The position numbers were made by a program, and so were the translations under genes. From an uncultured Burkholderiales bacterium (GTDB lineage: Bacteria; Pseudomonadota; Gammaproteobacteria; Burkholderiales; Burkholderiaceae_C): 64,000 nt of DNA. The stretch covers positions 1-64,000 of the forward strand of contig CAIZSE010000082.1 of assembly GCA_903935585.1 (NCBI GenBank), given 5' to 3'. How positions within the stretch are numbered: position 1 is the stretch's first letter; the number at the start of each line of letters is the position of its first letter. Shown piece after piece: positions 1-64,000 of this stretch. The notes under the pieces were generated by a model. It searched no databases, was not told the origin of the DNA, and was given only the letters and a program-made list of their open reading frames with translations.

Positions 1-666
1 ATCGCCGCCTTGTGCGCCCACACCGGGAATCAACAGCGGCACGGTGGGCGCGATCTCACGAACACGTTCAATCTCTGCGGGGTAGGTGGCGCCGACCACC
101 AGGCCCAATTGGCCGTTCAGGTTCCAGGGGCCCTGGGCCAGACGGGCCACGTGCTCATACAGCAGTGGCTGCCCCTCTACCGAGGCCAGGCGCTGGTTTT
201 GCAGATCGTCGCCGCCCGGGTTGGAGGTGCGGCACAGCAAGAAAGCGCCTTTGCCTTCGAACTGCAAGTAGGGTGCAACCGAGTCCCAGCCCATGAAAGG
301 TGACAAGGTCACGGCATCGGCGCCGTAGCGCTCAAAAGCCTCCTTGGCGTATTGCTCGGCTGTGGAACCGATGTCGCCGCGCTTGGCATCGAGAATGATG
401 GGCACGTGGGGGGCCACACGGCGCATGTGCTCCATCAGGCGTTCGAGCTGGCCTTCAGCGCGGTGCGCGGCAAAGTAGGCGATCTGGGGTTTGAAACTGC
501 TGACCAGGTCGGCCGTGGCGTCCACGATGCGGGCACAAAAGTCATAAATCTTGTTGGCATCGCCTTTGTAGCCATCCGGGAACTTGGTGGGCTCAGGGTC
601 CAGGCCCACGCAAAGCATGGAGCCGTTTTGGCGCTCGGCGTCGCGCAACATGTCAAGAAAGGTCAT
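1..666 (-). CDS. pyrF: Orotidine 5'-phosphate decarboxylase, 3' part cut by window edge
   Basis: The reverse strand from the ATG at 666 reads [20 protein letters not shown] and stays open to base 1, giving 222 residues without the C-terminus. It would decarboxylate OMP to UMP, the last step of de novo pyrimidine synthesis, in the cytoplasm. The motif [12 protein letters not shown] carries the catalytic Asp-Lys-Asp cluster, and GLDPEP near the N-terminus and [12 protein letters not shown] near the window edge are typical of the longer, type 2 (mycobacterial/betaproteobacterial) OMP decarboxylases. Because the stop lies outside the window, automatic tracks that require a closed frame miss it. 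No truncation of the gene itself is implied. Confidence 0.95.
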
Positions 667-701
667 TCGGGCATTTTAAGGGAGCGCCTCATGGCGCCGA
701 T

Positions 702-1367
702 TCACTGGGCCGCCAGAAGATCCGTGGGCAAGTTGAGGATGAAGTCATTGAGGCTTTTGGCATCGCGACCTGGCCGCATGTGGTCGCGCATGGATGTCTC
801 AGCCGCTTCGGCATCTCGCAGCTTCAAGGCCTGAACGATTTCTTCATGCTGGTCAAACGAGGCCTGCAAGCGGCCCAGGGCGCCAAACGCGTGCCTGCGG
901 TAAACGCCCGTGCGAAACCGGATGCGCAAAACCTCTTGCCTTAAAAACGGGTTGCGGGTGCCTTGGTAAATGAGCTCGTGAAATTGCAAATTGAGTTTTT
1001 GCCAGCCCTGCAAGTCTTCCGCTGCAGCCACTTGGCGGCTTTGCTCGTGCAATGCAAACAGGCGCTGCATGTCTTCTGCGCCCATGCGCTCGCAGGCCAG
1101 CCGCACCGCCACGGCCTCCAGTTCGGCCAGCAACTCCCACAAGCTGAGCAGTTGCTGCAGGTTCATCTTGGCCACGGTGCTGCCACCCCGGGGCATGTTG
1201 CTGACCCAGCCTTGGGCCTGCAATTGGATCAGCGCCTCCCGGATGGGTGTTTTGGAGACCCCAAAACGCTCCGACAGGCCGCTTTCGTCGATGGCATCCC
1301 CGGGCAACAAATCGCCCTTGGAAATGGCTTCTTCCAAGTGCAAACGGATTTGGTCGCTGACTTTCAT
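702..1367 (-). CDS. GntR family transcriptional regulator, FCD (FadR-like) type
   Basis: This 221-residue protein has an N-terminal winged helix-turn-helix (about residues 1-70; GDLLPGDAIDESGLSERFGV then SKTPIREAL, the GntR signature) and an all-helical FCD effector domain (about 78-210). FCD regulators usually bind a carboxylic-acid ligand and repress a catabolic operon. It is transcribed divergently from the CoA-transferase/ABC operon starting at 1484, with 116 bases between the two starts, so it very probably controls that operon and itself. The length is normal for the family. The effector cannot be read from the sequence. Confidence 0.9.
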   Translation of the reverse strand: MKVSDQIRLHLEEAISKGDLLPGDAIDESGLSERFGVSKTPIREALIQLQAQGWVSNMPRGGSTVAKMNLQQLLSLWELLAELEAVAVRLACERMGAEDMQRLFALHEQSRQVAAAEDLQGWQKLNLQFHELIYQGTRNPFLRQEVLRIRFRTGVYRRHAFGALGRLQASFDQHEEIVQALKLRDAEAAETSMRDHMRPGRDAKSLNDFILNLPTDLLAAQ

Positions 1368-1400
1368 GGGGCTTTCTAAGGGCTAACACCGATATTTTGT

Positions 1401-1433
1401 CATATTGCTTTGAATACAGATATGGGCTATAAA
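1401..1433 (+). promoter_or_regulatory. Candidate sigma-70 promoter with overlapping operator for the 1.5-11.2 kb operon
   Basis: TTGCTT at 1405-1410 and TATAAA at 1428-1433 are separated by 17 bases, a good -35/-10 pair pointing toward the CoA-transferase gene. An inverted repeat, CATAT at 1401-1405 and ATATG at 1420-1424, brackets the -35 region and is a plausible half-site pair for the divergent GntR/FCD regulator. Promoter and operator are inferred from pattern only. Confidence 0.45.
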
Positions 1434-1483
1434 TATATTTATGGACGGGCGATTTGTTTTTAAAGGCGCCCAAATCTACACAT

Positions 1484-2680
1484 ATGCCCAAAATTCAAGC
1501 TTCCATTGCACTTTCGAGCTTCAAGGTCATTGACCTGTCCCGCGTCCGTGCTGGCCCCAATTGCGTGCGGATCTTGACCGATTTTGGTGCGGACGTGGTC
1601 CGCGTCGAGCCCCCTGAAGGGGTCGACCCCAACGAGGCGATGTTTGCAGCCAACCGCAAGGGGGGCGATTTTCAGAACATCAACCGCAACAAACGCTCCA
1701 TGACGCTGAACCTCAAGAAAGAGGGGGCGATGGACATCCTCAAACGCATGATCGCCGAAGCCGATGTGGTGGTGGAAAACTGGCGCCCCGATGTCAAAGA
1801 CCGTCTGGGCCTGGATTACGAGTCCCTCAAGGCCATCAACCCGCGCATCATTTTGGCCAGCATCTCGGGCTTTGGCCAGGACGGTCCTTACGCCTGGCGC
1901 CCCGGATTTGACCAGATCATTCAAGGCATGGGTGGCCTCATGACCGTGACCGGCGAGCCGGAACACGGGCCCATTCGGGCAGGCTTGGCGGTGGCCGACC
2001 TGAGTGCCGGCCTGTACTGCGCCATCGGCATTCTGGTGGCCTTGATTGAGCGCCAGACCTCGGGGCAAGGCCAATGGGTGCAAAGCTCTTTGCTGCATTC
2101 GCAAATTGCCATGATGGATTTCCAGATGGCCCGTTACCTGAACGACCAGGATGTGCCCGTTCAGGTGGGCAACAACCACCCGACCAGCTCACCCATGGGT
2201 TTGTTTCAGGCCAACGATGGCTGTTTCAACCTGGGTGCATCGGGCGAGGGCAACTGGAAACGTTTTTGCGAAGTGCTGGAAAAGCCTGAGTGGCATCAAG
2301 ACCCCGAATTCATCAACGAACCCCTGCGCGTCAAGAACAGGGAGCGTTTGAACCAGCTGATCGCCCACGAATTTAAGAAAAAAACCGTTCACCAGTGGGT
2401 CTCCTTGCTCAACAAGGCGGGCGTGCCTGCAGGCCCGGTTTACACCGTGCCCGAGGTGTTTGAAGACCCGCAAGTCAAGCACCTGAATGTGACCACCACC
2501 TTGCCCACCCAGTTTGGCAAGGACATGCACTTCATCACCCAACCCGTGGTGCTCAGCCGAACCCCCTCCAAGGTGGTTGCCCCCGCGCCGGGCTGGGGTG
2601 AGCACACCGACGAGGTGCTGGTTGACCTCGGGTTTTCGGCCAGCGCCATCAGTGACTTTCATGCAAGAGGCGTTGTATGA
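1484..2680 (+). CDS. Class III (CaiB/BaiF family) CoA-transferase
   Basis: This 398-residue family III CoA-transferase would move CoA from a donor thioester to a free carboxylic acid, activating it for breakdown. The N-terminus has the family pattern (VIDLSRVRAGPNCVRILTDF, GADVVRVE) and the probable catalytic Asp is D172 in GLAVADLSAGLY, followed by a typical C-terminal half. I start at the ATG at 1484 (MPKIQAS); an in-frame TTG at 1454 would add ten residues. No strong RBS sits before either start. It is the first gene of the operon and overlaps the next gene by ATGA, so the two are translationally coupled. The substrate is unknown. Confidence 0.88.
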   Translation: MPKIQASIALSSFKVIDLSRVRAGPNCVRILTDFGADVVRVEPPEGVDPNEAMFAANRKGGDFQNINRNKRSMTLNLKKEGAMDILKRMIAEADVVVENWRPDVKDRLGLDYESLKAINPRIILASISGFGQDGPYAWRPGFDQIIQGMGGLMTVTGEPEHGPIRAGLAVADLSAGLYCAIGILVALIERQTSGQGQWVQSSLLHSQIAMMDFQMARYLNDQDVPVQVGNNHPTSSPMGLFQANDGCFNLGASGEGNWKRFCEVLEKPEWHQDPEFINEPLRVKNRERLNQLIAHEFKKKTVHQWVSLLNKAGVPAGPVYTVPEVFEDPQVKHLNVTTTLPTQFGKDMHFITQPVVLSRTPSKVVAPAPGWGEHTDEVLVDLGFSASAISDFHARGVV

Positions 2681-3453
2681 GGGCAGGTCGAATCGATCTG
2701 GTTGTCGAAGGCCACGTGGCACAGATCACCATCGACGACGCCGCACGGCACAACGCAATGAGCCTGGCCATGTGGACAGACTTGCTGCAGGCGTTTGAAG
2801 ACGTTGACCAGCGCCCTGAAGTGCGTGTTTGCGTGCTGCGTGGCGCAGGCGAGAAATCGTTTGTCTCGGGCGCCAACATCAGCGAGTTCGAGACGCAGCG
2901 CAATTCAGCAGACTCGGTTGCCCACTACAACCACATGGTCAAGCGGGCGCAACAAGCGATTTTTCGATGCCGTGTGCCGGTGATCGCGGCCATCAGCGGC
3001 ATTTGTTATGGCGGCGGGCTGGGCCTGGCCTTGAGTTGCGACATGCGCTATGCAGCGCCCCATTCACGCTTTCGCATGCCCGCTGCCCGTATGGGCCTGG
3101 GTTACGACTGTGAAAATATGAAAAGCATATTGAACAACCTCGGCCCCCAGGCCACCGCAGAGGCTTTTTACACCGCCAAGGTCTATGACGCGCCCAGTGC
3201 ACAGGCCATGGGCATGGTCCTTGCAGTTGTTGACGATGTGTTTGCACATTGCACCGCCTTGGCCCATGACATTGCAGCCAACGCGCCCTTGACCATCCAG
3301 GCCGCCAAGAAAACATTGGTGGCCCTGGCGGAAGATGAAAAAGACATGACGTCAGTGAAAACCGCCATCGACGCCTGTTTCAAAAGCAACGATTATGCGG
3401 AAGGCCGGCTGGCTTTCGCACAGAAGCGCCCCCCCCTTTTCACCGGCCATTAA
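2677..3453 (+). CDS. Enoyl-CoA hydratase/isomerase (crotonase) family protein lacking both hydratase glutamates
   Basis: A 258-residue crotonase-fold protein. The oxyanion-hole motifs are present (SGANISEFE and ICYGGGLGLALSCD). The two catalytic glutamates of true enoyl-CoA hydratases (mitochondrial Glu144 and Glu164) are missing: the first position is Gly in GGGLGLAL and the second lies in RMPAARMGLGYD with no acidic residue. It may therefore catalyse isomerisation, thioester hydrolysis, dehalogenation or a C-C cleavage rather than hydration. Its start overlaps the CoA-transferase stop. A second crotonase gene in the same operon (8941-9741) keeps both glutamates, which suggests divided roles. 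Confidence 0.85.
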   Translation: MRAGRIDLVVEGHVAQITIDDAARHNAMSLAMWTDLLQAFEDVDQRPEVRVCVLRGAGEKSFVSGANISEFETQRNSADSVAHYNHMVKRAQQAIFRCRVPVIAAISGICYGGGLGLALSCDMRYAAPHSRFRMPAARMGLGYDCENMKSILNNLGPQATAEAFYTAKVYDAPSAQAMGMVLAVVDDVFAHCTALAHDIAANAPLTIQAAKKTLVALAEDEKDMTSVKTAIDACFKSNDYAEGRLAFAQKRPPLFTGH

Positions 3454-3467
3454 CCAGGAGTATTCAG

Positions 3468-4445
3468 ATGAAACTTTTGACATCCCTCATCGGCCTTGCG
3501 CTGTCGGTCTCGACAGGCATGGCCATGGCACTGGGCCCAGCCCCTGCGCCACTCAAAGACAAAGCCACCCTGACCATAGGCTACGTGAAGGTGGGACACC
3601 TTTCGCCCATGTTGATGGTCGAAGAAGAACTCAAGAAGATGAACATCGAGGTCAAGCGCGCCGAATTCGTGCGCTATGCCGATGCCAGAACCGCGCTGTT
3701 GTCCAACTCGGTGGACGTATCGGCCGTGGGCGCCGGTGACCTGGCCATCGTGGCAGGACAAGGCAGCAAAAACCTGATCGGCCTGACCGGCGTGGCCAGC
3801 TCACCCAAATACCTGGTCGTGCGCAAAGGGGCCAAGATCGACGACTGGGCCGACATCACCGGCAAGAAAATTGCCATTGCCCCCGGCTCTGCCGTGTGGT
3901 TCCAGTGGGCCATGACCCTGGTCGAGAAAAACATCCCCTACAACTCGTTCACGCCCGTGAACGTGCAGGGCGGCGGCACTGCATTTGTTCAGGCCATGAA
4001 ACGCGGCGACATCGATGCCATGGTGTTGTGGGAGCCCTTTGAATCACAAGCTGTGGCCGAAGGCGATGCTTACTTCTCACAAAAACTGGAGTACAGCCAG
4101 TCCCGTGCAGTGGGCGCAGAGTTGGGTCTGCTGGCCGCTTCTGGTGAAGCCATGGCGCAAAAGAAAGAACTGGTGCGCCGCTTTTTGTGGGCTTACCTGA
4201 AGGCCGAAGAAACCTTGAGCAAAAGCAAGGACCAGTTTGCCGACGCCTATTCCAAGTACACCGGCTTGCCCCTCAACGTGACCAAGGAGTCGGCCAAGGT
4301 CATCAAGCTGGGTGGGGTGCTGAACAAAGAACAGGTCTCGCGTCTGGCTGAAGCCGCATTCAAGCAGGGCATCGTGCAAAAAGATGTGACCAAGGAAGCC
4401 GCCGCACTCTACGACGACTCGATGGTCATTGAACTGAAAAAGTAA
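3468..4445 (+). CDS. ABC transporter periplasmic substrate-binding protein, NitT/TauT (SsuA-like) family
   Basis: A 325-residue secreted protein: residues 1-21 form a signal peptide ending AMA, followed by a type II periplasmic binding fold (TLTIGYVKVGHLSPM, then ARTALLSNSVDVSAVGAGD, a family hallmark). It would capture the ligand in the periplasm for the permease and ATPase encoded next. Members bind sulfonates, nitrate, taurine, pyrimidine precursors or aromatic acids, so the ligand cannot be named. An AGGAG RBS precedes the ATG and the gene follows the crotonase gene by 14 bases. Confidence 0.9.
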   Translation: MKLLTSLIGLALSVSTGMAMALGPAPAPLKDKATLTIGYVKVGHLSPMLMVEEELKKMNIEVKRAEFVRYADARTALLSNSVDVSAVGAGDLAIVAGQGSKNLIGLTGVASSPKYLVVRKGAKIDDWADITGKKIAIAPGSAVWFQWAMTLVEKNIPYNSFTPVNVQGGGTAFVQAMKRGDIDAMVLWEPFESQAVAEGDAYFSQKLEYSQSRAVGAELGLLAASGEAMAQKKELVRRFLWAYLKAEETLSKSKDQFADAYSKYTGLPLNVTKESAKVIKLGGVLNKEQVSRLAEAAFKQGIVQKDVTKEAAALYDDSMVIELKK

Positions 4446-4460
4446 GCAGGCAGCACCCAC

Positions 4461-5267
4461 ATGGCAAACGCTTCATTCGATACCCTTCGGCGAACGCTGC
4501 TTGGCATGTTGGTGCCGGCTGTGGTGCTGGCCATCTGGCAAATCGCGGGCAGCAGGCCCGACATGGCGGGCATCTTGCCCACCCCCATGAAGGTTCTGGA
4601 TGGCTGGCATGACTGGATCTTTGCCTCCCCAGGCATGGGCCTGAACCCGTACCTGGGCTCATGGCTGGCCAACGTTCAGTACTCCTCGATGCGGGTGGCT
4701 CAGGGCTTTACTCTGGCCGCCTTGCTGGGTGTGCCGCTGGGCTTGCTGATTGGCTGGAGCCGCCTGGTTCAGCAATTGTTTGACCCGCTGATCCAGAGCT
4801 TGCGCCCGATCCCCATCACGGCATGGTTGCCGTTTTCGATTGCGCTGTTCGGCATTCGCGACATGGGGGCCATCTTCCTGATTTTTCTGGGCGGCTTTTA
4901 TGCCATCGTGGTCAACACCACCCAGGGCGCGCGCGACGTCGAGCGCAACCTCGTGCGCGCCGCGCTGATGATGGGTGCCAGCCGCAGTCAGCTGCTTTAC
5001 CGTGTGGTTTTGCCATCGGCCATGCCCTCTATCTTCACGGGTTTGCGCATCGGCCTGGGCATCTCCTGGACGGCCGTGATCGTTTCCGAAATGGTGGCCG
5101 TCAAATCCGGGCTGGGCTATGTGCTGTGGGACGCCTACTACGTGGGCCGCATGGACATTGTTCTGGCAGACATGGTGTCGATTGGCATCATGGGGTTTTT
5201 AAGTGACCGGCTGATTGTTTTCATCGAAAGCAAGGTTTTGGTCTGGCGCATCCTGCAAAGCCATTGA
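4461..5267 (+). CDS. ABC transporter permease, SsuC/TauC type
   Basis: A 268-residue inner-membrane protein with about six hydrophobic helices and the BPD_transp_1 EAA-type loop around GARDVERNLVRAALMMGASR, followed by LPSAMPSIFTGLRIGLGISW as in SsuC/TauC/NrtB permeases. It would form the translocation pore with the ATPase encoded immediately downstream. Fifteen bases separate it from the binding-protein gene, so all three transporter genes are co-expressed. Confidence 0.92.
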   Translation: MANASFDTLRRTLLGMLVPAVVLAIWQIAGSRPDMAGILPTPMKVLDGWHDWIFASPGMGLNPYLGSWLANVQYSSMRVAQGFTLAALLGVPLGLLIGWSRLVQQLFDPLIQSLRPIPITAWLPFSIALFGIRDMGAIFLIFLGGFYAIVVNTTQGARDVERNLVRAALMMGASRSQLLYRVVLPSAMPSIFTGLRIGLGISWTAVIVSEMVAVKSGLGYVLWDAYYVGRMDIVLADMVSIGIMGFLSDRLIVFIESKVLVWRILQSH

Positions 5268-5274
5268 AAAATAT

Positions 5275-6024
5275 ATGTCCCACATTTCCATCGGAAACCT
5301 TTACAAGACCTACCCGGGGGCAACGCCCGTCAAGGCGCTGGAAGACATCGACCTGCAAGTTGAACCGGGTGAACTGGTGGCTTTGCTGGGGCCTTCGGGC
5401 TGCGGCAAATCCACCTTGCTCAACCTGATCGCCGGGTTTGAACAACCCAGCCAGGGCCAATTGCAGGTCAATGGCCAAGCCGTGGGCAAGCCGGGCCCTG
5501 ATCGGGGCGTGGTCTTTCAGGAAGCGGCCCTGTTTCCTTGGTTGACTGTTTGGGAAAACGTGATTTTTGGCCCCAAGGTGCAAGGCATGGCGCGCAGCGA
5601 ATACGAAGACCGCGCCCATGAAATGATCAAGATTGTGGGCCTGAGCGACTTCAAGAACCATTTGCCCGTGCAGTTGTCTGGCGGCATGCGCCAGCGGGTG
5701 GGCATTGCGCGCATCCTGACCTTGGGCTCTCGCGTGTTGCTGATGGACGAGCCCTTTGGTGCGCTCGATGCACAAACCCGCTTGACCATGCAGGAACTGC
5801 TGCTCACGGTGTGGCAACAACTCAAACCCACCATCATCTTTGTCACGCACGACATCGACGAAGCCATCTTTTTGGCCAGCACGATTTACGTGATGTCGGC
5901 CCGCCCAGGCCGCATCCAGACCAAGATCACTGTCCCCTTGAGCCGGCCACGCACCGTGGCCGACACGGCCAGCGAAACCTTCGCGTCCCTCAAGCTCGAA
6001 ATCCTCAACCTCATCCGACACTGA
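5275..6024 (+). CDS. ABC transporter ATP-binding protein, SsuB/TauB type
   Basis: A 249-residue ATPase with Walker A GPSGCGKST (residues 39-47), Q-loop VVFQEAALFPW, signature LSGGMRQRVGIAR, Walker B VLLMDEPFGALD and H-loop FVTHDIDEA. It energises the importer with the two preceding gene products. I use the ATG at 5275 (MSHISIGNL); an upstream ATG at 5215 lies inside the permease gene and would add 20 unlikely residues. One base separates its stop from the next start. Confidence 0.92.
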   Translation: MSHISIGNLYKTYPGATPVKALEDIDLQVEPGELVALLGPSGCGKSTLLNLIAGFEQPSQGQLQVNGQAVGKPGPDRGVVFQEAALFPWLTVWENVIFGPKVQGMARSEYEDRAHEMIKIVGLSDFKNHLPVQLSGGMRQRVGIARILTLGSRVLLMDEPFGALDAQTRLTMQELLLTVWQQLKPTIIFVTHDIDEAIFLASTIYVMSARPGRIQTKITVPLSRPRTVADTASETFASLKLEILNLIRH

Positions 6025-6025
6025 C

Positions 6026-6913
6026 ATGGCCAACCCGCGCATTCCCTACCGCTTTTCCAACGATGGGCCGGCCCTCAAGGCCTCACCTCAGGGCGCCATC
6101 ATGGTGCACTTGGTGGTGAACGTGGAACACTGGCAATTCGAGTCGAGCATGCCGCGCACCATCATCACGCCACCCCATGGCAAAGAAACGGTGCCCGATG
6201 TGCCCAACTTCAGCTGGGCCGACTACGGCATGCGGGCGGGCCTGCCGCGCATCATGCGGGCCATTCAAGACCGCGGTCTGCCGGCCTCCACCAGTTTCAA
6301 TGCCGGGGTGATCACCGCCTACCCCCAGGCGGCGCAGGCCATGCACAAAGCCGGCTGGGAGTTCATTGGCCATGGCGTGCACCAGAAAAGCCTGAACCAC
6401 AACCAGGGCGAGTCCGAAGAGTCACTGATTGCCAGCAGCCTGGACATGATTGCCGGCCTGACAGGCCAACGCCCCAAAGGCTGGCTGAGCCCGGGACTGC
6501 GCGAGACCCTCGACACGCCCGAGCTCCTGAAAAAGCAAGGCGTGGAATACGTCTTTGACTGGGTGGTGGACGATGTGCCGAGTTGGATGCAAACGCGCAA
6601 CGGCCCCTTGCTGGCCTTGCCCTACAACCTGGAAATCAACGACTCGATCATCTACGCCATCGAAAAGCACACCAGCGATGAAATGTACGAACGTCTGGCG
6701 CGCACTTTGGCCTTGTTCGAGCGCGAAGCAGTCACGCACCCACGGGTCTTGGCCATCGGCCTTCACCCCCACCTGATGGGTGTGCCCCACCGGTTTGCCA
6801 GCTTCGAGCGCATGCTCGATTTGCTGATGAAGTCGCCACAGGTGTGCTTCATGAACGGGTCGCAGATTGCCGACTGGTACACCGCCCAGGTGCCCGCACC
6901 CGCAGCCCCTTGA
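6026..6913 (+). CDS. Polysaccharide deacetylase family protein, PuuE/allantoinase-like
   Basis: This 295-residue protein has the NodB-like (CE4) fold in the version seen in PuuE-type allantoinases and cyclic-imide hydrolases: NVEHW near residue 33, a conserved GHGVHQKSL, a GWLSPGLRET loop and a C-terminal GLHPHLMGVPHR. Such enzymes hydrolyse C-N bonds, often amides of small molecules rather than polysaccharides. There is no signal peptide, so it should act in the cytoplasm. Its place directly after a NitT/TauT-type importer and before CoA-dependent enzymes suggests it opens or deamidates the imported compound. That role is inferred. Confidence 0.82.
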   Translation: MANPRIPYRFSNDGPALKASPQGAIMVHLVVNVEHWQFESSMPRTIITPPHGKETVPDVPNFSWADYGMRAGLPRIMRAIQDRGLPASTSFNAGVITAYPQAAQAMHKAGWEFIGHGVHQKSLNHNQGESEESLIASSLDMIAGLTGQRPKGWLSPGLRETLDTPELLKKQGVEYVFDWVVDDVPSWMQTRNGPLLALPYNLEINDSIIYAIEKHTSDEMYERLARTLALFEREAVTHPRVLAIGLHPHLMGVPHRFASFERMLDLLMKSPQVCFMNGSQIADWYTAQVPAPAAP

Positions 6914-6983
6914 AACGCCACGCCTCACCCTTCCATTGCAACGCACGCAAGCCCCTGCGGCTTGTCTCACTTGAGGCTCCAAC

Positions 6984-7760
6984 ATGAACCTCCATCTTGA
7001 TCAAAAGCAAGTCATCGTGACCGGTGGGTCCAAGGGCATTGGCCTGGCCATTGCGCTCAATTTTGCGCGCGAGGGCGCCAGCCCGGTGCTGGTTTCGCGC
7101 CAGCGCAGCAACCTCGACAACGCATTGGCAGCCTTTGCCAAAGAGGGCTTGCCCACACCGGACATCGCCGAAATTGATTTGTCAGCGCGCGGATCGGACC
7201 GCGCCTTGTTCGATCTGTTTCCGGCTGCGGACATTCTGGTCAACAACGCAGGCGCCATTCCGGGCGGGAGCATCCACGACCTTGCCGAAGACGCATGGCG
7301 CGCCTCTTGGGAACTCAAGCTGTTCAGCTACATCAACCTGACCCGTTTGTATTTGGGGGCCATGGAGGCACGCGGTCAAGGTGTGATTTGCAACATCATC
7401 GGCATGGCCGGAGCCGCGCCACGCTACGAATACATTTGCGGATCGGCGGCCAATGGCGCACTGATTGCTTTCACCCAGGGCATTGGTGCTGGCAGCGTGC
7501 GCAAGGGTGTCCGGGTGTTCGGCATCAACCCCTCACCCACCCGCAGCGACCGCATCGAAGGTGTGCTGAAACAACAAGCGGCCAGCAAACTGGGCGACGC
7601 ATCCCGCTGGCTTGAAATGACCCAAAAATTACCGTTTGGCCGCTTGGCCGAACCCGATGAAATCGCCCAACTCGCCGTCCATTGCGCCTCACCCGTTTGC
7701 AGTTATCTGAGCGGCACCGTGTTGAACGTCGACGGTGGGCAACAGTACGCACCCAACTGA
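6984..7760 (+). CDS. SDR family protein with an atypical catalytic site
   Basis: A 258-residue short-chain dehydrogenase/reductase fold. The cofactor motif TGGSKGIG (residues 13-20) and NNAG (87-90) are intact. At the active site the usual YxxxK is replaced by Tyr150-Ile-Cys-Gly-Ser154, so the lysine that lowers the tyrosine pKa is missing, and the usual catalytic serine is not obvious in NIIGMAGAAP. It may use a different mechanism or a different role from standard SDR oxidoreductases. It lies 70 bases after the deacetylase gene. That gap contains a 6-bp hairpin (CAAGCC at 6948 and GGCTTG at 6959) without a T-run, which is unlikely to be a strong terminator. Confidence 0.85.
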   Translation: MNLHLDQKQVIVTGGSKGIGLAIALNFAREGASPVLVSRQRSNLDNALAAFAKEGLPTPDIAEIDLSARGSDRALFDLFPAADILVNNAGAIPGGSIHDLAEDAWRASWELKLFSYINLTRLYLGAMEARGQGVICNIIGMAGAAPRYEYICGSAANGALIAFTQGIGAGSVRKGVRVFGINPSPTRSDRIEGVLKQQAASKLGDASRWLEMTQKLPFGRLAEPDEIAQLAVHCASPVCSYLSGTVLNVDGGQQYAPN

Positions 7761-7767
7761 GAAAACC

Positions 7768-8925
7768 ATGCACCCCGATAACAATTTTGAGTCCCTGCGC
7801 GATGGCGTGCGCAGCGTTGTTTCCCAATTTGATTCACGCTATTGGCAAGACATCGACGAGGCCCGCGCCTTTCCGGAAAAGTTCGTGCAGGCCCTGACCT
7901 CTGCGGGTTGGCTGTCGGCCTTGATTCCCGAGGAATATGGCGGCTCCAACCTGAGCCTGGTCGAAGCCAGCGTGATCATGGAAGAGATCAACCGGGCCGG
8001 CGGCAACTCGGGGGCATGCCACGGCCAGATGTACGTGATGGGTTGTGTGGTTCGCCACGGCTCGGAGGCCCAAAAGCAAGCCCTGCTGCCCAAGGTGGCC
8101 AGCGGCGAGCTGCGCATGCAGTCGATGGCCGTGACCGAGCCCTCCACCGGCTCGGACACCACCCAGCTCAAGACCTTTGCCGAGCGCAAGGGCGACCGCT
8201 ACATCGTCAATGGCCAGAAAGTCTGGACATCCCGCCTGCAACACTCCGACTTCATGCTGCTGCTGGCCCGCACCACCCCGTTGGCAGAGGTCAAGAAAAA
8301 GTCGGAAGGCTTGTCGGTGTTTCTGGTGGATTTGCGCGAAGCCGTTGGCAAATCGATCACCGTGCGGCCCATACGCAACATGGTGAACCACGAGACCAAC
8401 GAGATCTTCATTGACAACCTGGAAATTCCGGTTGAAAACCGCATTGGCGAAGAAGGCAAGGGGCTCAAATACATCCTGGATGGTTTGAACGCCGAGCGCA
8501 TCCTGATCGCCGCAGAGTGCATTGGCGATGGTTACTGGTTTGTCGACAAGGCCAGGGACTATGCCAACCAACGCGTGGTGTTTGACCGCCCGATCGCCAA
8601 AAATCAAGGCATCCAGTTTCCGATTGCGCGGGCCTTTGTCAACGTCGAGGCTGCCAGCCTGATGCGTTACGAAGCAGCGCGCTTGTTTGATGCCCAACAA
8701 GCTTGCGGGGCCCAGGCCAATATGTCCAAACTGCTTGCCGCCGATGCGTCCTGGGAAGCGGCCAACGTCTGCCTGCAGACCCATGGCGGCTTTGGCTTTG
8801 CGGCCGAATACGACATCGAACGCAAGTTCCGCGAGACCCGCCTGTACCAGGTGGCGCCCATATCGACCAACCTCATCCTGTCTTATGTGGGTGAGCATGT
8901 TTTGGGCATGCCCAAGTCTTATTGA
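7768..8925 (+). CDS. Acyl-CoA dehydrogenase family protein
   Basis: A 385-residue flavoprotein that would introduce a 2,3-double bond into an acyl-CoA and pass electrons to ETF. The N-terminal helical domain (to about 115), the flavin-contacting strand MAVTEPSTGSDTTQLKT and the C-terminal LQTHGGFGFAAEYDIERKFR signature are typical. I start at the ATG at 7768 (MHPDNN), seven bases after the SDR stop; the upstream in-frame ATG at 7735 lies inside that gene. Together with the hydratase encoded next it supplies the first two steps of a beta-oxidation-like sequence. Confidence 0.9.
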   Translation: MHPDNNFESLRDGVRSVVSQFDSRYWQDIDEARAFPEKFVQALTSAGWLSALIPEEYGGSNLSLVEASVIMEEINRAGGNSGACHGQMYVMGCVVRHGSEAQKQALLPKVASGELRMQSMAVTEPSTGSDTTQLKTFAERKGDRYIVNGQKVWTSRLQHSDFMLLLARTTPLAEVKKKSEGLSVFLVDLREAVGKSITVRPIRNMVNHETNEIFIDNLEIPVENRIGEEGKGLKYILDGLNAERILIAAECIGDGYWFVDKARDYANQRVVFDRPIAKNQGIQFPIARAFVNVEAASLMRYEAARLFDAQQACGAQANMSKLLAADASWEAANVCLQTHGGFGFAAEYDIERKFRETRLYQVAPISTNLILSYVGEHVLGMPKSY

Positions 8926-8940
8926 GCAGGTTAAAAAAAT

Positions 8941-9741
8941 ATGGCACTTCCTGAAACCTGGGACACCTTGCAACTGCAAACGCATGCCGATGGTGTGCTG
9001 CAAGTCACCTTGAACCGCCCCGATGTCGGCAATGCCATCAACACCCGCATGGGGCAGGAATTGCTCGACCTGTGGCTGAGCCTGACCGACGATGCGCAGG
9101 GTCTGCGCTGTGTGATGCTGACGGGCGCCGGCCCCAAGATTTTTTGCGCAGGCGGCGACCTGAAAGAGCGCAACGGCATGACACGGGCGCAATGGACGCA
9201 TCAGCATGAAATCTTTGAACGCCAATACTGGGCGCTGGTGGATTTGCCTCTGCCCGTGATCGCCGTCGTCAATGGCCATGCCTATGGCGGCGGACTGGAG
9301 ATGGCCTTGTGCTGCGACTTCATTTACGCCAGCAGCCGTGCACGCTTTGCGCTGCCTGAAGTGACACTGGGCATCATGCCCGGCATGGGGGGCACGCAAA
9401 ACCTGCCCCGTGCGCTGGGTGAGCGCCGCGCCAAAGAACTCATCATGACGGGCCAGTCCTTCACGGCCGAACAGGCACTGGCATGGGGCTTGGTCAATCA
9501 AGTCACAGAGCCCGACCAGTTGCACAACGAGGCCCTGCGCACCGCGCAAACCCTGGCTCGCAATGCCCCCCTGTCGGTTCGGCAGATCAAAAAATCCATC
9601 CGATACGGCGGCCAGATGGAGTTGCGCACGGCCTACCGGTTTGAGGTCGAGGCCTACAACCAGTTGGTGGACACCGAGGATCGGCGTGAAGGCGTGCTGG
9701 CTTTCAATGAAAAGCGGGCGCCCCAATTCAAGGGCCGTTGA
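8941..9741 (+). CDS. Enoyl-CoA hydratase/isomerase family protein
   Basis: A 266-residue crotonase with both oxyanion motifs (FCAGGDLKERN and GHAYGGGLEMALCCD) and both classical glutamates (GGGLE and LPEVTLGIMPGMGGTQ). It is therefore a credible hydratase for the product of the acyl-CoA dehydrogenase encoded 15 bases upstream. It contrasts with the glutamate-less paralogue at 2677-3453. Its stop overlaps the start of the MmgE/PrpD gene (TGATG). Confidence 0.9.
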   Translation: MALPETWDTLQLQTHADGVLQVTLNRPDVGNAINTRMGQELLDLWLSLTDDAQGLRCVMLTGAGPKIFCAGGDLKERNGMTRAQWTHQHEIFERQYWALVDLPLPVIAVVNGHAYGGGLEMALCCDFIYASSRARFALPEVTLGIMPGMGGTQNLPRALGERRAKELIMTGQSFTAEQALAWGLVNQVTEPDQLHNEALRTAQTLARNAPLSVRQIKKSIRYGGQMELRTAYRFEVEAYNQLVDTEDRREGVLAFNEKRAPQFKGR

Positions 9742-11165
9742 TGGCTGACCCCCACCCAACGCCTCCCTGGAGCGAGTGGCTGGTGGAGTCCCTGCACCGG
9801 CCGGTCCACCTGAAAGACCGCCAGCGCGCTGCGTTGCACCTGATCGACTGGATGGGTTGCGCCCATCTGGGGCAGACCACCGAGGTCGGCGATGTTTTGC
9901 AGCGGTGGTCGCACACGCAAGCCCCCGGTCCTGTCTGGGTTTGTGGTCACGCCGGTTTGAACGCCGCTGAAGCAGCTCGGTGGCATGGTTCTTTGGGCAG
10001 TTGTCATGAGCTCGACGATGTGCACCGCGAAGCGGTGGTGCACCCGGGCGACACGGTCATTCCTGCGGCGCTGGCCATGGCACAGCGCGAAAAATCAAGC
10101 GCCGACGAATTGCTGCAAGCCCTGGTGCTGGGTTATGAAACCGGCATTTTGCTGGGCCTGTTGAGTGGCCCTGACCACTACGCCCGCTGGTACAGCACGG
10201 CCACTGTGGGTGTCTTTGCCAGCGCCATGGCCTGCGCCAAGCTGCTGAAACTCGACAAGACGCAAATGCAACACGCGCTGGCCTTGGCAGGCATGCAGTC
10301 GGCCGGGGTTTGGCAATGCCGCCTTGAGCCGGGTCTGGCCAAACAGATGGCCACAGGGCACAGTGCGCAGGCGGGACTGGTGGCGGCCGACTTGGCTGCA
10401 GCAGGCATGACCGGGCCCTTGTCCATTCTGGAAGGGCCACTGGGTTGGCTGAAGGCCACCGGCGCCACACTGGACGCGCCACGTGCGCAGTCCTTGCTGC
10501 AAGTCGGGCCAGACAGTGCCTGGCGCCTGCACGAGGTCAGCTTCAAGCCCTGGCCGGCTTGTCGGCATGTGCACCCGGCCATCGAATGTGCCTTGCACCT
10601 GCATGCGCAAGGGTTCAACCCGGCGCAGATCGACACCCTTAGGCTGGAGACTTATGCCGTCGCCCTGTCGTTTGCCGATCAGGCTTTTCCGCAAACGCCC
10701 TTGCAAGGCAAGTTCAGCCTGCAGCATGGTGTGGCCTGGGCGCTGTGCCACGGCAAATTCGGGCTCGAGGCCACCTCGCCAGCGGGGCTGGCCGATCCCA
10801 CCTGCGCACAACTGCGCCCACGGGTCCAGTTGGTGTGCGGCCAGGCCCAAGAGCAGGCTTACCCGCAAAGATTTGGCGCCCGGCTCGAAGTGCGCCTGAA
10901 AGATGGGCGAACAGCAGCCCATGAAGTTCAAAGCGTATTGGGCGACCCCGAGAACCCCTTGAGTCCGGACCAGGTGAAGGAAAAGGCCCGTGAACTGTTA
11001 ACCGCCAGCGGCTTGACAAGCCTGCAGGCCCAAGAACTCATGGGCACTTGTCTGGCGCTGCCTGAAGGCGGAGAGCTCGGGTCTTTGTGGTCCGTGCTGC
11101 AGGCGCAGCATCAGTCCCAGAACGCGTCCAGCGCACAGGCCAACGACAGCAAGCGCTCGTCCTGA
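9741..11165 (+). CDS. MmgE/PrpD family protein
   Basis: A 474-residue MmgE/PrpD-family protein, the group that contains 2-methylcitrate dehydratase, cis-aconitate decarboxylase and 2,3-dimethylmalate dehydratase. It has the usual large helical domain and the small lid domain (DTLRLETYAVALSFAD and what follows). It would dehydrate or decarboxylate a di- or tricarboxylic acid. It is the last gene of the operon, and its 3' end overlaps the convergent amidase gene by 55 bases. The ATG at 9741 is preferred over a TTG one codon upstream. Confidence 0.85.
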   Translation: MADPHPTPPWSEWLVESLHRPVHLKDRQRAALHLIDWMGCAHLGQTTEVGDVLQRWSHTQAPGPVWVCGHAGLNAAEAARWHGSLGSCHELDDVHREAVVHPGDTVIPAALAMAQREKSSADELLQALVLGYETGILLGLLSGPDHYARWYSTATVGVFASAMACAKLLKLDKTQMQHALALAGMQSAGVWQCRLEPGLAKQMATGHSAQAGLVAADLAAAGMTGPLSILEGPLGWLKATGATLDAPRAQSLLQVGPDSAWRLHEVSFKPWPACRHVHPAIECALHLHAQGFNPAQIDTLRLETYAVALSFADQAFPQTPLQGKFSLQHGVAWALCHGKFGLEATSPAGLADPTCAQLRPRVQLVCGQAQEQAYPQRFGARLEVRLKDGRTAAHEVQSVLGDPENPLSPDQVKEKARELLTASGLTSLQAQELMGTCLALPEGGELGSLWSVLQAQHQSQNASSAQANDSKRSS

Positions 11166-12430
11166 CCGGGCGCCGCCAGCAACTGGCACGACACCGGCAG
11201 GCCATTTGTCGGACAAGGAAACGACAAGGCGGGCGCGCCCAGAATGTTGGCCAGGCAAGCAAAGTCGGCCTGGCTGGCAGGTGCGGGCTGGGTATGCGCA
11301 AAACTGGTTTGCGGTGTGGTGGGCAAAAGCAGGACGTCGATGTCTGCGAACAAGCGGCTCGCCTGCGCACGCAAACCCAGAATGGCCGCCTGACTGCCGA
11401 GCCGCTTTTCAGGGCTCAGATTGGCACCGTACAAAAGCATCTTTTTCAGGTCCGCGCTCAAGCCCGGCAACTCGGGCCCCAAGGCACCCAGCCAGTAGTC
11501 GGCCCCCTCCCACTCGCTCATCAACAAGGCCTGCAAGCGGCTGGATGCCGGACGCCAGTCGGGCAGGTTTGCCGGCTGCAAAACAGCCCCCAGCGCCAGC
11601 AGGCGTTGTTGCGTGGCCTGCCAGGCCTCCAGCACGGCAGGCGCCATCTCCACATCGGTGGTCTGCGGCAACAGGCCGACGCGCAGCCCCTGCCAGACAG
11701 CCGCCTGGGGCACAGGCCACGAAGACAAGCCCAAGATGCAGCTTGCCGCCTTGGCCAGGTCCAACCCGTTGCTGGCCAGCGCGCCTGCCACATCCAGGGT
11801 GGGGCTCAAAGGGACGATGCCTTCCATGGCCATGCGCGCTTGCGTCGGGATGAAACCAAACACACCGCAATACGCCGCCGGAATGCGCACCGACCCCATG
11901 GTGTCGGTGCCCAAGGCGATGGTGCACAAGTGATCGGCCACGGCCGCAGCCGACCCGCCGCTTGACCCGCCGGGGGTGTACCCGTCCCGCAAGGGGTTCA
12001 TGCAGCGGCCGTACACCGGGTTGTCGGTGGTTGCACCCAAGGCCGCCTCGTGCATGTTGAGCTTGCCCAGCAAGATCGCCCCGGCATCGGCCAGCCGCTG
12101 GTACACCGTGGCAGATTGATCGGGCATGCGCTGCGCAAAGGCTGCCGTGCCTGCGGTGCACGGCATGCCGACCACATCGATGTTGTCCTTGAGGGCCATG
12201 AGCACACCGTCGAGCGGCCCCAGCGGCGCCCCCTTTGCCCAGCGCATGGCACTGGCTTGGGCTTGCTGCAGCGCCAGATCGGCAGACACCTGCACAAAGG
12301 CATGCAACTGCGGGTTGCGCTGCTCTGTGCGGGCAAGCTGCGCCCGCGTCAGGCTGACAGGATCGGTCAGGCCCTGCGCGTAGGCTTGCTGCAGGGCTGC
12401 GGCGCTTAACAGTGGAGGGTCCTGGCGCAT
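11111..12430 (-). CDS. Amidase (amidase-signature family)
   Basis: A 439-residue amidase-signature hydrolase. The Ser-cisSer-Lys triad can be read as Lys81 in MALKDNIDV, the cis-Ser near 156 in GGSSGGSAAA, and the nucleophile Ser180 in GTDTMGSVRIPA. It would hydrolyse a carboxamide to acid and ammonia in the cytoplasm. It converges on the CoA-degradation operon with a 55-base overlap and is followed after six bases by a DMT permease gene. A link with amide substrates of the neighbouring operon is possible but not shown. Confidence 0.88.
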   Translation of the reverse strand: MRQDPPLLSAAALQQAYAQGLTDPVSLTRAQLARTEQRNPQLHAFVQVSADLALQQAQASAMRWAKGAPLGPLDGVLMALKDNIDVVGMPCTAGTAAFAQRMPDQSATVYQRLADAGAILLGKLNMHEAALGATTDNPVYGRCMNPLRDGYTPGGSSGGSAAAVADHLCTIALGTDTMGSVRIPAAYCGVFGFIPTQARMAMEGIVPLSPTLDVAGALASNGLDLAKAASCILGLSSWPVPQAAVWQGLRVGLLPQTTDVEMAPAVLEAWQATQQRLLALGAVLQPANLPDWRPASSRLQALLMSEWEGADYWLGALGPELPGLSADLKKMLLYGANLSPEKRLGSQAAILGLRAQASRLFADIDVLLLPTTPQTSFAHTQPAPASQADFACLANILGAPALSFPCPTNGLPVSCQLLAAPGQDERLLSLACALDAFWD

Positions 12431-12436
12431 CGGGAT

Positions 12437-13372
12437 TCAGGGTTTGGCGGATGGCTTGGCGCTTGCCGGGTCAGCCGGATTTGTAGGGCTTGCAGCAGCG
12501 GGCCACAACACCGAAGCGATGGCCACCACGATCAGCAAAACAGCCGCCCAATCTTGCCAATGCAAGGCTTCGTTCAAAAAATAAGCCCCGCTGAACACGC
12601 CCAACACAGGAATGAACATCACGCTCAGTGTCGATGCCAGAGGCGGCAAACTGCGCGCCAGCGACAGCCAGGCCGCCTGTGCAAAAACAAACACCCCGAA
12701 TGCGTTGTAAATGATGGACCACCAGGTGATGTCGGGGGGTGGACCCCAATCGGAGCGCTCAAATGCAAAGGCCAAAGCGCTCATGAGCAAGGTGCTCATG
12801 CAGGTCATCCAAAACACAATCGCGAGGGTGGGCACCTGAATGCGGGTGTGCCTGATTTGCTGCGTCCCCAAACCCCAAAAAGCCGCGGCCACCAGCCCCA
12901 GGAAAATGCCCAGGGGTTTGCCGGAAATGCTGCTGAATTCGTGCCAAAGCAGCAGCACCACACCCAAAGCAGCCGCCCCCACACCCAGCCAGCCACGCCA
13001 CTTGAGTGAGGCGCCATACCAGAACACACCAAACATGGCCGAGAAAATCGGCATGGTGTAACCCAGGATCGCCGCGCGACCACTCGAGAGGTTTTGTACG
13101 GCCAAAATGATCAGGACATGCCAGACCAGCATGTTGGTGGCGGCCAGAACAAACAGCTCTTTCCAGTCGGCCATCGGGATTTTGAAAGACACTTTTTTGA
13201 AGTAAAGCACCAGCGCCAAAAAAGGCAAGCCCACCCACATGCTCAAACTGCGAAACGACAGCGGTGGAAAACTCGTCACCCCCAGCTTGAGCATGGGCCA
13301 GTTGAAGCCCCAGACCAAAGTCAGGGTGATCAGCAAGGTGATTTGTTGTCGGCTGAGGGTCATGCCGGTCAT
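12437..13372 (-). CDS. EamA/DMT-family permease
   Basis: A 311-residue inner-membrane protein with about ten hydrophobic helices arranged as two EamA repeats. The first starts LLITLTLVWGFNWPMLKLGV and the second includes ALHWQDWAAVLLIVVAIASV. DMT permeases of this class usually export amino acids or other small metabolites. A short Pro/Ala/Lys-rich tail follows the last helix. It may share a transcript with the amidase gene, which follows six bases after its stop. The substrate is unknown. Confidence 0.88.
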   Translation of the reverse strand: MTGMTLSRQQITLLITLTLVWGFNWPMLKLGVTSFPPLSFRSLSMWVGLPFLALVLYFKKVSFKIPMADWKELFVLAATNMLVWHVLIILAVQNLSSGRAAILGYTMPIFSAMFGVFWYGASLKWRGWLGVGAAALGVVLLLWHEFSSISGKPLGIFLGLVAAAFWGLGTQQIRHTRIQVPTLAIVFWMTCMSTLLMSALAFAFERSDWGPPPDITWWSIIYNAFGVFVFAQAAWLSLARSLPPLASTLSVMFIPVLGVFSGAYFLNEALHWQDWAAVLLIVVAIASVLWPAAASPTNPADPASAKPSAKP

Positions 13373-13441
13373 GGTAGCTCAGCCCTGTGCCAGCTGCTGA
13401 CCGGGCCGGGACATGCGCCACCTGCATGGCGCGCAGAGGGT

Positions 13442-14341
13442 TTAGCGGGCGCTCAAAACACCCACGGCCAGCACCAGGTCGGCCCAGGCCTTGGCCTTGT
13501 CCGCGGGGGTGCGCAGCAAGCTGGCAGGGTGGTAGGTCACCACCACCGGCACGCCTTGGTAGGTGTGGACTTGTCCGCGCAGCTTGCCCAGAGGCTCCGA
13601 TGTTTGCAAAACCGCCTGCATGGCAAAACGGCCCATGAGCAAAATGACCTTGGGCTGAACCAGGGCCACTTGGCGCGCCAAATAAGGGGCGCAGGTGCTC
13701 AACTCTTGCAAGCTCGGGTTGCGGGCCGGAGGGCGGCACTTGATCGCGCTGGTGATGTAAACCCCACCCTGGCCCTGGCCCTGGCCCTGCGCCTTGCGGC
13801 TCAGGCCAATGGCCTTGAGCATGTTGTCGAGCAACTGCCCCGCCGGGCCCACAAAAGGCTCGCCCTCGGCGTCTTCTTCTTCGCTGGGAGGGTCGCCAAT
13901 GACCATCCAGTCGGCTTGCACAGCGCCAACGCCAAACACCGAATTTTTGCGATGGTCACACAAGTCGCAAGCCCGGCAGGTGGCCGCAGTGTGCTTCAAG
14001 GTCTCCCAGTCCATGGCCTCAACGCCATCGGCCAGTGGCTTTCCGCGCAACTTCTCGACCGCCTGAATTGGCACCACCGGCGCTGGGCGTGTGGGCGGCA
14101 TGGGCGGCATGGGCGGCGTGGCGGGCGTGGGGTGTGGGGCAGCCACAAGGCCTGTTGTCTCCTGCAGAGGGCTCGGCTTTTGTGCGACAGGCTCTGCCGA
14201 AACGGCAGCTTGTGTTGTGGCCTGCGCCGTGTCTTGCGGCGCCGCACTGTCGGCATGCTGAGGCCACCAAACGCGCACGCCCATCTCGGCCAGCATGGCG
14301 CGTTGGCGGTCGTTCAGATCAAATCGGGTGGGGTCGCTCAT
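13442..14341 (-). CDS. Uracil-DNA glycosylase, family 4 (iron-sulfur type)
   Basis: A 299-residue protein. After a low-complexity N-terminal extension of about 110 residues rich in Pro, Ala and Met (PATPPMPPMPPTRPAP) comes a type 4 UDG domain. It has the cluster cysteines CRACDLC, two further cysteines in AIKCRPP and STCAPYL, EGEPFVGPAGQLLD and a YHPASLL motif. The usual GEAPG loop reads GDPPSEEED here. It would remove uracil from DNA for base-excision repair. The ATG at 14341 is chosen over a GTG at 14353 that overlaps the rimI stop. A short QG repeat (KAQGQGQGQGG) comes from a GGCCCT-type microrepeat. Confidence 0.9.
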   Translation of the reverse strand: MSDPTRFDLNDRQRAMLAEMGVRVWWPQHADSAAPQDTAQATTQAAVSAEPVAQKPSPLQETTGLVAAPHPTPATPPMPPMPPTRPAPVVPIQAVEKLRGKPLADGVEAMDWETLKHTAATCRACDLCDHRKNSVFGVGAVQADWMVIGDPPSEEEDAEGEPFVGPAGQLLDNMLKAIGLSRKAQGQGQGQGGVYITSAIKCRPPARNPSLQELSTCAPYLARQVALVQPKVILLMGRFAMQAVLQTSEPLGKLRGQVHTYQGVPVVVTYHPASLLRTPADKAKAWADLVLAVGVLSAR

Positions 14342-14349
14342 GTTGGGGC

Positions 14350-14862
14350 TCACAATTTCAAACTCATCACCACCGCATGCTCACGCTGCTGGCGGTCTGC
14401 AGGATAGTAATCCTTGCGGATGCTGACCTGCCGAAAACCATAGCGCGCGTACACCTGCAAGGCGCGCAGATTGCTTTGACGCACCTCCAGCCAGAGCCAT
14501 TGCGCGCCCTCATGCCGCGACAGGAGCGACAAGGCGTCCAGCATCATGTGGCCCCAGCCCTGGCCCTGGTGTGCAGGCGCCACGGTGATGTTGAGCAAAT
14601 GCATTTCTTCAAACCCGCGCATGGCCAGAAAGTAGCCCAGCAATTCGCCGTCGAGCCACAGGCATTGGGCGTCAAAGAGCGGGTTGAGCGAATCGCGAAA
14701 ATTGCCGCGCGTCCACGGGTGGCCATAGGCGGTTTGCTCGATGGCGATGACGGCGTCCAGGTCGTCCTGCGTCATGGGGGACAACGTCACCGCGTTGCGC
14801 ATCGCCTCTGAAGGCTGAGGGCGCAAAACGGCTTTACCAGACCCGGTGCCTGAACGCGTCAT
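14350..14862 (-). CDS. rimI: Ribosomal protein S18-alanine N-acetyltransferase
   Basis: A 170-residue GNAT acetyltransferase with the acetyl-CoA loop QGQGWGHMMLDAL and the RimI-type strand LNITVAPAHQ. It follows tsaB with a four-base overlap, the classical tsaB-rimI arrangement, which supports the RimI assignment over other GNAT proteins. It would acetylate the N-terminal alanine of ribosomal protein S18. The ATG at 14862 gives an N-terminal tail of about 20 residues; the ATG at codon 21 (MRNAVTL) is an alternative. Confidence 0.88.
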   Translation of the reverse strand: MTRSGTGSGKAVLRPQPSEAMRNAVTLSPMTQDDLDAVIAIEQTAYGHPWTRGNFRDSLNPLFDAQCLWLDGELLGYFLAMRGFEEMHLLNITVAPAHQGQGWGHMMLDALSLLSRHEGAQWLWLEVRQSNLRALQVYARYGFRQVSIRKDYYPADRQQREHAVVMSLKL

Positions 14863-15635
14863 GTGGGCACCGTGGCCTTCGCGATCGCCGCACTGGCCTT
14901 CATGGCCTCACGTTCGGCGGTGGTGTTGGCGACTTTGTCCCGGATGTACAGCGGCATGGCCTGATCGGCAGATACCGCCAAGCCCTGCGCCCACAAAGCG
15001 GGTGCCAAGCGCAGCAAGGCGGTTGCGGTGGGCAAGGCCACGCAACGCTCAGCCACAGGCAGGCGCGCGCCATAGGCGGCAAACGCATTGCCTGCCAGCA
15101 GCAAGGGGCTGACCTCGGGCATTTGAATTTTCTCGGGCGCCCCGACCTGCAAGGCCGTTGCGGGCTGCCAGCGCCCATGGTCTTGCCCGGTTACCGGCTG
15201 CCATTGGTAGGCGGCGCTGTACACCTCGTCCATGCGGGCATCCAGCAGCGCCAACACGGTCAAAGGGGCATCGACCGACAGGGCCGCCGAATGCATGTGC
15301 ATCCAGCGCGCTTCTTCGGCCACCGCCAGCAAGGTGTCCACAGGCAGCACCGGCAGATTGGCCCCAAACGCCAGGCCCTGCGCCACAGCACACGCTGTGC
15401 GCAAACCGGTGAATGAGCCTGGCCCCCGGCCAAACACGATCGCATCCAACGAGGCCAGGGGCATGTCGGCCTCGGCCAGCATGGCGAGCACCGCCGGGAT
15501 CAAGCCGCTGGAAGCCTGTGCGCCACCGGGCAGGGTTTGCGCCCAGACCCGATCACCCCGCGCAACGGCCAAAGACAGAACATCGGTGCTGGTGTCAAAG
15601 GCCAGCCAGCGCCATTCTTTCGTGAGGGTGCTCAT
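14859..15635 (-). CDS. tsaB: tRNA threonylcarbamoyladenosine biosynthesis protein TsaB
   Basis: A 258-residue ASKHA-fold protein with LAFDTSTDVLSLAVARGD at the N-terminus and the TsaB signature FGRGPGSFTGLRTACAVAQG. It partners TsaD and TsaE in transferring the threonylcarbamoyl group to A37 of ANN-decoding tRNAs. The threonylcarbamoyl-AMP for this reaction would come from the TsaC protein encoded at 32001-32993. It overlaps rimI downstream and the DMT gene upstream by four bases each, so the three genes form one transcript. Confidence 0.93.
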   Translation of the reverse strand: MSTLTKEWRWLAFDTSTDVLSLAVARGDRVWAQTLPGGAQASSGLIPAVLAMLAEADMPLASLDAIVFGRGPGSFTGLRTACAVAQGLAFGANLPVLPVDTLLAVAEEARWMHMHSAALSVDAPLTVLALLDARMDEVYSAAYQWQPVTGQDHGRWQPATALQVGAPEKIQMPEVSPLLLAGNAFAAYGARLPVAERCVALPTATALLRLAPALWAQGLAVSADQAMPLYIRDKVANTTAEREAMKASAAIAKATVPT

Positions 15636-16642
15636 GGCTTGACCCCGACTTCAGGCATCGGGGTAACGGCCGCGATGACCGTCGGGATGGTCGCCACAGC
15701 AGGCTTGGCGGCTTGGCGCACACCAAACAAAATGCCGCTGGTCACCAGCGCCAGCCCGGCCAGCAGATTCCAGTGCATGGGTTCACCCAGAAACCACACC
15801 GCACCCAAGGCCGACAAGCCCGGCACCAGGGCGGTGATCATGGTTGATCGCACCGGGCCATAGTGGCGCACCATCTGCGTGAAGGTGATGCCCGAAATGA
15901 CCACCGAGCCCATGCCCTGAAACACCGCCTGAAAGACCACCTCGGTCCAGGGCACCTGATGCAAATGGGTGGGCAACCACCCCGTGCCGATCAACACCCC
16001 ATAAACCGGCACAAAACTCACAAAGGCAAACGCCGTGATGGCCATGGTGGCACGGACCGCGTCCAGGCCATGGCGACGCACCATCACGCTGTAGCCTGAC
16101 CAGCAGCAAGCGGCCAGCATGAAGAGCAAGTCGCCCTTCCAGACCTCTCCGCCCTCAAACGCCATCATGAGGCTCACGCCGCCCACCAACACATCGCCCA
16201 CCACGATGAAGCCCAGCCCCACGGCACGCGCCGATGACACCTTTTCGCGCAACACCAGCCAGGCCAGCAAAGTGGTCCACAAAGGCAAACTGCCCGGCAT
16301 CAGCACCGAGGCATGAGATGCGGGTGCAAAAAAGAAGCCGGAGTAGGCCAACACGGCATACAGCAATCCGCCCAGCACGCCCGCCTGCAAAGTCGGGGCC
16401 AGTGGCAAGGGCGACAGGCCGAACAGCGAGCCCACCTTTTGGCCGGTCTGTCGGGCAGGCCGCATCAGCCACCAGGCCCAGGGCAACAAAATGCTGCTGG
16501 CGCCCAGAATGCGTGCCAGCGCAACGTCCAAGGGCAACAAACCCCGCGCAACGGACGCCCGCGAAACGACAATGAATCCGGTCCAAATGAGTACCGTGAT
16601 GACCGCCGAGGCAACGCCAATGGTTTTTGAAGAAAATCGCAT
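15632..16642 (-). CDS. EamA/DMT-family permease
   Basis: A 336-residue membrane protein with ten predicted helices in two EamA halves (GVASAVITVLIWTGFIVVSR; WFLGEPMHWNLLAGLALVTS). I start at MRFSSKTIG (16642); the frame is open 23 codons further upstream to 16711 but that extension is polar and unlikely. It overlaps tsaB by four bases. The substrate is unknown. The next gene upstream (16747-17643) is another DMT permease of clearly lower G+C, so this gene marks the left border of the accessory island. Confidence 0.87.
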   Translation of the reverse strand: MRFSSKTIGVASAVITVLIWTGFIVVSRASVARGLLPLDVALARILGASSILLPWAWWLMRPARQTGQKVGSLFGLSPLPLAPTLQAGVLGGLLYAVLAYSGFFFAPASHASVLMPGSLPLWTTLLAWLVLREKVSSARAVGLGFIVVGDVLVGGVSLMMAFEGGEVWKGDLLFMLAACCWSGYSVMVRRHGLDAVRATMAITAFAFVSFVPVYGVLIGTGWLPTHLHQVPWTEVVFQAVFQGMGSVVISGITFTQMVRHYGPVRSTMITALVPGLSALGAVWFLGEPMHWNLLAGLALVTSGILFGVRQAAKPAVATIPTVIAAVTPMPEVGVKP

Positions 16643-16746
16643 GGCCCGAATGATACGGCCCCCACGGGGCGCCGTCTGGATGCTCGCCCCTTGAAGTTGG
16701 TCACGTGGCACTAAGACCGCCTCATTTCAATGGCCGATCTCAAAGG

Positions 16747-17643
16747 CTAACGACGCACAATCAACATGGAGCCTCCAATCACCCCAAGCAACCCAATGGC
16801 ATGCCATTCTGTGACAGGCTCGGAAAAGAACAAAGCACCGAACAAGACCCCAAAAATGGGAACCCACGAAATATAACTGGCAGTTCGGCCCACACCAATA
16901 GTGGAGATCCCCCGTGACCAAACAACAGATCCAATCCCGGTCGCGAAGACTGCCGAAAAGCCCGCCAAGGACCATTGCCACAGGTTCATTTTTTGAAGAT
17001 GATCAACAGGTGCATCGACTGATGCGATCACATGCAAGCAAAGCATCAAGGCCCCAACAAAATGAACCACAAAAGTGACCGAAAGTGGTGAAGAATTCAG
17101 AGTCAGTCGTTGAATGCACAGGCCACCCAAGGCAAAACCCATCACAGAAAGAAATATCCAGACATCGCCCCATGCAGCTGAAGTCAGCACCGCATGGGGT
17201 CTATTCAGAATGACTGCGGCAATGCCTGCCAATGCCAACGCCATCCCGATGAATTGACGCATGAAAATGGGCCGTCGAAAGACCATTGCCTCCAAGCTCA
17301 ACGAAACCATCGGCCCCAATGCCAGCACCAAGGCTGCATTGGTTGCAGATGTCTTGGCCAAGCCTGCAGCAAATAAAATTTGCTGCCCGTACACCAGAAA
17401 AAAAGCGGCAACAACAAGCAGTAACCACTCACGCGATTTCCAATGTGTCAGCGAATGGCCCCACTGCCAAGCCATGACAGCCATCACCACTGCAGCGATG
17501 ACCATCCTGATGGCTGCCACCAAAAGAATGTCCAGAGTTTCCGTCAGTCCTTTGACCGCTGAAAGGTTGACGCCCCAGACCATCATGGTCATGAAAAGCG
17601 CCAAGTGAACCTGCTTCGTTTTAGACAAAGAGTCAGCAAACAC
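16747..17643 (-). CDS. EamA/DMT-family permease, island member
   Basis: A 298-residue permease with ten hydrophobic segments and two EamA repeats (VWGVNLSAVKGLTETLD at the start, IGVGRTASYISWVPIFGVLF in the second half). Base composition is much lower in G+C than in the adjoining DMT gene. It lies 26 bases beyond the EthD gene and is probably the last gene of the minus-strand operon that begins at 27045. It could export a metabolite or a toxic intermediate of that pathway. Confidence 0.87.
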   Translation of the reverse strand: MFADSLSKTKQVHLALFMTMMVWGVNLSAVKGLTETLDILLVAAIRMVIAAVVMAVMAWQWGHSLTHWKSREWLLLVVAAFFLVYGQQILFAAGLAKTSATNAALVLALGPMVSLSLEAMVFRRPIFMRQFIGMALALAGIAAVILNRPHAVLTSAAWGDVWIFLSVMGFALGGLCIQRLTLNSSPLSVTFVVHFVGALMLCLHVIASVDAPVDHLQKMNLWQWSLAGFSAVFATGIGSVVWSRGISTIGVGRTASYISWVPIFGVLFGALFFSEPVTEWHAIGLLGVIGGSMLIVRR

Positions 17644-17669
17644 TCAGCGGCTTTCTTTGCTGCATGGCA

Positions 17670-18359
17670 TCAAGCGACGACAAAAGGATCGACCAAGAAG
17701 GTCGTGATTTCATCAATGAACGTCGTTGCGTGCTGCATGGTCTTGACGCCTTGAGGAGACGCGAAAGCCGAATTAAGGGTCTCCGTGTTTTCAAACCAGA
17801 GCTCCACAATGCCATCAATCGGCAAGCCCTCGTAACCGACGACATGCCCTTTGGGTGATTCGCGGTGGGTAATCAGGTTTTGACGGTATCCCAGAACGCC
17901 TGGCAGTGTCTTGACCAGCGCAGAATGGACAACGCGCCATTCGTGCGCAAAAACCTCAGGCGTGACATCCGCACGACGACGCAGAAAAGACATGCGCTTG
18001 AGTGCTGCGCCCGGTGCTGGGGGCTTGATAACCTCCAAAGGCTCGGCAGTGACGATGCGCAGATGCGCCATGAAATGGTTTTCGTCTGCGATGAGCTTGG
18101 CGCCAAGCGCTGCCGAAAAAGCATCGTCCATTCGTCTGGAGTCATCAAACCAGAGCTGCGATATCCCATCTACTGACTCGGGACCACGTTTGTAACTGAT
18201 CCCACGTTGTGCTGTATCTGTGACATGGTTTTGTTGATACGCCAATAACCCGGGCAATTGGGACGCGAGCTTCGAATGCTCTTCACGCCAATAGGCTCGA
18301 AATTTCTCAGCGGACCAATCCGTGCGTTTATTCAACAGTCCCATTCGAACTTGCATCAT
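17670..18359 (-). CDS. Tandem EthD-domain protein
   Basis: A 229-residue protein made of two dimeric alpha/beta-barrel (EthD-like) domains, about residues 1-105 and 118-229. Each has a similar core: EEHSKLASQLPGLLAYQQN in the first, WRVVHSALVKTLPGVLGYRQN in the second. Single EthD domains normally dimerise, so the duplication would make an intramolecular dimer. The family occurs beside monooxygenase, ring-degradation and ether-degradation genes, with diverse or unknown functions. AGGAGATCA directly precedes the ATG at 18359, fixing the start. Codon use matches the island. Confidence 0.85.
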   Translation of the reverse strand: MMQVRMGLLNKRTDWSAEKFRAYWREEHSKLASQLPGLLAYQQNHVTDTAQRGISYKRGPESVDGISQLWFDDSRRMDDAFSAALGAKLIADENHFMAHLRIVTAEPLEVIKPPAPGAALKRMSFLRRRADVTPEVFAHEWRVVHSALVKTLPGVLGYRQNLITHRESPKGHVVGYEGLPIDGIVELWFENTETLNSAFASPQGVKTMQHATTFIDEITTFLVDPFVVA

Positions 18360-18591
18360 TGATCTCCTGTTATGAAGGGATGGAATTGAAGTGCCCAATT
18401 CGTCAAGATTCGGGTTGAATCCACATCTGGCCGACACACTTGGTCGTCCAAATGCGGGGCCAGATATTGTGTGATCCCCGTGTTCGGATTGCCTTCAGCG
18501 GTATAGGCGCAGGCGGGCTCCGATAGGCGTTCGAAAGTAATTTTTTCTCTTCGAGATCAAACGCGGAATCAACCGTTTTGGTGGCGCTCAT
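18356..18591 (-). pseudogene. Remnant of an MBL-fold hydrolase gene with a frameshift
   Basis: From the ATG at 18591 the frame reads MSATKTVDSAFDLEEKK and then leaves the sensible frame at a run of six A bases (about 18539-18544). One extra A would join it to ITFERLSEPACAYTAEGNPN, which resembles the N-terminus of a group of MBL-fold metallohydrolases (pattern AYTAEGDPNTG, known to me from that family). After the TGI that follows, the metal-binding part is absent and the frame ends at the EthD start codon. Read straight, it encodes only a 62-residue peptide. I interpret it as a deleted and frameshifted gene. The family assignment rests on memory of the motif. Confidence 0.5.
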
Positions 18592-18603
18592 GGTTTTCAA
18601 ACC

Positions 18604-19749
18604 TCAGTGGTCACTGTGGGTGGAAAGGCTGTCGAGAAAGGTTTGGCGTTTTTCCAACCAGACCTTGTGACGAATGTGCCAATCAGCGAAGCCAGTGTCA
18701 CGCTCAAGAGCCCATTGGGCATGCAATGGCCAATAGGGATCAAACAGCGCTTCGCGCCCAATGGCCACAAGGTCAGCGCTGCCGGAGGTCAGGATGTCTT
18801 CAGCTTGGTGGGCATCAATGATCATCCCGACAGCTTGTGTGATGACGCCCGTCTCGGATTTGACACGCCTGGCAAAAGGGACTTGAAACCCCAACCCTCG
18901 CGCTACCGGCAAGGCATGGGTCTGCTCCGTCAAACCGCCAGATGAGCAGTCGATCACATCAACCCCAACACTTTGAAGACGGTGAACCAATTGAATGGTG
19001 TCCTCTTCTCCCCAACCATCAACGGCCCCATCGACAACCGAAAGCCGGCACCACAAAGGCTTTTCCTTGGGCCACACAGCACGTACGCGAGACGCCAGAT
19101 CAACTGCCAGCTTCATGCGCCCTTCACGGTTGACGCCGTATTCATCGGTGCGCTTGTTGGAAACAGGCGAAAGAAAACTGGTGACCAGATAACCATGACC
19201 AAAGTGCAGCTCAACCGTGTCAAATCCTGCTGCATCAGCCCTTCGCGCTGCCGATTCGAACTCGCCAATCACCTTTTCAATGGCGGCAATCGACATCGCT
19301 TCCGGTATCGACCACCCTGGCCCTGCAGGTATTGGACTGGGCCCAATACGCGCCCATCGCGGATCCTCTTTCAGCATCTGCTCAGGGGTCAGTGCCTGAC
19401 CGCCATCCCACAAAGCTTTGCTGCCCGCTTTGCGGCCAGCATGACCCAATTGAACACCAATAGCCGATCCGGATTGATGAACGAAATCCACCACTTCGCG
19501 CCATGGCTGGATGTGCGCGTCCTCCCACAATCCGGCGTCATCTTTCCCGATGCGCCCCACAGGGGAGACCGCCGTGCTTTCCGTGATGATCAAACCTGCG
19601 CCGCCGAGTGCAAATTTCCCCAGATGAACCAAGTGCCAATGATTGGCAAAGCCCCCTGGCGCAGCATGCTGCATCATTGGGGCAATCACGATGCGATTTT
19701 TGAGTACGAGCGAACGAATCCGCAGCGGCTGAAACAGCGCTGTCACCAT
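18604..19749 (-). CDS. NADH:flavin oxidoreductase, old yellow enzyme family
   Basis: A 381-residue TIM-barrel flavoprotein with OYE landmarks: LVLKNRIVIAPMMQHAA, VQLGHAGRKA and HFGHGYLVTSFLSPVSNKRTDEYG (substrate-binding histidines and FMN contacts). Near the C-terminus VAIGREALFDPYWP is the usual FMN-phosphate region. It would reduce an activated C=C bond (enone or dienoyl) with NAD(P)H. GGAGG lies seven bases before the ATG. It lies between LivF and the broken MBL gene in the island operon. Confidence 0.9.
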   Translation of the reverse strand: MVTALFQPLRIRSLVLKNRIVIAPMMQHAAPGGFANHWHLVHLGKFALGGAGLIITESTAVSPVGRIGKDDAGLWEDAHIQPWREVVDFVHQSGSAIGVQLGHAGRKAGSKALWDGGQALTPEQMLKEDPRWARIGPSPIPAGPGWSIPEAMSIAAIEKVIGEFESAARRADAAGFDTVELHFGHGYLVTSFLSPVSNKRTDEYGVNREGRMKLAVDLASRVRAVWPKEKPLWCRLSVVDGAVDGWGEEDTIQLVHRLQSVGVDVIDCSSGGLTEQTHALPVARGLGFQVPFARRVKSETGVITQAVGMIIDAHQAEDILTSGSADLVAIGREALFDPYWPLHAQWALERDTGFADWHIRHKVWLEKRQTFLDSLSTHSDH

Positions 19750-19762
19750 TTAATGCCTCCGA

Positions 19763-20473
19763 TCAGTGTGAGCCGAGATAGGCCGCTCGCACTGCTGGAT
19801 CTTTCAGCAATTGAGCACCCGTTCCTTCGAGGATGATGCGTCCAGTTTCCAAAACGTAAGCCCGATCAGCGACCGCCAATGCTTGGTTCGCCATTTGCTC
19901 CACAAGCAAAATCGTCAAGCCGGCCTCACGCAAAGCTCGGATGGACTTGAAAATATCCACAATGATCAGTGGTGCCAGCCCAAGCGATGGCTCATCCAGC
20001 AACAACAACTTCGGCTCGCTCATCAACGCACGAGAAATAGCGAGCATTTGCTGCTCTCCACCTGACAGGGTTCCTGACAACTGATTCGCGCGCTCACGCA
20101 ATCTTGGGAAGCGTTCATATTCACGCTCTACGAGACGCTGCACGCGATCACGGTCCTCTTTGATGGAATATGCGCCAAGAAGCAGGTTCTCGTAAACGGT
20201 CTGATCTGCAAAAACGCCACGCCCCTCCGGAGAAAGTGCGATACCCAGACCCACTCTTTGGTGGGAAGGAACGTGGGTGATATCGACGCCATTGATCAGC
20301 ACCTTGCCAGCGGCCAAGGGTTCAAGGCCGACGATGCCCTTCAGCAGGGTACTTTTCCCGGCACCATTGGCACCAATGATGGTGACAACCTCTCCGACAT
20401 TGACCTCAAGGCTGACACCTTTGACGGCATGGATGGCCCCATAAGACAGTTCAACGGATTCAAGCTTTAACAC
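19763..20473 (-). CDS. livF: Branched-chain amino acid-type ABC transporter ATP-binding protein
   Basis: A 236-residue ATPase with Walker A GANGAGKST, signature LSGGEQQMLAIS, Walker B KLLLLDEPSLGLAP and the LivF-typical ending (VLETGRIILEGTG). The frame is open further upstream, but the match begins at a GTG at 20473 (VLKLESVELSYG) with AAAGG upstream, ten bases after the livMG stop, so I use GTG. It would form the ATPase pair with the LivG domain of the preceding fused protein. Confidence 0.9.
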   Translation of the reverse strand: MLKLESVELSYGAIHAVKGVSLEVNVGEVVTIIGANGAGKSTLLKGIVGLEPLAAGKVLINGVDITHVPSHQRVGLGIALSPEGRGVFADQTVYENLLLGAYSIKEDRDRVQRLVEREYERFPRLRERANQLSGTLSGGEQQMLAISRALMSEPKLLLLDEPSLGLAPLIIVDIFKSIRALREAGLTILLVEQMANQALAVADRAYVLETGRIILEGTGAQLLKDPAVRAAYLGSH

Positions 20474-20483
20474 GGCTGGCCTT

Positions 20484-22265
20484 TCACGCAGAGGGTGTTT
20501 CGACTGCCTCGGTTCCGAGGTAAGCCTCCACAACTTTCGGATTTTTTTGTACCTCGGAAGGCGAGCCTTCTGCAATCTTGATGCCGTAATCCAGCACGAT
20601 GACATGGTCAGAAACGCGCATCACCAAATCCATGTGGTGTTCCACCATCAATATGGAGAGACCCATCCGGCTGATACGGATCAGCAAATCACCCAGTTCG
20701 GCTGTCTCTTGAGGATTCAAGCCTGCAGCAGGCTCATCCAACAACAACAACTCGGGATCGGTTGCCAATGCACGCGCCAATTCAACTCTGCGTTGCAACC
20801 CATAAGCCAAACTGCCTGCTGGCACCAAAGCCAGATGTGAAAGCCCTACCAATTTCAAAAGCGCGAGAGAGCGCTCTTTCGCGGCGGCTTCTTGTCGGCT
20901 TGCACTGGGCAATGCAAACATCGAAGTGAAGAATCCATTGGTCATCCGGGCGTGTCGACCCAGCATGACGTTATCCAACACGGTCAAATCGCCAAACAGT
21001 CGAAGGTTCTGGAATGTACGGCCCATACCCATGGCACAAATGGCATGGGTGGGTTTGCCAACGACACTCTGCCCATCAAACACGATGGAGCCCGCATCTG
21101 GCGGAACAATACCAGTCAGCATGTTGATAATGGTGCTTTTGCCTGCCCCATTGGGGCCAATCAATGCATGCACATGGCCTCGCTTCAGCTCAAAAGATAC
21201 GTTTTGCGCAGGTTTGACGCCGCCATATGCTTTCGAAACTTTTTCAACAAGCAGCAGTTTGCTTGTCCCCCCCTTTGAAAGAACAAGTTCTGATGCGCCC
21301 GAATTTTCAGGGCCTTCGGATTTCCCTGCCAAATTCTTTGAACGCAACAGCTGATTAACAACCCCCATGACGCCCCCTGGCATGACATACAGGGCGAAGA
21401 GAAGCAAGGCGCCATAAACGAAGTGCTGCACAGAAGGCCAGCTTGAAAGGCCCGCTTCAATCAATGTCAGACTGATGGCCCCCACCAAGGGTCCATATAT
21501 CGATCCGACACCGCCAAAAAGCACCAGCAGCAAAATGAAAATAGACAGGTGGAAGTTGATGAAATCCGAATTGATGTACTGATTTTGCTGCGCCACAAGG
21601 GCACCCGCAAGACCGCACGTCACAGCCGCAACGACAAACGCAGTCACCTTGCCACGGTAGACACGCACACCCACCGAAGAAGCCGCGATCTCATCAGCCT
21701 GCAAGGACAGCCAAGCACGTCCAAGCCGGCCGGAAACCAGGTTACGAATCAGGATATGCGCAGCCGCACTTAATACGAGCGCAAACCAGACCCATTGGTG
21801 CATCGTGAATGGCTGGTCATTCCATGTCAGAGGACGAATGCCAAAAAGCCCTTGGGCTCCCCCGAACACGTCCGACCATTCGGTGACCAATTTTTCCACC
21901 ACGATGCCAAAAGCCAGCGTCACCATCGCAAGGTAAGGCCCCTTGACTCTGAGCGATGGCAAAGCAATCAAAACGCCACACACACCGGAAATCAAACCAC
22001 CCAAAGCCAAAGCAAGCCAAGGATCAATCTGAGTTTTGGTGGTCAAGAGCGCAACCGCATAAGCACCCGCCGCAAACAAGCCTGCCTGCCCCAGTGATTT
22101 CTGACCGGCATAACCCACGAGTATGTTCATTCCTGATCCACACAGGTAATAAACACACATCATGAAAGCGATTCGTAAATAGTAGTCATTGGCGACGCCT
22201 CCTACGATCGCCGCTAATAAAGCAACGACGACTGCCACAAGCAGTAAATGTTTCAGACCGCTCAT
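20484..22265 (-). CDS. livM-livG: Fused LivM permease-LivG ATPase of a branched-chain amino acid-type ABC importer
   Basis: One 593-residue frame contains a complete LivM-type permease (residues 1 to about 305, about ten helices, GYAGQKSLGQAGLFAAGAYA motif) and a complete LivG-type ATPase (about 336-593; Walker A GPNGAGKS at 370-377, Walker B LLLLDEPAAGLNP, C-terminal GIKIAEGSPSEV). A polar linker of about 30 residues (308-336) joins them. The pore subunit and one ATPase are thus made in fixed stoichiometry. It overlaps livH by four bases. HAA5-type transporters import amino acids but also aromatic acids, amides and other organic acids, so the ligand is open. Confidence 0.93.
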   Translation of the reverse strand: MSGLKHLLLVAVVVALLAAIVGGVANDYYLRIAFMMCVYYLCGSGMNILVGYAGQKSLGQAGLFAAGAYAVALLTTKTQIDPWLALALGGLISGVCGVLIALPSLRVKGPYLAMVTLAFGIVVEKLVTEWSDVFGGAQGLFGIRPLTWNDQPFTMHQWVWFALVLSAAAHILIRNLVSGRLGRAWLSLQADEIAASSVGVRVYRGKVTAFVVAAVTCGLAGALVAQQNQYINSDFINFHLSIFILLLVLFGGVGSIYGPLVGAISLTLIEAGLSSWPSVQHFVYGALLLFALYVMPGGVMGVVNQLLRSKNLAGKSEGPENSGASELVLSKGGTSKLLLVEKVSKAYGGVKPAQNVSFELKRGHVHALIGPNGAGKSTIINMLTGIVPPDAGSIVFDGQSVVGKPTHAICAMGMGRTFQNLRLFGDLTVLDNVMLGRHARMTNGFFTSMFALPSASRQEAAAKERSLALLKLVGLSHLALVPAGSLAYGLQRRVELARALATDPELLLLDEPAAGLNPQETAELGDLLIRISRMGLSILMVEHHMDLVMRVSDHVIVLDYGIKIAEGSPSEVQKNPKVVEAYLGTEAVETPSA

Positions 22266-23182
22266 ACTTTTTCCACCGTGCTGGTCCCGAAGAGTCCGTT
22301 AGGACGGAAAGCCAGGACCAATATGACCAATCCAAAAACAGCGACTTCACGCCATTGTGCGGACCACAGATTCACAAAAGACTCCAACACACCCAAGATG
22401 AAGCCTCCCATGACGCATCCGCGTGCGTTGCTGAGTCCACCGACCATTGCCGCTGAAAAACCTTTCAGCCCAACAGCAAGCCCCATGAACAAAGAAGCTT
22501 GAGCGATCGGTGCAAGCAAGAACCCCGAAAGCCCAGCCATTGCCGAGCTGATGACAAAAGCACCCACCATGACCATGTTCACGTTGATTCCCATCAAGCT
22601 GGCAACACTTTGATTTTGGGCCACCGCACGCATGGCTTTGCCCATCATGGATTTGCGCATGACATGGTCAAACGCAACCATGATGACCACTGAAACGCCA
22701 AGCATGAGGACTTCTTGGGGTCGTATACCAATGCCCAGTAATCTGATCACGTCATCGCCCACCGGGCTGGGAACGACAACAGGCTTGGGCCCCCAGATGG
22801 CCAAACCAATGCTTTGCAGAATGACGCCAAATCCAAGGGTACTCATGACCCATGCCATGCCCGGTCGTTTGGCAAAAGGGCGCACACCCAGCAAAAAAAG
22901 CAGCCACCCAATCAGCCCCATGATGGCGAGGCTTGCCAACAAAGCACCTAACTGCGCCATGGTTCCGGGGTCGGCCCCACCAAAGGATGTTGAGGTTGGC
23001 AACTTGCCCACTGCGAAAAACAACACACTCATTCCAATGAATGCGCCAGCGGATACAAATTCACCGTGCGAAAAGTTCAAGGTTTTGGTTGTCGTGAATG
23101 TCACACTAAAACCCAGCGCAACAAGTGAATATGCGCTTCCCACTGCCAGGCCGCTGATCAGCGCTTGCAAAATTGATTCCAT
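22262..23182 (-). CDS. livH: Branched-chain amino acid-type ABC transporter permease
   Basis: A 306-residue LivH-family permease (MESILQALISGLAVGSAYSL at the start, TLNFSHGEFVSAGAFIGM, VGLKGFSAAMVGGLSNARG near the C-terminus). I start at the ATG at 23182; 18 further upstream codons are open but polar. It forms the second pore half with the fused LivM-LivG protein and overlaps it by ATGA. The periplasmic binding protein gene lies 61 bases upstream. Confidence 0.92.
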   Translation of the reverse strand: MESILQALISGLAVGSAYSLVALGFSVTFTTTKTLNFSHGEFVSAGAFIGMSVLFFAVGKLPTSTSFGGADPGTMAQLGALLASLAIMGLIGWLLFLLGVRPFAKRPGMAWVMSTLGFGVILQSIGLAIWGPKPVVVPSPVGDDVIRLLGIGIRPQEVLMLGVSVVIMVAFDHVMRKSMMGKAMRAVAQNQSVASLMGINVNMVMVGAFVISSAMAGLSGFLLAPIAQASLFMGLAVGLKGFSAAMVGGLSNARGCVMGGFILGVLESFVNLWSAQWREVAVFGLVILVLAFRPNGLFGTSTVEKV

Positions 23183-23243
23183 CAAGATCCCCTGTGAAAA
23201 CCAACAGAACGAGGATTTTTCCTCGCTCTGTTTCACTCATGCC

Positions 23244-24434
23244 TTAGCGCTTGTAGTCGTTAACTGACATCGACTTGATGATGCTGTCTGAATAACTAAC
23301 GAGCTGGTCGTTGTTCCATCGCACAAAGTTCAAGTCACTGGCTGTCAGCGCTTCATGATCGGTCTTGCTGAAAGGTTTGTTGTAAGACTTCATCACGCCA
23401 TTTACGACGGTGTTCAGATTTTCGAGGGCGTCTTTCATTTTGGGGCCATCGGTTCCGCCAGATTGCTTGATGGCCTCTGCCACCAGCAGCACAGCATCAT
23501 AGCCATGGACGACAAACGGAAAGGCACTTGGCGCTGCCAATTTGGCGACAGTTCTTTCGTACAATTTTTTCTGTGCAGGGGTAGACGGATTCACCATCGT
23601 GCGCATGAATATTGGCTTGCCTGCCAAGTTCTTTCCTGCGGCATCATAGAAAGTGATGTTGTCAGCTGCCCATGATGTCAAAACCAGTGGGAAATAGTTG
23701 ATTTTCTCCATGCTTCGCATGAGTTGGCCAACAGGGGTGCCTTGCGCCCAAAGCAAGATGGTGTCTACGCCGGCAGCTTTCATTTTGTTGAGCTGAGATG
23801 TCATGTCGGTATCAGCAACACCGAACTTCTCAGTAGCGAGAGAGCTCATGCCGTGAAGCTTGAGGATTTCTTCCAGATCTTTCAGGCCGCCCTGGCCGTA
23901 ACCAGTGGTTTCACCCATAAGACCAATTTTTTTGGTGGGCAGTTTGGATGCATAAGTCACCAGTGCAGCGACTTGCTCACGGTCCACCATGGACACACGG
24001 AACATGTAGTTGTCGGCTCCAGGACTCATCGGCTTGGTGATGTCTGTTCCCGAGCCAATCATGCCCATGGAAATGATTTTCTTCTGGTTAGGAATATGCC
24101 GCCAAGCCAAGGCATTGCCAGAGTTGGTAGGACCAAAAACAGCTGCCACCTTTTCGTTGTCAATCAGGTCGCTCATGTTTTGAATGGATTTAGGGGGCTG
24201 CGATTGGTCATCCCGCACCACCAAAGTCAGCTTGCGACCCAACACACCTCCGGCGGCATTGATGTCGGCAATCGCTGCTTCAATGCCAATAACACCCGCC
24301 TTGCCGCTTTGGGCCGAAGGCGATGCCGAAAGATCACCGTTAAAGCCCAGTTTGATGTCCTGCGCGTAGGCCGTCACAGCCACGCTTAGCGTTGCTGCAA
24401 TTGCAGTGAGTTTGAGAATTTTTGCAAGTTTCAT
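23244..24434 (-). CDS. Branched-chain amino acid-type ABC transporter substrate-binding protein
   Basis: A 396-residue periplasmic protein with a signal peptide (about residues 1-24, ending TAYA) and a type I periplasmic binding fold (IKLGFNGDLSASPSAQSGKA, GVLGRKLTLVVRDDQSQP, VAAVFGPTNSGNALA). It delivers the ligand to LivH/LivM-G/LivF encoded downstream. TAGGAGACACAA precedes the ATG. Sequence alone does not give the ligand; the surrounding KstD-like, SDR and OYE genes suggest a non-amino-acid carbon source. Confidence 0.9.
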   Translation of the reverse strand: MKLAKILKLTAIAATLSVAVTAYAQDIKLGFNGDLSASPSAQSGKAGVIGIEAAIADINAAGGVLGRKLTLVVRDDQSQPPKSIQNMSDLIDNEKVAAVFGPTNSGNALAWRHIPNQKKIISMGMIGSGTDITKPMSPGADNYMFRVSMVDREQVAALVTYASKLPTKKIGLMGETTGYGQGGLKDLEEILKLHGMSSLATEKFGVADTDMTSQLNKMKAAGVDTILLWAQGTPVGQLMRSMEKINYFPLVLTSWAADNITFYDAAGKNLAGKPIFMRTMVNPSTPAQKKLYERTVAKLAAPSAFPFVVHGYDAVLLVAEAIKQSGGTDGPKMKDALENLNTVVNGVMKSYNKPFSKTDHEALTASDLNFVRWNNDQLVSYSDSIIKSMSVNDYKR

Positions 24435-24508
24435 TTGTGTCTCCTAACTGTGGTTATTGGCCTCTAGGCCGGGGAATTTTCGCGTCGCGAAATCTTTGAA
24501 CTGGTTTT

Positions 24509-25282
24509 TCAAGCAAGAAAGCCGCCATCAACGGCCAAGGTCACGCCCGTGACATAACTGGCCATGTCTGAGGCCAAAAACACCACTGGGCCGACCAACT
24601 CTTCTGCCTGACCCACACGCGCCATGGGTGTGCGCATCATGAATTTCTCAAGCCTTTCTGGCGCTTCTCTGGTGTGCGATGTCATGGGCGTTTCAATCAC
24701 ACCCGGGGCAATGGCATTGACTCTGACACCATCTTTTGCCAGCTCCACGGCAAGAGCCTGGGTCAATTGTTTGACCGCCCCCTTGGAGGGTGAGTAACCG
24801 ACCACATTCGGAATGCCGACAGAGGAGGCAATCGAGCCCAGATTGATGATGGCGCCTTTTGTGGCTCGCAATGCCTGCAGCCATGCATGGGTCGGATGAA
24901 ATGTACCCATCACATTCACCTCAAGCGTTCGTGACAGATTTTCAGCCACTTGGGGGCTGTCAAGGTTTTCTCGAACGATGATCCCTGCGTTGTTGACCAA
25001 GATATCAATGTTGCCGATTTCCCTGGCGACGATCGCTGCCAAGACATGGCATTGGTCGGCCGATGTGACATTCAGTTCGTAGGCCAAAGCTTGCCCGCCA
25101 TCCGTTAGGATTTCTTGTGCAACCGCCTGAGCGTTTTGTTCTACCAGGTCGGTCACAATAACTTTGGCTCCCGCCTTGGCCAAACCCTTGGCGATGGCTC
25201 GGCCGTTGCCCTGGCCCGCCCCCGTAACGAGTGCAATTTTCCCCAACAGCACCTGGGGGGCCATATTTGCAGTAATTTCCAT
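24509..25282 (-). CDS. SDR family NAD(P)-dependent oxidoreductase
   Basis: A 257-residue classical SDR with TGAGQGNG (residues 20-27), NNAG (97-100) and a complete catalytic set Ser150, Tyr163, Lys167 (NLGSIAS, GYSPSKGA). It ends with the usual VTLAVDGGF. It would interconvert an alcohol and a ketone. The start at 25282 (MEITANMAP) gives a short leader; MAPQVLLGK at 25264 is possible. It sits between the flavoprotein gene and the ABC transporter genes in the island operon. In contrast to the SDR at 6984, its active site is intact. Confidence 0.9.
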   Translation of the reverse strand: MEITANMAPQVLLGKIALVTGAGQGNGRAIAKGLAKAGAKVIVTDLVEQNAQAVAQEILTDGGQALAYELNVTSADQCHVLAAIVAREIGNIDILVNNAGIIVRENLDSPQVAENLSRTLEVNVMGTFHPTHAWLQALRATKGAIINLGSIASSVGIPNVVGYSPSKGAVKQLTQALAVELAKDGVRVNAIAPGVIETPMTSHTREAPERLEKFMMRTPMARVGQAEELVGPVVFLASDMASYVTGVTLAVDGGFLA

Positions 25283-25338
25283 ATCGAACTTTCCGTTGCC
25301 TATGATTTCGCTGAACTTTTACTTCTGTTCAGTCGTCA

Positions 25339-27045
25339 TCACTCAATGACTTCATCTTTTGCGAGTGTTTGTCCCACCACATATCCAAACGTCAATGCCG
25401 GACCAAGGGTGATGCCTGCGCCTGGGTAATTGCCGCCCATCACGCTGGCCGCGTCATTGCCAACGACATACAAGCCCTTCACAGCTTGCTTGTCTTGAGT
25501 CAGAACTTGGCATGAAGCATTGGTTGCAAGGCCTGCAAAGGTTCCAATTTCACCCACAACAATTTTGATGGCGTAGTAAGGTCCTTGCTTTATGGGTGCC
25601 ATGCACGGATTGGGTTTGACCAATGAATCGCCCTGGTACCGGTTATAGGCGGTGCTGCCTTTTGCGAACTTCGTGTCGACACCGGTCAGTGCATCGCGAT
25701 TGAAGATGTCGATTTCTTCTTTCAAGGGCTCTGCTGGCACATTGAGGACGCGGGCCAACTCTTCGATGCTGTTGCCGCACTTCAAGTAACCGCTCTTTAA
25801 GTGCTTGCCTATCGGCAACGGGAAGGGCGCAGCGGCACCCATGCCGTATTCACGCAAATGAGCATGGTCGCAAACAAGCCAACAAGTCACATCGCCAGTT
25901 CCCTCGCATGCCTTGACCAAATTCTGCACAAAGTCATGGTAGGACAAAGCCTCGTTTCCAAAGCGCCTTCCGTTCTTGGTCACAGCGATCACGCCGGGCT
26001 TTGCTCGGTCAATGAAGTGAGGCATGACGCCCTCTGATCCGTCACTGCGCTTGGACACGGACGTGGGGCACCAAGCTGCAGCGTTTGGAATCGTGGGGTC
26101 TACCCAGCCACCAACCGACTCACCGAGTCGCAACCCATCACCCGTATTGAGTGGCGGCGAGGGTGTGAAATGCTCTCGCCCGGTGGGTGCGTGCGGGAAA
26201 AGCTGTTTGCGGCGCTCGACATCAAAGGGGAATCCACCGCAGGCCAGAACAACGCCACGTCGGACCCGAATCTCGACCGGCGAACCCTCTTGAATAACCG
26301 TTGCACCAACTACACGGCCCTCCTCCACAATGAGCTTGCTCACGGGTGATGACAGCCAGACCGGAATATTCAGGTCCATGGCCGCTTTTGCCAAACGCCC
26401 TGCCAGTGCATTGCCATTGGTCAACGTCATTCCTCTGCCGTGTTGCACAACATCCAGCAAGTGGCGCGCAAATCGTTTGGCCACAAACCAAAATGATTCG
26501 AATGACTTGAATGCTCGCAGGAAGTGCCACAGCTCTTTACCCGAACCCAGCATCATTCCGAAAACCGTCAACTCGGGCACTGGTGGCGCGAGCTGCTCCA
26601 CACGCCGACCCAGCTCCCGGGCATCAAATGGGCGTGTGACCATTGACCGGCCCCCTGGCTGACCACCTGGGGCCTCTGCGTGATAGTCCGGAAATATGGG
26701 CGGCATATCAAACTGAACACAGGTGTTTTCTGTAAAGAATTGAATGGCCTTCGGTCCATTTTCGATAAATGCATCCACTCGCGAGGCATCGAAGTGCGTT
26801 GTGGCTTCATGCTGCAAATACGTTCGGGCAGCACCGGCAGGCTCATGAATGCCTTGCTCTTCAGCCAGCTTGGTGCCGGGAATCCAGAGCCACCCACCAG
26901 AGCGTGCGGTCGTGCCGCCATACACCGGGGCTTTCTCCACAACGAGCACCTTCAAGCCTTTGAATGCAGCGGTCACCGCGGCAGACATGCCCGATGCACC
27001 CGTGCCCACCACCAAAACGTCGTATTCCGTTTCTTGCCTCGCCAT
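25339..27045 (-). CDS. FAD-dependent dehydrogenase, KstD/fumarate reductase flavoprotein family
   Basis: A 568-residue flavoprotein with an N-terminal dinucleotide-binding motif (DVLVVGTGASGMSAAVTAA), the FAD contacts VVEKAPVYGGTTARSGG, and a C-terminal YPGAGITLGPALTFGYVVG as in 3-ketosteroid delta-1-dehydrogenases and related FAD_binding_2 enzymes. It would desaturate (or, in reverse, reduce) a ring adjacent to a ketone. The start is the ATG at 27045 with GGAG six bases upstream; a GTG four codons earlier is inside that RBS context. It is the first gene of the minus-strand island operon, divergent from the IclR gene. A steroid substrate is not implied by sequence alone. Confidence 0.87.
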   Translation of the reverse strand: MARQETEYDVLVVGTGASGMSAAVTAAFKGLKVLVVEKAPVYGGTTARSGGWLWIPGTKLAEEQGIHEPAGAARTYLQHEATTHFDASRVDAFIENGPKAIQFFTENTCVQFDMPPIFPDYHAEAPGGQPGGRSMVTRPFDARELGRRVEQLAPPVPELTVFGMMLGSGKELWHFLRAFKSFESFWFVAKRFARHLLDVVQHGRGMTLTNGNALAGRLAKAAMDLNIPVWLSSPVSKLIVEEGRVVGATVIQEGSPVEIRVRRGVVLACGGFPFDVERRKQLFPHAPTGREHFTPSPPLNTGDGLRLGESVGGWVDPTIPNAAAWCPTSVSKRSDGSEGVMPHFIDRAKPGVIAVTKNGRRFGNEALSYHDFVQNLVKACEGTGDVTCWLVCDHAHLREYGMGAAAPFPLPIGKHLKSGYLKCGNSIEELARVLNVPAEPLKEEIDIFNRDALTGVDTKFAKGSTAYNRYQGDSLVKPNPCMAPIKQGPYYAIKIVVGEIGTFAGLATNASCQVLTQDKQAVKGLYVVGNDAASVMGGNYPGAGITLGPALTFGYVVGQTLAKDEVIE

Positions 27046-27174
27046 GGCTTTCTCCACTTGGTTTTTAGTTCATTTAAAATGTTAGTTTATAGCGAACTTG
27101 TCTGCCTAAATCTAATGGTTAACCCTTGGTGGAACCATCATTCAATGACGAACGATTCACGCAGGCCAAAAGAG

Positions 27175-27193
27175 ATTGATAGAATTTATCAAT
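27175..27193. promoter_or_regulatory. Palindromic operator candidate before the IclR gene
   Basis: ATTGATAGAATTTATCAAT is an inverted repeat with two perfect 7-base arms and a 5-base centre. It ends one base before the GGAG RBS of the IclR gene. IclR proteins bind palindromes of about this length in the shared region with their targets, so it is a likely autoregulatory site. A looser pair, AGTTC at 27067 and GAACT at 27094, lies nearer the divergent flavoprotein gene and may mark its control region. Confidence 0.5.
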
Positions 27194-27203
27194 GGAGATG
27201 GGC

Positions 27204-28028
27204 ATGACCAACGATGCAGATATTGAATTGAATGAGTCAAACGGTGGAAAAGAACGCCGTGGAATCCAATCCATCGAGGTCGGGGGACAGTTGCTGCTCT
27301 CTCTTGCGGCTCATGGTCGACCCATGCCGTTGCGGGATCTGGCCAAAGCCGCCAACATGCTGCCTGGCAGGGCCCATCCTTATTTGGTAAGTTATTCCAA
27401 ATTGGGACTCGTGACCCAGGAAGCGTCAAGTGGTTATTACTGGCTTGGGCCAACCGCCATTCAGCTCGGCCTGGTCGGTTTGAAGATGCTCAATCCGGTA
27501 CGCGAAGCCATCCCTTTCGCTGAAGCCTTGGCTCGCGAAACTGGACACAGTGTTGCGCTCTCTGTGTGGGGAACGCAAGGTCCAACCATCGTGTACCTGT
27601 TTGACGCCATCTATCCGCTTCACACGAACATACGCACAGGCACTTTGATGTCACTTGCAGGTACTGCCACAGGCAGGTTGTTTGCTGCTTATTTGCCATC
27701 CAAGCTCATCGAGGAGTTCATGCTCGAAGACCATCGAAGGCTGGGTCCTGATATTGCAAGTCCTTTTACGCCCGAAAGCGTTCAGGCCTTGTTAATGGAG
27801 GTACGGAAGTTCGGGCTCTCACGCGCGATCAACAACCCCACACCAGGCGTGTGTTCATTTGCAGCCCCGGTCTTTGATTACTCCGGAAATATCGTGCTGG
27901 GTTTGACCCTGCTCGGGCGATCGGGCGCTTTCGAATTCAGCTGGGAAGGGGCCCAAGCAATAGCGGCCAAACGCTGCGCCGCAGAGGTCTCTAAAAGGCT
28001 TGGCCACACATCCTCGAAGCTTGGCTAA
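27204..28028 (+). CDS. IclR family transcriptional regulator
   Basis: A 274-residue regulator with an N-terminal winged helix (GIQSIEVGGQLLLSLAAHGR, MPLRDLAKAANM) and a C-terminal IclR effector domain (LSVWGTQGPTIVYLFDA, GTATGRLFAAYLP). GGAG at 27194-27197 is six bases before the ATG at 27204, so I prefer that start to the ATGs at 27192 and 27198. Divergence from the 10-kb minus-strand operon and the palindrome just upstream indicate that it controls that operon and itself. The effector is probably the pathway substrate or an intermediate (inference). Its end coincides with the end of the low-G+C island. Confidence 0.9.
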   Translation: MTNDADIELNESNGGKERRGIQSIEVGGQLLLSLAAHGRPMPLRDLAKAANMLPGRAHPYLVSYSKLGLVTQEASSGYYWLGPTAIQLGLVGLKMLNPVREAIPFAEALARETGHSVALSVWGTQGPTIVYLFDAIYPLHTNIRTGTLMSLAGTATGRLFAAYLPSKLIEEFMLEDHRRLGPDIASPFTPESVQALLMEVRKFGLSRAINNPTPGVCSFAAPVFDYSGNIVLGLTLLGRSGAFEFSWEGAQAIAAKRCAAEVSKRLGHTSSKLG

Positions 28029-28191
28029 ACTTTCATCAACTGAGGCGTTATGAACGCGCTGCGGTAGAACGCGGTGTCCAAATGAGCCTCAACCTTTGTC
28101 AATGCCCCTGCAACCCAAGTCAGGCGGCGAAATAGCAGATCAAGAGGCGTGCCGACAGCCAGACGACTGCGCTGGAACGTAGACTCCCACA

Positions 28192-29781
28192 ATGCAGTTA
28201 TTTCGACAACCGCCCCTGTTCTTTCGTTACGGTATGCCTTTACGGGCGGGGTCAGCTTGGCTGGCCCTGACCCTGGTTGCTCTGACACCGACCCACTCTG
28301 CATTCGCTGAGACCCCAGCGCTAAGGGCTTCAACATCCGAACAAGACCGACCCTCCGAGCACCGCCTGCCGACAGCCGTGCTGAAAACACTGCGCCAGGC
28401 CCAGGTGCCCCCATCGGCCTTGAGCGTGCTGATCACCCCTTTGCCAGCCGTTATCGCAGCGGACAAGCCTGCTGCGGCGCAGCCACCCCGCCTGTCGCAC
28501 CAGTCGCAAACAGCGACCCATCCGGCTTCGGTCATGAAGCTGTTCACGACCTATGCCGGCTTGAGCTTGCTGGGGCCCCAGCATGTCTGGCAAAACCGTG
28601 TGTATGCCGATGGCCCGGTGCGCGATGGCGTGCTGCAAGGCAACCTGATTGTGCGAGGCAGCGGCGACCCCAAGCTGGTGGTTGAGCGCCTGCACGAGCT
28701 GTTGGGCCAGGTGATGGCAGCAGGCGTGCGCGAGGTGCGCGGTGACATCGTGCTCGACCGCAGTGTGTTTGATGTGCGTGAACGCAGCGAACCCTTTGAC
28801 GACGAACCCCTGCGTCCCTACAACGTGGCACCCGATGGGCTGCTGCTCAATTTCAAGGCGGTGGTCTACAAGTTCACGCCCGACGCCGTCAGCGGGCAAG
28901 TGCAGGTGCGCTTCGAGCCCCCGCTGAAGGGCCTGGAGTCACCCGTGCTGCTGCCCCTGAACAGCGGCAACTGCAACGATTGGCGCAGCCAGCTCAAAGC
29001 CGACTTCAGCCAGCCCTTGCAGGTGCGCTTTGCAGGCAGCTACCCCACACGCTGCGGCGAACGCGAGTGGCCCGTGGCCTACCCCGAACCCGAGCAGTAC
29101 GCACCCCGCGTGATGCACGCCATGTGGCTGGGTGCTGGCGGGCAACTGAGCGGTCAAGTTCGTTATGGTGCGCGCCCGGCAGCTGCCAGACTGCTGGTCG
29201 AAGCGCCCTCCTTGCCGCTGAGCGAGGTCATCAAGGACATCAACAAATTTTCCAACAACGTGATGGCGCAGCAATTGTTTTTGACCTTGTCCAGCGAGCT
29301 GGGGGCGCCGGGCCGCTTCGAGGCCTCGCGTTTGCGTGTATCGCGTTGGTGGCGCAGCGGGTTTGCCATGCAAGACGAACCGCTGCTGGACAACGGATCG
29401 GGCCTGTCGCGCACAGAGCGCAGCACAGCGCACGCCCTGACCGCCTTGCTGCAAGCCGCCCACGCCGGGCCGCACGCTCAACACTTTGTCGACTCGCTGT
29501 CTCTGGCCGGGGTGGACGGCACCGCCGCTCGCCTGAAAGAGCGCAACCCCCAGTCACCCGTGATCGGCAATGCCTGGCTCAAAACCGGTTCACTGCGCGA
29601 TGTGGCCTCAGTGGCCGGCTACGTGCAAGGCCAAAGCGGCCAACGCTACACACTGGTCGCCATCGTGCATCACCCCAACGCCAACCAGGCGCGCACAGCA
29701 CTCGACCAATTGCTGGAATGGACAGTGCGCGACAGCGCCCAAAGCAACGCCCCTCGGTCTGCTCAAGGCCCCAAACCATGA
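28192..29781 (+). CDS. dacB: D-alanyl-D-alanine carboxypeptidase/endopeptidase (PBP4 family)
   Basis: A 529-residue peptidase S13 protein. The three penicillin-binding motifs are visible: SVMK (Ser113-Lys116), SNN (354-356) and KTG (464-466). The large insertion between the first two motifs is typical of PBP4. The N-terminus contains a secretion signal (MPLRAGSAWLALTLVALT, then HSAFA). The true start may be the ATG at 28234, directly before that signal, rather than 28192; neither has a strong RBS. It trims or cleaves peptidoglycan in the periplasm. It overlaps the next gene by ATGA. Confidence 0.92.
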   Translation: MQLFRQPPLFFRYGMPLRAGSAWLALTLVALTPTHSAFAETPALRASTSEQDRPSEHRLPTAVLKTLRQAQVPPSALSVLITPLPAVIAADKPAAAQPPRLSHQSQTATHPASVMKLFTTYAGLSLLGPQHVWQNRVYADGPVRDGVLQGNLIVRGSGDPKLVVERLHELLGQVMAAGVREVRGDIVLDRSVFDVRERSEPFDDEPLRPYNVAPDGLLLNFKAVVYKFTPDAVSGQVQVRFEPPLKGLESPVLLPLNSGNCNDWRSQLKADFSQPLQVRFAGSYPTRCGEREWPVAYPEPEQYAPRVMHAMWLGAGGQLSGQVRYGARPAAARLLVEAPSLPLSEVIKDINKFSNNVMAQQLFLTLSSELGAPGRFEASRLRVSRWWRSGFAMQDEPLLDNGSGLSRTERSTAHALTALLQAAHAGPHAQHFVDSLSLAGVDGTAARLKERNPQSPVIGNAWLKTGSLRDVASVAGYVQGQSGQRYTLVAIVHHPNANQARTALDQLLEWTVRDSAQSNAPRSAQGPKP

Positions 29782-30032
29782 ACCTCATTGACTGGGTCGG
29801 CTCACTGGCCGCCTTTTTGACCACCGCCAGCTTCATCCCGCAAGCCTGGCAGACCTTTCGCACCCGCGATGTCAGCGGCATCTCTTTGGGCATGTACAGC
29901 CTGTTCACCGCAGGCGTGGCCCTGTGGCTGGTTTACGGCGTGCTGATGATGGCCTGGCCCATCATCATCGCCAACACCATCACCACCAGCCTGGCGCTGA
30001 TGATTTTGGTGATGAAGCTGCGCTATCGCTGA
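29778..30032 (+). CDS. SemiSWEET-type (PQ-loop) small sugar transporter
   Basis: An 84-residue membrane protein with three hydrophobic helices and the PQ-loop signature SFIPQAWQTFRTRDVSGISL in helix 1, followed by a second helix LFTAGVALWLVYGVLM. This is the size and pattern of bacterial SemiSWEETs, which dimerise to move sugars. It overlaps dacB by four bases (ATGA), so it is translationally coupled to a peptidoglycan carboxypeptidase gene. Whether it moves a cell-wall sugar is speculation. Confidence 0.88.
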   Translation: MNLIDWVGSLAAFLTTASFIPQAWQTFRTRDVSGISLGMYSLFTAGVALWLVYGVLMMAWPIIIANTITTSLALMILVMKLRYR

Positions 30033-30059
30033 TCCTTTCAGAAAGTAATACCTGGAAAT

Positions 30060-30091
30060 GGGTACATACCCGATACCCTGTTCAGGGTATC
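30060..30091. promoter_or_regulatory. Two adjacent palindromes sharing the GGGTA/TACCC core
   Basis: GGGTACATACCC (30060-30071) is followed at once by a perfect 20-base palindrome, GATACCCTGTTCAGGGTATC (30072-30091, 9-base arms, 2-base centre). The shared TACCC/GGGTA half-sites suggest a two-site operator for a dimeric repressor or activator that controls the lipoprotein/OmpW genes at 30150-31937. No adjacent regulator gene was recognised. Confidence 0.45.
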
Positions 30092-30105
30092 TCTCCTAGG
30101 ATATG

Positions 30106-30129
30106 AAAAAGAACAGCCGTTCTTTTTTT
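30106..30129 (+). terminator. Rho-independent terminator-like hairpin
   Basis: AAAAAGAAC (30106-30114), a 4-base loop and GTTCTTTTT (30119-30127) make a perfect 9-base stem followed by more T bases. It probably ends the dacB-SemiSWEET transcript. It lies only eight bases before the RBS of the next gene and after the palindromes at 30060-30091, so it could instead act as a leader attenuator for that gene. Confidence 0.65.
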
Positions 30130-30149
30130 AATAAACCAGGAGACAACCC

Positions 30150-31223
30150 GTGCGTCAATTCAAAAGATATGGGCTTATAGCCAGTTTGGCCACGGTGCTG
30201 GCCTGGGGTTTGGCAGGGTGCGGGGGAGGTAGCGATGGCGATCAGAAATTACGCGTCAGCTATTCATCACTGGTCTCTTTTGGCGACAGCCTCAGTGATG
30301 TCGGCACGTACAAGGTGGGCACGGTTGCCGCGCTCGGTGGCGGCAAATACACCGTCAACTCAGCCAGTGATAAAAACTGGACAGAGCTGATTGCAGCCCA
30401 ACTGGGGTTATCGGCGCCTTGCGCGGCACAAACAGGTCTCGATGGCGATGCCCTGCTCGGATTCAGTGTTCCTGTGACCAACTTCAGCACTTGTTTCAAT
30501 TACGCACAAGGTGGGTCTCGCGTCACCCATCCAGTTGGACCGGCTAACAAGCTCCTTGCGCCTCATCCGTCTGCTGCTTTGGGGCAATTGACCGTCCCCA
30601 TTCTGGGTCAAATCACAGCGCATTTAACCAAAGTCAATGGCAAATTTTCTGGGACTGAACTGGTCACAGTGATGGCTGGCGCCAATGATTTGTTCATGAA
30701 TTTGGGCGCAATTGGCCCCACATTCCTCCCTGAAGCAGCGGTTACAGCCATGGGTGACGCTGGCGCAGAGATGGCCATCCAAATCAAAACCCTCATTGTT
30801 GCGAACGGTGCCAAGTCCGTTGTTGTGCTCAATATCCCGGATGTCAAAGGCACGCCCTTTGGTCAGAGTACCCTTGCAGGCACCCAAGATCTCATTGATT
30901 TGATGGTGACCACTTTCAATACCCAATTGCAAGCTGGCCTGCAAGGCACTTCGGGGGTCTTGCTGATCGATGCCTACACAGCCAGTAAAGACGAAGTTGC
31001 AAACCCCACTCGATATGGCCTAACGAACACAACGAGCCCAGCCTGTAACCTGACACCCGCAAGCAACCCTTTAGGAAGCTCACTGGTTTGCAATGCATCC
31101 AACACCAACGCAGGTGATGTATCTCGTTACTTGTTTGCGGACAGCGTCCACCTCACGCCCTACGGCTATCAGTTGATGGCGCAACTGGTTGCCAAAGAAC
31201 TGGTCTTGGCCAAATGGTTTTGA
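30150..31223 (+). CDS. SGNH/GDSL hydrolase, predicted lipoprotein
   Basis: A 357-residue lipoprotein with signal peptide and lipobox LAGC (Cys24) followed by GGGSDGD. The GDSL esterase blocks are clear: FGDSLSD with nucleophile Ser47, GANDLF, and the terminal DSVHLTP with Asp331 and His334. It resembles the phospholipase/lecithinase/hemolysin group, so an extracytoplasmic esterase or lipase is likely. The start is GTG at 30150 with CAGGAGA upstream (30138-30144). It is followed after 27 bases by an OmpW-type porin gene with its own AGGAG. Composition is lower in G+C than in dacB. Confidence 0.9.
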   Translation: MRQFKRYGLIASLATVLAWGLAGCGGGSDGDQKLRVSYSSLVSFGDSLSDVGTYKVGTVAALGGGKYTVNSASDKNWTELIAAQLGLSAPCAAQTGLDGDALLGFSVPVTNFSTCFNYAQGGSRVTHPVGPANKLLAPHPSAALGQLTVPILGQITAHLTKVNGKFSGTELVTVMAGANDLFMNLGAIGPTFLPEAAVTAMGDAGAEMAIQIKTLIVANGAKSVVVLNIPDVKGTPFGQSTLAGTQDLIDLMVTTFNTQLQAGLQGTSGVLLIDAYTASKDEVANPTRYGLTNTTSPACNLTPASNPLGSSLVCNASNTNAGDVSRYLFADSVHLTPYGYQLMAQLVAKELVLAKWF

Positions 31224-31250
31224 GTCATTGAACTTTCAGGAGCAATACAC

Positions 31251-31937
31251 ATGAAAAATACAGCGAAGTTCGTGACTGCAACAGTTCTTTGTTTTGCCAA
31301 CTATGGCGCCAGCGCCCAATCGGCTGGCTCGTGGCTTTTTCGCATGGGTGCGACCAACGTTTCGCCTCAAGTCACCAGTGACAACATGACTGCGCCCAGC
31401 TTTTACAACATAGGCACCACAGTTGGCACCAAAACCGACGTGGGCGGAGACACCCAATTGAGTGGCGGCTTGACCTACATGTACACCGATCATTTCTCGG
31501 TGGACGTGCCGATTGCGCTGCCCTTCAAGCACAAGTTGTACGGCGATGGCGCCCTTGCGGGCGCCGGTCAAATCGGCAGCGTCAAGGCACTGCCTTTCAC
31601 CGTCTTTGGTCAATACCGCTTCAATGAAGCGAATTCAGTGTTCAGACCTTACTTGGGCTTGGGTTTGACATATGCCTACTTTTTTAACGAAGCAGGCAGC
31701 GGGTCTCTCACGGCCATGACCAACCCAGGCGGTGCAGCCACCACATTGAGCGTTGAATCAAAGTTTGCACTGACACCCCAACTTGGCTTCACGTATGTTG
31801 TGACTGATAAATGGATGCTTGATGCATCATTCAGTAAGACTTATCTGAAGACGCGGACGTCGCTTTCAACAGGCCAGACGATTGACACCCGGCTCAACCC
31901 CAACGTGCTCAGCTTGGGACTGGGCATGAAGTTCTAA
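31251..31937 (+). CDS. OmpW family outer membrane protein
   Basis: A 228-residue outer-membrane protein with a signal peptide (about 1-22, ending SAQ) and the OmpW pattern: WLFRMGATNVSPQ, LTYMYTDHFSVDV, FRPYLGLGLTYAYF and a final strand ending in Phe (LSLGLGMKF). It forms an eight-stranded barrel for small hydrophobic molecules. It is encoded directly behind a GDSL lipoprotein, so uptake of the esterase product is conceivable. A strong terminator follows. Confidence 0.92.
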   Translation: MKNTAKFVTATVLCFANYGASAQSAGSWLFRMGATNVSPQVTSDNMTAPSFYNIGTTVGTKTDVGGDTQLSGGLTYMYTDHFSVDVPIALPFKHKLYGDGALAGAGQIGSVKALPFTVFGQYRFNEANSVFRPYLGLGLTYAYFFNEAGSGSLTAMTNPGGAATTLSVESKFALTPQLGFTYVVTDKWMLDASFSKTYLKTRTSLSTGQTIDTRLNPNVLSLGLGMKF

Positions 31938-31952
31938 AAGCCTGATTTATAC

Positions 31953-31983
31953 AAAAAATGCCCGCCCATCGCGGGCATTTTTT
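31953..31983. terminator. Bidirectional rho-independent terminator
   Basis: The stem TGCCCGC (31959-31965) with GCGGGCA (31971-31977) is flanked by an A-run before and a T-run after. It would stop the ompW transcript on the plus strand and the purE-purK-tsaC transcript on the minus strand, which ends at 32001. Confidence 0.88.
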
Positions 31984-32000
31984 TGCCCTTCGCTTGGGGC

Positions 32001-32993
32001 TCAAGCCGCTGCGCGTTGCAACCTGTCACGCACACCTTCCCACTCAGGGGTGTCGGGTGGCAGCTGCACCCAGATTTGTTGCACCCCTCGGGCGTCCAGG
32101 TCGCGCAAGACACTGAACAGCGCATGCGCCGCCTGATTGGCGCTGGCGGGCTGTTCACGCCACAACACACCAGCACCCGCATTGGGACGCTCGACAGACC
32201 AAAGACCCAGGTTATTGGCATGTGGCCCCAGCGCCTCCAGTTTGCGGGCCATGTCTTGCGCCGACATCAGCCGCACCTTGGCGCGTGGGGCGTAATGCGA
32301 TTCGAGCGTGCCCGAAGCTCGGGGGGCGGATTGGCCCATGGTTTCGATGGGCGTGTTTTTGTCCAGCACGGCCCGCCCGCAAGCGGCTTCAATCTGCGCG
32401 CGGGTGATTTGGCCGGGGCGCAACAACACCGGCTCACCCCGGGTGCAATCGATGATGGTGGACTCGATGCCCACATCGCAGTCGCCGCCGTCCAGAATCA
32501 ACAGCTCAGCACCCAACTCGGACTGCACGTGCGCTGCCGTGGTCGGGCTCACGCGGCCAAACCGGTTGGCACTGGGGGCCGAGATGCCCTGCACACCCAA
32601 GGCCAGGCAAGCAGTCAGCAATGCCTGCGCCACGGGGTGCGAGGGGCAACGCAAACCGATCGAGTCCTGCCCGCCCGCCGATGCCGTGGCCACACCGGGC
32701 TGGCGCGGCAAGATCAAAGTGAGGGGCCCAGGCCAGAAGGCGGCCATCAGGCTTTGCGCAAACTCGGGCACCTGCGCGGCAAACAGCGGCACTTCGGTTG
32801 TGCTGGCCACATGCACGATCAGCGGGTGATCGGCAGGGCGGCCTTTGGCCTCAAAAACACGGGCAACGGCTGCATCGTCGGTGGCGTTGGCGGCCAGGCC
32901 ATACACGGTTTCGGTGGGCATGCCCACCAACTGGCCAGCCTGCAAAGCCTGCGCGGCCCTGGCAATGGCCTGTTCATCTGCCGCGAGGATCAT
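32001..32993 (-). CDS. tsaC: L-threonylcarbamoyladenylate synthase (Sua5 type)
   Basis: A 330-residue protein with the YrdC domain (residues 1 to about 200; GMPTETVYGLAANA, EAKGRPADHPL, ISAPSANRFG) and a C-terminal Sua5 domain, so it is the longer Sua5 form rather than the short TsaC. It makes threonylcarbamoyl-AMP from threonine, bicarbonate and ATP for the t6A37 tRNA modification. It lies eight bases after purK and ends the purE-purK-tsaC operon. tsaB is elsewhere in the window (14859-15635). Confidence 0.93.
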   Translation of the reverse strand: MILAADEQAIARAAQALQAGQLVGMPTETVYGLAANATDDAAVARVFEAKGRPADHPLIVHVASTTEVPLFAAQVPEFAQSLMAAFWPGPLTLILPRQPGVATASAGGQDSIGLRCPSHPVAQALLTACLALGVQGISAPSANRFGRVSPTTAAHVQSELGAELLILDGGDCDVGIESTIIDCTRGEPVLLRPGQITRAQIEAACGRAVLDKNTPIETMGQSAPRASGTLESHYAPRAKVRLMSAQDMARKLEALGPHANNLGLWSVERPNAGAGVLWREQPASANQAAHALFSVLRDLDARGVQQIWVQLPPDTPEWEGVRDRLQRAAA

Positions 32994-33001
32994 GGACCGC
33001 C

Positions 33002-34210
33002 TTAAAACGCTTCGATGCCAAGCAAGGCCGCGGCTTGCAATGCCGTGGCACGCACCGCCTCCACGCTGTCACCGGTGATGTTCAGGTGGCCCATCTTGCG
33101 GCCCGGGCGCGCCGACAACTTGCCGTACAAGTGCAGGTGCGTGCCAGGCAGCGCCAGCACCGGTGCCCAGGCAGGACTGGTCGGGCCCTTGGCCGAGGCC
33201 TCTGGCCACAGATCGCCCAGCAAGTTGAGCATGATGGCCGGCGAGTGCTGGCGCGGTGGCGTCAGGGGCAGGCCAGCCAGGGTGCGCACCTGAAGCTCAA
33301 ACTGCGACTGGTCGCAAGCGTTCAGGGTGTAGTGCCCGCTGTTGTGCGGTCGTGGCGCCATTTCATTGACAATCAGTTGGCCGCCTTCGAGGATGAAAAA
33401 CTCCACACACAGCACGCCCACATAGTTCAGGCCTTCGGCGATGGCGCGGGTGGCTTGCACAGCTTGCGCGGCCAAGTCGGCGGGCACGGCACCTTCGTAC
33501 ACGCTGGTCACGGCCAGAATGCCATCGCGGTGCAGGTTCAGCTGCACCGGAAAATTCACCATCTGCCCATCGGCACCCCGCGCCACGATGACCGAGCACT
33601 CGGCTTGCAGCGGCAGCATTTTTTCCAGCACGCAGGGCACGCTTTTCAGCTCAGCCCAGGCAGCGGCCAGGGCTTCACGGGTCTTGACCCGAATCTGGCC
33701 CTTGCCGTCGTAACCCATGCGCGAGGTTTTCAGGATGCCCGGAAAAAGGTCGCCCCCCGAGGAGTTGTTTGGCTGGCTCATCACGGCCGCAAGTTGCGCG
33801 GGCGTCTCGATCAGGGCGTGCGGGGCCACCGGCACACCACAACGCACAAAGTGGGCTTTTTCGGCGGCGCGGTCTTGCGCAATGGCCACGGCATCGGCGC
33901 TGGGGGCCACGGGGCGGTGGGCGCCCAGGGTGGTCAAGGCGGGCGCGGGCACGTTTTCAAATTCGGTGGTGATGGCCGCGCAGCGCTGCATCAGTTGCGC
34001 CAGGCCCTGCTCATGAAGGTAATCGGTCTGGATGTGGTGGTGGCTGACCAGGCCCGCCGGGCTGGCGGCATCGGGGTCGAGCACGGCGGTGAAGTAGCCC
34101 ATGGCCTGCGCTGCCTGCACAAACATGCGGCCCAACTGGCCCCCGCCCATCACCCCCAAGGTGGCAGGCTGGCCATTGACCAGAGCACCCGGCAGGATGG
34201 CCCGGCTCAT
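33002..34210 (-). CDS. purK: N5-carboxyaminoimidazole ribonucleotide synthase
   Basis: A 402-residue ATP-grasp enzyme beginning in the PurK manner ([20 protein letters not shown]) with the phosphate/ATP loop [13 protein letters not shown] and [14 protein letters not shown]. It carboxylates AIR to N5-CAIR in purine synthesis. It overlaps purE upstream by ATGA (34207-34210), which secures both starts. Confidence 0.96.
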
Positions 34211-34719
34211 ACGGCCCCCACCACGGGCGGCAAAGGCGGCAAGCTCATGGCGCGTGCCGCTTCGGTCTGCTGGGCGCGAAAGGCTTCGAGCTTTTGGCGC
34301 AGGGCCGGGTCGTGGTTGGCCAGCATGGCCACGGCAAACAGGGCCGCATTGGCCGCGCCTGCAGCGCCAATGGCGAAGGTGGCCACGGGCACGCCTTTGG
34401 GCATTTGCACGATGCTGTACAGCGAGTCGACGCCCGACAGGGCCTTGGTTTGGACCGGCACGCCAAGGACCGGCACCACGGTTTTGGCGGCGATCATGCC
34501 GGGCAAATGGGCTGCACCGCCTGCGCCTGCGATGATGGCCTGCAAACCCCGCTCGGCGGCGCTTTGTGCATAGGCGAACATATCGTCCGGCATTCTGTGG
34601 GCTGAAACCACACGGGCATCGTGAGGGATGCCAAACTGTTGGAGAATCTGGACTGCGTGTTGCATGGTGTCCCAGTCGGAGCTGGAACCCATAACGACGC
34701 CGATGAGCGCTTGAGTCAT
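34207..34719 (-). CDS. purE: N5-carboxyaminoimidazole ribonucleotide mutase
   Basis: A 170-residue PurE class I protein with [23 protein letters not shown] and [17 protein letters not shown]. It converts N5-CAIR to CAIR. The start is the ATG at 34719; the frame is open far upstream (to 35691), but that stretch is antisense to the thioredoxin gene and is not coding. It is the first gene of purE-purK-tsaC, and 81 bases separate it from the divergent thioredoxin gene. Confidence 0.96.
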
Positions 34720-34800
34720 TGGGTGCTTTTCGTGATCAATGCTGAATTTTAAGGTTTCGCTCCACCCGGAGCCGAAACACAACCCGGAACACTGCCCGCC

Positions 34801-35754
34801 ATGATGGACGTCACGATACAAAACTTTGAAACCGAGGTGATCGCCGCCTCGATGACCACCCCCGTGCTGGTGGACTTTTGGGCGCCCTGGTGCGGCCCTT
34901 GTAAATCGCTTGGACCCGTCCTCGAAAAGGTGGAGGCCGCTTACCAAGGCCACTTCAAGCTGGTCAAGATCAACTCGGACGAAGAGCAGCAATTGGCCCA
35001 GGCCTTTGGCATCAAAAGCATTCCGACATGCGTCCTGCTGATGAACGGCCAGCCGGTCGATGGTTTCATGGGCGCTTTGCCCGAGGGCCAGGTCAAGCAA
35101 TTCCTGGACAAGCACTTGCCCGCCGAAGGCGCGCTGCCAGCCCAAGCCGAAGAAGAAGTTGACCAAGCCCCCTTGCCAGAGGTTGACGAGCACAGTGCAC
35201 GCGCCGCTTTGGAACAAGCCCTGGCCACTGACCCTGGCAACGACGACGCCCGCTTTGACTTGGTCAAGCAGTTGATTGGCCACGGTGAGCTGTCCGAGGC
35301 GGCCGCCTTGCTGGCCCCGGCGATGAGCCGCATCCCGGTGCCCCTGCGCTTTGAGGCGCAAACCCAGTGGCTCAACGCCTTGGAGTTTGTGACCAACGAC
35401 CCGCGTGGCCAATGGGAGCCGGCGAAATTTGACGAACTGATTGGCCAGAATAAGCGTGATTTTGAGACCCGCTTTGCCAAGAGCCGACTGCTGATCGCGG
35501 TGGGCCAATGGGAAGCGGCCATGGACGAACTGCTCGAAATCATCATGCGCGACAAGGCTTGGGACAAGGAAGCCCCACGCAAAACCTTTGTTGCCCTGCT
35601 GGAGTTGATGACCCCGCCCAAACCCAAGACCCAGGACGCCACCGGCAAGTCGGCTGGTGGCATTGAGTTGATGGGCAAAGCCGCCCTGCAAGAAGACCCA
35701 CTACAAGCCATGATCTCCAGCTACCGGCGAAAACTCAGCATGGCGCTGAACTGA
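34801..35754 (+). CDS. Thioredoxin-TPR protein, CnoX/YbbN-like
   Basis: A 317-residue protein with an N-terminal thioredoxin domain (residues 1 to about 108) carrying an intact WCGPC motif (Cys31, Cys34) and a C-terminal region of TPR-like helices (about 132-290; [20 protein letters not shown]). This architecture is that of CnoX/YbbN, a chaperedoxin that protects substrates from oxidation and hands them to chaperones. The CGPC site predicts redox activity, unlike E. coli CnoX, whose motif is altered. The start may be either of two adjacent ATGs at 34801/34804. Confidence 0.9.
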
Positions 35755-35882
35755 CACCACACAGCGTTGTTGCGCGCAGTTACAGACATTTACCGTTTTA
35801 CACGGCATTGAAGCCCTGAAAATCAACTTTCAGGGCTCGGAAAACCTAGAATTCGAGCACTACTTTTGAATTCACATTGACC

Positions 35883-36248
35883 ATGCCTGGCGCCAAACCC
35901 CTGATCACCCCCGAAGAGCTTCAATGCTTGCTCGGTGGTGCGTCTGCGCAAAACAGCAAACCCTCCAGCGGCCTTTGGCACGCCATGCAGTCGGTGCATT
36001 GGGGTGCCTTGCTTTGGCTGGTCAAAGGGGTTTTTCTGTACGCGGTGCTGATAAGCCCCGAGGCCGTCAATCTGCTGGGCAGTGGCCGCTACCTCTGGAT
36101 GCGCGGCGGCCTCGAGCTGCTGTGCCTGGCGGCCTTTTGGGGCGCTGCCCTGCACCCGCGTGGCCACAAAGTGAGCCAAGGCAGCATGCTGGTGGCCAGC
36201 ACCACCTTGCTGATGGACGCCATGAGCTTGCTGGCCTTTCCCGGCTAA
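35883..36248 (+). CDS. Small membrane protein of unknown function
   Basis: A 121-residue protein with a polar N-terminus (about 40 residues, including LITPEELQCLLGG) and three hydrophobic stretches near 43-60, 77-92 and 100-120. No family was recognised. I start at the ATG at 35883; the frame opens at a TTG two codons earlier. It lies 128 bases after the thioredoxin-TPR gene, an interval in which I see nothing definite, and is followed by a good terminator. Confidence 0.7.
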   Translation: MPGAKPLITPEELQCLLGGASAQNSKPSSGLWHAMQSVHWGALLWLVKGVFLYAVLISPEAVNLLGSGRYLWMRGGLELLCLAAFWGAALHPRGHKVSQGSMLVASTTLLMDAMSLLAFPG

Positions 36249-36267
36249 CCCAAAGCCTGTTCATCTC

Positions 36268-36296
36268 AAAGGCGCTGCTTGTCAGCGCCTTTTTTC
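36268..36296 (+). terminator. Rho-independent terminator
   Basis: AAAGGCGCTG and CAGCGCCTTT pair across a five-base loop, followed by T bases on the plus strand. It ends the 35883-36248 gene and stands between it and the convergent purC stop at 36301. On the minus strand the T-run is shorter, so termination of purC there is less certain. Confidence 0.85.
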
Positions 36297-36300
36297 ATGC

Positions 36301-37242
36301 TCAGGCCATCAACTTCTTCATCGCCTCTTCGTATTTGGCGGCGGTTTTTTCGATGACCTCCCGAGGCAAACGCGGTGCGGGCGGGGTTTTGTCCCAAGGC
36401 TTGCCATTGACCTGCGCGGTTTCGAGCCAGTCACGCAAGAACTGCTTGTCGTAGCTGGGTGGGTTGGCGCCTGCCACATAGCTGTGTTCATACAAGTCTG
36501 TGGGCCAGTAACGTGAAGAATCAGGCGTCAGCACCTCGTCCATCAGCACCAGGGTGCCGTCGGTGTCCAGGCCAAACTCGAACTTGGTGTCGGCAATGAT
36601 GATGCCCTTGGTGGCCGCGATGTCACGCGCTGCTTTGTAGAGTTGGATGCTGATGTCGCGGATGCGGGTGGCCAGATCGGCGCCGATCATGGCCACGGTT
36701 TGCTCAAACGTGATGTTCTCGTCGTGCTCACCGACTGCCGCTTTGGCCGCCGGGGTGTAAATGGGCTCAGGCAGTTGGCTGGCATTTTTCAGGCCTGCGG
36801 GCAACTGCACACCGCACACGGCCTGGTTGTCCTGGTATTCCTTCCAGCCGCTGCCTGCCAAATAGCCGCGCACCACCGCCTCCACAGGGATGGGCTTGAG
36901 GCGCTTGACCAGCATGGAGCGGCCTCGCACTTGGGACACTTCGTCTGCCGAGACCACGCTCTCGGGGGCTTCACCGGTCAGGTGGATCGGGCAAATGTTC
37001 AGGCCTTTGGGGCCGAGTTGGTCAAACCAGAACAGCGCCATTTGCGTGAGCAGAACCCCTTTGCCGGGGATGGGCTCGCCCATGATCACGTCAAACGCGC
37101 TGATGCGGTCAGACGCCACCATGAGGATGCGGTCGTCGCCCACCGCGTAGTTGTCACGCACCTTGCCACGCGCCAGCAGGGGCAATGAGGTGAGGGCAGA
37201 GGTGTGGAGGGCAGAGGTGTGCGGGGCAGGGAAAGCGGTCAT
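36301..37242 (-). CDS. purC: Phosphoribosylaminoimidazole-succinocarboxamide synthase
   Basis: A 313-residue SAICAR synthase of the longer type ([48 protein letters not shown]). It joins aspartate to CAIR. The start at 37242 (MTAFPAPH) overlaps the stop of the SWIM-protein gene by ATGA, so purC is now translationally coupled to the restriction-modification operon; an in-frame upstream codon at 37308 is inside that gene. A small duplication ([10 protein letters not shown]) near residue 10 comes from a 15-base repeat at about 37196-37225. In related genomes purC usually follows fba directly. Confidence 0.95.
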
Positions 37243-39074
37243 GAAATCGGTAGCTCTTTGGTGAAGTTTCGCTTGGCCTTGTATTGTGAACGCAAGCTGG
37301 CCAACCAAAGCGCTCTGTCATCGACATTCATGCGGTCAAGCGCCAAGCGCACCAGATTCAAAACCTCTGTGTAGGGCGTACTGGCTCGGGGCATGGTGTG
37401 TTCAAACAAGCGCAGAAACAGCACCCTGGCTTGCACATCTTGCGACTTGGGCAGATGGCTGGCCAAGGCCAACAGCAGCCGGGCATCGCATTGCACACCC
37501 TGCTGCATGACCAAACCCAAGGCTGCACTCAGGTCTTTTTCCACCTCTGAAAGCCACCGCACACGCACCGAGACATCCACGATGGCTCGACCGCTGGGAC
37601 TGCCCCAGGCCCTCTCGGTGCGTTGCTCTTGGGACGCAGCCCAATCCATCAGCGATTGTCGGTATACCTGCACGTCACGTCCCGCTCGCTGGGCGGCTTG
37701 AAGCACCGCTTTGTAATGGTCGCTGCTGGGCTGGCTTTGCAGCCTTTTTTGCCAAATGGACAGCGCCTCCTCGTCATACCCATCGCGCTCATAAGCCCTC
37801 AACAGGGCCGATTCGATTCGCGCATCGGCGGGGTGTTGTTTGAACGCTTTTTGTGACAGGGTCATGGCCTCGCGCCAACGCTGACGCGCTTCGCACCACT
37901 GCACCAGCTCAGCCCATTCACCGGGGGTGTCGGCTGTGCTGCTCATCACAGCAAATACGCTTGATTCGTCGCCTTGCCGGTTCAAATCGTCTAAATAGGC
38001 GCTGCGACGTTCGCTGCGATCACGGTCCCAGTGGCCTTGCGCTTTGGGGTGCTTCGCATGCCATTCCTGCCAGTCTTTAGCCACCTGCAAACTGTAAGCC
38101 TTTTGTACAGCGGGGCCAGCGGCTGCGATGACCTCCCTGCTGGGGCTCAAACCCCAAGGGTCTTGCTGGGCCAAAGCCAACCAGGTCTTGAGCCAACTGG
38201 CGGGCGGCGGGTCGGCCTGCAAGCAAAGTGAGAGCAGCAAAGTGGTTCGGGGAATCAGCTCGCTGAACTCGCCTCCCCACGAGTCATCGGCGCTCTCGCC
38301 CACTTTGTAGAGGCGTTTGAGCGCTTCTTCGCACAAGGCCCGCGCCTGGGCTGGCGATTTCTCGAGCACGGTTTCGATGATCGGGAAGATTTGTTCGGCC
38401 CGGCGCAAATAAGGCCCGCAATCGCGGGGCTCCAGAAACCCTTTGGGGTTTTTGAGCAACTCGCGAACCGCTGCTTGCGCAGCGCGGACATCGCCACCCT
38501 CCAGGCTGTTTTTGACCGCACTCTGGGCTTGCCATGCTTTGAGCCGAGCCATCACCTCTTTGTCGCCATCGGCCAGTTGCCACAACAAAGTTGCCAGCTC
38601 CTCGGCCTTTTGTGCAAAGACAAATTGGCGCAAGGTTTCGATGTTATTGGCACGCGTTTGAGCACGCTTGGCTGCAGCCTGGACTTGCTTGACCGCACCG
38701 GGGTCAGGCAAAACATCAACGCCCCTCAAACGGGCGCGCCACACCAAAGCCAGTGCGACTTGGTGCTTGCAAAAAAACCCTTCTTGCCCCTGCGGGCAGT
38801 CGCAGTCGCCGTTCAAATCGTCGTCGGGCAACCACCAGATTTCGGTGTCGTAAACCTCGCTGCCGTGCACCCTGGCGCGTGCACCCATCAAGTGAAAAGG
38901 TGTGGGCGCCAAATCTTCCAGGCCTTGCACCGCCCCGCTGGCGGCATAAGCTTTGCCACGGGCAAACACCTTGTCGCTCGCCATATCGCTCAGCGCTTCA
39001 TTGCTCAGGTCTTGGAAAAGTTGACGGGCCTGCGCTTGAACAAGGGCCGAAGGGTCACCCGCACGTGCACTCAC
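37239..39074 (-). CDS. SWIM zinc-finger protein of unknown function, defence-operon member
   Basis: A 611-residue protein. A SWIM zinc finger is complete: Cys91-x-Cys93-x8-Cys102-x-His104 ([14 protein letters not shown]). The rest is helical, with an alternating pattern that resembles TPR/solenoid repeats (for example [20 protein letters not shown] and neighbours, about 380-560). No enzymatic motif was found. SWIM domains bind DNA or protein. The ATG at 39074 overlaps the methyltransferase stop and the TGA overlaps purC, so it is tied to both. A role in the restriction system (DNA recognition, regulation or assembly) is inference from context. Confidence 0.8.
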
Positions 39075-41704
39075 AACACGATCACCTTGGTGCTCTCCTC
39101 GCCAAACTGGCTGATCACTCGCACCGCCAGCTTGCGGCCTTTGTCGGCCTGCACCGGGTGCGAGACAAAGCCATACAGGCGCTCAAACGCCTCGTCGTCC
39201 AGCTCGATCTTGAGGGTTTGCTCGGCCGCTTTTTTGGTGGAGGCCACCGCCAGCGACTGCAAGCCTTTTTTGAACTTGGCAAACTCGTCTTTGTCGCCAC
39301 CGCAAAAAAACACCTGGCTGGGCATGAAGTTGGAGCCGTCGTACTGGTCGTCCAGCATCCAGTACGAAATATCGGCCACGCTGCGGCCCTTGACCTCGTC
39401 GCGCACCGGGTCGTATATGTCCAGGCCCTTGATCTCCACCTGCACGCTGCCCGCGCTGCGAATCAAGCCAATGTCGGGCTCGCCAATGGTGACAAAGCTG
39501 GCGGCTTTTTTGTCTTTTTTAATCAGGCCGTCTTGCATCAGGTCGTCGTGCATGCGGGCCTTGGTCACCTCGAAGCTGCCCACCTTGCGGGTGACGCTGC
39601 GGTTGTCGATGTCGCTCTCAAACGCAAAGCCCAAGATCACCAACCAATCGGCGTCAGCACGGCGGCTGCAGGCCTTGACCGCCGCATTGACTGCGGCTTT
39701 GCTCACGCTGCCAAACTGCGGGCCAATGACCAAATAGGCCTTGCGCTCGCCCTGGGCGGTGTCGTACCAGCCCTCAGCGTGCAAAGCGCCTTCGGCATCG
39801 TTGATGAGGTCCACCCGGCTGAACACGGCGGTTTCATTGCGGTCGCCGTTTTTGATGCCAGCCGTTTTAAGGTGCTCAAAAATCCGGTCGGTGAAGCGCT
39901 GCACATTGCCCATATCGGCATTGGCCGCATTGAGCTGCTCGGGCGCCAGGGGCTCAAAGCTTTGCAGCGTCTCGACCGTGAAGGGGCCTGCCACGCGCAG
40001 CTTTTTCTTGTCCTGCTCGGGTTGGTCAAACAGGGTTTCGGTATCAGGCGGCTCGCCATTGGCCAGGCTTTTGAGCGTGACGTGCGGCACCGTCTTGTAA
40101 ACAAAGCCGTGGCGTATGTCGCCGGCTGCCGTGTCGGCCAACTTGTACCAAGGGTAGGTGGCGGTCATGAGGCGCGTCTTGGCGATGTTGAGCGCAATGC
40201 GGCTGGTATCGGTGGTGATCCAGCGACGCCCCCACTGCTCGGCCACATGCGCCGTGGTGCCGCTGCCGCAAGTCGGGTCCAGCACCAGGTCGCCAGGGTC
40301 GGTGGTCATTAGGATGCAGCGTTCAATAACGCGCTGTCCAGTTTGAACCACATAGTGGCGCTCACCGCTACCGCTAACGTCTTCCCAAAGATTACCAATT
40401 GGATATGCCGGAAAATCATCCAAAAACTTGATGTAGTTCAGGCTTTTGGTACCCGCATGCAACCTGTCTGCATCAGCAAGCCGTGTCATTCCTTCGTGAG
40501 TAGTTGTCCACGTTCGGTTTGCAGGTGGTAAAAACTTTCGGCCATTAAACAAGAACTCTGTTTTTTCATGGTCTTTAGCTGGCCGATTTGAAGAAAGCGT
40601 AATGTGCCTAAAAAATCGAGTGCCCTTTGGAATTTCATCTAATGAACTAGCAGTCACCACCGAACCATCGGGTAACAAAGCTTGGTCATAGCGCTCACCA
40701 GTACTGTGCCCTTCTCCGAATTTGACTTCTTTGTATAGCTGTCTGTACTTGATAGCGCCAATATCTTTGGCATACCAAACCAAATAGTCACTCACAGGTG
40801 ACAACAAATTTGATGTTTGCCCACCCGTTTTTTTGAACGTGATCAGCGAAACAAAATTCTCACTCCCAAACACCTCGTCCATCAAACACCGCACCAGGTG
40901 CACGTTCTCATCGCTGATCTGCACAAAACAACTGCCTGAGTTGGAGAGCAGTTCCTTGGCCACCAGCAGGCGGTCGCGCAGGTAGCTCAAATAGCTGTGG
41001 ATGCCCAGCTCCCAGGTGTCGCGAAAGGCTTTGATGACTTCGGGCTCGCCGCTCAGGTTTTCGTCCGCGCCGTCTTTCACGTTGCGGTCGTTCAAGCGCA
41101 TTTGCCAGTTGCTGCCGTATTTGATGCCGTAGGGCGGGTCCATGTAGAGGCACTGCACTTGGCCCGCCATGCCCTCGCGCTCCAGCAAGCTGGTCATGGT
41201 CAGCAGGCTGTCGCCCTGGATCATGCGGTTTTGCCATTTGTCAGAGTGGCGGTAGTAGGCACCGGGTTTGTCCAGCTCGTCGAGCGCCAGCGGGTTGCCG
41301 TGAAGCTCGTTGACAAACAGTTCGTCTTGCGCAGCGTCGCGGCTTTTGAGGCTGTAGAGCCGGGCAATGATTTTTTCAGGCGCAATGTGTTCGTGCCGGT
41401 ACAGGCTGCGAATGTCCACGTTCAAAGCCGTTTGCTGGTCGGACTCGCCGTATTTATGCAGCCAGAAAAGCTCGGGGTCTTGGCCTCGGTGGGTGACGGG
41501 GTTGAGCGGCACGGCTTTGACGGTGGGCAAGCCCTGCACGGCGTCGGCTTCTTGCCCGGCTTCTTCGCGGCTGGGGATGAACACACGTTTGGCTGCGCCA
41601 GGGTCTTTGGCGTCGTAAGGGTGCTCGATGGCAGCAACCGGTTTGCGGCTGCCTTTGGCGGTGTCACCGGCTTGGGCTTTTGGGGGTGTTTTTTTGGTGG
41701 CCAT
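39071..41704 (-). CDS. Site-specific DNA methyltransferase, type III-like Mod subunit
   Basis: An 877-residue beta-class amino-methyltransferase: catalytic DPPY at 189-192 ([14 protein letters not shown]) precedes the SAM-binding motif DPTCGSGTT (476-484). The target-recognition segment lies between, about 285-460. The long C-terminal part carries [30 protein letters not shown] and further mixed alpha/beta sequence. It would methylate adenine or cytosine at the site cut by the partner helicase/nuclease. Start is MATKKTPP at 41704. It lies ten bases after the MazF-like gene and overlaps the SWIM gene by four bases. The 40327-40852 segment is clearly lower in G+C, suggesting exchange of the recognition domain. 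Confidence 0.9.
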
Positions 41705-41714
41705 GGTGTGTGTC

Positions 41715-42074
41715 TCAGTTGCAACCAAGATGGGGGCACAGGTGTTGGCGCACTTGTGCTAACACTTCGGGCCGAATGCGTGCGATGGGTGCGGTACACA
41801 AATCAGTGTGAACGGGGGCCAGTTTGCTGATCTTCAGAGCGCTGGGCTTAGACAATTGCCCATGCGTCAAGTCTTGAGGCCCCAAGTGCAGGATGTGGTG
41901 CGCGTTCAATTGGCTGGTAATGGGCATGAGCAGCATGTCGCCGTAGTCGTCGGGTGCGGTCACGATCAGTGCCGGCCGGGGTTTGGCTTTTGTGCCGTCG
42001 GCAAAAGGGTATTGAACGAGCACGATGTCGCCGATTTGCAGTGCGCCAAGGCTGGCAGGATGGTTGGGGTTCAC
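41715..42074 (-). CDS. MazF/PemK-like growth-inhibitor family protein without a visible antitoxin
   Basis: A 119-residue protein with the PemK/MazF beta-barrel opening: [10 protein letters not shown], then [12 protein letters not shown] (the basic KPRPAL stretch) and MLLMPITSQ. Members are mRNA endonucleases or related growth inhibitors. The likely start is the GTG at 42074, which overlaps the res stop as GTGA; a TTG at 42086 is possible. No antitoxin gene lies next to it: res is upstream and mod ten bases downstream. It may therefore be an effector or regulator of the restriction system rather than a free toxin. That role is inferred. Confidence 0.78.
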
Positions 42075-45000
42075 TGGTCGTTCCAAATCTCGTCGTCTGC
42101 GTTATCCCAAATCTGGCGCAAGCTCACAGAACTGGCGGCCATCCAAAAATGTCGTTCGGCCGACGCATCCACTTCGATGCTGACACGCTCAATTTCTTCG
42201 GCCAGTGTGTTTTTGATGCGCTCGATGTCGGTGATTTCGCAAAAGTACCAGGGCAAGCCCCCAGCCAAACCCAACTGGGCGCGCTGGGCGTTGACGGCGG
42301 GCAGCCAGCGTTGGGTGGTGAAGTAGCGCTTGAGTTCTTTGTCTTTGGCAAAGCCGGTGATTTCGACAATCAGGTTGAACAGCTCGCCCTCGGGAGTTTT
42401 CACGCGGCACAAAAAGTCGGGCTGGTATTGGCGCTCGGTGCCTTGTTTGTCCACATACGGTATGGCAAAACCCAAAAAGGCGTTCTTCACGTAACTTTGG
42501 ACCGCTGGCATTTTCTCAAAGGTTTTGGCGGCAATTTGCTCCCAACTGTCGGTGTCGGCAACGACAAAGTTCACATGGCTCTTCTTGGTGGGATAAACCG
42601 GCTTGGTGGTGGCCCCGTGCACATAGGCCGAGCTGGAGCGTGGGTTGTAGTGGTTGAGCAGGGGCAATATTTGCGGTGCCCGCTCGGCGCCTGTGTCCAG
42701 TTGTTTTTGCAGGGCTGCCGCTTCAACGCCCAAATACACGGCGCGGGCCACGGATTTGGGGTCTTCCACACGTATCAGGCGTTTGTAGCGAACGTCGGTT
42801 TCGCCCACCAGTTCGATCTTGCGGTCAAACCACTGCTGCGCAATGCGGCGGATGTCGGTGAACTTTTCAAGCTGGGGGCGGCCTTGGTCATCGCGGTAGT
42901 AACGGCTCATGACTTCTTTGGCAATCCAGTACACCACCTCTTGGTCACGCATGCTGTCGACATCGGTGATCAGCTCTTGTTCTTCAGACGAAAAGGCACT
43001 GCCCATGGTGGTTTGGGTCGGGCGCTCGTGGAGGTTGAGCACGTGCATGGGGGTGCTGGCAAAGTCGGCGCGCACGCCTTCAAGATCGTGGTTGATTTTG
43101 TAGCCAAGCAGGTTCGGGAACTCAATGGCCAGTTCGGCGCGCTCGGGCATGGCGAGCAATTGTTGGATGTCTTGTGGGGTGGGCGCGGTGGTTTCACCGC
43201 CTTTGAAAAACTTGAAGGGCACGCCGATGATGTGGGCGTATTCGGGCGGGAATTTGCCGGTCTTCGGGTCCAGAAAATACTGCCTTCGACGCAAGGCTCG
43301 TCCGGCCACTTGCTCGCACAACAGTTGCGAGCCAAAGGCACGCACGCCCACGATGTGGGTGACGGTGTTGGCATCCCATCCCTCGGTGAGCATGCCCACA
43401 CTGACCACGCAGCGGATGTGTTCACCCAATTTGCCGGGTCGCCCCACGGTGTTGACGACTTCACGCAGCAAGTCGCCATCGGTCAAAGCGTCCACCGATT
43501 TGTCGGGGTAACTGAGCCGGTACTCGCGTTTGAAAGCATCAATTTCAGGAGAGAACACCCGCTTGAATTCGTCGTTCACTTGGCCTGAGTTTTCCAGGGC
43601 ATCGGAGTCGATCAGCAAGGTGGGCGGCTTGCGGCGGCGCTGGCGTGTGTGGGTCTCGTAGTTCGAAAACAAAGGCAAGAGGCCTTCCACCGCAAAGGGA
43701 CGACCTTCATCGTCCAAAGTTTCATAGCCCGCGATGTGTTTGTAGACCTCTTTGGACACGGTGGTGTTGCTGCACACCACGATGAACACGGGCGGCGATG
43801 TCAGCAGGTCTTTGCCGCGCTCGCCCGTCTCGCGCAGGCCACGTTCGTATTTTTCGTAGTGCTCATAGAACTGCCGTAAGGCCGTTTTGAGCAAGCCAGG
43901 CAACTCAGGTGGGCGCTCCAAGGATGCGTTGTCTTTGCCGCTCGATTTGCCCACGCCATCGGCTTTATCGCTCTTGCGTTGACCGCGTTGGCCCTTCTTA
44001 AAGAGTTCGTCTTTGCAGTGGTCGTAAAGGTTGCGAAGCTTAGGTTCATCCAGTTCTTGCGAGGTGTCATCCACCGGCAAAAACGGAATCTTGACCAAGC
44101 CGGCCTCAATGGCTTCGATCAAGCCAAAGTCGCTGACCACCCAAGGGAAATAGGCATACGCCGGCCAGCCAGAGCCGGACAGGTAATACGGCGTTGCAGA
44201 CAAGTCATAGACCGCGCCAAGTTGCCAGCGTTTGGCCATTTCGCGCAAACCGCTGAACCAAACTGCCGCACGCTCGTTCTCGGTGGCGCTATTGTCCTCT
44301 TCGGTGTCTTTGCCTTTGGCCCTGGGCAAGTAGCAGTGGTGCGCTTCGTCGTTGATGACCGCCAAGCGCCTGCCGGGTTTGAAGTGACTCAGCACCCGCT
44401 TGAGCATTTGGGAGACATCTTCACGGGCTTGAACTTTTTGACCATCTGCGCCGATTTTGCCGTCCAAGGGGCTTCGCTTGTTGCCGCCAATAAGCCGAGG
44501 TTCAAACGCATGGAAGTTGGTGATGCTCAGTTTGGCGTTCAATCCGGCCAATAAGCCCGCATAGGCTGCAGGCACCAATTGACGTTCGCGGTAATAGTCC
44601 TGTGCTTCGTTGTCGCTTTGCGCGTGGGTGTCGACTCGCAAAACGTTCAAACGGTCGCGAATGGTGATGCCCGGCGCTACCAACAAAAAATAGTCCACGT
44701 AGCGTGGGTCGTTTCGGTATTGGCTGCGGTTTAAATAGTGATAAAGGATCAGGCAGGCCATAACCACTGTCTTGCCAGTGCCTGTGGCCATTTTGAAGGC
44801 GATGCGCGGCAGCACGCTGGCGGGGTCTTCCACGCTTTCATTGGCCAATCGCAGTTGGTCCAGCACATGTGTGCCTACATTGGATTTGTGTGCCACCTCA
44901 TTGAGCCAAATGCCGGTTTCCACCGCCTCTTGCTGCGCAAAGAACAAGCGCTTCCAGTCGGGGCGCTCCGGGTTCAAAAACCAAAATTGCAGCAAGTCTC

Positions 45001-45322
45001 TGGTCACGCGACTGGTGACATCAGGGTAAGCAGACTGCCGCCAGAGTGACACTTGATCGCGCAGCAAATTGACCAAAAGACTTTGGTAATTGGCCGCGTG
45101 GTCGTTCAGGTCATAAAGACTGGTTTGCGCTTGTTGCCCCAAAGGCACTTGTGGGGTTTGCGGCGAAAAGACGCGTCGCCCTGGTCGAATATCGTTGTAA
45201 TTGAGTTCGCCCTCTACGGTTGTGGCGTAGTGATGGCTGGGTGCATCGTAGGGGCTGTTGAGGATAGGCGAGTCAGCTGCCACCTGTTGCTTTTTCCCGG
45301 GTTTGTCGATCTTTTTGACCAT
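42071..45322 (-). CDS. Type III-like restriction enzyme, DEAD-type helicase and nuclease (BPTD_3080-like)
   Basis: A 1083-residue protein. Walker A MATGTGKT (178-185) and Walker B NDEAHH (324-329) define an SF2 helicase/translocase; GVRAFGSQLLCEQVAGRALRR is the motif VI region. The C-terminal nuclease-like core has PDFLCRV (from 968) and LIVEITGFAKDK with Glu987, where the third residue of the usual ExK is Thr. I recall related proteins as the BPTD_3080 restriction family. It would translocate and cut unmodified DNA with the Mod protein encoded downstream. It is the first gene of the operon. The RBS before the ATG at 45322 is weak. Confidence 0.87.
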   Translation of the reverse strand: MVKKIDKPGKKQQVAADSPILNSPYDAPSHHYATTVEGELNYNDIRPGRRVFSPQTPQVPLGQQAQTSLYDLNDHAANYQSLLVNLLRDQVSLWRQSAYPDVTSRVTRDLLQFWFLNPERPDWKRLFFAQQEAVETGIWLNEVAHKSNVGTHVLDQLRLANESVEDPASVLPRIAFKMATGTGKTVVMACLILYHYLNRSQYRNDPRYVDYFLLVAPGITIRDRLNVLRVDTHAQSDNEAQDYYRERQLVPAAYAGLLAGLNAKLSITNFHAFEPRLIGGNKRSPLDGKIGADGQKVQAREDVSQMLKRVLSHFKPGRRLAVINDEAHHCYLPRAKGKDTEEDNSATENERAAVWFSGLREMAKRWQLGAVYDLSATPYYLSGSGWPAYAYFPWVVSDFGLIEAIEAGLVKIPFLPVDDTSQELDEPKLRNLYDHCKDELFKKGQRGQRKSDKADGVGKSSGKDNASLERPPELPGLLKTALRQFYEHYEKYERGLRETGERGKDLLTSPPVFIVVCSNTTVSKEVYKHIAGYETLDDEGRPFAVEGLLPLFSNYETHTRQRRRKPPTLLIDSDALENSGQVNDEFKRVFSPEIDAFKREYRLSYPDKSVDALTDGDLLREVVNTVGRPGKLGEHIRCVVSVGMLTEGWDANTVTHIVGVRAFGSQLLCEQVAGRALRRRQYFLDPKTGKFPPEYAHIIGVPFKFFKGGETTAPTPQDIQQLLAMPERAELAIEFPNLLGYKINHDLEGVRADFASTPMHVLNLHERPTQTTMGSAFSSEEQELITDVDSMRDQEVVYWIAKEVMSRYYRDDQGRPQLEKFTDIRRIAQQWFDRKIELVGETDVRYKRLIRVEDPKSVARAVYLGVEAAALQKQLDTGAERAPQILPLLNHYNPRSSSAYVHGATTKPVYPTKKSHVNFVVADTDSWEQIAAKTFEKMPAVQSYVKNAFLGFAIPYVDKQGTERQYQPDFLCRVKTPEGELFNLIVEITGFAKDKELKRYFTTQRWLPAVNAQRAQLGLAGGLPWYFCEITDIERIKNTLAEEIERVSIEVDASAERHFWMAASSVSLRQIWDNADDEIWNDQ

Positions 45323-45344
45323 GGCTCAATACTGTGATTACCGG

Positions 45345-45372
45345 AAAATAGAATGACCATGTATTAAAACAA
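45345..45372 (-). promoter_or_regulatory. Candidate promoter of the restriction-modification operon
   Basis: On the minus strand TTGTTT (45372-45367) and TATTTT (45350-45345) are 16 bases apart, about 23 bases before the res start codon. The -35 element directly adjoins the fba terminator, so the operon seems to carry its own promoter right at the junction with fba. Inferred from pattern only. Confidence 0.4.
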
Positions 45373-45396
45373 AAAACCGCCATCAAAGGCGGTTTT
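45373..45396 (-). terminator. Rho-independent terminator of fba
   Basis: AAAACCGCC (45373-45381) and GGCGGTTTT (45388-45396) form a 9-base stem, with an additional T-run on the minus strand. It ends the pyk-fba side and separates fba from the restriction operon. Confidence 0.88.
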
Positions 45397-45419
45397 CAGT
45401 GAGATAAACGTCAAGAACT

Positions 45420-46484
45420 TCAGTTAACCACTTGCGTCAGCTCTCCCTTGGCGTAACGGGCAGCGACCACCTGCAGGTTATCGCCCTTGATCTTGGGCGC
45501 CTGGCCTTCGCAGCCGAACTCCAGGTAGCGCTGCTTGCAGATTTGCTTGGCCGCTTCGCGGGCGGGTTTGAGCCATTCACGGGCGTCAAACTTGTCGGGG
45601 TTTTCAAACAGGAACTTGCGCACCGCCGCAGTCATGGCCAGACGGATGTCGGTGTCGATGTTGATTTTGCGCACGCCGTGCTTGATGGCTTCCTGGATTT
45701 CCTCAACCGGCACGCCATAGGTTTGCTTCATCTGGCCGCCGTACTGGTTGATCATGGCCAGCAGCTCTTGCGGCACGCTGCTGGAACCGTGCATCACGAG
45801 GTGGGTGTTGGGGATGCGGGCGTGGATTTCTTTCACGCGGCTGATCGCCAGAATGTCGCCGGTGGGCTTGCGGCTGAACTTGTAGGCGCCATGGCTGGTG
45901 CCAATGGCGATGGCCAGCGCGTCCAGACCCGTGGCCTTGACGAACTGCGCGGCCTCTTCGGGGTCGGTCAGCATCTGGCTGTGGTCCAGTTTGCCCACGG
46001 CGCCGATGCCGTCTTCTTCACCCGCTTCGCCGGTTTCCAGATTGCCCAGGCAACCCAACTCGCCTTCGACCGACACGCCCAGCAAGTGGGCCATCTCGAC
46101 CACGCGGCGGGTCACCTCGACGTTGTACGCAAAATCGGCCGGGGTCTTGCCGTCTTCCAGCAAGGAGCCATCCATCATCACCGAGGAAAAGCCCAGATCG
46201 ATCGCGCCTTGGCAAATCGCCGGGCTTTGGCCGTGGTCCTGGTGCATGACCAGCGGGATGTGCGGCCACTGCTCGGTGGCGGCCTGGATCAAGTGCTTGA
46301 TAAAGGGCTCGCCGGCGTATTTGCGCGCGCCGGCACTGGCCTGCAGGATCACTGGCGCACCGACCTCGTCGGCAGCGGTCATGACGGCCTGGACTTGCTC
46401 CAGATTGTTGACGTTGAAAGCTGGAATGCCGTAGCCATTGATGGCCGCATGGTCCAGCAGCTCGCGCATTGAAACGAGTGCCAT
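45420..46484 (-). CDS. fba: Class II fructose-bisphosphate aldolase, Calvin-cycle subtype
   Basis: A 354-residue zinc aldolase with [10 protein letters not shown] (zinc histidine and catalytic Asp region), VEGELGCLG and VMHGSSSVP. The length and [16 protein letters not shown] start match the subtype common in betaproteobacteria. It cleaves fructose 1,6-bisphosphate in glycolysis and works in reverse in gluconeogenesis. The ATG at 46484 (MALVSMREL) is chosen; 14 extra upstream codons are open. The 185 bases between it and pyk contain no feature I can name. Confidence 0.95.
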
Positions 46485-46669
46485 GTGTAGTTTCCCGGGA
46501 AGTTGAAAGTTCAGGTGGGCCGGCATGTAACCGGCTCGTAACTGAACCGGATTTTATAGGTTCCGGTCTGACACTGACCTGAACCCGTCACCCGGACATG
46601 AATGCCCAGCCGATACCCGGAACCGCGCCCCACCCCTCATGAGAGGTGGCCTGCAAATCCGCCCCAGCC

Positions 46670-48103
46670 TCAGGCAACCTTGCAAATTTTCAACATGTTG
46701 GTGCCGCCCGGGGAGCCCATGGGTTCGCCACAGGTGATGGCGTACACGTCGCCCGTGCTGACGATGTTGCGGTTTTTCAGGTGCGCTTCGGCTTCGGCCA
46801 GTGCCGTGTCGCGGTCAGCGCTGGTGTCCATCAGCAGAGGGCGCACATTGCGGTACAGCGCCATCTTGCGTTGCGAAGTCAGCTTGGTGGTGAGGGCATA
46901 AATCGGGATATGCACCCGGTGGCGACTCATCCAGAGGGCCGTGGAGCCCGATTCGGTCATGGCCACAATGGCTTTGGCACCCAGGTGGTGCGCGGTGAAC
47001 AAGGCGCCCATGGCGATCGACTGGTCAATGCGGCTGAAGCTCTGGCCTTTGAAGTCGGCGTCCAGCGCAGGGTCTTCGGCGTTTTCAGCCGCCTCGCAGA
47101 TCTTGGCCATTTCTTCCACGGTTTCCAGCGGGTATTTGCCAGCAGCGGTTTCGGCGCTCAGCATCACGGCGTCGGTGCCGTCCAGCACGGCATTGGCCAC
47201 GTCAGACACCTCGGCGCGCGTGGGCACCGGGTTGGTGATCATGCTTTCCATCATCTGGGTGGCGGTGATGACGACCTTGTCGTGCACCTTGGCCAGCTTG
47301 ATCATGCGTTTTTGCAGGGCTGGCACCGCAGCGTTGCCCACTTCCACGGCCAAATCGCCCCGGGCGACCATGATGCCGTCGCTGGCCCGCAAGATGGCTT
47401 CAAGGTGGGGAATGGCTTCGGCGCGTTCGATCTTGGCAATCAAGCCGGGCTTGTGGCCGTATTCGGCACCGGCCACGTTGCACAGTTGGCGGGCCATTTC
47501 CATGTCGGTGGCATTTTTCGGAAAACTCACCGCCACATAGTCGGCTCGCAGGCTCATGGCGGTCTTGATGTCGTCCATGTCCTTGGCGGTCAATGCGGGC
47601 GCCGTCAGCCCCCCGCCTTGCTTGTTGATGCCCTTGTTGTTGGACAACTCGCCCCCCAGCTTGACGGTGGTGTGCACCTGCTCGCCCTTGACAGCGTTCA
47701 CGATGAGCACGATCAGGCCATCGTTGAGCAGCAGCACATCGCCGGCTTTCACATCGCGCGGCAGCTCTTTGTAATCGAGGCCCACGCCGTTGATGTCGCC
47801 CGGCTCGGTGCGCGAGGCGTCCAGCACAAAAGGCTCGCCGGGCTCCAGCATGACTTTGCCTTCGGCAAACTTGCCCACGCGGATCTTGGGGCCTTGCAGG
47901 TCGGCCATGATGGCCACTTCCCGGCCCGCGCGTTTCGAGGCTTCGCGCACCAGGCGCGCGCGGTCCACATGGTCCTGGGCTTTACCGTGGCTGAAATTCA
48001 GGCGCACCACATTCACCCCGGCCCGGATCATGGCTTCGAGCAGGTCAGGATCGCTGGAAGCAGGGCCTAAGGTGGCAACAATTTTGGTGGCGCGACGGGG
48101 CAT
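46670..48103 (-). CDS. pyk: Pyruvate kinase
   Basis: A 477-residue pyruvate kinase (RRATKIVATLGPASSDPD, VVRLNFSHG, MVARGDLAVEVG, TATQMMESM, ETAAGKYP). It makes pyruvate and ATP from phosphoenolpyruvate. Start is the ATG at 48103 with GGAG about eight bases upstream; the frame is open for 12 more codons. It is in the usual pgk-pyk-fba order, except that a desaturase gene on the other strand separates it from pgk. Confidence 0.96.
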   Translation of the reverse strand: MPRRATKIVATLGPASSDPDLLEAMIRAGVNVVRLNFSHGKAQDHVDRARLVREASKRAGREVAIMADLQGPKIRVGKFAEGKVMLEPGEPFVLDASRTEPGDINGVGLDYKELPRDVKAGDVLLLNDGLIVLIVNAVKGEQVHTTVKLGGELSNNKGINKQGGGLTAPALTAKDMDDIKTAMSLRADYVAVSFPKNATDMEMARQLCNVAGAEYGHKPGLIAKIERAEAIPHLEAILRASDGIMVARGDLAVEVGNAAVPALQKRMIKLAKVHDKVVITATQMMESMITNPVPTRAEVSDVANAVLDGTDAVMLSAETAAGKYPLETVEEMAKICEAAENAEDPALDADFKGQSFSRIDQSIAMGALFTAHHLGAKAIVAMTESGSTALWMSRHRVHIPIYALTTKLTSQRKMALYRNVRPLLMDTSADRDTALAEAEAHLKNRNIVSTGDVYAITCGEPMGSPGGTNMLKICKVA

Positions 48104-48328
48104 TCGGGAGTCTCCATGTAATTTGGTTTCAATTTTCACACGAAATCAGTTACATGACGGGTTCTTTCGCCACCCCGCCCAAGGAAGCCGCTTAGACGCT
48201 CGAGATTTGTCCGGCAAGACCCGGCACACACCGATTTGTCCTTTTTAGGGTATTGAATTGATCCCTGTCAGCCCATGGGAACGTCTTGAAGGCTAAACTT
48301 CTGCTCAGGAAATCAAACGTAAAGTGCC

Positions 48329-49444
48329 ATGACCGTATTACAGACACCGACCACGGACCACCCCATTCCACTGGATCAGCCCATGCCACACCGCAAGACC
48401 TTGCGTGAATGGCTGATCCCGTTGGGGCAGCGCAGCACCTTCAGGGCTTTTGTGCTTTTGACCATGGACTACGCCCTGTTTTTCGCCCTGATCACCGGCA
48501 CCATCGCCTTCGATGCCGTCTGGGCCAAACTGCTTTGCGGCATGGCCGCCGGATTCGTGATTGGCCGATTGTTCATCATCGGACACGATGCTTGCCACCA
48601 AAGCCTGACGCCCCACCGCGAACTGAACAAGGTGATCGGCCGCATCGCTTTTCTACCCTCGCTCACCCCTTACAGCCTGTGGGACACAGGCCACAACGTC
48701 GTGCACCACGGCTACACCAACCTCAAAGGTGTGGATTTTGTCTGGACACCCCTGACGGCCTCGGAGTTTGAAGCCCTTGGCCCCCTGCAGCGCCTGCTGG
48801 AACGCGCCTACCGCAGTGGCTGGGCACCGGGCTTGTATTACATGGTCGAGATCTGGTGGAAACGCGAGTTCTTTCCCAACAAGACCCACATGCCGACGCG
48901 CCGCCCGATTTTCTTCAAGGACAGCATGCTGGTGAGCCTGTTTGGGGCTTTCTGGATCGCCATCATTGCAGCAGCTGCGGTGCAAACGGGCCAGTCGGTC
49001 TGGTTGTCGCTGCTCATGAGCGTGCTGATTCCGTTCTTTTTCTGGAGCACCATGATCGGCTTTGTGGTTTATGTGCACCACACGCACGTCAAGGTGTCCT
49101 GGCACGACAACAAGGCCGCCTGGACCAAGGCCGCACCGTTTGTTTCGACCACCGTGCACCTGACTTTCCCCTTCAACATCGGCGCGCTGATGCACCACAT
49201 CATGGAGCACACCGCCCATCACGTGGACATGAGCATTCCCTTGTACCGCCTGAAGCAAGCGCAGTCCAAGCTCGAAGAGATGCTGCCGGGCCGAATCATC
49301 GTTCAGCCGTTTTCATGGGCGTGGTATTTCGGGACCGCCAAAAACTGCAAGCTGTACGACTTCAGCCGCGAATGCTGGACAGACTTCAAGGGCACCATGA
49401 CCAGCCCGGTGCGCGGCAATTTGCCCCCCGCTGCGAAGGCCTGA
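48329..49444 (+). CDS. Membrane fatty acid desaturase
   Basis: A 371-residue di-iron desaturase with three histidine boxes: HDACH (86-90), HNVVHH (122-127) and HTAHH (294-298), spaced by four to six hydrophobic helices. The third box, EHTAHH in MEHTAHHVDMSIPLYRL, is of the delta-12/omega-6 desaturase group. It would insert a double bond in membrane acyl chains. It sits on the plus strand between pyk and pgk, and 225 bases before it form the divergent promoter region shared with pyk, in which I cannot assign sites. Confidence 0.9.
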   Translation: MTVLQTPTTDHPIPLDQPMPHRKTLREWLIPLGQRSTFRAFVLLTMDYALFFALITGTIAFDAVWAKLLCGMAAGFVIGRLFIIGHDACHQSLTPHRELNKVIGRIAFLPSLTPYSLWDTGHNVVHHGYTNLKGVDFVWTPLTASEFEALGPLQRLLERAYRSGWAPGLYYMVEIWWKREFFPNKTHMPTRRPIFFKDSMLVSLFGAFWIAIIAAAAVQTGQSVWLSLLMSVLIPFFFWSTMIGFVVYVHHTHVKVSWHDNKAAWTKAAPFVSTTVHLTFPFNIGALMHHIMEHTAHHVDMSIPLYRLKQAQSKLEEMLPGRIIVQPFSWAWYFGTAKNCKLYDFSRECWTDFKGTMTSPVRGNLPPAAKA

Positions 49445-49479
49445 TACGGGCCTGATGGGCCTGATCACCGCCCTTCATG

Positions 49480-49507
49480 AAAAAACCCCGCTTGGCGGGG
49501 TTTTTTT
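49480..49507. terminator. Bidirectional rho-independent terminator
   Basis: AAAAACCCCGC and GCGGGGTTTTT pair across a three-base loop, with a T-run of seven after the stem. It separates the convergent desaturase and pgk genes. Confidence 0.92.
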
Positions 49508-49524
49508 ATGGGGCGCCGACCCGG

Positions 49525-50739
49525 TCACCCCGCTGCGCGTTTGGCCAGAATCTCAAAGGCGGGCAAGGTCTTGCCTTCGAGGATTTCCAGAAATGCGCCG
49601 CCGCCTGTCGAGATGTAGCCCACCTGTTGCTCGATGCCGTATTTGGCAATCGCCGCCAGCGTGTCACCGCCGCCCGCAATGCTGAAGGCGCTGGACTCGG
49701 CAATCGCCTGGGCAATGACTTGGGTGCCGTTTTCAAAGGCCGCAAACTCGAACACCCCCACCGGGCCGTTCCACACGATGGTGCCCGCCTGCTTGAGCTG
49801 AGCGGCAAACCTGGCCGCCGTCTCGGGGCCGATGTCCAGGATCAGGTCGTCGTCGGCCACCTCGGTGGCTTTCTTCACGGTGGCCACGGCATCGGCCGAA
49901 AAAGTCTTGGCGGTCACCACATCGGTCGGGATCGGCACCGCGATGCTGGGGTCGCCCAGTTTTTCGCCACGCGCTTTCATGGCCTCGATCACAGCTTTGG
50001 CCTGGTCCACCAGATCGGGTTCGGCCAGGCTTTTGCCGATGTTCAGCCCGGCAGCCAGCATGAAGGTGTTGGCAATGCCGCCGCCCACGATGAGCTGGTC
50101 CACGTTTTGCGACAGGCTTTTGAGGATGGTCAGCTTGGTCGAGACCTTGGAGCCCGCCACGATGGCCACCAGCGGGCGTTTCGGGTTGGCCAGGGCCTTG
50201 CCAATCGCATCGATCTCGGCGGCCAGCAGTGGCCCCGCGCAAGCGATCGGCGCGAACTGGGCGATGCCATAGGTGGTGCCCTCGGCGCGGTGAGCGGTGC
50301 CAAAGGCATCGTTGACATAGATGTCGCACAGCGCGGCCATCTTGCGCGCCAGTTGTTCGTTGTTTTTCTTTTCGCCTGGGTTGACGCGGCAGTTTTCGAG
50401 CAACACCACCTGGCCGGGGGCCACGGTGACACCGTCGACCCAGTGGGACACCAGAGGCACCTCACGGCCCAACAACTCGCCCAGGCGCTTGGCCACCGGG
50501 GCCAACGAGTCTTCGGGCTTGAACTGGCCTTCAACCGGGCGACCCAGGTGGCTGGTCACCATGACGGCAGCACCCGCAGCCAGCGCCATCTGGATGCAGG
50601 GCACGCTGGCGCGAATGCGGGTGTCTTCGGTGATGCTGCCGTCGTCGGCTTGCGGCACGTTCAGGTCGGCGCGGATGAACACACGCCGGCCGGCGGCTTG
50701 GCCGTTGGTGCACAAATCAGAAAAGCGGATGACGTTCAT
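49525..50739 (-). CDS. pgk: Phosphoglycerate kinase
   Basis: A 404-residue phosphoglycerate kinase ([60 protein letters not shown]). It transfers phosphate between 1,3-bisphosphoglycerate and ADP. The 101 bases before the ATG at 50739 separate it from azlD; no clear promoter was picked out. Confidence 0.97.
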
Positions 50740-50840
50740 GGTGTGGGGCTCGGTGAGCTGGGCAAAGTGGCGTCAATTTTAAAAGCCGGAAATGACAGAG
50801 TCTGACTTTGTGGGGGGTACGAACCAAGAACAAGGCCGGA

Positions 50841-51176
50841 TCACCAACCCAGCCCCAGGTGCAACGGCAAATAAACCGCCATGCCACCCAAAATGGTCAC
50901 CAGCACATCGCGCCGCCAAAAATAACACCCGGCACCGGCCACGGCGGCAAACAAGCGGGCATCTTGCCAAGTGGTGACGAAGACGCCTTGCACGGTGACA
51001 ATTTCGGGCACCACCACGGCCGACAAGGCCGCAATGGGGGCGTATTGCAAGCCGCGTTGCGCCCAATGGGGCAGCTGCCAGCTTTTGCTCGAGATGAAAA
51101 AGAAACTGCGGGTGAGCACCGTCACCAGCGCCAGCCCGACGATGATGGCCAAGGTCCCGAGGTCTGTGTTGTTCAT
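50841..51176 (-). CDS. azlD: Branched-chain amino acid exporter small subunit, AzlD family
   Basis: A 111-residue membrane protein with three to four helices and an AzlD-type start (TLAIIVGLALVTVLTRSFFF, LPHWAQRGLQYAPIAALSAV). It pairs with AzlC to export branched-chain amino acids. The ATG at 51176 overlaps the azlC stop (ATGA); a longer open frame to 51455 is inside azlC. Confidence 0.9.
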   Translation of the reverse strand: MNNTDLGTLAIIVGLALVTVLTRSFFFISSKSWQLPHWAQRGLQYAPIAALSAVVVPEIVTVQGVFVTTWQDARLFAAVAGAGCYFWRRDVLVTILGGMAVYLPLHLGLGW

Positions 51177-51904
51177 GTCGTTGCGCCAGAAACGGGTTTG
51201 AGCTTTTCCACCGTCAGGCACAAGATCACGGCCACGGCAATGGCCACCACGATGTTGAGCTTGAGCGGCAGCGAATACGCCACCACAGCAGCCACCCCGG
51301 CGACTGCCGCCGACAACACGCGCATGCGCGAGCTGGCCAATGAGCACTGAATGCCCAACAGACACAAGATGCCGGCAAAGCCCAGTCCCCACGAAGGCGG
51401 GATCAAGTTGGCCAGCGCAACGCCCACAAAACTCGCCACCACCCAAGAGGCCCAATTCAGAAAATCATTGCCCGCCAAATAGGCCTCTTGCGCCAGGCGC
51501 TCATGGGGGGTCTCTGCAGGTTTGGGGTGCTTGCGGGTGAACAACACATAACTGATGTCGGCGGTGAGGTAGCCATGGAACATGCGCTGCCAGCGCGGCA
51601 AATGCATCAGGTAGGGCCGCAAGTGCAGACTGAACACCACAAAGCGCAGGTTGACGCAAAAGCCGGTGGCCAGGATCACCCAGACCGGCGCACCCGCCAC
51701 GATCAGCGGAATCGCGGCCAATTGCGAGCTGCCTGCAAACACCAGCATGGTCATGGCACTGGCCTCAAACACGCTCATACCCGACTTGACCATGGCCACC
51801 CCGGTCATGAGCCCCCAGGCAGCAATGCCGGGTGACTGGGGCGACACCTCGCGCATGCCCACCACAAAGGCAGGGTGCCGGTACAGGCGGGAGAGGAAAA
51901 ACAT
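51173..51904 (-). CDS. azlC: Branched-chain amino acid exporter large subunit, AzlC family
   Basis: A 243-residue inner-membrane protein with seven or eight hydrophobic segments and AzlC motifs (SPGIAAWGLMTGVAMVKSGM, MTMLVFAGSSQLAAIPLI). The start is the ATG at 51904, overlapping the fmt stop by one base (TGATG). Upstream in-frame codons to 52006 lie inside fmt. It is co-transcribed with def-fmt and azlD. Confidence 0.9.
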   Translation of the reverse strand: MFFLSRLYRHPAFVVGMREVSPQSPGIAAWGLMTGVAMVKSGMSVFEASAMTMLVFAGSSQLAAIPLIVAGAPVWVILATGFCVNLRFVVFSLHLRPYLMHLPRWQRMFHGYLTADISYVLFTRKHPKPAETPHERLAQEAYLAGNDFLNWASWVVASFVGVALANLIPPSWGLGFAGILCLLGIQCSLASSRMRVLSAAVAGVAAVVAYSLPLKLNIVVAIAVAVILCLTVEKLKPVSGATT

Positions 51905-52869
51905 CAGGCGTCGACCAATCGCTGGCCCACTTGCAACGGACATCCGCGTAAAAAGTCGGCCGCATTGAGTCGTTTGCCACCAGGGCGCTGCAATTGGGTC
52001 AGGCACAGCTGGCCTTGCCCGCAGGCCACCCGCACACCCGATGCGTCGGCACGCAGCACGGTGCCGGGCTCGGCGGGGTGTTCGGCAGGCTCGGCCACGG
52101 CTTGCCAGAGCTTGAGGGTTTCTTGGCCCGAGGTGGTGACGAGGGGCACGGTCATGCCGGGAAACGGGTCAAAAGCACGGATGCGCCGCGCCAGCAATTC
52201 GGCCGGCAAAGTCCAGTCGAGGGCCGCTTCGGCTTTTTCAATCTTATGGGCATAAGTCACGCCCTCTGTGGGCTGAGGCAATGGCTTAAGGTGGTCGATC
52301 TCGGCCAAAGCCTGCACGATGGCCTCGCCCCCCAAAACGGCCAGCCGGTCATGCAAAGCAGCCGTGGTGTCGGCATGCAAGATGGCTTGGGTGCGCACCA
52401 GCAGCATGTCGCCCGTGTCCAGGCCGGCATCCATCTGCATGATGGTGATGCCGGTCTGCGTGTCACCCGCCTCGATGGCCCGGTGAATGGGGGCTGCGCC
52501 GCGCCAGCGTGGCAGCAAGGAGGCGTGAATGTTCAGGCAGCCCTTGGGTGGCAGGTCGAGCACCCACTGCGGCAGGATCAGCCCGTAAGCGGCCACGACC
52601 ATGGCGTCGGCGTTTGCGGCCAGCAGCGTCTCGCGGGCGGCCGCAGCATCTTCGGGGTATTTGCCATCGAGGCGCAGACTGCGCGGCTGGGCCACGGGCA
52701 CACCGTGCTCAAGGGCCCATTGCTTGACGGGCGAGGGCTGCAGCTTCATGCCGCGACCAGCGGGGCGGTCGGGCTGGGTCAGCACCAGAACGATGTCGTG
52801 GCCGGCAGCGTGCAAGGCGCCCATGGCCAGCTGGGCAAATTCGGGCGTGCCCGCAAAAATCAGTCGCAT
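51904..52869 (-). CDS. fmt: Methionyl-tRNA formyltransferase
   Basis: A 321-residue formyltransferase: [36 protein letters not shown] (active-site His and SLLP signature), and a C-terminal OB-like domain from about residue 210. It formylates initiator Met-tRNA. It lies seven bases after def and overlaps azlC by one base. Confidence 0.97.
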
Positions 52870-52876
52870 GCCGTGC

Positions 52877-53383
52877 TCAGCGCTCGGCTTTTTGGGCTTT
52901 GACCATCTTGGTCTTGATGCGTCCTTGCTTGAGCGGCGACAGGTACTCCACAAACACCTTGCCCAGCAAATGGTCCAGTTCATGCTGAATGCACACGGCC
53001 AACACGCCTTCGGCCTCAATGCTTTGGGTCTTGCCATGCCGGTCGAGTGCCGTGACCTTGACGGCAGTGGCACGCGCCACACCGTCGTAAATGCCGGGCA
53101 CCGACAAACACCCTTCTTCGCCCTTGATGCGCTCATCGCCCAACCAGGTGATGTCGGGGTTGATCAGCACCATGGGCTGATTGCGGTCTTCAGACGTGTC
53201 AATCACCACCAGGCGTTCGTGGACGTCGATCTGCGTAGCGGCCAGACCAATACCGCCCGCCTCGTACATGGTTTCAAGCATGTCGTCGATCAAGGCATGA
53301 ATGCGCGCATCCACCGTCTGAACGGGCTTGGCCACCTTGTTCAGGCGAGGGTCGGGATAGCAAAGAATGGAAAGCAGGGCCAT
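52877..53383 (-). CDS. def: Peptide deformylase
   Basis: A 168-residue metallopeptidase with the three class motifs GIGLAATQ (motif 1), EEGCLS with Cys92, and QHELDH with His134, Glu135 and His138. It removes the formyl group from new N-termini and is the functional partner of fmt encoded next. Confidence 0.97.
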
Positions 53384-53440
53384 GGGTCAGTGGATCAATA
53401 AAACCAGGTGCGTATTGTCCCTAATTTCGGCCAAGCACGT

Positions 53441-55093
53441 TCAACGCGTGCCCGAACAAGCCGCAAAGAGGTCCAGGTCCGGCTTGGCCAGGCTGGTCTT
53501 GACCTGGCTCAAGCCCAATACCGAGTGAAACAAGTTGTCGTGCGTGAGTGCCTTGGCACTTTGCCCTTGCAGGCAAGCCATGGTCCAGCCACGCTGGCGC
53601 TGCATGGGTTTGGACAACCACACCAACATGGGCACATGAATTTGCTCTTTGGGGGCGATGCTGTAGGGCATGCCGTGCAAGTACAAGCCTTTTTCGCCCA
53701 AAGACTCGCCATGGTCAGACACGTACACCAGCGCCGTGGGGCGAGACTGGGCTTGCAGCCAGTTCACCGTCTGGGCAAGGAAATGGTCTGTGTAGAGAAT
53801 CGAGTTGTCGTAGGCATTGGCAATTTGCTCGGATGGACAATTTTGCAGCGCATGGCTGCTGCATTCAGGCTGAAACTGCTTCATGGCCGTTGGCGAGCGC
53901 TTGTAATAAGCAGGGCCGTGGCTGCCCATCTGGTGCATCACCACAACCGTGCCTTTGGCTCGGCGTGCCGGGTCAAGCCCTGCCAGCTGTTTGGGCAATT
54001 CGTGCAGCATCACTTCGTCAAGACATTCGCCGTCTTTGCAAAACTCGGGCACCTGCAGTGCCATGGTCGAGACATTCGGCACCCGTTCACACACGCCTTT
54101 GCAGCCCGACTGGTTGTCCAGCCAGAGCACCGCCAGGCCTGCACGCTGCAACACATCGAGCAAGCTTTCAAAACGCAGGTTGCTGCTTTCGTAAGCGGCT
54201 TTGCCCAAATGAGAGAACATGCAGGGCACCGAGGCTTGTGTGCTGGTGCCGCAGGATGTCACGTCGGAAAAATAAGCCAGATCACCTTGCGCCTGCAACT
54301 GGCGCAACTGGGGTGTGGTGTCACGGGCATAACCCCCCAAGCCAAAATTGGCAGCTCGCGCCGTTTCACCCAGCACCACCACGATCAATGGGGACTTGTC
54401 CGGCGTTGCAAGGGGGGCCATCGCCTGCGCGTCTTCGCCGATCGCCAGCAAAGGCTGGCTGGCCTGCGCCGCTTGCCCCACAAACAAACGGGTCACCGCA
54501 TACACGCTATTGAAGGGGTTCACCATGTACCGCAAATGCTTGTGGTTGCGTGTCAGCGAGGCGATGTCCTGAAACGACATCCAGAACAAGCCCACGGCGA
54601 CCAGCAAAGCCAGCAAGGACAGACCCAATTGGCGCACCAGCAAGGGCTTGGCATTCACCGCGCGAACAGGTTGACGCCACAACCAGACTCCGGGAATGAT
54701 GACGCCGACCACCAAAGCGGCCAGCATCGACCAGGACAGCAGGTCACGCACCTCGCGCACATCGGTTTGCACCACATTGGCCAACATGCTGGGGTCAATC
54801 ACCACCCCGTAGGTGAGCATGAAATAACTGCTCGAAGCCACCGTCATCAACATCACCACGCCAGCAGGCTTGAGCCATCGCGGCCAGACCCAAAGGCACA
54901 AAAACCAGCCGACCAGCCCCAACAAAATCAGCCACAGGCTGGCCATGGTGGTCAGCGCGCGCAATCCCTGTGTTTCAGGCAACGTCCAAATGGCCATCCA
55001 GAACGGAAAATTGCCCACCGTGCCCAACCAAAGGGTCAAGACCGCCAGCAAGGTGGTGGGGTGCCAAGCAGAACGCACGGAAAGAAGCTTCAT
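53441..55093 (-). CDS. eptA: Lipid A phosphoethanolamine transferase, EptA family
   Basis: A 550-residue inner-membrane enzyme with about five N-terminal helices (to about residue 175) and a periplasmic sulfatase-fold domain. Metal and nucleophile sites are visible: VVLGETARAANFGLGGYARD, SCGTSTQASVPCMFSHL (catalytic Thr region) and YVSDHGESLGEKGLYLHG. Cysteines (SGCKGVC, FCKDGECLDE, CSSHALQNC) would form the usual disulfides. It transfers phosphoethanolamine to lipid A and can reduce polymyxin binding. Start is the ATG at 55093 (MKLLSVRSAW). It is divergent from a PAP2 gene. Confidence 0.9.
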   Translation of the reverse strand: MKLLSVRSAWHPTTLLAVLTLWLGTVGNFPFWMAIWTLPETQGLRALTTMASLWLILLGLVGWFLCLWVWPRWLKPAGVVMLMTVASSSYFMLTYGVVIDPSMLANVVQTDVREVRDLLSWSMLAALVVGVIIPGVWLWRQPVRAVNAKPLLVRQLGLSLLALLVAVGLFWMSFQDIASLTRNHKHLRYMVNPFNSVYAVTRLFVGQAAQASQPLLAIGEDAQAMAPLATPDKSPLIVVVLGETARAANFGLGGYARDTTPQLRQLQAQGDLAYFSDVTSCGTSTQASVPCMFSHLGKAAYESSNLRFESLLDVLQRAGLAVLWLDNQSGCKGVCERVPNVSTMALQVPEFCKDGECLDEVMLHELPKQLAGLDPARRAKGTVVVMHQMGSHGPAYYKRSPTAMKQFQPECSSHALQNCPSEQIANAYDNSILYTDHFLAQTVNWLQAQSRPTALVYVSDHGESLGEKGLYLHGMPYSIAPKEQIHVPMLVWLSKPMQRQRGWTMACLQGQSAKALTHDNLFHSVLGLSQVKTSLAKPDLDLFAACSGTR

Positions 55094-55302
55094 GGGTGGG
55101 TCACGGAATGCAAATGGGCTCGATTCTAGACATGGCACATGAAGTTGCGCTGAAGGGCTTGGCAAAAGCATTGCCAAAAAATGCCTGTCATGTCTCAAAC
55201 AGCACAATCTCACTTACATTCTTGGCAACGGCACAGTCGTGCTCTGCACGCCAACAACCTCAGCCCCCCAGCATCGTCCCGCCTTCAAGCCTGTCCAGCC
55301 CC

Positions 55303-56040
55303 ATGTCCCCAGAGACCTCTTACGCCAAGTTTGGCGACCTCTCCCCTTCTCGGCGCCTGGGTCAATTCACCTGGGTGGCCCTGATGTGTTTGCTGGCCTG
55401 GGATTTTTCGGGGCTCGACAACACGGTGATGCACTGGATCGCCGAAGACAGCAGTTTCAACCTGCGCAACAACTGGTGGCTCAAGGAAATTTTGCACACC
55501 CGGGCCAAGCAACTGGCCATCGTGGTTTATGTCGGCTTGCTGGCCATGGTCTGGTGGCCCCTGGGACCGCTCAGACAGCTGACCCGGTTGCAACGCACCG
55601 AAATCATGGTCGGCATCACGCTTTCCTTGATCACCATCAGCACCCTCAAACGGTTCAGCCTGACCAGTTGCCCCTGGGAGTTGCAGGGTTTTGGTGGCGC
55701 AGCGACTTACGTCTCGCACTGGAACTGGGGCATGGGCGATGGGGGCGCAGGGCATTGCTTTCCAGGTGGGCACGTGTCGTCTGCACTGGGTTTTACAGCC
55801 CTCGCTTTGCCCTGGCTCGGCTCCGGATTGACGGCGCAACGCCAGATCGGGCGGCGCATCTTGCTGGGGGTGCTGGCGATGGGCCTGGTACTGGGCCTCA
55901 CCCAAACCCTGAGGGGCGCGCACTACCCCAGCCACACCTTATGGACAGGCTTCATCTGCTGGGCTGTGGCTTTTGCTAACCACCTGGGTTTTGGCTGGCT
56001 GGCCCACCTGCGACAAAAGCGCATCCGGTCCACCCTGTGA
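55303..56040 (+). CDS. PAP2-family phosphatase
   Basis: A 245-residue membrane protein with several helices and the three PAP2 regions: LKRFSLTSCPW (motif 1 lysine), CFPGGHVSSALG (motif 2, PGGH for PSGH) and LRGAHYPSHTLWTG (motif 3, where the usual terminal Asp is His). It would remove phosphate from lipids or isoprenoid pyrophosphates, perhaps generating or consuming lipid A-phosphate groups for the divergent EptA. I start at the ATG at 55303 (MSPETSYAKFG); earlier in-frame starts to 54970 overlap eptA. The 209 bases between the two starts hold no assigned site. Confidence 0.82.
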   Translation: MSPETSYAKFGDLSPSRRLGQFTWVALMCLLAWDFSGLDNTVMHWIAEDSSFNLRNNWWLKEILHTRAKQLAIVVYVGLLAMVWWPLGPLRQLTRLQRTEIMVGITLSLITISTLKRFSLTSCPWELQGFGGAATYVSHWNWGMGDGGAGHCFPGGHVSSALGFTALALPWLGSGLTAQRQIGRRILLGVLAMGLVLGLTQTLRGAHYPSHTLWTGFICWAVAFANHLGFGWLAHLRQKRIRSTL

Positions 56041-56162
56041 TGGCCGACGGCACCACCTGAGCAAGGGCCATGCAGGTGCCCACGCCGCCAAAGAATTAGG
56101 CGGCAGCCCGGCTTTGGCCCACAATGTCTGCACAGACAGCCGCCAAGGCTGCGCAGGGAGAC

Positions 56163-57329
56163 ATGATGGTGAATACACCCGAAGAATTGGGCGGCTGGCT
56201 GCGCCTGTCACTCACCCCCGGCGTCGGACCGGATGCCGCCAGGCGGCTGCTGGCCGCATTTGGCCAACCCCACGCCATTTGGGCCCAATCCGATGCGGCC
56301 TTGCGCCAGATCGTCTCGGCGCAACAAGCCGGCGCACTTCAACAGCCCCCGCTTGGCTGGCCCGAACTGGCTGACGAAACCTGGCAGTGGTTGCAAGCCC
56401 CGACCGACCCAGGCATTGGCCGTGCCGTGGTCACCTTGGGCGATGCCGACTACCCCGCTGCCCTGCTGGAAATCCCCGACCCACCCTTGATGCTCTATGC
56501 CATGGGCCAGATTGGCGCCCTGGGGGGGCTCAAGCTCACGCAATCAGTGGCCATGGTGGGCAGCCGCAACCCGACACCACAAGGTCAGATCAACGCCCGC
56601 GAATTTGCACACAGCCTGGCCGCCAGTGGGCTGACGGTCATCTCGGGCATGGCGCTGGGCGTGGATGGCGCCGCACATGAAGGGGCACTGCTGGGCGCTC
56701 ATGCAGACATGCTGCCCACCATCGCCGTGGTGGGCACCGGGCTGGACCGGGTTTATCCACGACAACACCGGGAGTTGGCGCACCAGATTGCCCAACGGGG
56801 ACTGATCCTCAGCGAATACCCGCTGGGTACGCCGCCCCTGGCCCCCAATTTCCCGCGCCGCAACCGTTTGATCTCCGGCTTGTCACAGGCCACGCTGGTG
56901 GTAGAAGCGGCCTTGCTGTCGGGCTCGCTCATCACCGCCAAGCAAGCGCTGGAACAAGGCCGTGACGTGATGGCCATCCCCGGCTCGATCCACTCGGCCC
57001 AGTCCAAGGGCTGCCATCTGCTGATCAAGCAGGGGGCAAAGCTGGTGGAGTCAGCGCAAGACGTTTTGGAGGAGTTGCGCTTGCCTGACGCTGTCAGGCA
57101 AGTGGCATTGGCACTGGAGGGAGACGAACCTCAAGGCACGGCCGTCAATGACAGCCCCGAGGACGCCTTGCTCTGCGCGATGGGCCACGACCCGGTGAGT
57201 CTTGATGCCCTGCAAGCGCGCTGCGGATGGACCACTGCCCAGCTGCAAGCCAGGTTGCTCGAGCTGGAGCTGCTCGGGCAAGTAGGTCGCCTGCCCGGCG
57301 GGCTGTTTCAGCGCATCGGCTCGGCTTAG
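56163..57329 (+). CDS. dprA: DNA-processing protein DprA
   Basis: A 388-residue DprA/Smf protein: N-terminal helical domain (LRLSLTPGVGPDAARRLLAA), Rossmann-like core with VAMVGSRNPTPQG, VISGMALGVDGAAHEGAL, FPRRNRLISGLSQATLVVEA, and a C-terminal winged-helix DprA domain (about 320-388). It loads RecA on incoming single-stranded DNA during transformation. I use the ATG at 56163 with GGGAG upstream; an ATG 13 codons earlier is weaker. Its stop is one base from the convergent secF stop. Confidence 0.94.
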   Translation: MMVNTPEELGGWLRLSLTPGVGPDAARRLLAAFGQPHAIWAQSDAALRQIVSAQQAGALQQPPLGWPELADETWQWLQAPTDPGIGRAVVTLGDADYPAALLEIPDPPLMLYAMGQIGALGGLKLTQSVAMVGSRNPTPQGQINAREFAHSLAASGLTVISGMALGVDGAAHEGALLGAHADMLPTIAVVGTGLDRVYPRQHRELAHQIAQRGLILSEYPLGTPPLAPNFPRRNRLISGLSQATLVVEAALLSGSLITAKQALEQGRDVMAIPGSIHSAQSKGCHLLIKQGAKLVESAQDVLEELRLPDAVRQVALALEGDEPQGTAVNDSPEDALLCAMGHDPVSLDALQARCGWTTAQLQARLLELELLGQVGRLPGGLFQRIGSA

Positions 57330-57330
57330 C

Positions 57331-58281
57331 TCAGACCACAGCGCCCGAGTTTTCGTCGCCAGGATCGTTGTCCTTCTTGATCGGCTTGATCAGGTCTTCG
57401 CGCTGCAAACCCAACCACATGGCAATCGCTGCAGCCACGAAGACCGACGAGTAAATGCCAAAGCAAATGCCAATGGTCAGGGCCATGGCAAAGTAGTGCA
57501 GGGTCTCGCCACCGAACAGCAGCATGGACAAGACCATGATCTGGGTTGACCCGTGGGTGATGATGGTGCGGCTGATGGTGGAAGTGATCGCATTGTCGAT
57601 GATCTCGACCGTGTTCATCTTGCGATAACGGCGGAAGTTCTCCCGGATCCGGTCAAAAATCACCACCGATTCGTTGACCGAATAACCCAGCACCGCCAAC
57701 ACGGCGGCCAGCACCGCGAGAGAAAACTCCCACTGGAAGAAAGCGAAGAAGCCCAGGATGATGATCACGTCGTGCAAGTTGGCGATGATGGCCGAGACGG
57801 CAAATTTCCACTCGAAGCGGATCGCCAAGTAAATCATGATGCCGATCACCACAAAGGCCAAGGCTTTCAGGCCGTCTTCGGCCAGCTCGTCACCGACTTG
57901 CGGGCCCACAAACTCGGTGCGGCGCAGCGTGACATCCGGGTCATTGGCTTTGAGGGCCGTCAGGACTTTCTCGCTTTGCTGCGCCGAGCTCACACTTTTT
58001 TGTGCGGGCAGGCGAATCATCACATCGCGTGCCGATCCGAAGTTTTGCACCTGCACCTCGGAAAAGCCGAGCGTGGCCACCGTGCTGCGCACCTTTTGCA
58101 GGTCTGCGGGCTGGCTGTAGCTCACTTCCATCAAGGTGCCGCCGGTGAATTCCACCGACAAGTGCAGGCCACGGCTGAAGAGAAAAAACACCGCCAAGGC
58201 AAAGGTCAGGAAGGAGATCACGTTGAAGACCAACGCGTGCCTCATGAACGGGATGTCTTTTTTGATTTTGAATAATTCCAT
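57331..58281 (-). CDS. secF: Protein translocase subunit SecF
   Basis: A 316-residue RND-type membrane protein with LHLSVEFTGGTLMEVSYSQP near the N-terminus, the DGLKALAFVVIGIMIYLAIRF helix and the SVNESVVIFDRIRENFRRYR motif. It acts with SecD and YajC, using the proton gradient to help protein export. It follows secD by 12 bases. The C-terminus ends in an acidic DPGDENSGAVV tail. Confidence 0.97.
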   Translation of the reverse strand: MELFKIKKDIPFMRHALVFNVISFLTFALAVFFLFSRGLHLSVEFTGGTLMEVSYSQPADLQKVRSTVATLGFSEVQVQNFGSARDVMIRLPAQKSVSSAQQSEKVLTALKANDPDVTLRRTEFVGPQVGDELAEDGLKALAFVVIGIMIYLAIRFEWKFAVSAIIANLHDVIIILGFFAFFQWEFSLAVLAAVLAVLGYSVNESVVIFDRIRENFRRYRKMNTVEIIDNAITSTISRTIITHGSTQIMVLSMLLFGGETLHYFAMALTIGICFGIYSSVFVAAAIAMWLGLQREDLIKPIKKDNDPGDENSGAVV

Positions 58282-58293
58282 GCTCCGCTCCCC

Positions 58294-60174
58294 TTAGTCG
58301 GCTTTCACCGCAGTGCCAGCCTCAGGCCGCCACACGGTGCCGATGGACACCGATTTGAGTTTCTTTTGACCGCCGTACCAGAGGTTGACCAGGCCACGCG
58401 AGAAAAACACCGCCGAGAACATGCTGGTCAAAATGCCGATGCAGTGCACCACGGCAAAGCCGCGCACCGGACCCGAGCCAAAAGCCAGCAAGGCCACACC
58501 GGCGATCAAGGTGGTGATGTTGGAGTCAAAAATCGTGGCCCAGGCGCGGTCGTAACCGGCATGGATCGCCGCTTGCGGGCTGACCCCGTTGCGCAGCTCT
58601 TCACGCACACGCTCATTGATCAGCACGTTCGAGTCAATCGCCATGCCCAAAGCCAGCGCCATCGCGGCCATGCCAGGCAGGGTGAGCGTGGCTTGCAGCA
58701 TGGACAAAATGGCCACCAGAAACAGCAGGTTCACGCCCAGCGCAATGCCCGAGAACATGCCGAACATCGCGTAATAAACCACCATGAAGGCCACGATCAC
58801 CAGAAAACCCCAGGTCACGCTGTTGAAGCCTTTGGCAATGTTTTCAGCCCCCAGGCTCGGCCCGATGGTGCGCTCTTCGATGATCTCCATGGGCGCCGCC
58901 AGCGAACCTGCACGCAACAACAAGGCCGTGTCGTTGGCTTCGGAGGTGGTCATGCGGCCCGAAATCTGCACGCGTCCGCCACCAATTTCGGCGCGAATCA
59001 CCGGTGCAGTCACCACTTCGCCCTTGCCCTTTTCGAACAAGATGATGGCCATGCGCTTGCCCACGTTGTCGCGGGTCACGTCCTTGAAAATACGGGCACC
59101 CTTGGCGTCCAGGGTCAGGTTGACCACAGGCTCTTGCGTCTGGCCATCAAAGCCGGGCTGGGCATCGGTCAGGTTGTCACCCGTCAACACGACTTGCTTT
59201 TTGACGATCAAAGGCCGGCCATCGCGCTCCAAATAACGCTCAGCGCCAAAAGGCACGATGCCGCCCGCTTGTTCGGCTGCACGCGCTTCGGTGCTCTCGT
59301 CCACCATGCGCACCTCGAGGGTGGCGGTGCGGCCCAAAATGTCTTTGGCCTTGGCCGTGTCCTGCACGCCGGGCAACTGAACCACGATACGGTCCAGACC
59401 CTGCTGCTGGATCACGGGCTCGGCCACGCCCAGCTCGTTGATCCGGTTGTGCAGCGTGGTGATGTTTTGCTTCAAAGCCTGCTCTTGCACTTTGCGGGCG
59501 GCTTCGGGTTTGATGCTGGCCGTCAGGCGGAACTCGCTGCCATCGGCTGCTTCTTGTGTTTGCAAATCGACAAACTGGGCCGACAGGACTCGCTTGGCGC
59601 CCTCAAGCTGTTGCGCATCGCGCAGCCTGATCTCAATCGTCTGGCCGTTGCGGCTGATGCCACCATGGCGCACATCTTTTTCACGCAGCACACTGCGCAA
59701 GTCGCCCGCAAGGGATTCAAGGCGTTGGGTCAAGGCGGCCTGCATGTCGACTTGCAGCATGAAGTGCACGCCGCCCCGCAAATCCAGGCCCAGATACATG
59801 GGAGAGGCATGCAGTGACGTCAGCCAGGCTGGTGAACGGGACACCAAGTTCAGCGCCACCACAAACGGCGAATCGCCGGACTCGGGTGTCAGCGCCTTTT
59901 GAATCGCATCTTTGGCCTTGAGCTGCTGGTCGGTGTTCTCGAAACGGGCCCGGATAGAGCTGCCTTCCAGGCTGACCGTTTGAGGCAAGAGCGAAGCGGC
60001 CTTGAGGGCATCCTCGACCTTTTGCAGGACCTGGGTGTCCACCTTGATGGTCGACTTGCTCGAAGACACCTGCACCGCAGGGGCTTCACCAAAAAAGTTG
60101 GGCAGGGTGTAGACCACCCCCAGCAACATGGCGATCACGATGATCGCGTACTTCCAGACCGGGTAACGGTTCAT
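58294..60174 (-). CDS. secD: Protein translocase subunit SecD
   Basis: A 626-residue RND-type subunit: PMYLGLDLRGGVHFMLQVDM, a large periplasmic P1 domain, GLDRIVVQLPGVQDTAKAKD, and five C-terminal helices with GMAIDSNVLINERVREELRNG. It forms a complex with SecF. The gene lies 70 bases after yajC; the interval contains no clear terminator. Confidence 0.97.
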   Translation of the reverse strand: MNRYPVWKYAIIVIAMLLGVVYTLPNFFGEAPAVQVSSSKSTIKVDTQVLQKVEDALKAASLLPQTVSLEGSSIRARFENTDQQLKAKDAIQKALTPESGDSPFVVALNLVSRSPAWLTSLHASPMYLGLDLRGGVHFMLQVDMQAALTQRLESLAGDLRSVLREKDVRHGGISRNGQTIEIRLRDAQQLEGAKRVLSAQFVDLQTQEAADGSEFRLTASIKPEAARKVQEQALKQNITTLHNRINELGVAEPVIQQQGLDRIVVQLPGVQDTAKAKDILGRTATLEVRMVDESTEARAAEQAGGIVPFGAERYLERDGRPLIVKKQVVLTGDNLTDAQPGFDGQTQEPVVNLTLDAKGARIFKDVTRDNVGKRMAIILFEKGKGEVVTAPVIRAEIGGGRVQISGRMTTSEANDTALLLRAGSLAAPMEIIEERTIGPSLGAENIAKGFNSVTWGFLVIVAFMVVYYAMFGMFSGIALGVNLLFLVAILSMLQATLTLPGMAAMALALGMAIDSNVLINERVREELRNGVSPQAAIHAGYDRAWATIFDSNITTLIAGVALLAFGSGPVRGFAVVHCIGILTSMFSAVFFSRGLVNLWYGGQKKLKSVSIGTVWRPEAGTAVKAD

Positions 60175-60244
60175 AGTGACTCGCGTGCAGGATAAAAAAC
60201 GGGGTCCGCAGCGGCGAAGGCCCGATGGAGAAAGCCCGAAGGAA

Positions 60245-60577
60245 TTACTTCATGGTGCCTTTGGGCAGCACTTGCACCACGGCACTGCGCTGCAATTGCA
60301 CTTCAAAACCCGAGGCAAGCTCCACACCAATGTAGGCATCCCCGATCTTGCTGACTTTGCCCAACAGGCCGCCAGCGGTCACGACTTCGTCACCTTTGGC
60401 CAAAGCTTCGATCATGCTGCGGTGCTCTTTTTGCTTTTTCATCTGGGGGCGAATCATGACGAAATACAAAACCGCAAACATCAGCAGCAAAGGCAGCATG
60501 CTCATCAAGGTGGACTGCATGTCGCTACCACCGGCAGCGGCTGGAGCAGTTTGGGCAAAAGCGGAAGAAATAAACAT
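60245..60577 (-). CDS. yajC: Preprotein translocase subunit YajC
   Basis: A 110-residue protein with one membrane helix (LPLLLMFAVLYFVMIRPQ) and the cytoplasmic KKQKEHRSMIEALAKGDEVV and GGLLGKV stretches. The ATG at 60577 follows a GTGGAG RBS; the frame is open further upstream but without homology. It is the first gene of yajC-secD-secF here. The 157 bases upstream to the divergent exporter gene hold no assigned site. Confidence 0.95.
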   Translation of the reverse strand: MFISSAFAQTAPAAAGGSDMQSTLMSMLPLLLMFAVLYFVMIRPQMKKQKEHRSMIEALAKGDEVVTAGGLLGKVSKIGDAYIGVELASGFEVQLQRSAVVQVLPKGTMK

Positions 60578-60734
60578 GGAAACTCCACAAAAAAACGAAT
60601 TGGGGATTGATCGGGGCTGCCAGTGCAGACCGCGGACGAAGCCGCCATTGTATGCGGCGCTATGATGCCGCTTAAAAGCCTTTTGCCCCATCGGAATGCC
60701 CCTGCAAACCGAGCACCCCTGAAAGAGACCCCCC

Positions 60735-61616
60735 TTGAATTTGCGTTTGTGGGCCATGCTGGCCTTGTTGGGCAGCCTGGTGTCATTGGCCGTGGGCACC
60801 TCGTTTGCAAAAAGCCTGTTCCCCGCCTTGGGGGCCGAAGGCACCTCGGCTTACCGCATCGTGTTTGCCATGCTGATGTTGATGGCGGTGTTCCGTCCGT
60901 GGCGCCGCCAATGGGTGTGGGCCGATGCCCTGCCACTGGGCCTGTACGGCGTCACGCTGGGCGTGATGAACCTGCTTTTTTACAGCGCCATCAAGACCAT
61001 TCCGTTCGGTGTGGCCATTGCCATCGAATTCACCGGGCCACTGGCTGTTGCGGTTTGGACCTCCAAAAAAGCCAGCGACTGGCTGTGGGTGGTCTTGGCG
61101 GCCATGGGTCTGGCATTGCTGCTCCCCCTGACGGGCGCAGACGCCGCCACCGCGCTCGACCCATTAGGCATGGGCCTCGCGCTGGCAGCAGGCGCTTGCT
61201 GGGCGCTTTACATCGTGTTCGGGCAACGGGTGGCCATGCGTTACGGCAGCATGGCCACACCGATGGGCATGCTGGCGGCAGCGCTGGTGGTGGCCCCCGT
61301 CGGCGTTTTCCACGCGGGCAGCGCCTTGTTGGATCCCCAATGGCTGATGGCCGGTTTGGCCGTGGCGCTCCTGTCTAGCGCCATTCCTTACGCGTTGGAG
61401 ATGTTTTCGCTCAAGCACCTGCCCAAAAACACCTTCAGCATCTTGCTGAGCCTGGAGCCCGCAGTGGGCGCTCTGGCGGGCTGGCTGGTACTGTCCGAGC
61501 GCTTGACACTCTTGCAAGGCCTGGCGATTGCAATGGTGATGGCCGCCTCCATGGGCACGGCCTGGTCAGCCGGGCGTCGCAAGGCGCCCTCGGGCGAAGA
61601 CCGCAGCGCTATTTAG
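60735..61616 (+). CDS. EamA-family transporter, RhtA-like amino acid exporter
   Basis: A 293-residue DMT permease with ten helices and RhtA-like segments (IPFGVAIAIEFTGPLAVAV, SSAIPYALEMFSLKHLPKN, LLSLEPAVGALAGWLVL), so export of threonine/homoserine or similar amino acids is likely. The best frame begins at a TTG (60735) preceded by GAAAGAGA; the next in-frame ATG at 60756 would cut the first helix. Its end overlaps the convergent envelope-protein gene by eight bases. Confidence 0.87.
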   Translation: MNLRLWAMLALLGSLVSLAVGTSFAKSLFPALGAEGTSAYRIVFAMLMLMAVFRPWRRQWVWADALPLGLYGVTLGVMNLLFYSAIKTIPFGVAIAIEFTGPLAVAVWTSKKASDWLWVVLAAMGLALLLPLTGADAATALDPLGMGLALAAGACWALYIVFGQRVAMRYGSMATPMGMLAAALVVAPVGVFHAGSALLDPQWLMAGLAVALLSSAIPYALEMFSLKHLPKNTFSILLSLEPAVGALAGWLVLSERLTLLQGLAIAMVMAASMGTAWSAGRRKAPSGEDRSAI

Positions 61617-62769
61617 CCTCGGGCTTGGTTTCGGGTTTGGCCTCAGGTTTGGCTTCGGGTTTGGCCTCAGGTTTGGCGTCAGCCGCTGCTGCGCCTGGCG
61701 CCACTGCTTTGCCGGGCTTGCCCTCTTCGGCTTTGGCATCCACTTTCGGATCACGCCTGAGTTTTTCCAATTGTTTGAGCGCCCAGCTGCGCTTTTCCAG
61801 TCGCTCTTGCTCCAGCCGATCAAGCTCTTTCAGCCTCCTGACATGGTCGGCTTCGGCCTTTTCTTTGCGCTCCCTGGCTTGCACCACTTTGGCCTCTTGT
61901 GCTTCTTGCTCTTCGCGAATGCGCGCCTCTTCTTGCGCCTTGATGCTTGCGGCTTCTTCGGCCGCAAGCCGCGCCTTCAAGGCTTGTTCTTTCTTTTGGC
62001 GCCCGGCTTTGGCCGCCGCAGTTTCACGCACACCCGTGTCCCAGGCCTTGTCTTCGAGCTGCAGTTGAATCGCAGCCTCCCTGGAAATGGGCTGCGTCTT
62101 GCCGTTTTCTTTAGCGCTGAAATACCCTTCACATTGGGTCTTCAAGCCACCGGACAAAACACACGCAAAGCTTGGGGTAGTTCGATCACCCCAGGCTTTT
62201 TTACGGGCTAAAAAGGCGTCGCACTGGGTCAATGCCCGCTGGATTTTCCAGTCTTCGGGGCTGACCTGCTTGTCGCTCAGGTCAAACCAGTCGTAACGCA
62301 CACGGTCTGACTGCAAGGCCGTGCGCACGCACTCGGCCTTGGCCGGAACCATTTGGGAGAACACGCCGCCCCAAACGGCACGCAAATGTGCATTGTCCGA
62401 GACCACCTGGAATTGCGCCTGGCCTTGCGTCGGGCAGGCATTGACCGCCACACCATTGACGCGCTTGAACTTGCCGCGCCAGGTCACAGTGACCAGTTCG
62501 GTGTCTTGCGGCGTGATGTCGATACGGGCTTCAAAGTAGGGTGCCTGCACTTCGCGCTCTATGGCTGGCCGCCCCTGAACCGATATGTCCAGGTTGCAAA
62601 CTTGCTCGGCATTTCGCACATTCGCAGCAATCACCACCGCGTTGGCCTGCTCAGCCAACAACTGGTATTGCCCGGCCATGACCGGGCAAGCACAAGCGAG
62701 CCATCCCGAAAAGATGGCTCCAAAGACCCTGCCCTTGATGGCACGCCCACAGATTGAAATTGAATGCAT
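61609..62769 (-). CDS. Predicted secreted protein with coiled coil and PEAK-repeat tail
   Basis: A 386-residue protein with a signal-like N-terminus (about residues 1-32; IFSGWLACACPVMAG). A cysteine-containing globular part (about 35-225) follows, then a highly charged coiled coil (about 235-340; EQEAQEAKVVQARERKEKAE) and a C-terminal tail of five PEAK/PETK units. No known family was recognised. A TolA-like or peptidoglycan-linked envelope role is possible from the architecture but not shown. It lies 44 bases after the crotonase gene. Confidence 0.72.
   Translation of the reverse strand: MHSISICGRAIKGRVFGAIFSGWLACACPVMAGQYQLLAEQANAVVIAANVRNAEQVCNLDISVQGRPAIEREVQAPYFEARIDITPQDTELVTVTWRGKFKRVNGVAVNACPTQGQAQFQVVSDNAHLRAVWGGVFSQMVPAKAECVRTALQSDRVRYDWFDLSDKQVSPEDWKIQRALTQCDAFLARKKAWGDRTTPSFACVLSGGLKTQCEGYFSAKENGKTQPISREAAIQLQLEDKAWDTGVRETAAAKAGRQKKEQALKARLAAEEAASIKAQEEARIREEQEAQEAKVVQARERKEKAEADHVRRLKELDRLEQERLEKRSWALKQLEKLRRDPKVDAKAEEGKPGKAVAPGAAAADAKPEAKPEAKPEAKPETKPEAK
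61612..61671 (-). repeat. 12-base tandem repeat encoding PEAK/PETK units
   Basis: Five 12-base units at the 3' end of the envelope-protein gene encode PEAK, PEAK, PEAK, PETK, PEAK. Units differ by synonymous changes, so the repeat is maintained at protein level or is fairly old. Length may vary between strains. Confidence 0.9.
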
Positions 62770-62813
62770 GACCTAGATGAATCGGATCGAGACGCCGATT
62801 CTTGATGGCACGG

Positions 62814-63602
62814 TCACTGACCGACAAATACGGGCTTGCGTCGCTCGGCAAATGCGGCGCGCCCTTCTGCAAAATCGGCGCTGCGCGTGGTCAATTGCTC
62901 GCGCCCGCGCAACAGGGCCTCATCGATTTGTCCGGCAGCGATTTCATTCAAAGATTTTTTGGTTTCCTGCACGGCCAACGGCGCCAGGCTCAGGATGTCT
63001 CCGACCAATTGCGCCAAGACCCCGTCCCATTCGGGCAAGCCCACCATGGCTTCAAACAGGCCCAAGGCGTTCAACTGCTCGGCAGAAAATGCGCGCGCTG
63101 TCAAAAACGCCCGTTTGGCACCGGCCAGCCCAAAGCGGCTGACATAACGCTGCAAGCCACTCGCGTAGTAATGCAAGCCCAGCGCAGTGGCAGGCATGCG
63201 CCACTCGATGCCCGTCAAGCCGATGCACAAATCACAGGCCAGCACCACATCGGTGGCGCCACCATATACGCTGCCATTCAGGGCGCAAACCGTCACTGGC
63301 CGGAGCTCGGCCAACGCGTCCGGAATTTCCTCAAAAAAGATCGCGCCATGCCCAGGCTCGTCAAAGCCACCGATGTCGTAACCGGCACAGAAAACGGGTT
63401 TGGGGTGACCCGCCGTGTTGGCGGTCAACACCAGAACGCGCACATCCTGGTCACGGTTGAGGGATTCGAAATGCCCCAGCAAAACCTTGAGGTCGCCGTT
63501 TTCCAGCCGATTGCGCCGCGCAGGGCGGTTCAGCGTGATGGTGGCGACGCCGTTGTCGATGTTCAAAACGGGGGGGGATGCGTGCTCAAAGGCAGTTGTC
63601 AT
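62814..63602 (-). CDS. Enoyl-CoA hydratase/isomerase family protein
   Basis: A 262-residue crotonase-fold protein (VATITLNRPARRN, FCAGYDIGGFDEP, NGSVYGGATDVVLACD). At the catalytic positions it has Asp in place of the first Glu (GGATD) and no acidic residue at the second (RMPATALGLHYYASG), so hydratase activity is doubtful. The start is the ATG at 63602 (MTTAFEHASP); the frame is open 29 codons further but without crotonase sequence. It stands alone except for the envelope protein gene behind it. Confidence 0.85.
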   Translation of the reverse strand: MTTAFEHASPPVLNIDNGVATITLNRPARRNRLENGDLKVLLGHFESLNRDQDVRVLVLTANTAGHPKPVFCAGYDIGGFDEPGHGAIFFEEIPDALAELRPVTVCALNGSVYGGATDVVLACDLCIGLTGIEWRMPATALGLHYYASGLQRYVSRFGLAGAKRAFLTARAFSAEQLNALGLFEAMVGLPEWDGVLAQLVGDILSLAPLAVQETKKSLNEIAAGQIDEALLRGREQLTTRSADFAEGRAAFAERRKPVFVGQ

Positions 63603-64000
63603 GGCGTGAATCCAATTTGGCAGGGCTAGACAACAAAACGCCACCGCGAAGGGTGGCGAAGTTGAAAGTGGTGCGCTGGCGGGGATCACAAATCAGGCTG
63701 CAGCCTGCATGGATGCTAGGCTCTCATCAATCCAATTTTCAGAGTACCGCCAAAAATACCGCAAATTCGCAAAGTGTTGTTCTTATGGTGATTTTGACAC
63801 GGCGTGACACACAGTGACGCGAATCGTATTCTTTGAGTTCAATGCCAAGCGGGACGATGCAACCATTAAGCAAACCAACTCTATCGCTTTTTATATGCCA
63901 AATAGCCCTTTAGCCCTTATAGAACGTGCGCAAGCAGCTATCAAATGCATAGCGAATATAGTGACGTTTGCACCTGAAAAATAAGTCAGCGGCCACGCTG
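63603..64000. other. Intergenic end region with a broken gene candidate
   Basis: These 398 bases contain no intact gene. A GTG-started 56-codon frame at 63814-63984 on the plus strand begins VTRIVFFEFNAKRDDATIKQ, faintly like the N-terminus of a BrnT-type toxin (FEFDPAKDAAN pattern), then becomes unrelated where it enters the repeat at 63902. I treat it as a possible degraded remnant only. Short frames around 63709-63807 could not be supported. Confidence 0.3.
63902..63946 (+). repeat. Comamonad-type short intergenic repeat (candidate)
   Basis: The stretch containing TAGCCCTTATAGAACGTGCG followed by CAAGCAGCTATCAAA matches, from memory, a short intergenic repeat frequent in Comamonadaceae (Acidovorax/Rhodoferax relatives), recognisable by GCGCAAGCAGCTATCAAA. 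No second copy was noticed in this window, so the call rests on recall only. Confidence 0.45.

Follow-up and report, generated by a model that had tools for sequence, protein, structure and literature searches.

An antitoxin-like tail on the Res protein of a type III-like restriction operon as a candidate restraint of the adjoining MazF toxin

The window analyzed here, i.e., a stretch of 64,000 nucleotides from an uncultured Burkholderiales bacterium, carries an operon of four ORFs that run on one strand and code for a Res protein, a MazF/PemK-like protein, a type III-like Mod and a SWIM zinc-finger protein (Table 1). An earlier note on this DNA had described these four ORFs from the sequence, and all of them were recovered in place by an ORF check. 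The GTGA overlap between res and mazF and the 10 bases separating mazF from mod likewise stand as described; the ATGA overlap assigned to mod and the SWIM gene, however, is in fact a GTGA (TTGTGAGTG), with the ATGA lying one gene further on, at the junction of the SWIM gene and purC. The mod gene is read from ATG 41704 and its longest ORF from TTG 41728, while the longest ORF of mazF starts at TTG 42086. The operon is flanked by what we take, from their sequences, to be purC and fba, which adjoin each other in relatives. The four-gene arrangement is more than a chance reading because it also occupies the fba-purC site of another species in the genus.

Table 1. Features of the operon and its flanks (positions in the window; all on the reverse strand)
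Feature	Position	Strand	Remarks
purC	36301..37242	-	Flanking housekeeping gene; start overlaps SWIM stop (ATGA)
SWIM zinc-finger and TPR protein, PDC-S62 family	37239..39074	-	Co-located with the operon, role unproven
Mod, type III-like DNA methyltransferase	39071..41704	-	DPPY at 197, DPTCGSGT at 484 (numbered from TTG 41728)
Mod region between motifs, residues about 255-484	40277..40965	-	Putative target-recognition region, exchanged in sister
MazF/PemK-like toxin	41715..42074	-	GTG start overlaps res stop; no antitoxin gene adjoining
Res, 1083 aa	42071..45322	-	BPTD_3080-family restriction endonuclease/helicase with C-terminal antitoxin-like tail
Exchanged Res end, residues 1041-1083	42074..42202	-	Antitoxin-like tail within it, starting near residue 1048
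Antitoxin-like motif, Res residues 1060-1082 (..SLRQIWDNADDEIWND)	42077..42145	-	Antitoxin HMM match
fba	45420..46484	-	Flanking housekeeping gene, upstream

By its profile matches, the core of the operon is a BPTD_3080-family Res paired with a type III-like Mod. Residues 17-1043 of Res match the NCBIfam model NF046055 (BPTD_3080 family) with 975 bits against a cut-off of 800, and a ResIII match was recovered at 6.6e-8; the PADLOC REase_III models reach 6e-5 at best, the others being weaker, and a PDB sequence search with Res gave no match at 0.001. Across 32 aligned Res sequences the Walker A residues, the NDEAHH motif, D969 and E987 are invariant, the last two being candidate residues of a C-terminal PD-(D/E)XK nuclease, though no ExK is seen. 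The AlphaFold model of Res has a mean pLDDT of 77. Mod matches PF01555 (1.9e-29) and PADLOC MTase_III (7.7e-164). Type III Mods typically carry the DPPY motif ahead of an FxGxG-like motif, and Mod shows this order with a variable region in between, which is 59.7% identical at the nucleotide level to that of the sister species, as opposed to 91 and 93% for its flanks.

The gene in the slot between res and mod codes for a MazF (PF02452, 4.7e-10, 40.1 bits against a cut-off of 23.1) rather than a PrrC homologue, which is absent from the operon. Its R37 and T57, invariant in three aligned slot MazFs, were lined up by eye with R29 and T52, the catalytic residues of E. coli MazF. No separate antitoxin gene lies beside it, with res overlapping it on one side and mod following on the other. 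A search of plasmids with this MazF returned no match at 1e-5, and its AlphaFold model, built on a 2-row alignment (pLDDT 39.8), is too poor for use.

The end of Res extends past that of the NF046055 model, and its last ~36 residues resemble the C-termini of antitoxin-like proteins whose genes adjoin those of the five closest free-standing MazF homologues. These five (loci L327-L331) are the best-scoring homologues of the window MazF, the window's own excluded, and have upstream frames of 64-68 aa (the start of that in L330 trimmed by hand) ending in AQ...[ML]..[VI]WDN..[DE]E.WN; weaker homologues have upstream frames of other kinds, or none found by script. A MazE-type HMM made from the five C-termini, with lower-ranking neighbours left out, recovered among 15,649 ORFs the window tail (5e-6) and the Res tail of L164 (6e-9), the next best being 2.8, and among 145 Res proteins the tail of L316 (1e-9). 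In relatives with a VapC-type PIN toxin in the res-mod slot, the Res tail matches VapB instead: a VapB HMM built from nine plasmid antitoxins recovered the tails of L152 (2e-4) and L151 (2e-3) among the same ORFs (next best 3.2), and that of L386 (2e-6) among the 145 Res. In total, the antitoxin class agrees with the toxin for seven of nine tails, and no tail matches the wrong class. For each of the seven, including the window's, 0 of 500 shuffles reach the observed score, although L150 passes only barely, with 8.0 bits where its best shuffle scores 7.4. The other Res C-termini (n=136) match neither class, their best score being 3.5 bits.

The two remaining tails, those of L384 and L385, stand beside slot MazFs, and an attempted assignment to an antitoxin class failed, with neither the MazE-type nor the VapB HMM matching; the MazF of L385 finds only distant MazFs in plasmids, and the single antitoxin inspected beside these ends differently. 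In the plasmid search the MazE-type tail found no match, and the best match of the VapB-type tail (E 0.2) is a VapB-like gene preceding a VapC to which the slot PIN of L152 is 52% identical. Neither tail type has a match in the PDB, and four MazF/PIN tails searched against Pfam gave none. The tail is disordered in the AlphaFold model of Res (mean pLDDT 52 for residues 1071-1080 and 39 for 1081-1083). A literature search of open-licence papers, with partly narrow queries, found no restriction subunit described as carrying an antitoxin end.

Across the Res family, the slot is either empty or occupied by many kinds of genes (judged from the first 25 of 64 families; rarer MazFs may lie among the rest). 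Where it holds a MazF or a PIN but no slot antitoxin gene, Res extends beyond the family end: at least 22 residues past position 1047 are present in eight of eight such Res as against one of 117 others. A ninth tail-bearing Res, that of L151 (the same as L085), was lost from this count by de-duplication though its tail is present. The count, like the tree discussed below, is confined to Res of at least 880 residues, with the 'cut' rows outside the Fisher table; the slot-context count further leaves out L243 and L085 as copies of L151 and L119 and L240 as distant Res, and in 23 loci res or mod is missing or cut. The lone other long-ended Res is that of L114; its tail resembles DUF4926 (E 1.9e-4, below the Pfam cut-off), and a DUF6883 gene lies beside it. 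Where the neighbouring Res lacks a tail, the three slot PIN genes found are each preceded directly by a separate frame, which matches DUF2281 in one case and is sub-threshold in another. Fic and Zeta, other toxin-like slot genes, also adjoin Res without a tail, and given these the tail-toxin rule may not hold generally. The Res-Mod core is shared, but of the 125 family members whose context is known, 116 lack such a tail, with a slot that is empty or taken up by other genes. The phmmer searches with the window MazF found no further slot MazFs beyond L164, L384 and L385, and viral contigs yielded one locus (L366), with a Res lacking the tail and no mod seen.

A tree of the Res core requires a minimum of three changes in toxin label, but two changes of class, counted by eye, if just the tails of known class are considered. 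The eight tail-bearing Res form one clade, and for this reason the fusion may have had a single origin. The earlier note had regarded random replacement of mazF next to homologous res/mod pairs as telling against a joint function; MazF is indeed replaced there, though in the closest clade not at random, tail and toxin being swapped together. The same pattern is seen at close range in the sister species, whose Res, MazF and Mod frames are intact in the ORF list. DNA identity between the two operons is 99.1% over Res codons 968-1040, 67.4% over the tail, 45.0% over mazF and 94.3% at the start of mod; in protein terms, 27 of the 43 residues at 1041-1083 are identical, versus 73 of 73 in the preceding stretch. 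In this comparison, tail and MazF are exchanged together, with the end of the Res core and the start of Mod being kept. A survey of the genus found a Res match in three of 90 genomes, the third being a 47% fragment.

Taken together, these patterns make it quite probable that Res doubles as the antitoxin for MazF, by way of a reduced antitoxin C-terminal end fused to it, in what would be both a guard and an addiction device. The C-terminal end of the antitoxin is the toxin-binding end in MazEF and VapBC. The antitoxin of a toxin-antitoxin pair would have been cut down to this end and joined to the C-terminus of Res, with the toxin gene (here mazF) adjoining the fused tail and overlapping the res stop codon. 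While Res is present, its intact tail would bind MazF and block the RNase site; should Res be destroyed, should a phage anti-restriction protein displace it, or should it disappear together with the operon, MazF would be freed, cleaving RNA and stopping growth. One device would thereby both guard the restriction system and addict the cell, which may depend on an intact defence enzyme. Tail and toxin would constitute a cassette swapped as a unit, comprising MazF alleles or a VapC-type PIN with a VapB-type tail. On balance, we also favor the broader view that restriction enzymes of this clade combine a nuclease with an antitoxin, their C-terminus acting as a plug-in port for swapped antitoxin end/toxin cassettes (MazF types, VapC and, in a distant member, possibly DUF4926/DUF6883) and Res as the hostage-holder of a suicide RNase.

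It is improbable that the tail is instead a scar, left when a toxin-antitoxin module was inserted between res and mod and Res captured the antitoxin frame, with MazF being inactive or held by another antitoxin. The tail does lack the N-terminal half of the antitoxin-like proteins and the genome may hold other antitoxins; however, intact toxin frames and tails span a deep clade in which the tail changes with the toxin, R37 and T57 are retained, and both sister alleles are intact despite their divergence. Less probable again is that the antitoxin is a separate mini-protein whose translation begins within the 3' end of res, with Res itself not being the antitoxin. In the window, GTG1051, ATG1061, GTG1066 and TTG1068 are in frame, and ATG1061 would give a 23-residue peptide with nearly the whole motif, but the tails have no common ATG start and the VapB-type tail of L152 has no methionine (only ATG being considered there).

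The four-part composite proposed in the earlier note, in which MazF and the SWIM protein would both be required for phage restriction, seems very unlikely to us despite the tight gene overlaps and the recurrence of the set in a second species. The SWIM protein has a PF04434 match (3.6e-4) and a TPR match, the Pfam matches of SWIM, MazF and Mod all being above their gathering scores; it further matches the PADLOC phage-defence candidate PDC-S62 (6.6e-27, profile positions 9-556 of 566), and the sister copy, in the same place, is 92.6% identical. However, no SWIM homologue was detected beside a BPTD_3080-family Res in 60, 80 and 15 other fetched loci (several incomplete, one place counted twice), and where a SWIM homologue was present (12 fetched loci) its surroundings vary, including in one locus another, divergently oriented res/mod pair. 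The full set of four families was seen only in the window and the one sister species, and a general role of the SWIM protein in such systems was rejected; of the two extra genes suggested to be functional parts, it is mazF that is built into the restriction operon. That an ordinary type III-like restriction pair merely carries an unrelated passenger in a cargo slot is scarcely credible, for although this slot accepts many kinds of genes or none, such a reading leaves unexplained the match of tail and toxin class in seven of nine cases and never with the wrong class.

The proposed role of Res as antitoxin has a precedent in the PrrC anticodon nuclease, which the EcoprrI type IC system restrains and which is freed when restriction is inhibited (PMC3506569, PMC12707154). 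In both cases the gene for an RNA-cutting toxin lies inside a restriction operon, and it is the restriction enzyme that silences PrrC (PMC3506569, PMC12707154). PrrC, however, is an ABC-ATPase anticodon nuclease, for which the relevant passages of these papers mention no antitoxin relic, whereas here the toxin is MazF or VapC-like, the restraint is proposed to be a grafted antitoxin end, and toxin release is likewise a proposal. Makarova et al. (2012) noted that immunity loci including Type I and Type III restriction systems carry toxin genes without typical antitoxins, and proposed, with PrrC as the model, that the immune proteins themselves restrain these toxins (PMC3506569). The general idea of immune proteins as the missing antitoxins dates from that 2012 paper, and a plug-in antitoxin port, if true, would be its direct molecular form (PMC3506569). 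For one class, the present operon offers a sequence-level answer, namely an antitoxin end grafted onto Res. This makes the question testable with small constructs, the part of Res to be cut being indicated. Loss or blocking of such a restriction enzyme could be lethal, with the held toxin being the suggested reason. As a search rule, comparing the C-termini of immune proteins with antitoxin ends may uncover more such guards.

The toxin families are the same as in MazEF and VapBC, and the Res tail resembles the C-termini of antitoxins that accompany related toxins; unlike in those modules, there is neither a free-standing antitoxin gene beside the toxin nor an antitoxin N-terminal half, and the antitoxin end is part of a 1083-residue helicase-nuclease. 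A comparable arrangement is found on the A. vinosum plasmid pALVIN02, where a VapBC pair, with a related VapC and antitoxin end, is nested between hsdS and a type I endonuclease gene, but where the antitoxin is a separate 76-residue gene.

fba and purC flank four genes of the same strand in the window, with MazF lying between Res and Mod. The successive junctions are GTGA, 10 bases and GTGA; the first two agree with the earlier note, which had given the third as ATGA, the sequence by which SWIM runs into purC.

Features of the operon and of comparison loci
Feature	Position	Strand	Assignment and support
Res (1083 aa, P0004)	window 42071-45322	-	NCBIfam BPTD_3080 family, 975 bits against a cut-off of 800
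Res codons 668-967	window 42422-43321	-	
MazF	window 41715-42074	-	PemK/MazF toxin; PF02452, 4.7e-10
Mod	window 39071-41704	-	DNA methyltransferase; PF01555, 1.9e-29; PADLOC type III MTase, 7.7e-164
Mod, presumed recognition region	window 40277-40965	-	
SWIM/TPR protein	window 37239-39074	-	PADLOC candidate PDC-S62, 6.6e-27
purC	window 36301-37242		
Locus holding a VapBC pair	pALVIN02 4664-7744 (L322)		Allochromatium vinosum pALVIN02
Long distant Res	L114 6668-10007		
UvrD-like helicase	L100 1210-3300		
UvrD-like helicase	L103 12566-14647		

Most of 137 aligned Res proteins end about 20 residues past a conserved block at about P0004 1028-1040. Extended versions occur in the window and in the comparison loci L150, L151 (=L085), L152, L164, L316 and L114; all but the last have a MazF or PIN gene, and no antitoxin gene, in the slot between res and mod. 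Later searches added tails in L384 and L385 (both MazF) and L386 (PIN), while the L387 sequence stops before the tail region. At least 22 residues past P0004 1047 are present in 8/8 Res with a slot MazF or PIN and no antitoxin gene, as against 1/117 others of known context (Fisher p 8e-12, relatedness ignored); a cut of 20 residues gives 8/8 against 5/117. The lone other long Res, in L114, is distant and has a DUF4926-like C-terminal extension (E 1.9e-4, below the Pfam cut-off), with a DUF6883 gene overlapping the res end; it may be a second, independent Res-antitoxin fusion.

Most of the tails resemble the ends of small proteins encoded before free-standing toxins. In 300 genomes of the order, the five MazF homologues that score best after the window's own (L327 to L331) are preceded by frames of 64-68 aa (the L330 start trimmed by hand) with the common end AQ...[ML]..[VI]WDN..[DE]E.WN. 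One of these, searched against families, proved DUF2281-like just below the cut-off (1.2e-4); none is annotated, and they are termed antitoxin-like here on their position, size and likeness to the tails. The corresponding Res tails are SLRQIWDNADDEIWND (window), SLNSIWDNEEDEIWND (L316) and SMANVWDNPGDEVWNG (L164); the E. coli MazE end, NIDWGEPKDKEVW, resembles them less closely. Upstream of lower-ranking MazF homologues stand different frames, or none detected by the script. When 72,556 plasmid records are searched with the L152 tail, the top match, at an E of only 0.2, is to a VapB-like gene immediately preceding a VapC, and this VapC shares 52% identity with the PIN in the L152 slot. That pair (L322) has hsdS on one side and the gene for a type I restriction endonuclease on the other, and such nesting in a type I operon is perhaps the starting state of tail fusion.

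HMMs built solely from free-standing antitoxins rank the expected tails at the top. Among 15,649 ORFs the MazE-type model recovers L164 (E 6e-9) and the window (5e-6), the next best being 2.8, and the VapB-type model recovers L152 (2e-4) and L151 (2e-3), the next best being 3.2; among 145 Res, L316 (1e-9, MazE-type) and L386 (2e-6, VapB-type) are found. None of 500 shuffles each reaches the real score for the window, L316 and L164 (MazE-type) or L152, L386, L085 and L150 (VapB-type), L150 clearing them barely (8.0 vs 7.4 bits). No tail scored matches the other antitoxin class, and the top score among 136 other Res C-termini is 3.5 bits. The L384 and L385 tails match neither model.

Further, tail and toxin have been exchanged together. 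In a tree of 27 Res cores with the tails removed (L151 absent), all eight rows with a tail fall into a single supported clade, within which three changes of MazF/PIN label are needed, each forced by well-supported branches. L152, with a PIN and a VapB-type tail, pairs as sister with L385, which has a MazF and a different tail. Without the two unclassified tails, the tail-class changes, counted by eye, are 2. Between the window and G831, a sister species with the same operon, DNA identity over Res codons is 98.2% (1-667), 83.0% (668-967) and 99.1% (968-1040), falling to 67.4% in the tail and 45.0% in MazF (where each gap is scored as a difference and protein identity is 31%) and recovering to 94.3% at the Mod start. 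The exchanged unit therefore runs from the end of the Res core to the end of mazF. The presumed recognition region of Mod is 59.7% identical; it and the tail-MazF cassette both differ between the sister operons; Res codons 668-967, with flanks at 98-99%, form a third exchanged tract.

Res was modelled with AlphaFold from a 32-row alignment (mean pLDDT 77). In this model residues 1033-1065 form a long helix and 1068-1073 a short one, and the end is disordered, with pLDDT <50 from 1075, as would be expected of an unbound binding tail. Judged by eye, MazF R37 and T57 are the counterparts of E. coli R29 and T52, and the acidic PIN residues D8, E43 and D99 are invariant in four sequences; all of these are presumed catalytic residues. 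The Res tail could be pictured as keeping MazF silent, such that loss, degradation or capture of Res would free the RNase; MazF under Res control would then guard the restriction system, by analogy with PrrC, and the cell would become addicted to the operon. Passages in two papers describe PrrC as guarding EcoprrI (PMC12707154, PMC3506569), a functional precedent for a toxin held by a restriction system, and one of them, from 2012, proposes that immune proteins stand in for antitoxins (PMC3506569). Full-text searches of open-licence papers brought up no description of a restriction subunit that carries the end of an antitoxin.

A res-mod pair is present in 131 of 154 fetched loci (some sharing a genome); the gap is at most 150 bases in 41 pairs and holds at least one same-strand ORF of at least 70 codons in 87. 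Among the 117 slot ORFs of loci without a MazF/PIN tail, the families listed (25 of 64) include Fic (10), GmrSD (6), Bro-N (6), HicB-like (4), KilA-N (3) and PIN (3). The slots also contain seemingly complete toxin-antitoxin pairs: HicA with a sub-threshold HicB (L216), nucleotidyltransferase with HepT (L196) and DUF433 with DUF5615 (L220), the last two being known kinds of such pair. Each of the three PIN genes beside a tail-less Res has a separate frame upstream: L101 has a DUF2281, L102 a sub-threshold DUF2281, and L116 a 98-codon ORF ending just within the PIN start. However, Fic and Zeta genes also occupy slots next to Res without a tail, which counts against the generality of the tail-toxin rule. 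In 28 loci of the first sample (L060-L119), a UvrD-like helicase family of ~690 residues is encoded no more than 4.5 kb away from the res-mod pair; of four members scanned, two show a weak HigB/RelE-like match at the N-terminus, below the Pfam cut-off, and the family is perhaps another toxin-helicase partner of BPTD_3080-type systems.

Matches above the BPTD_3080 cut-off occur in 30/399 genomes of the order and 27/398 of the phylum (the window's genome in both). By Res, the closest named relatives of the window include a Rubrivivax and a Burkholderiales MAG. Within the genus, Res is matched in 3/90 genomes: that of the window, G831 (94%; all four genes, same place) and G862 (a 47% fragment). 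The operon is most likely an insertion between fba and purC, because fba adjoins purC in most relatives examined: it is directly upstream in 27/30 genus purC loci (aligned ends 47-379 bases apart), the exceptions being the window, G831 and a third genus genome, G878, and in a wider family sample 19/30 fba loci include purC in their 1.5 kb flank, the window being among the other 11. Between fba and purC lie 1.9-5.1 kb in L307, L308, L310, L311, L312 and L317, which makes this place a possible hot spot for insertions. The start of the window's purC overlaps the SWIM stop, and the N-terminus of its product, in which a CACACCTCTGCCCT stretch is repeated, is longer than in relatives; the insertion may have supplied a leader in place of purC's own.

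The SWIM gene, which the earlier note regarded as a possible accessory of a joint system, finds no support as a general part of the system: a homologue beside a BPTD_3080-family Res was detected only in the two sister operons. Twelve other fetched loci show homologues in varied contexts, once with a different, divergently oriented res/mod pair, and SWIM may be an independent defence gene that travels with the operon. One homologue, on a Cupriavidus metallidurans plasmid (L275; 28.7% identical across 76% of the query), has Tn3-family transposase and integrase genes nearby.
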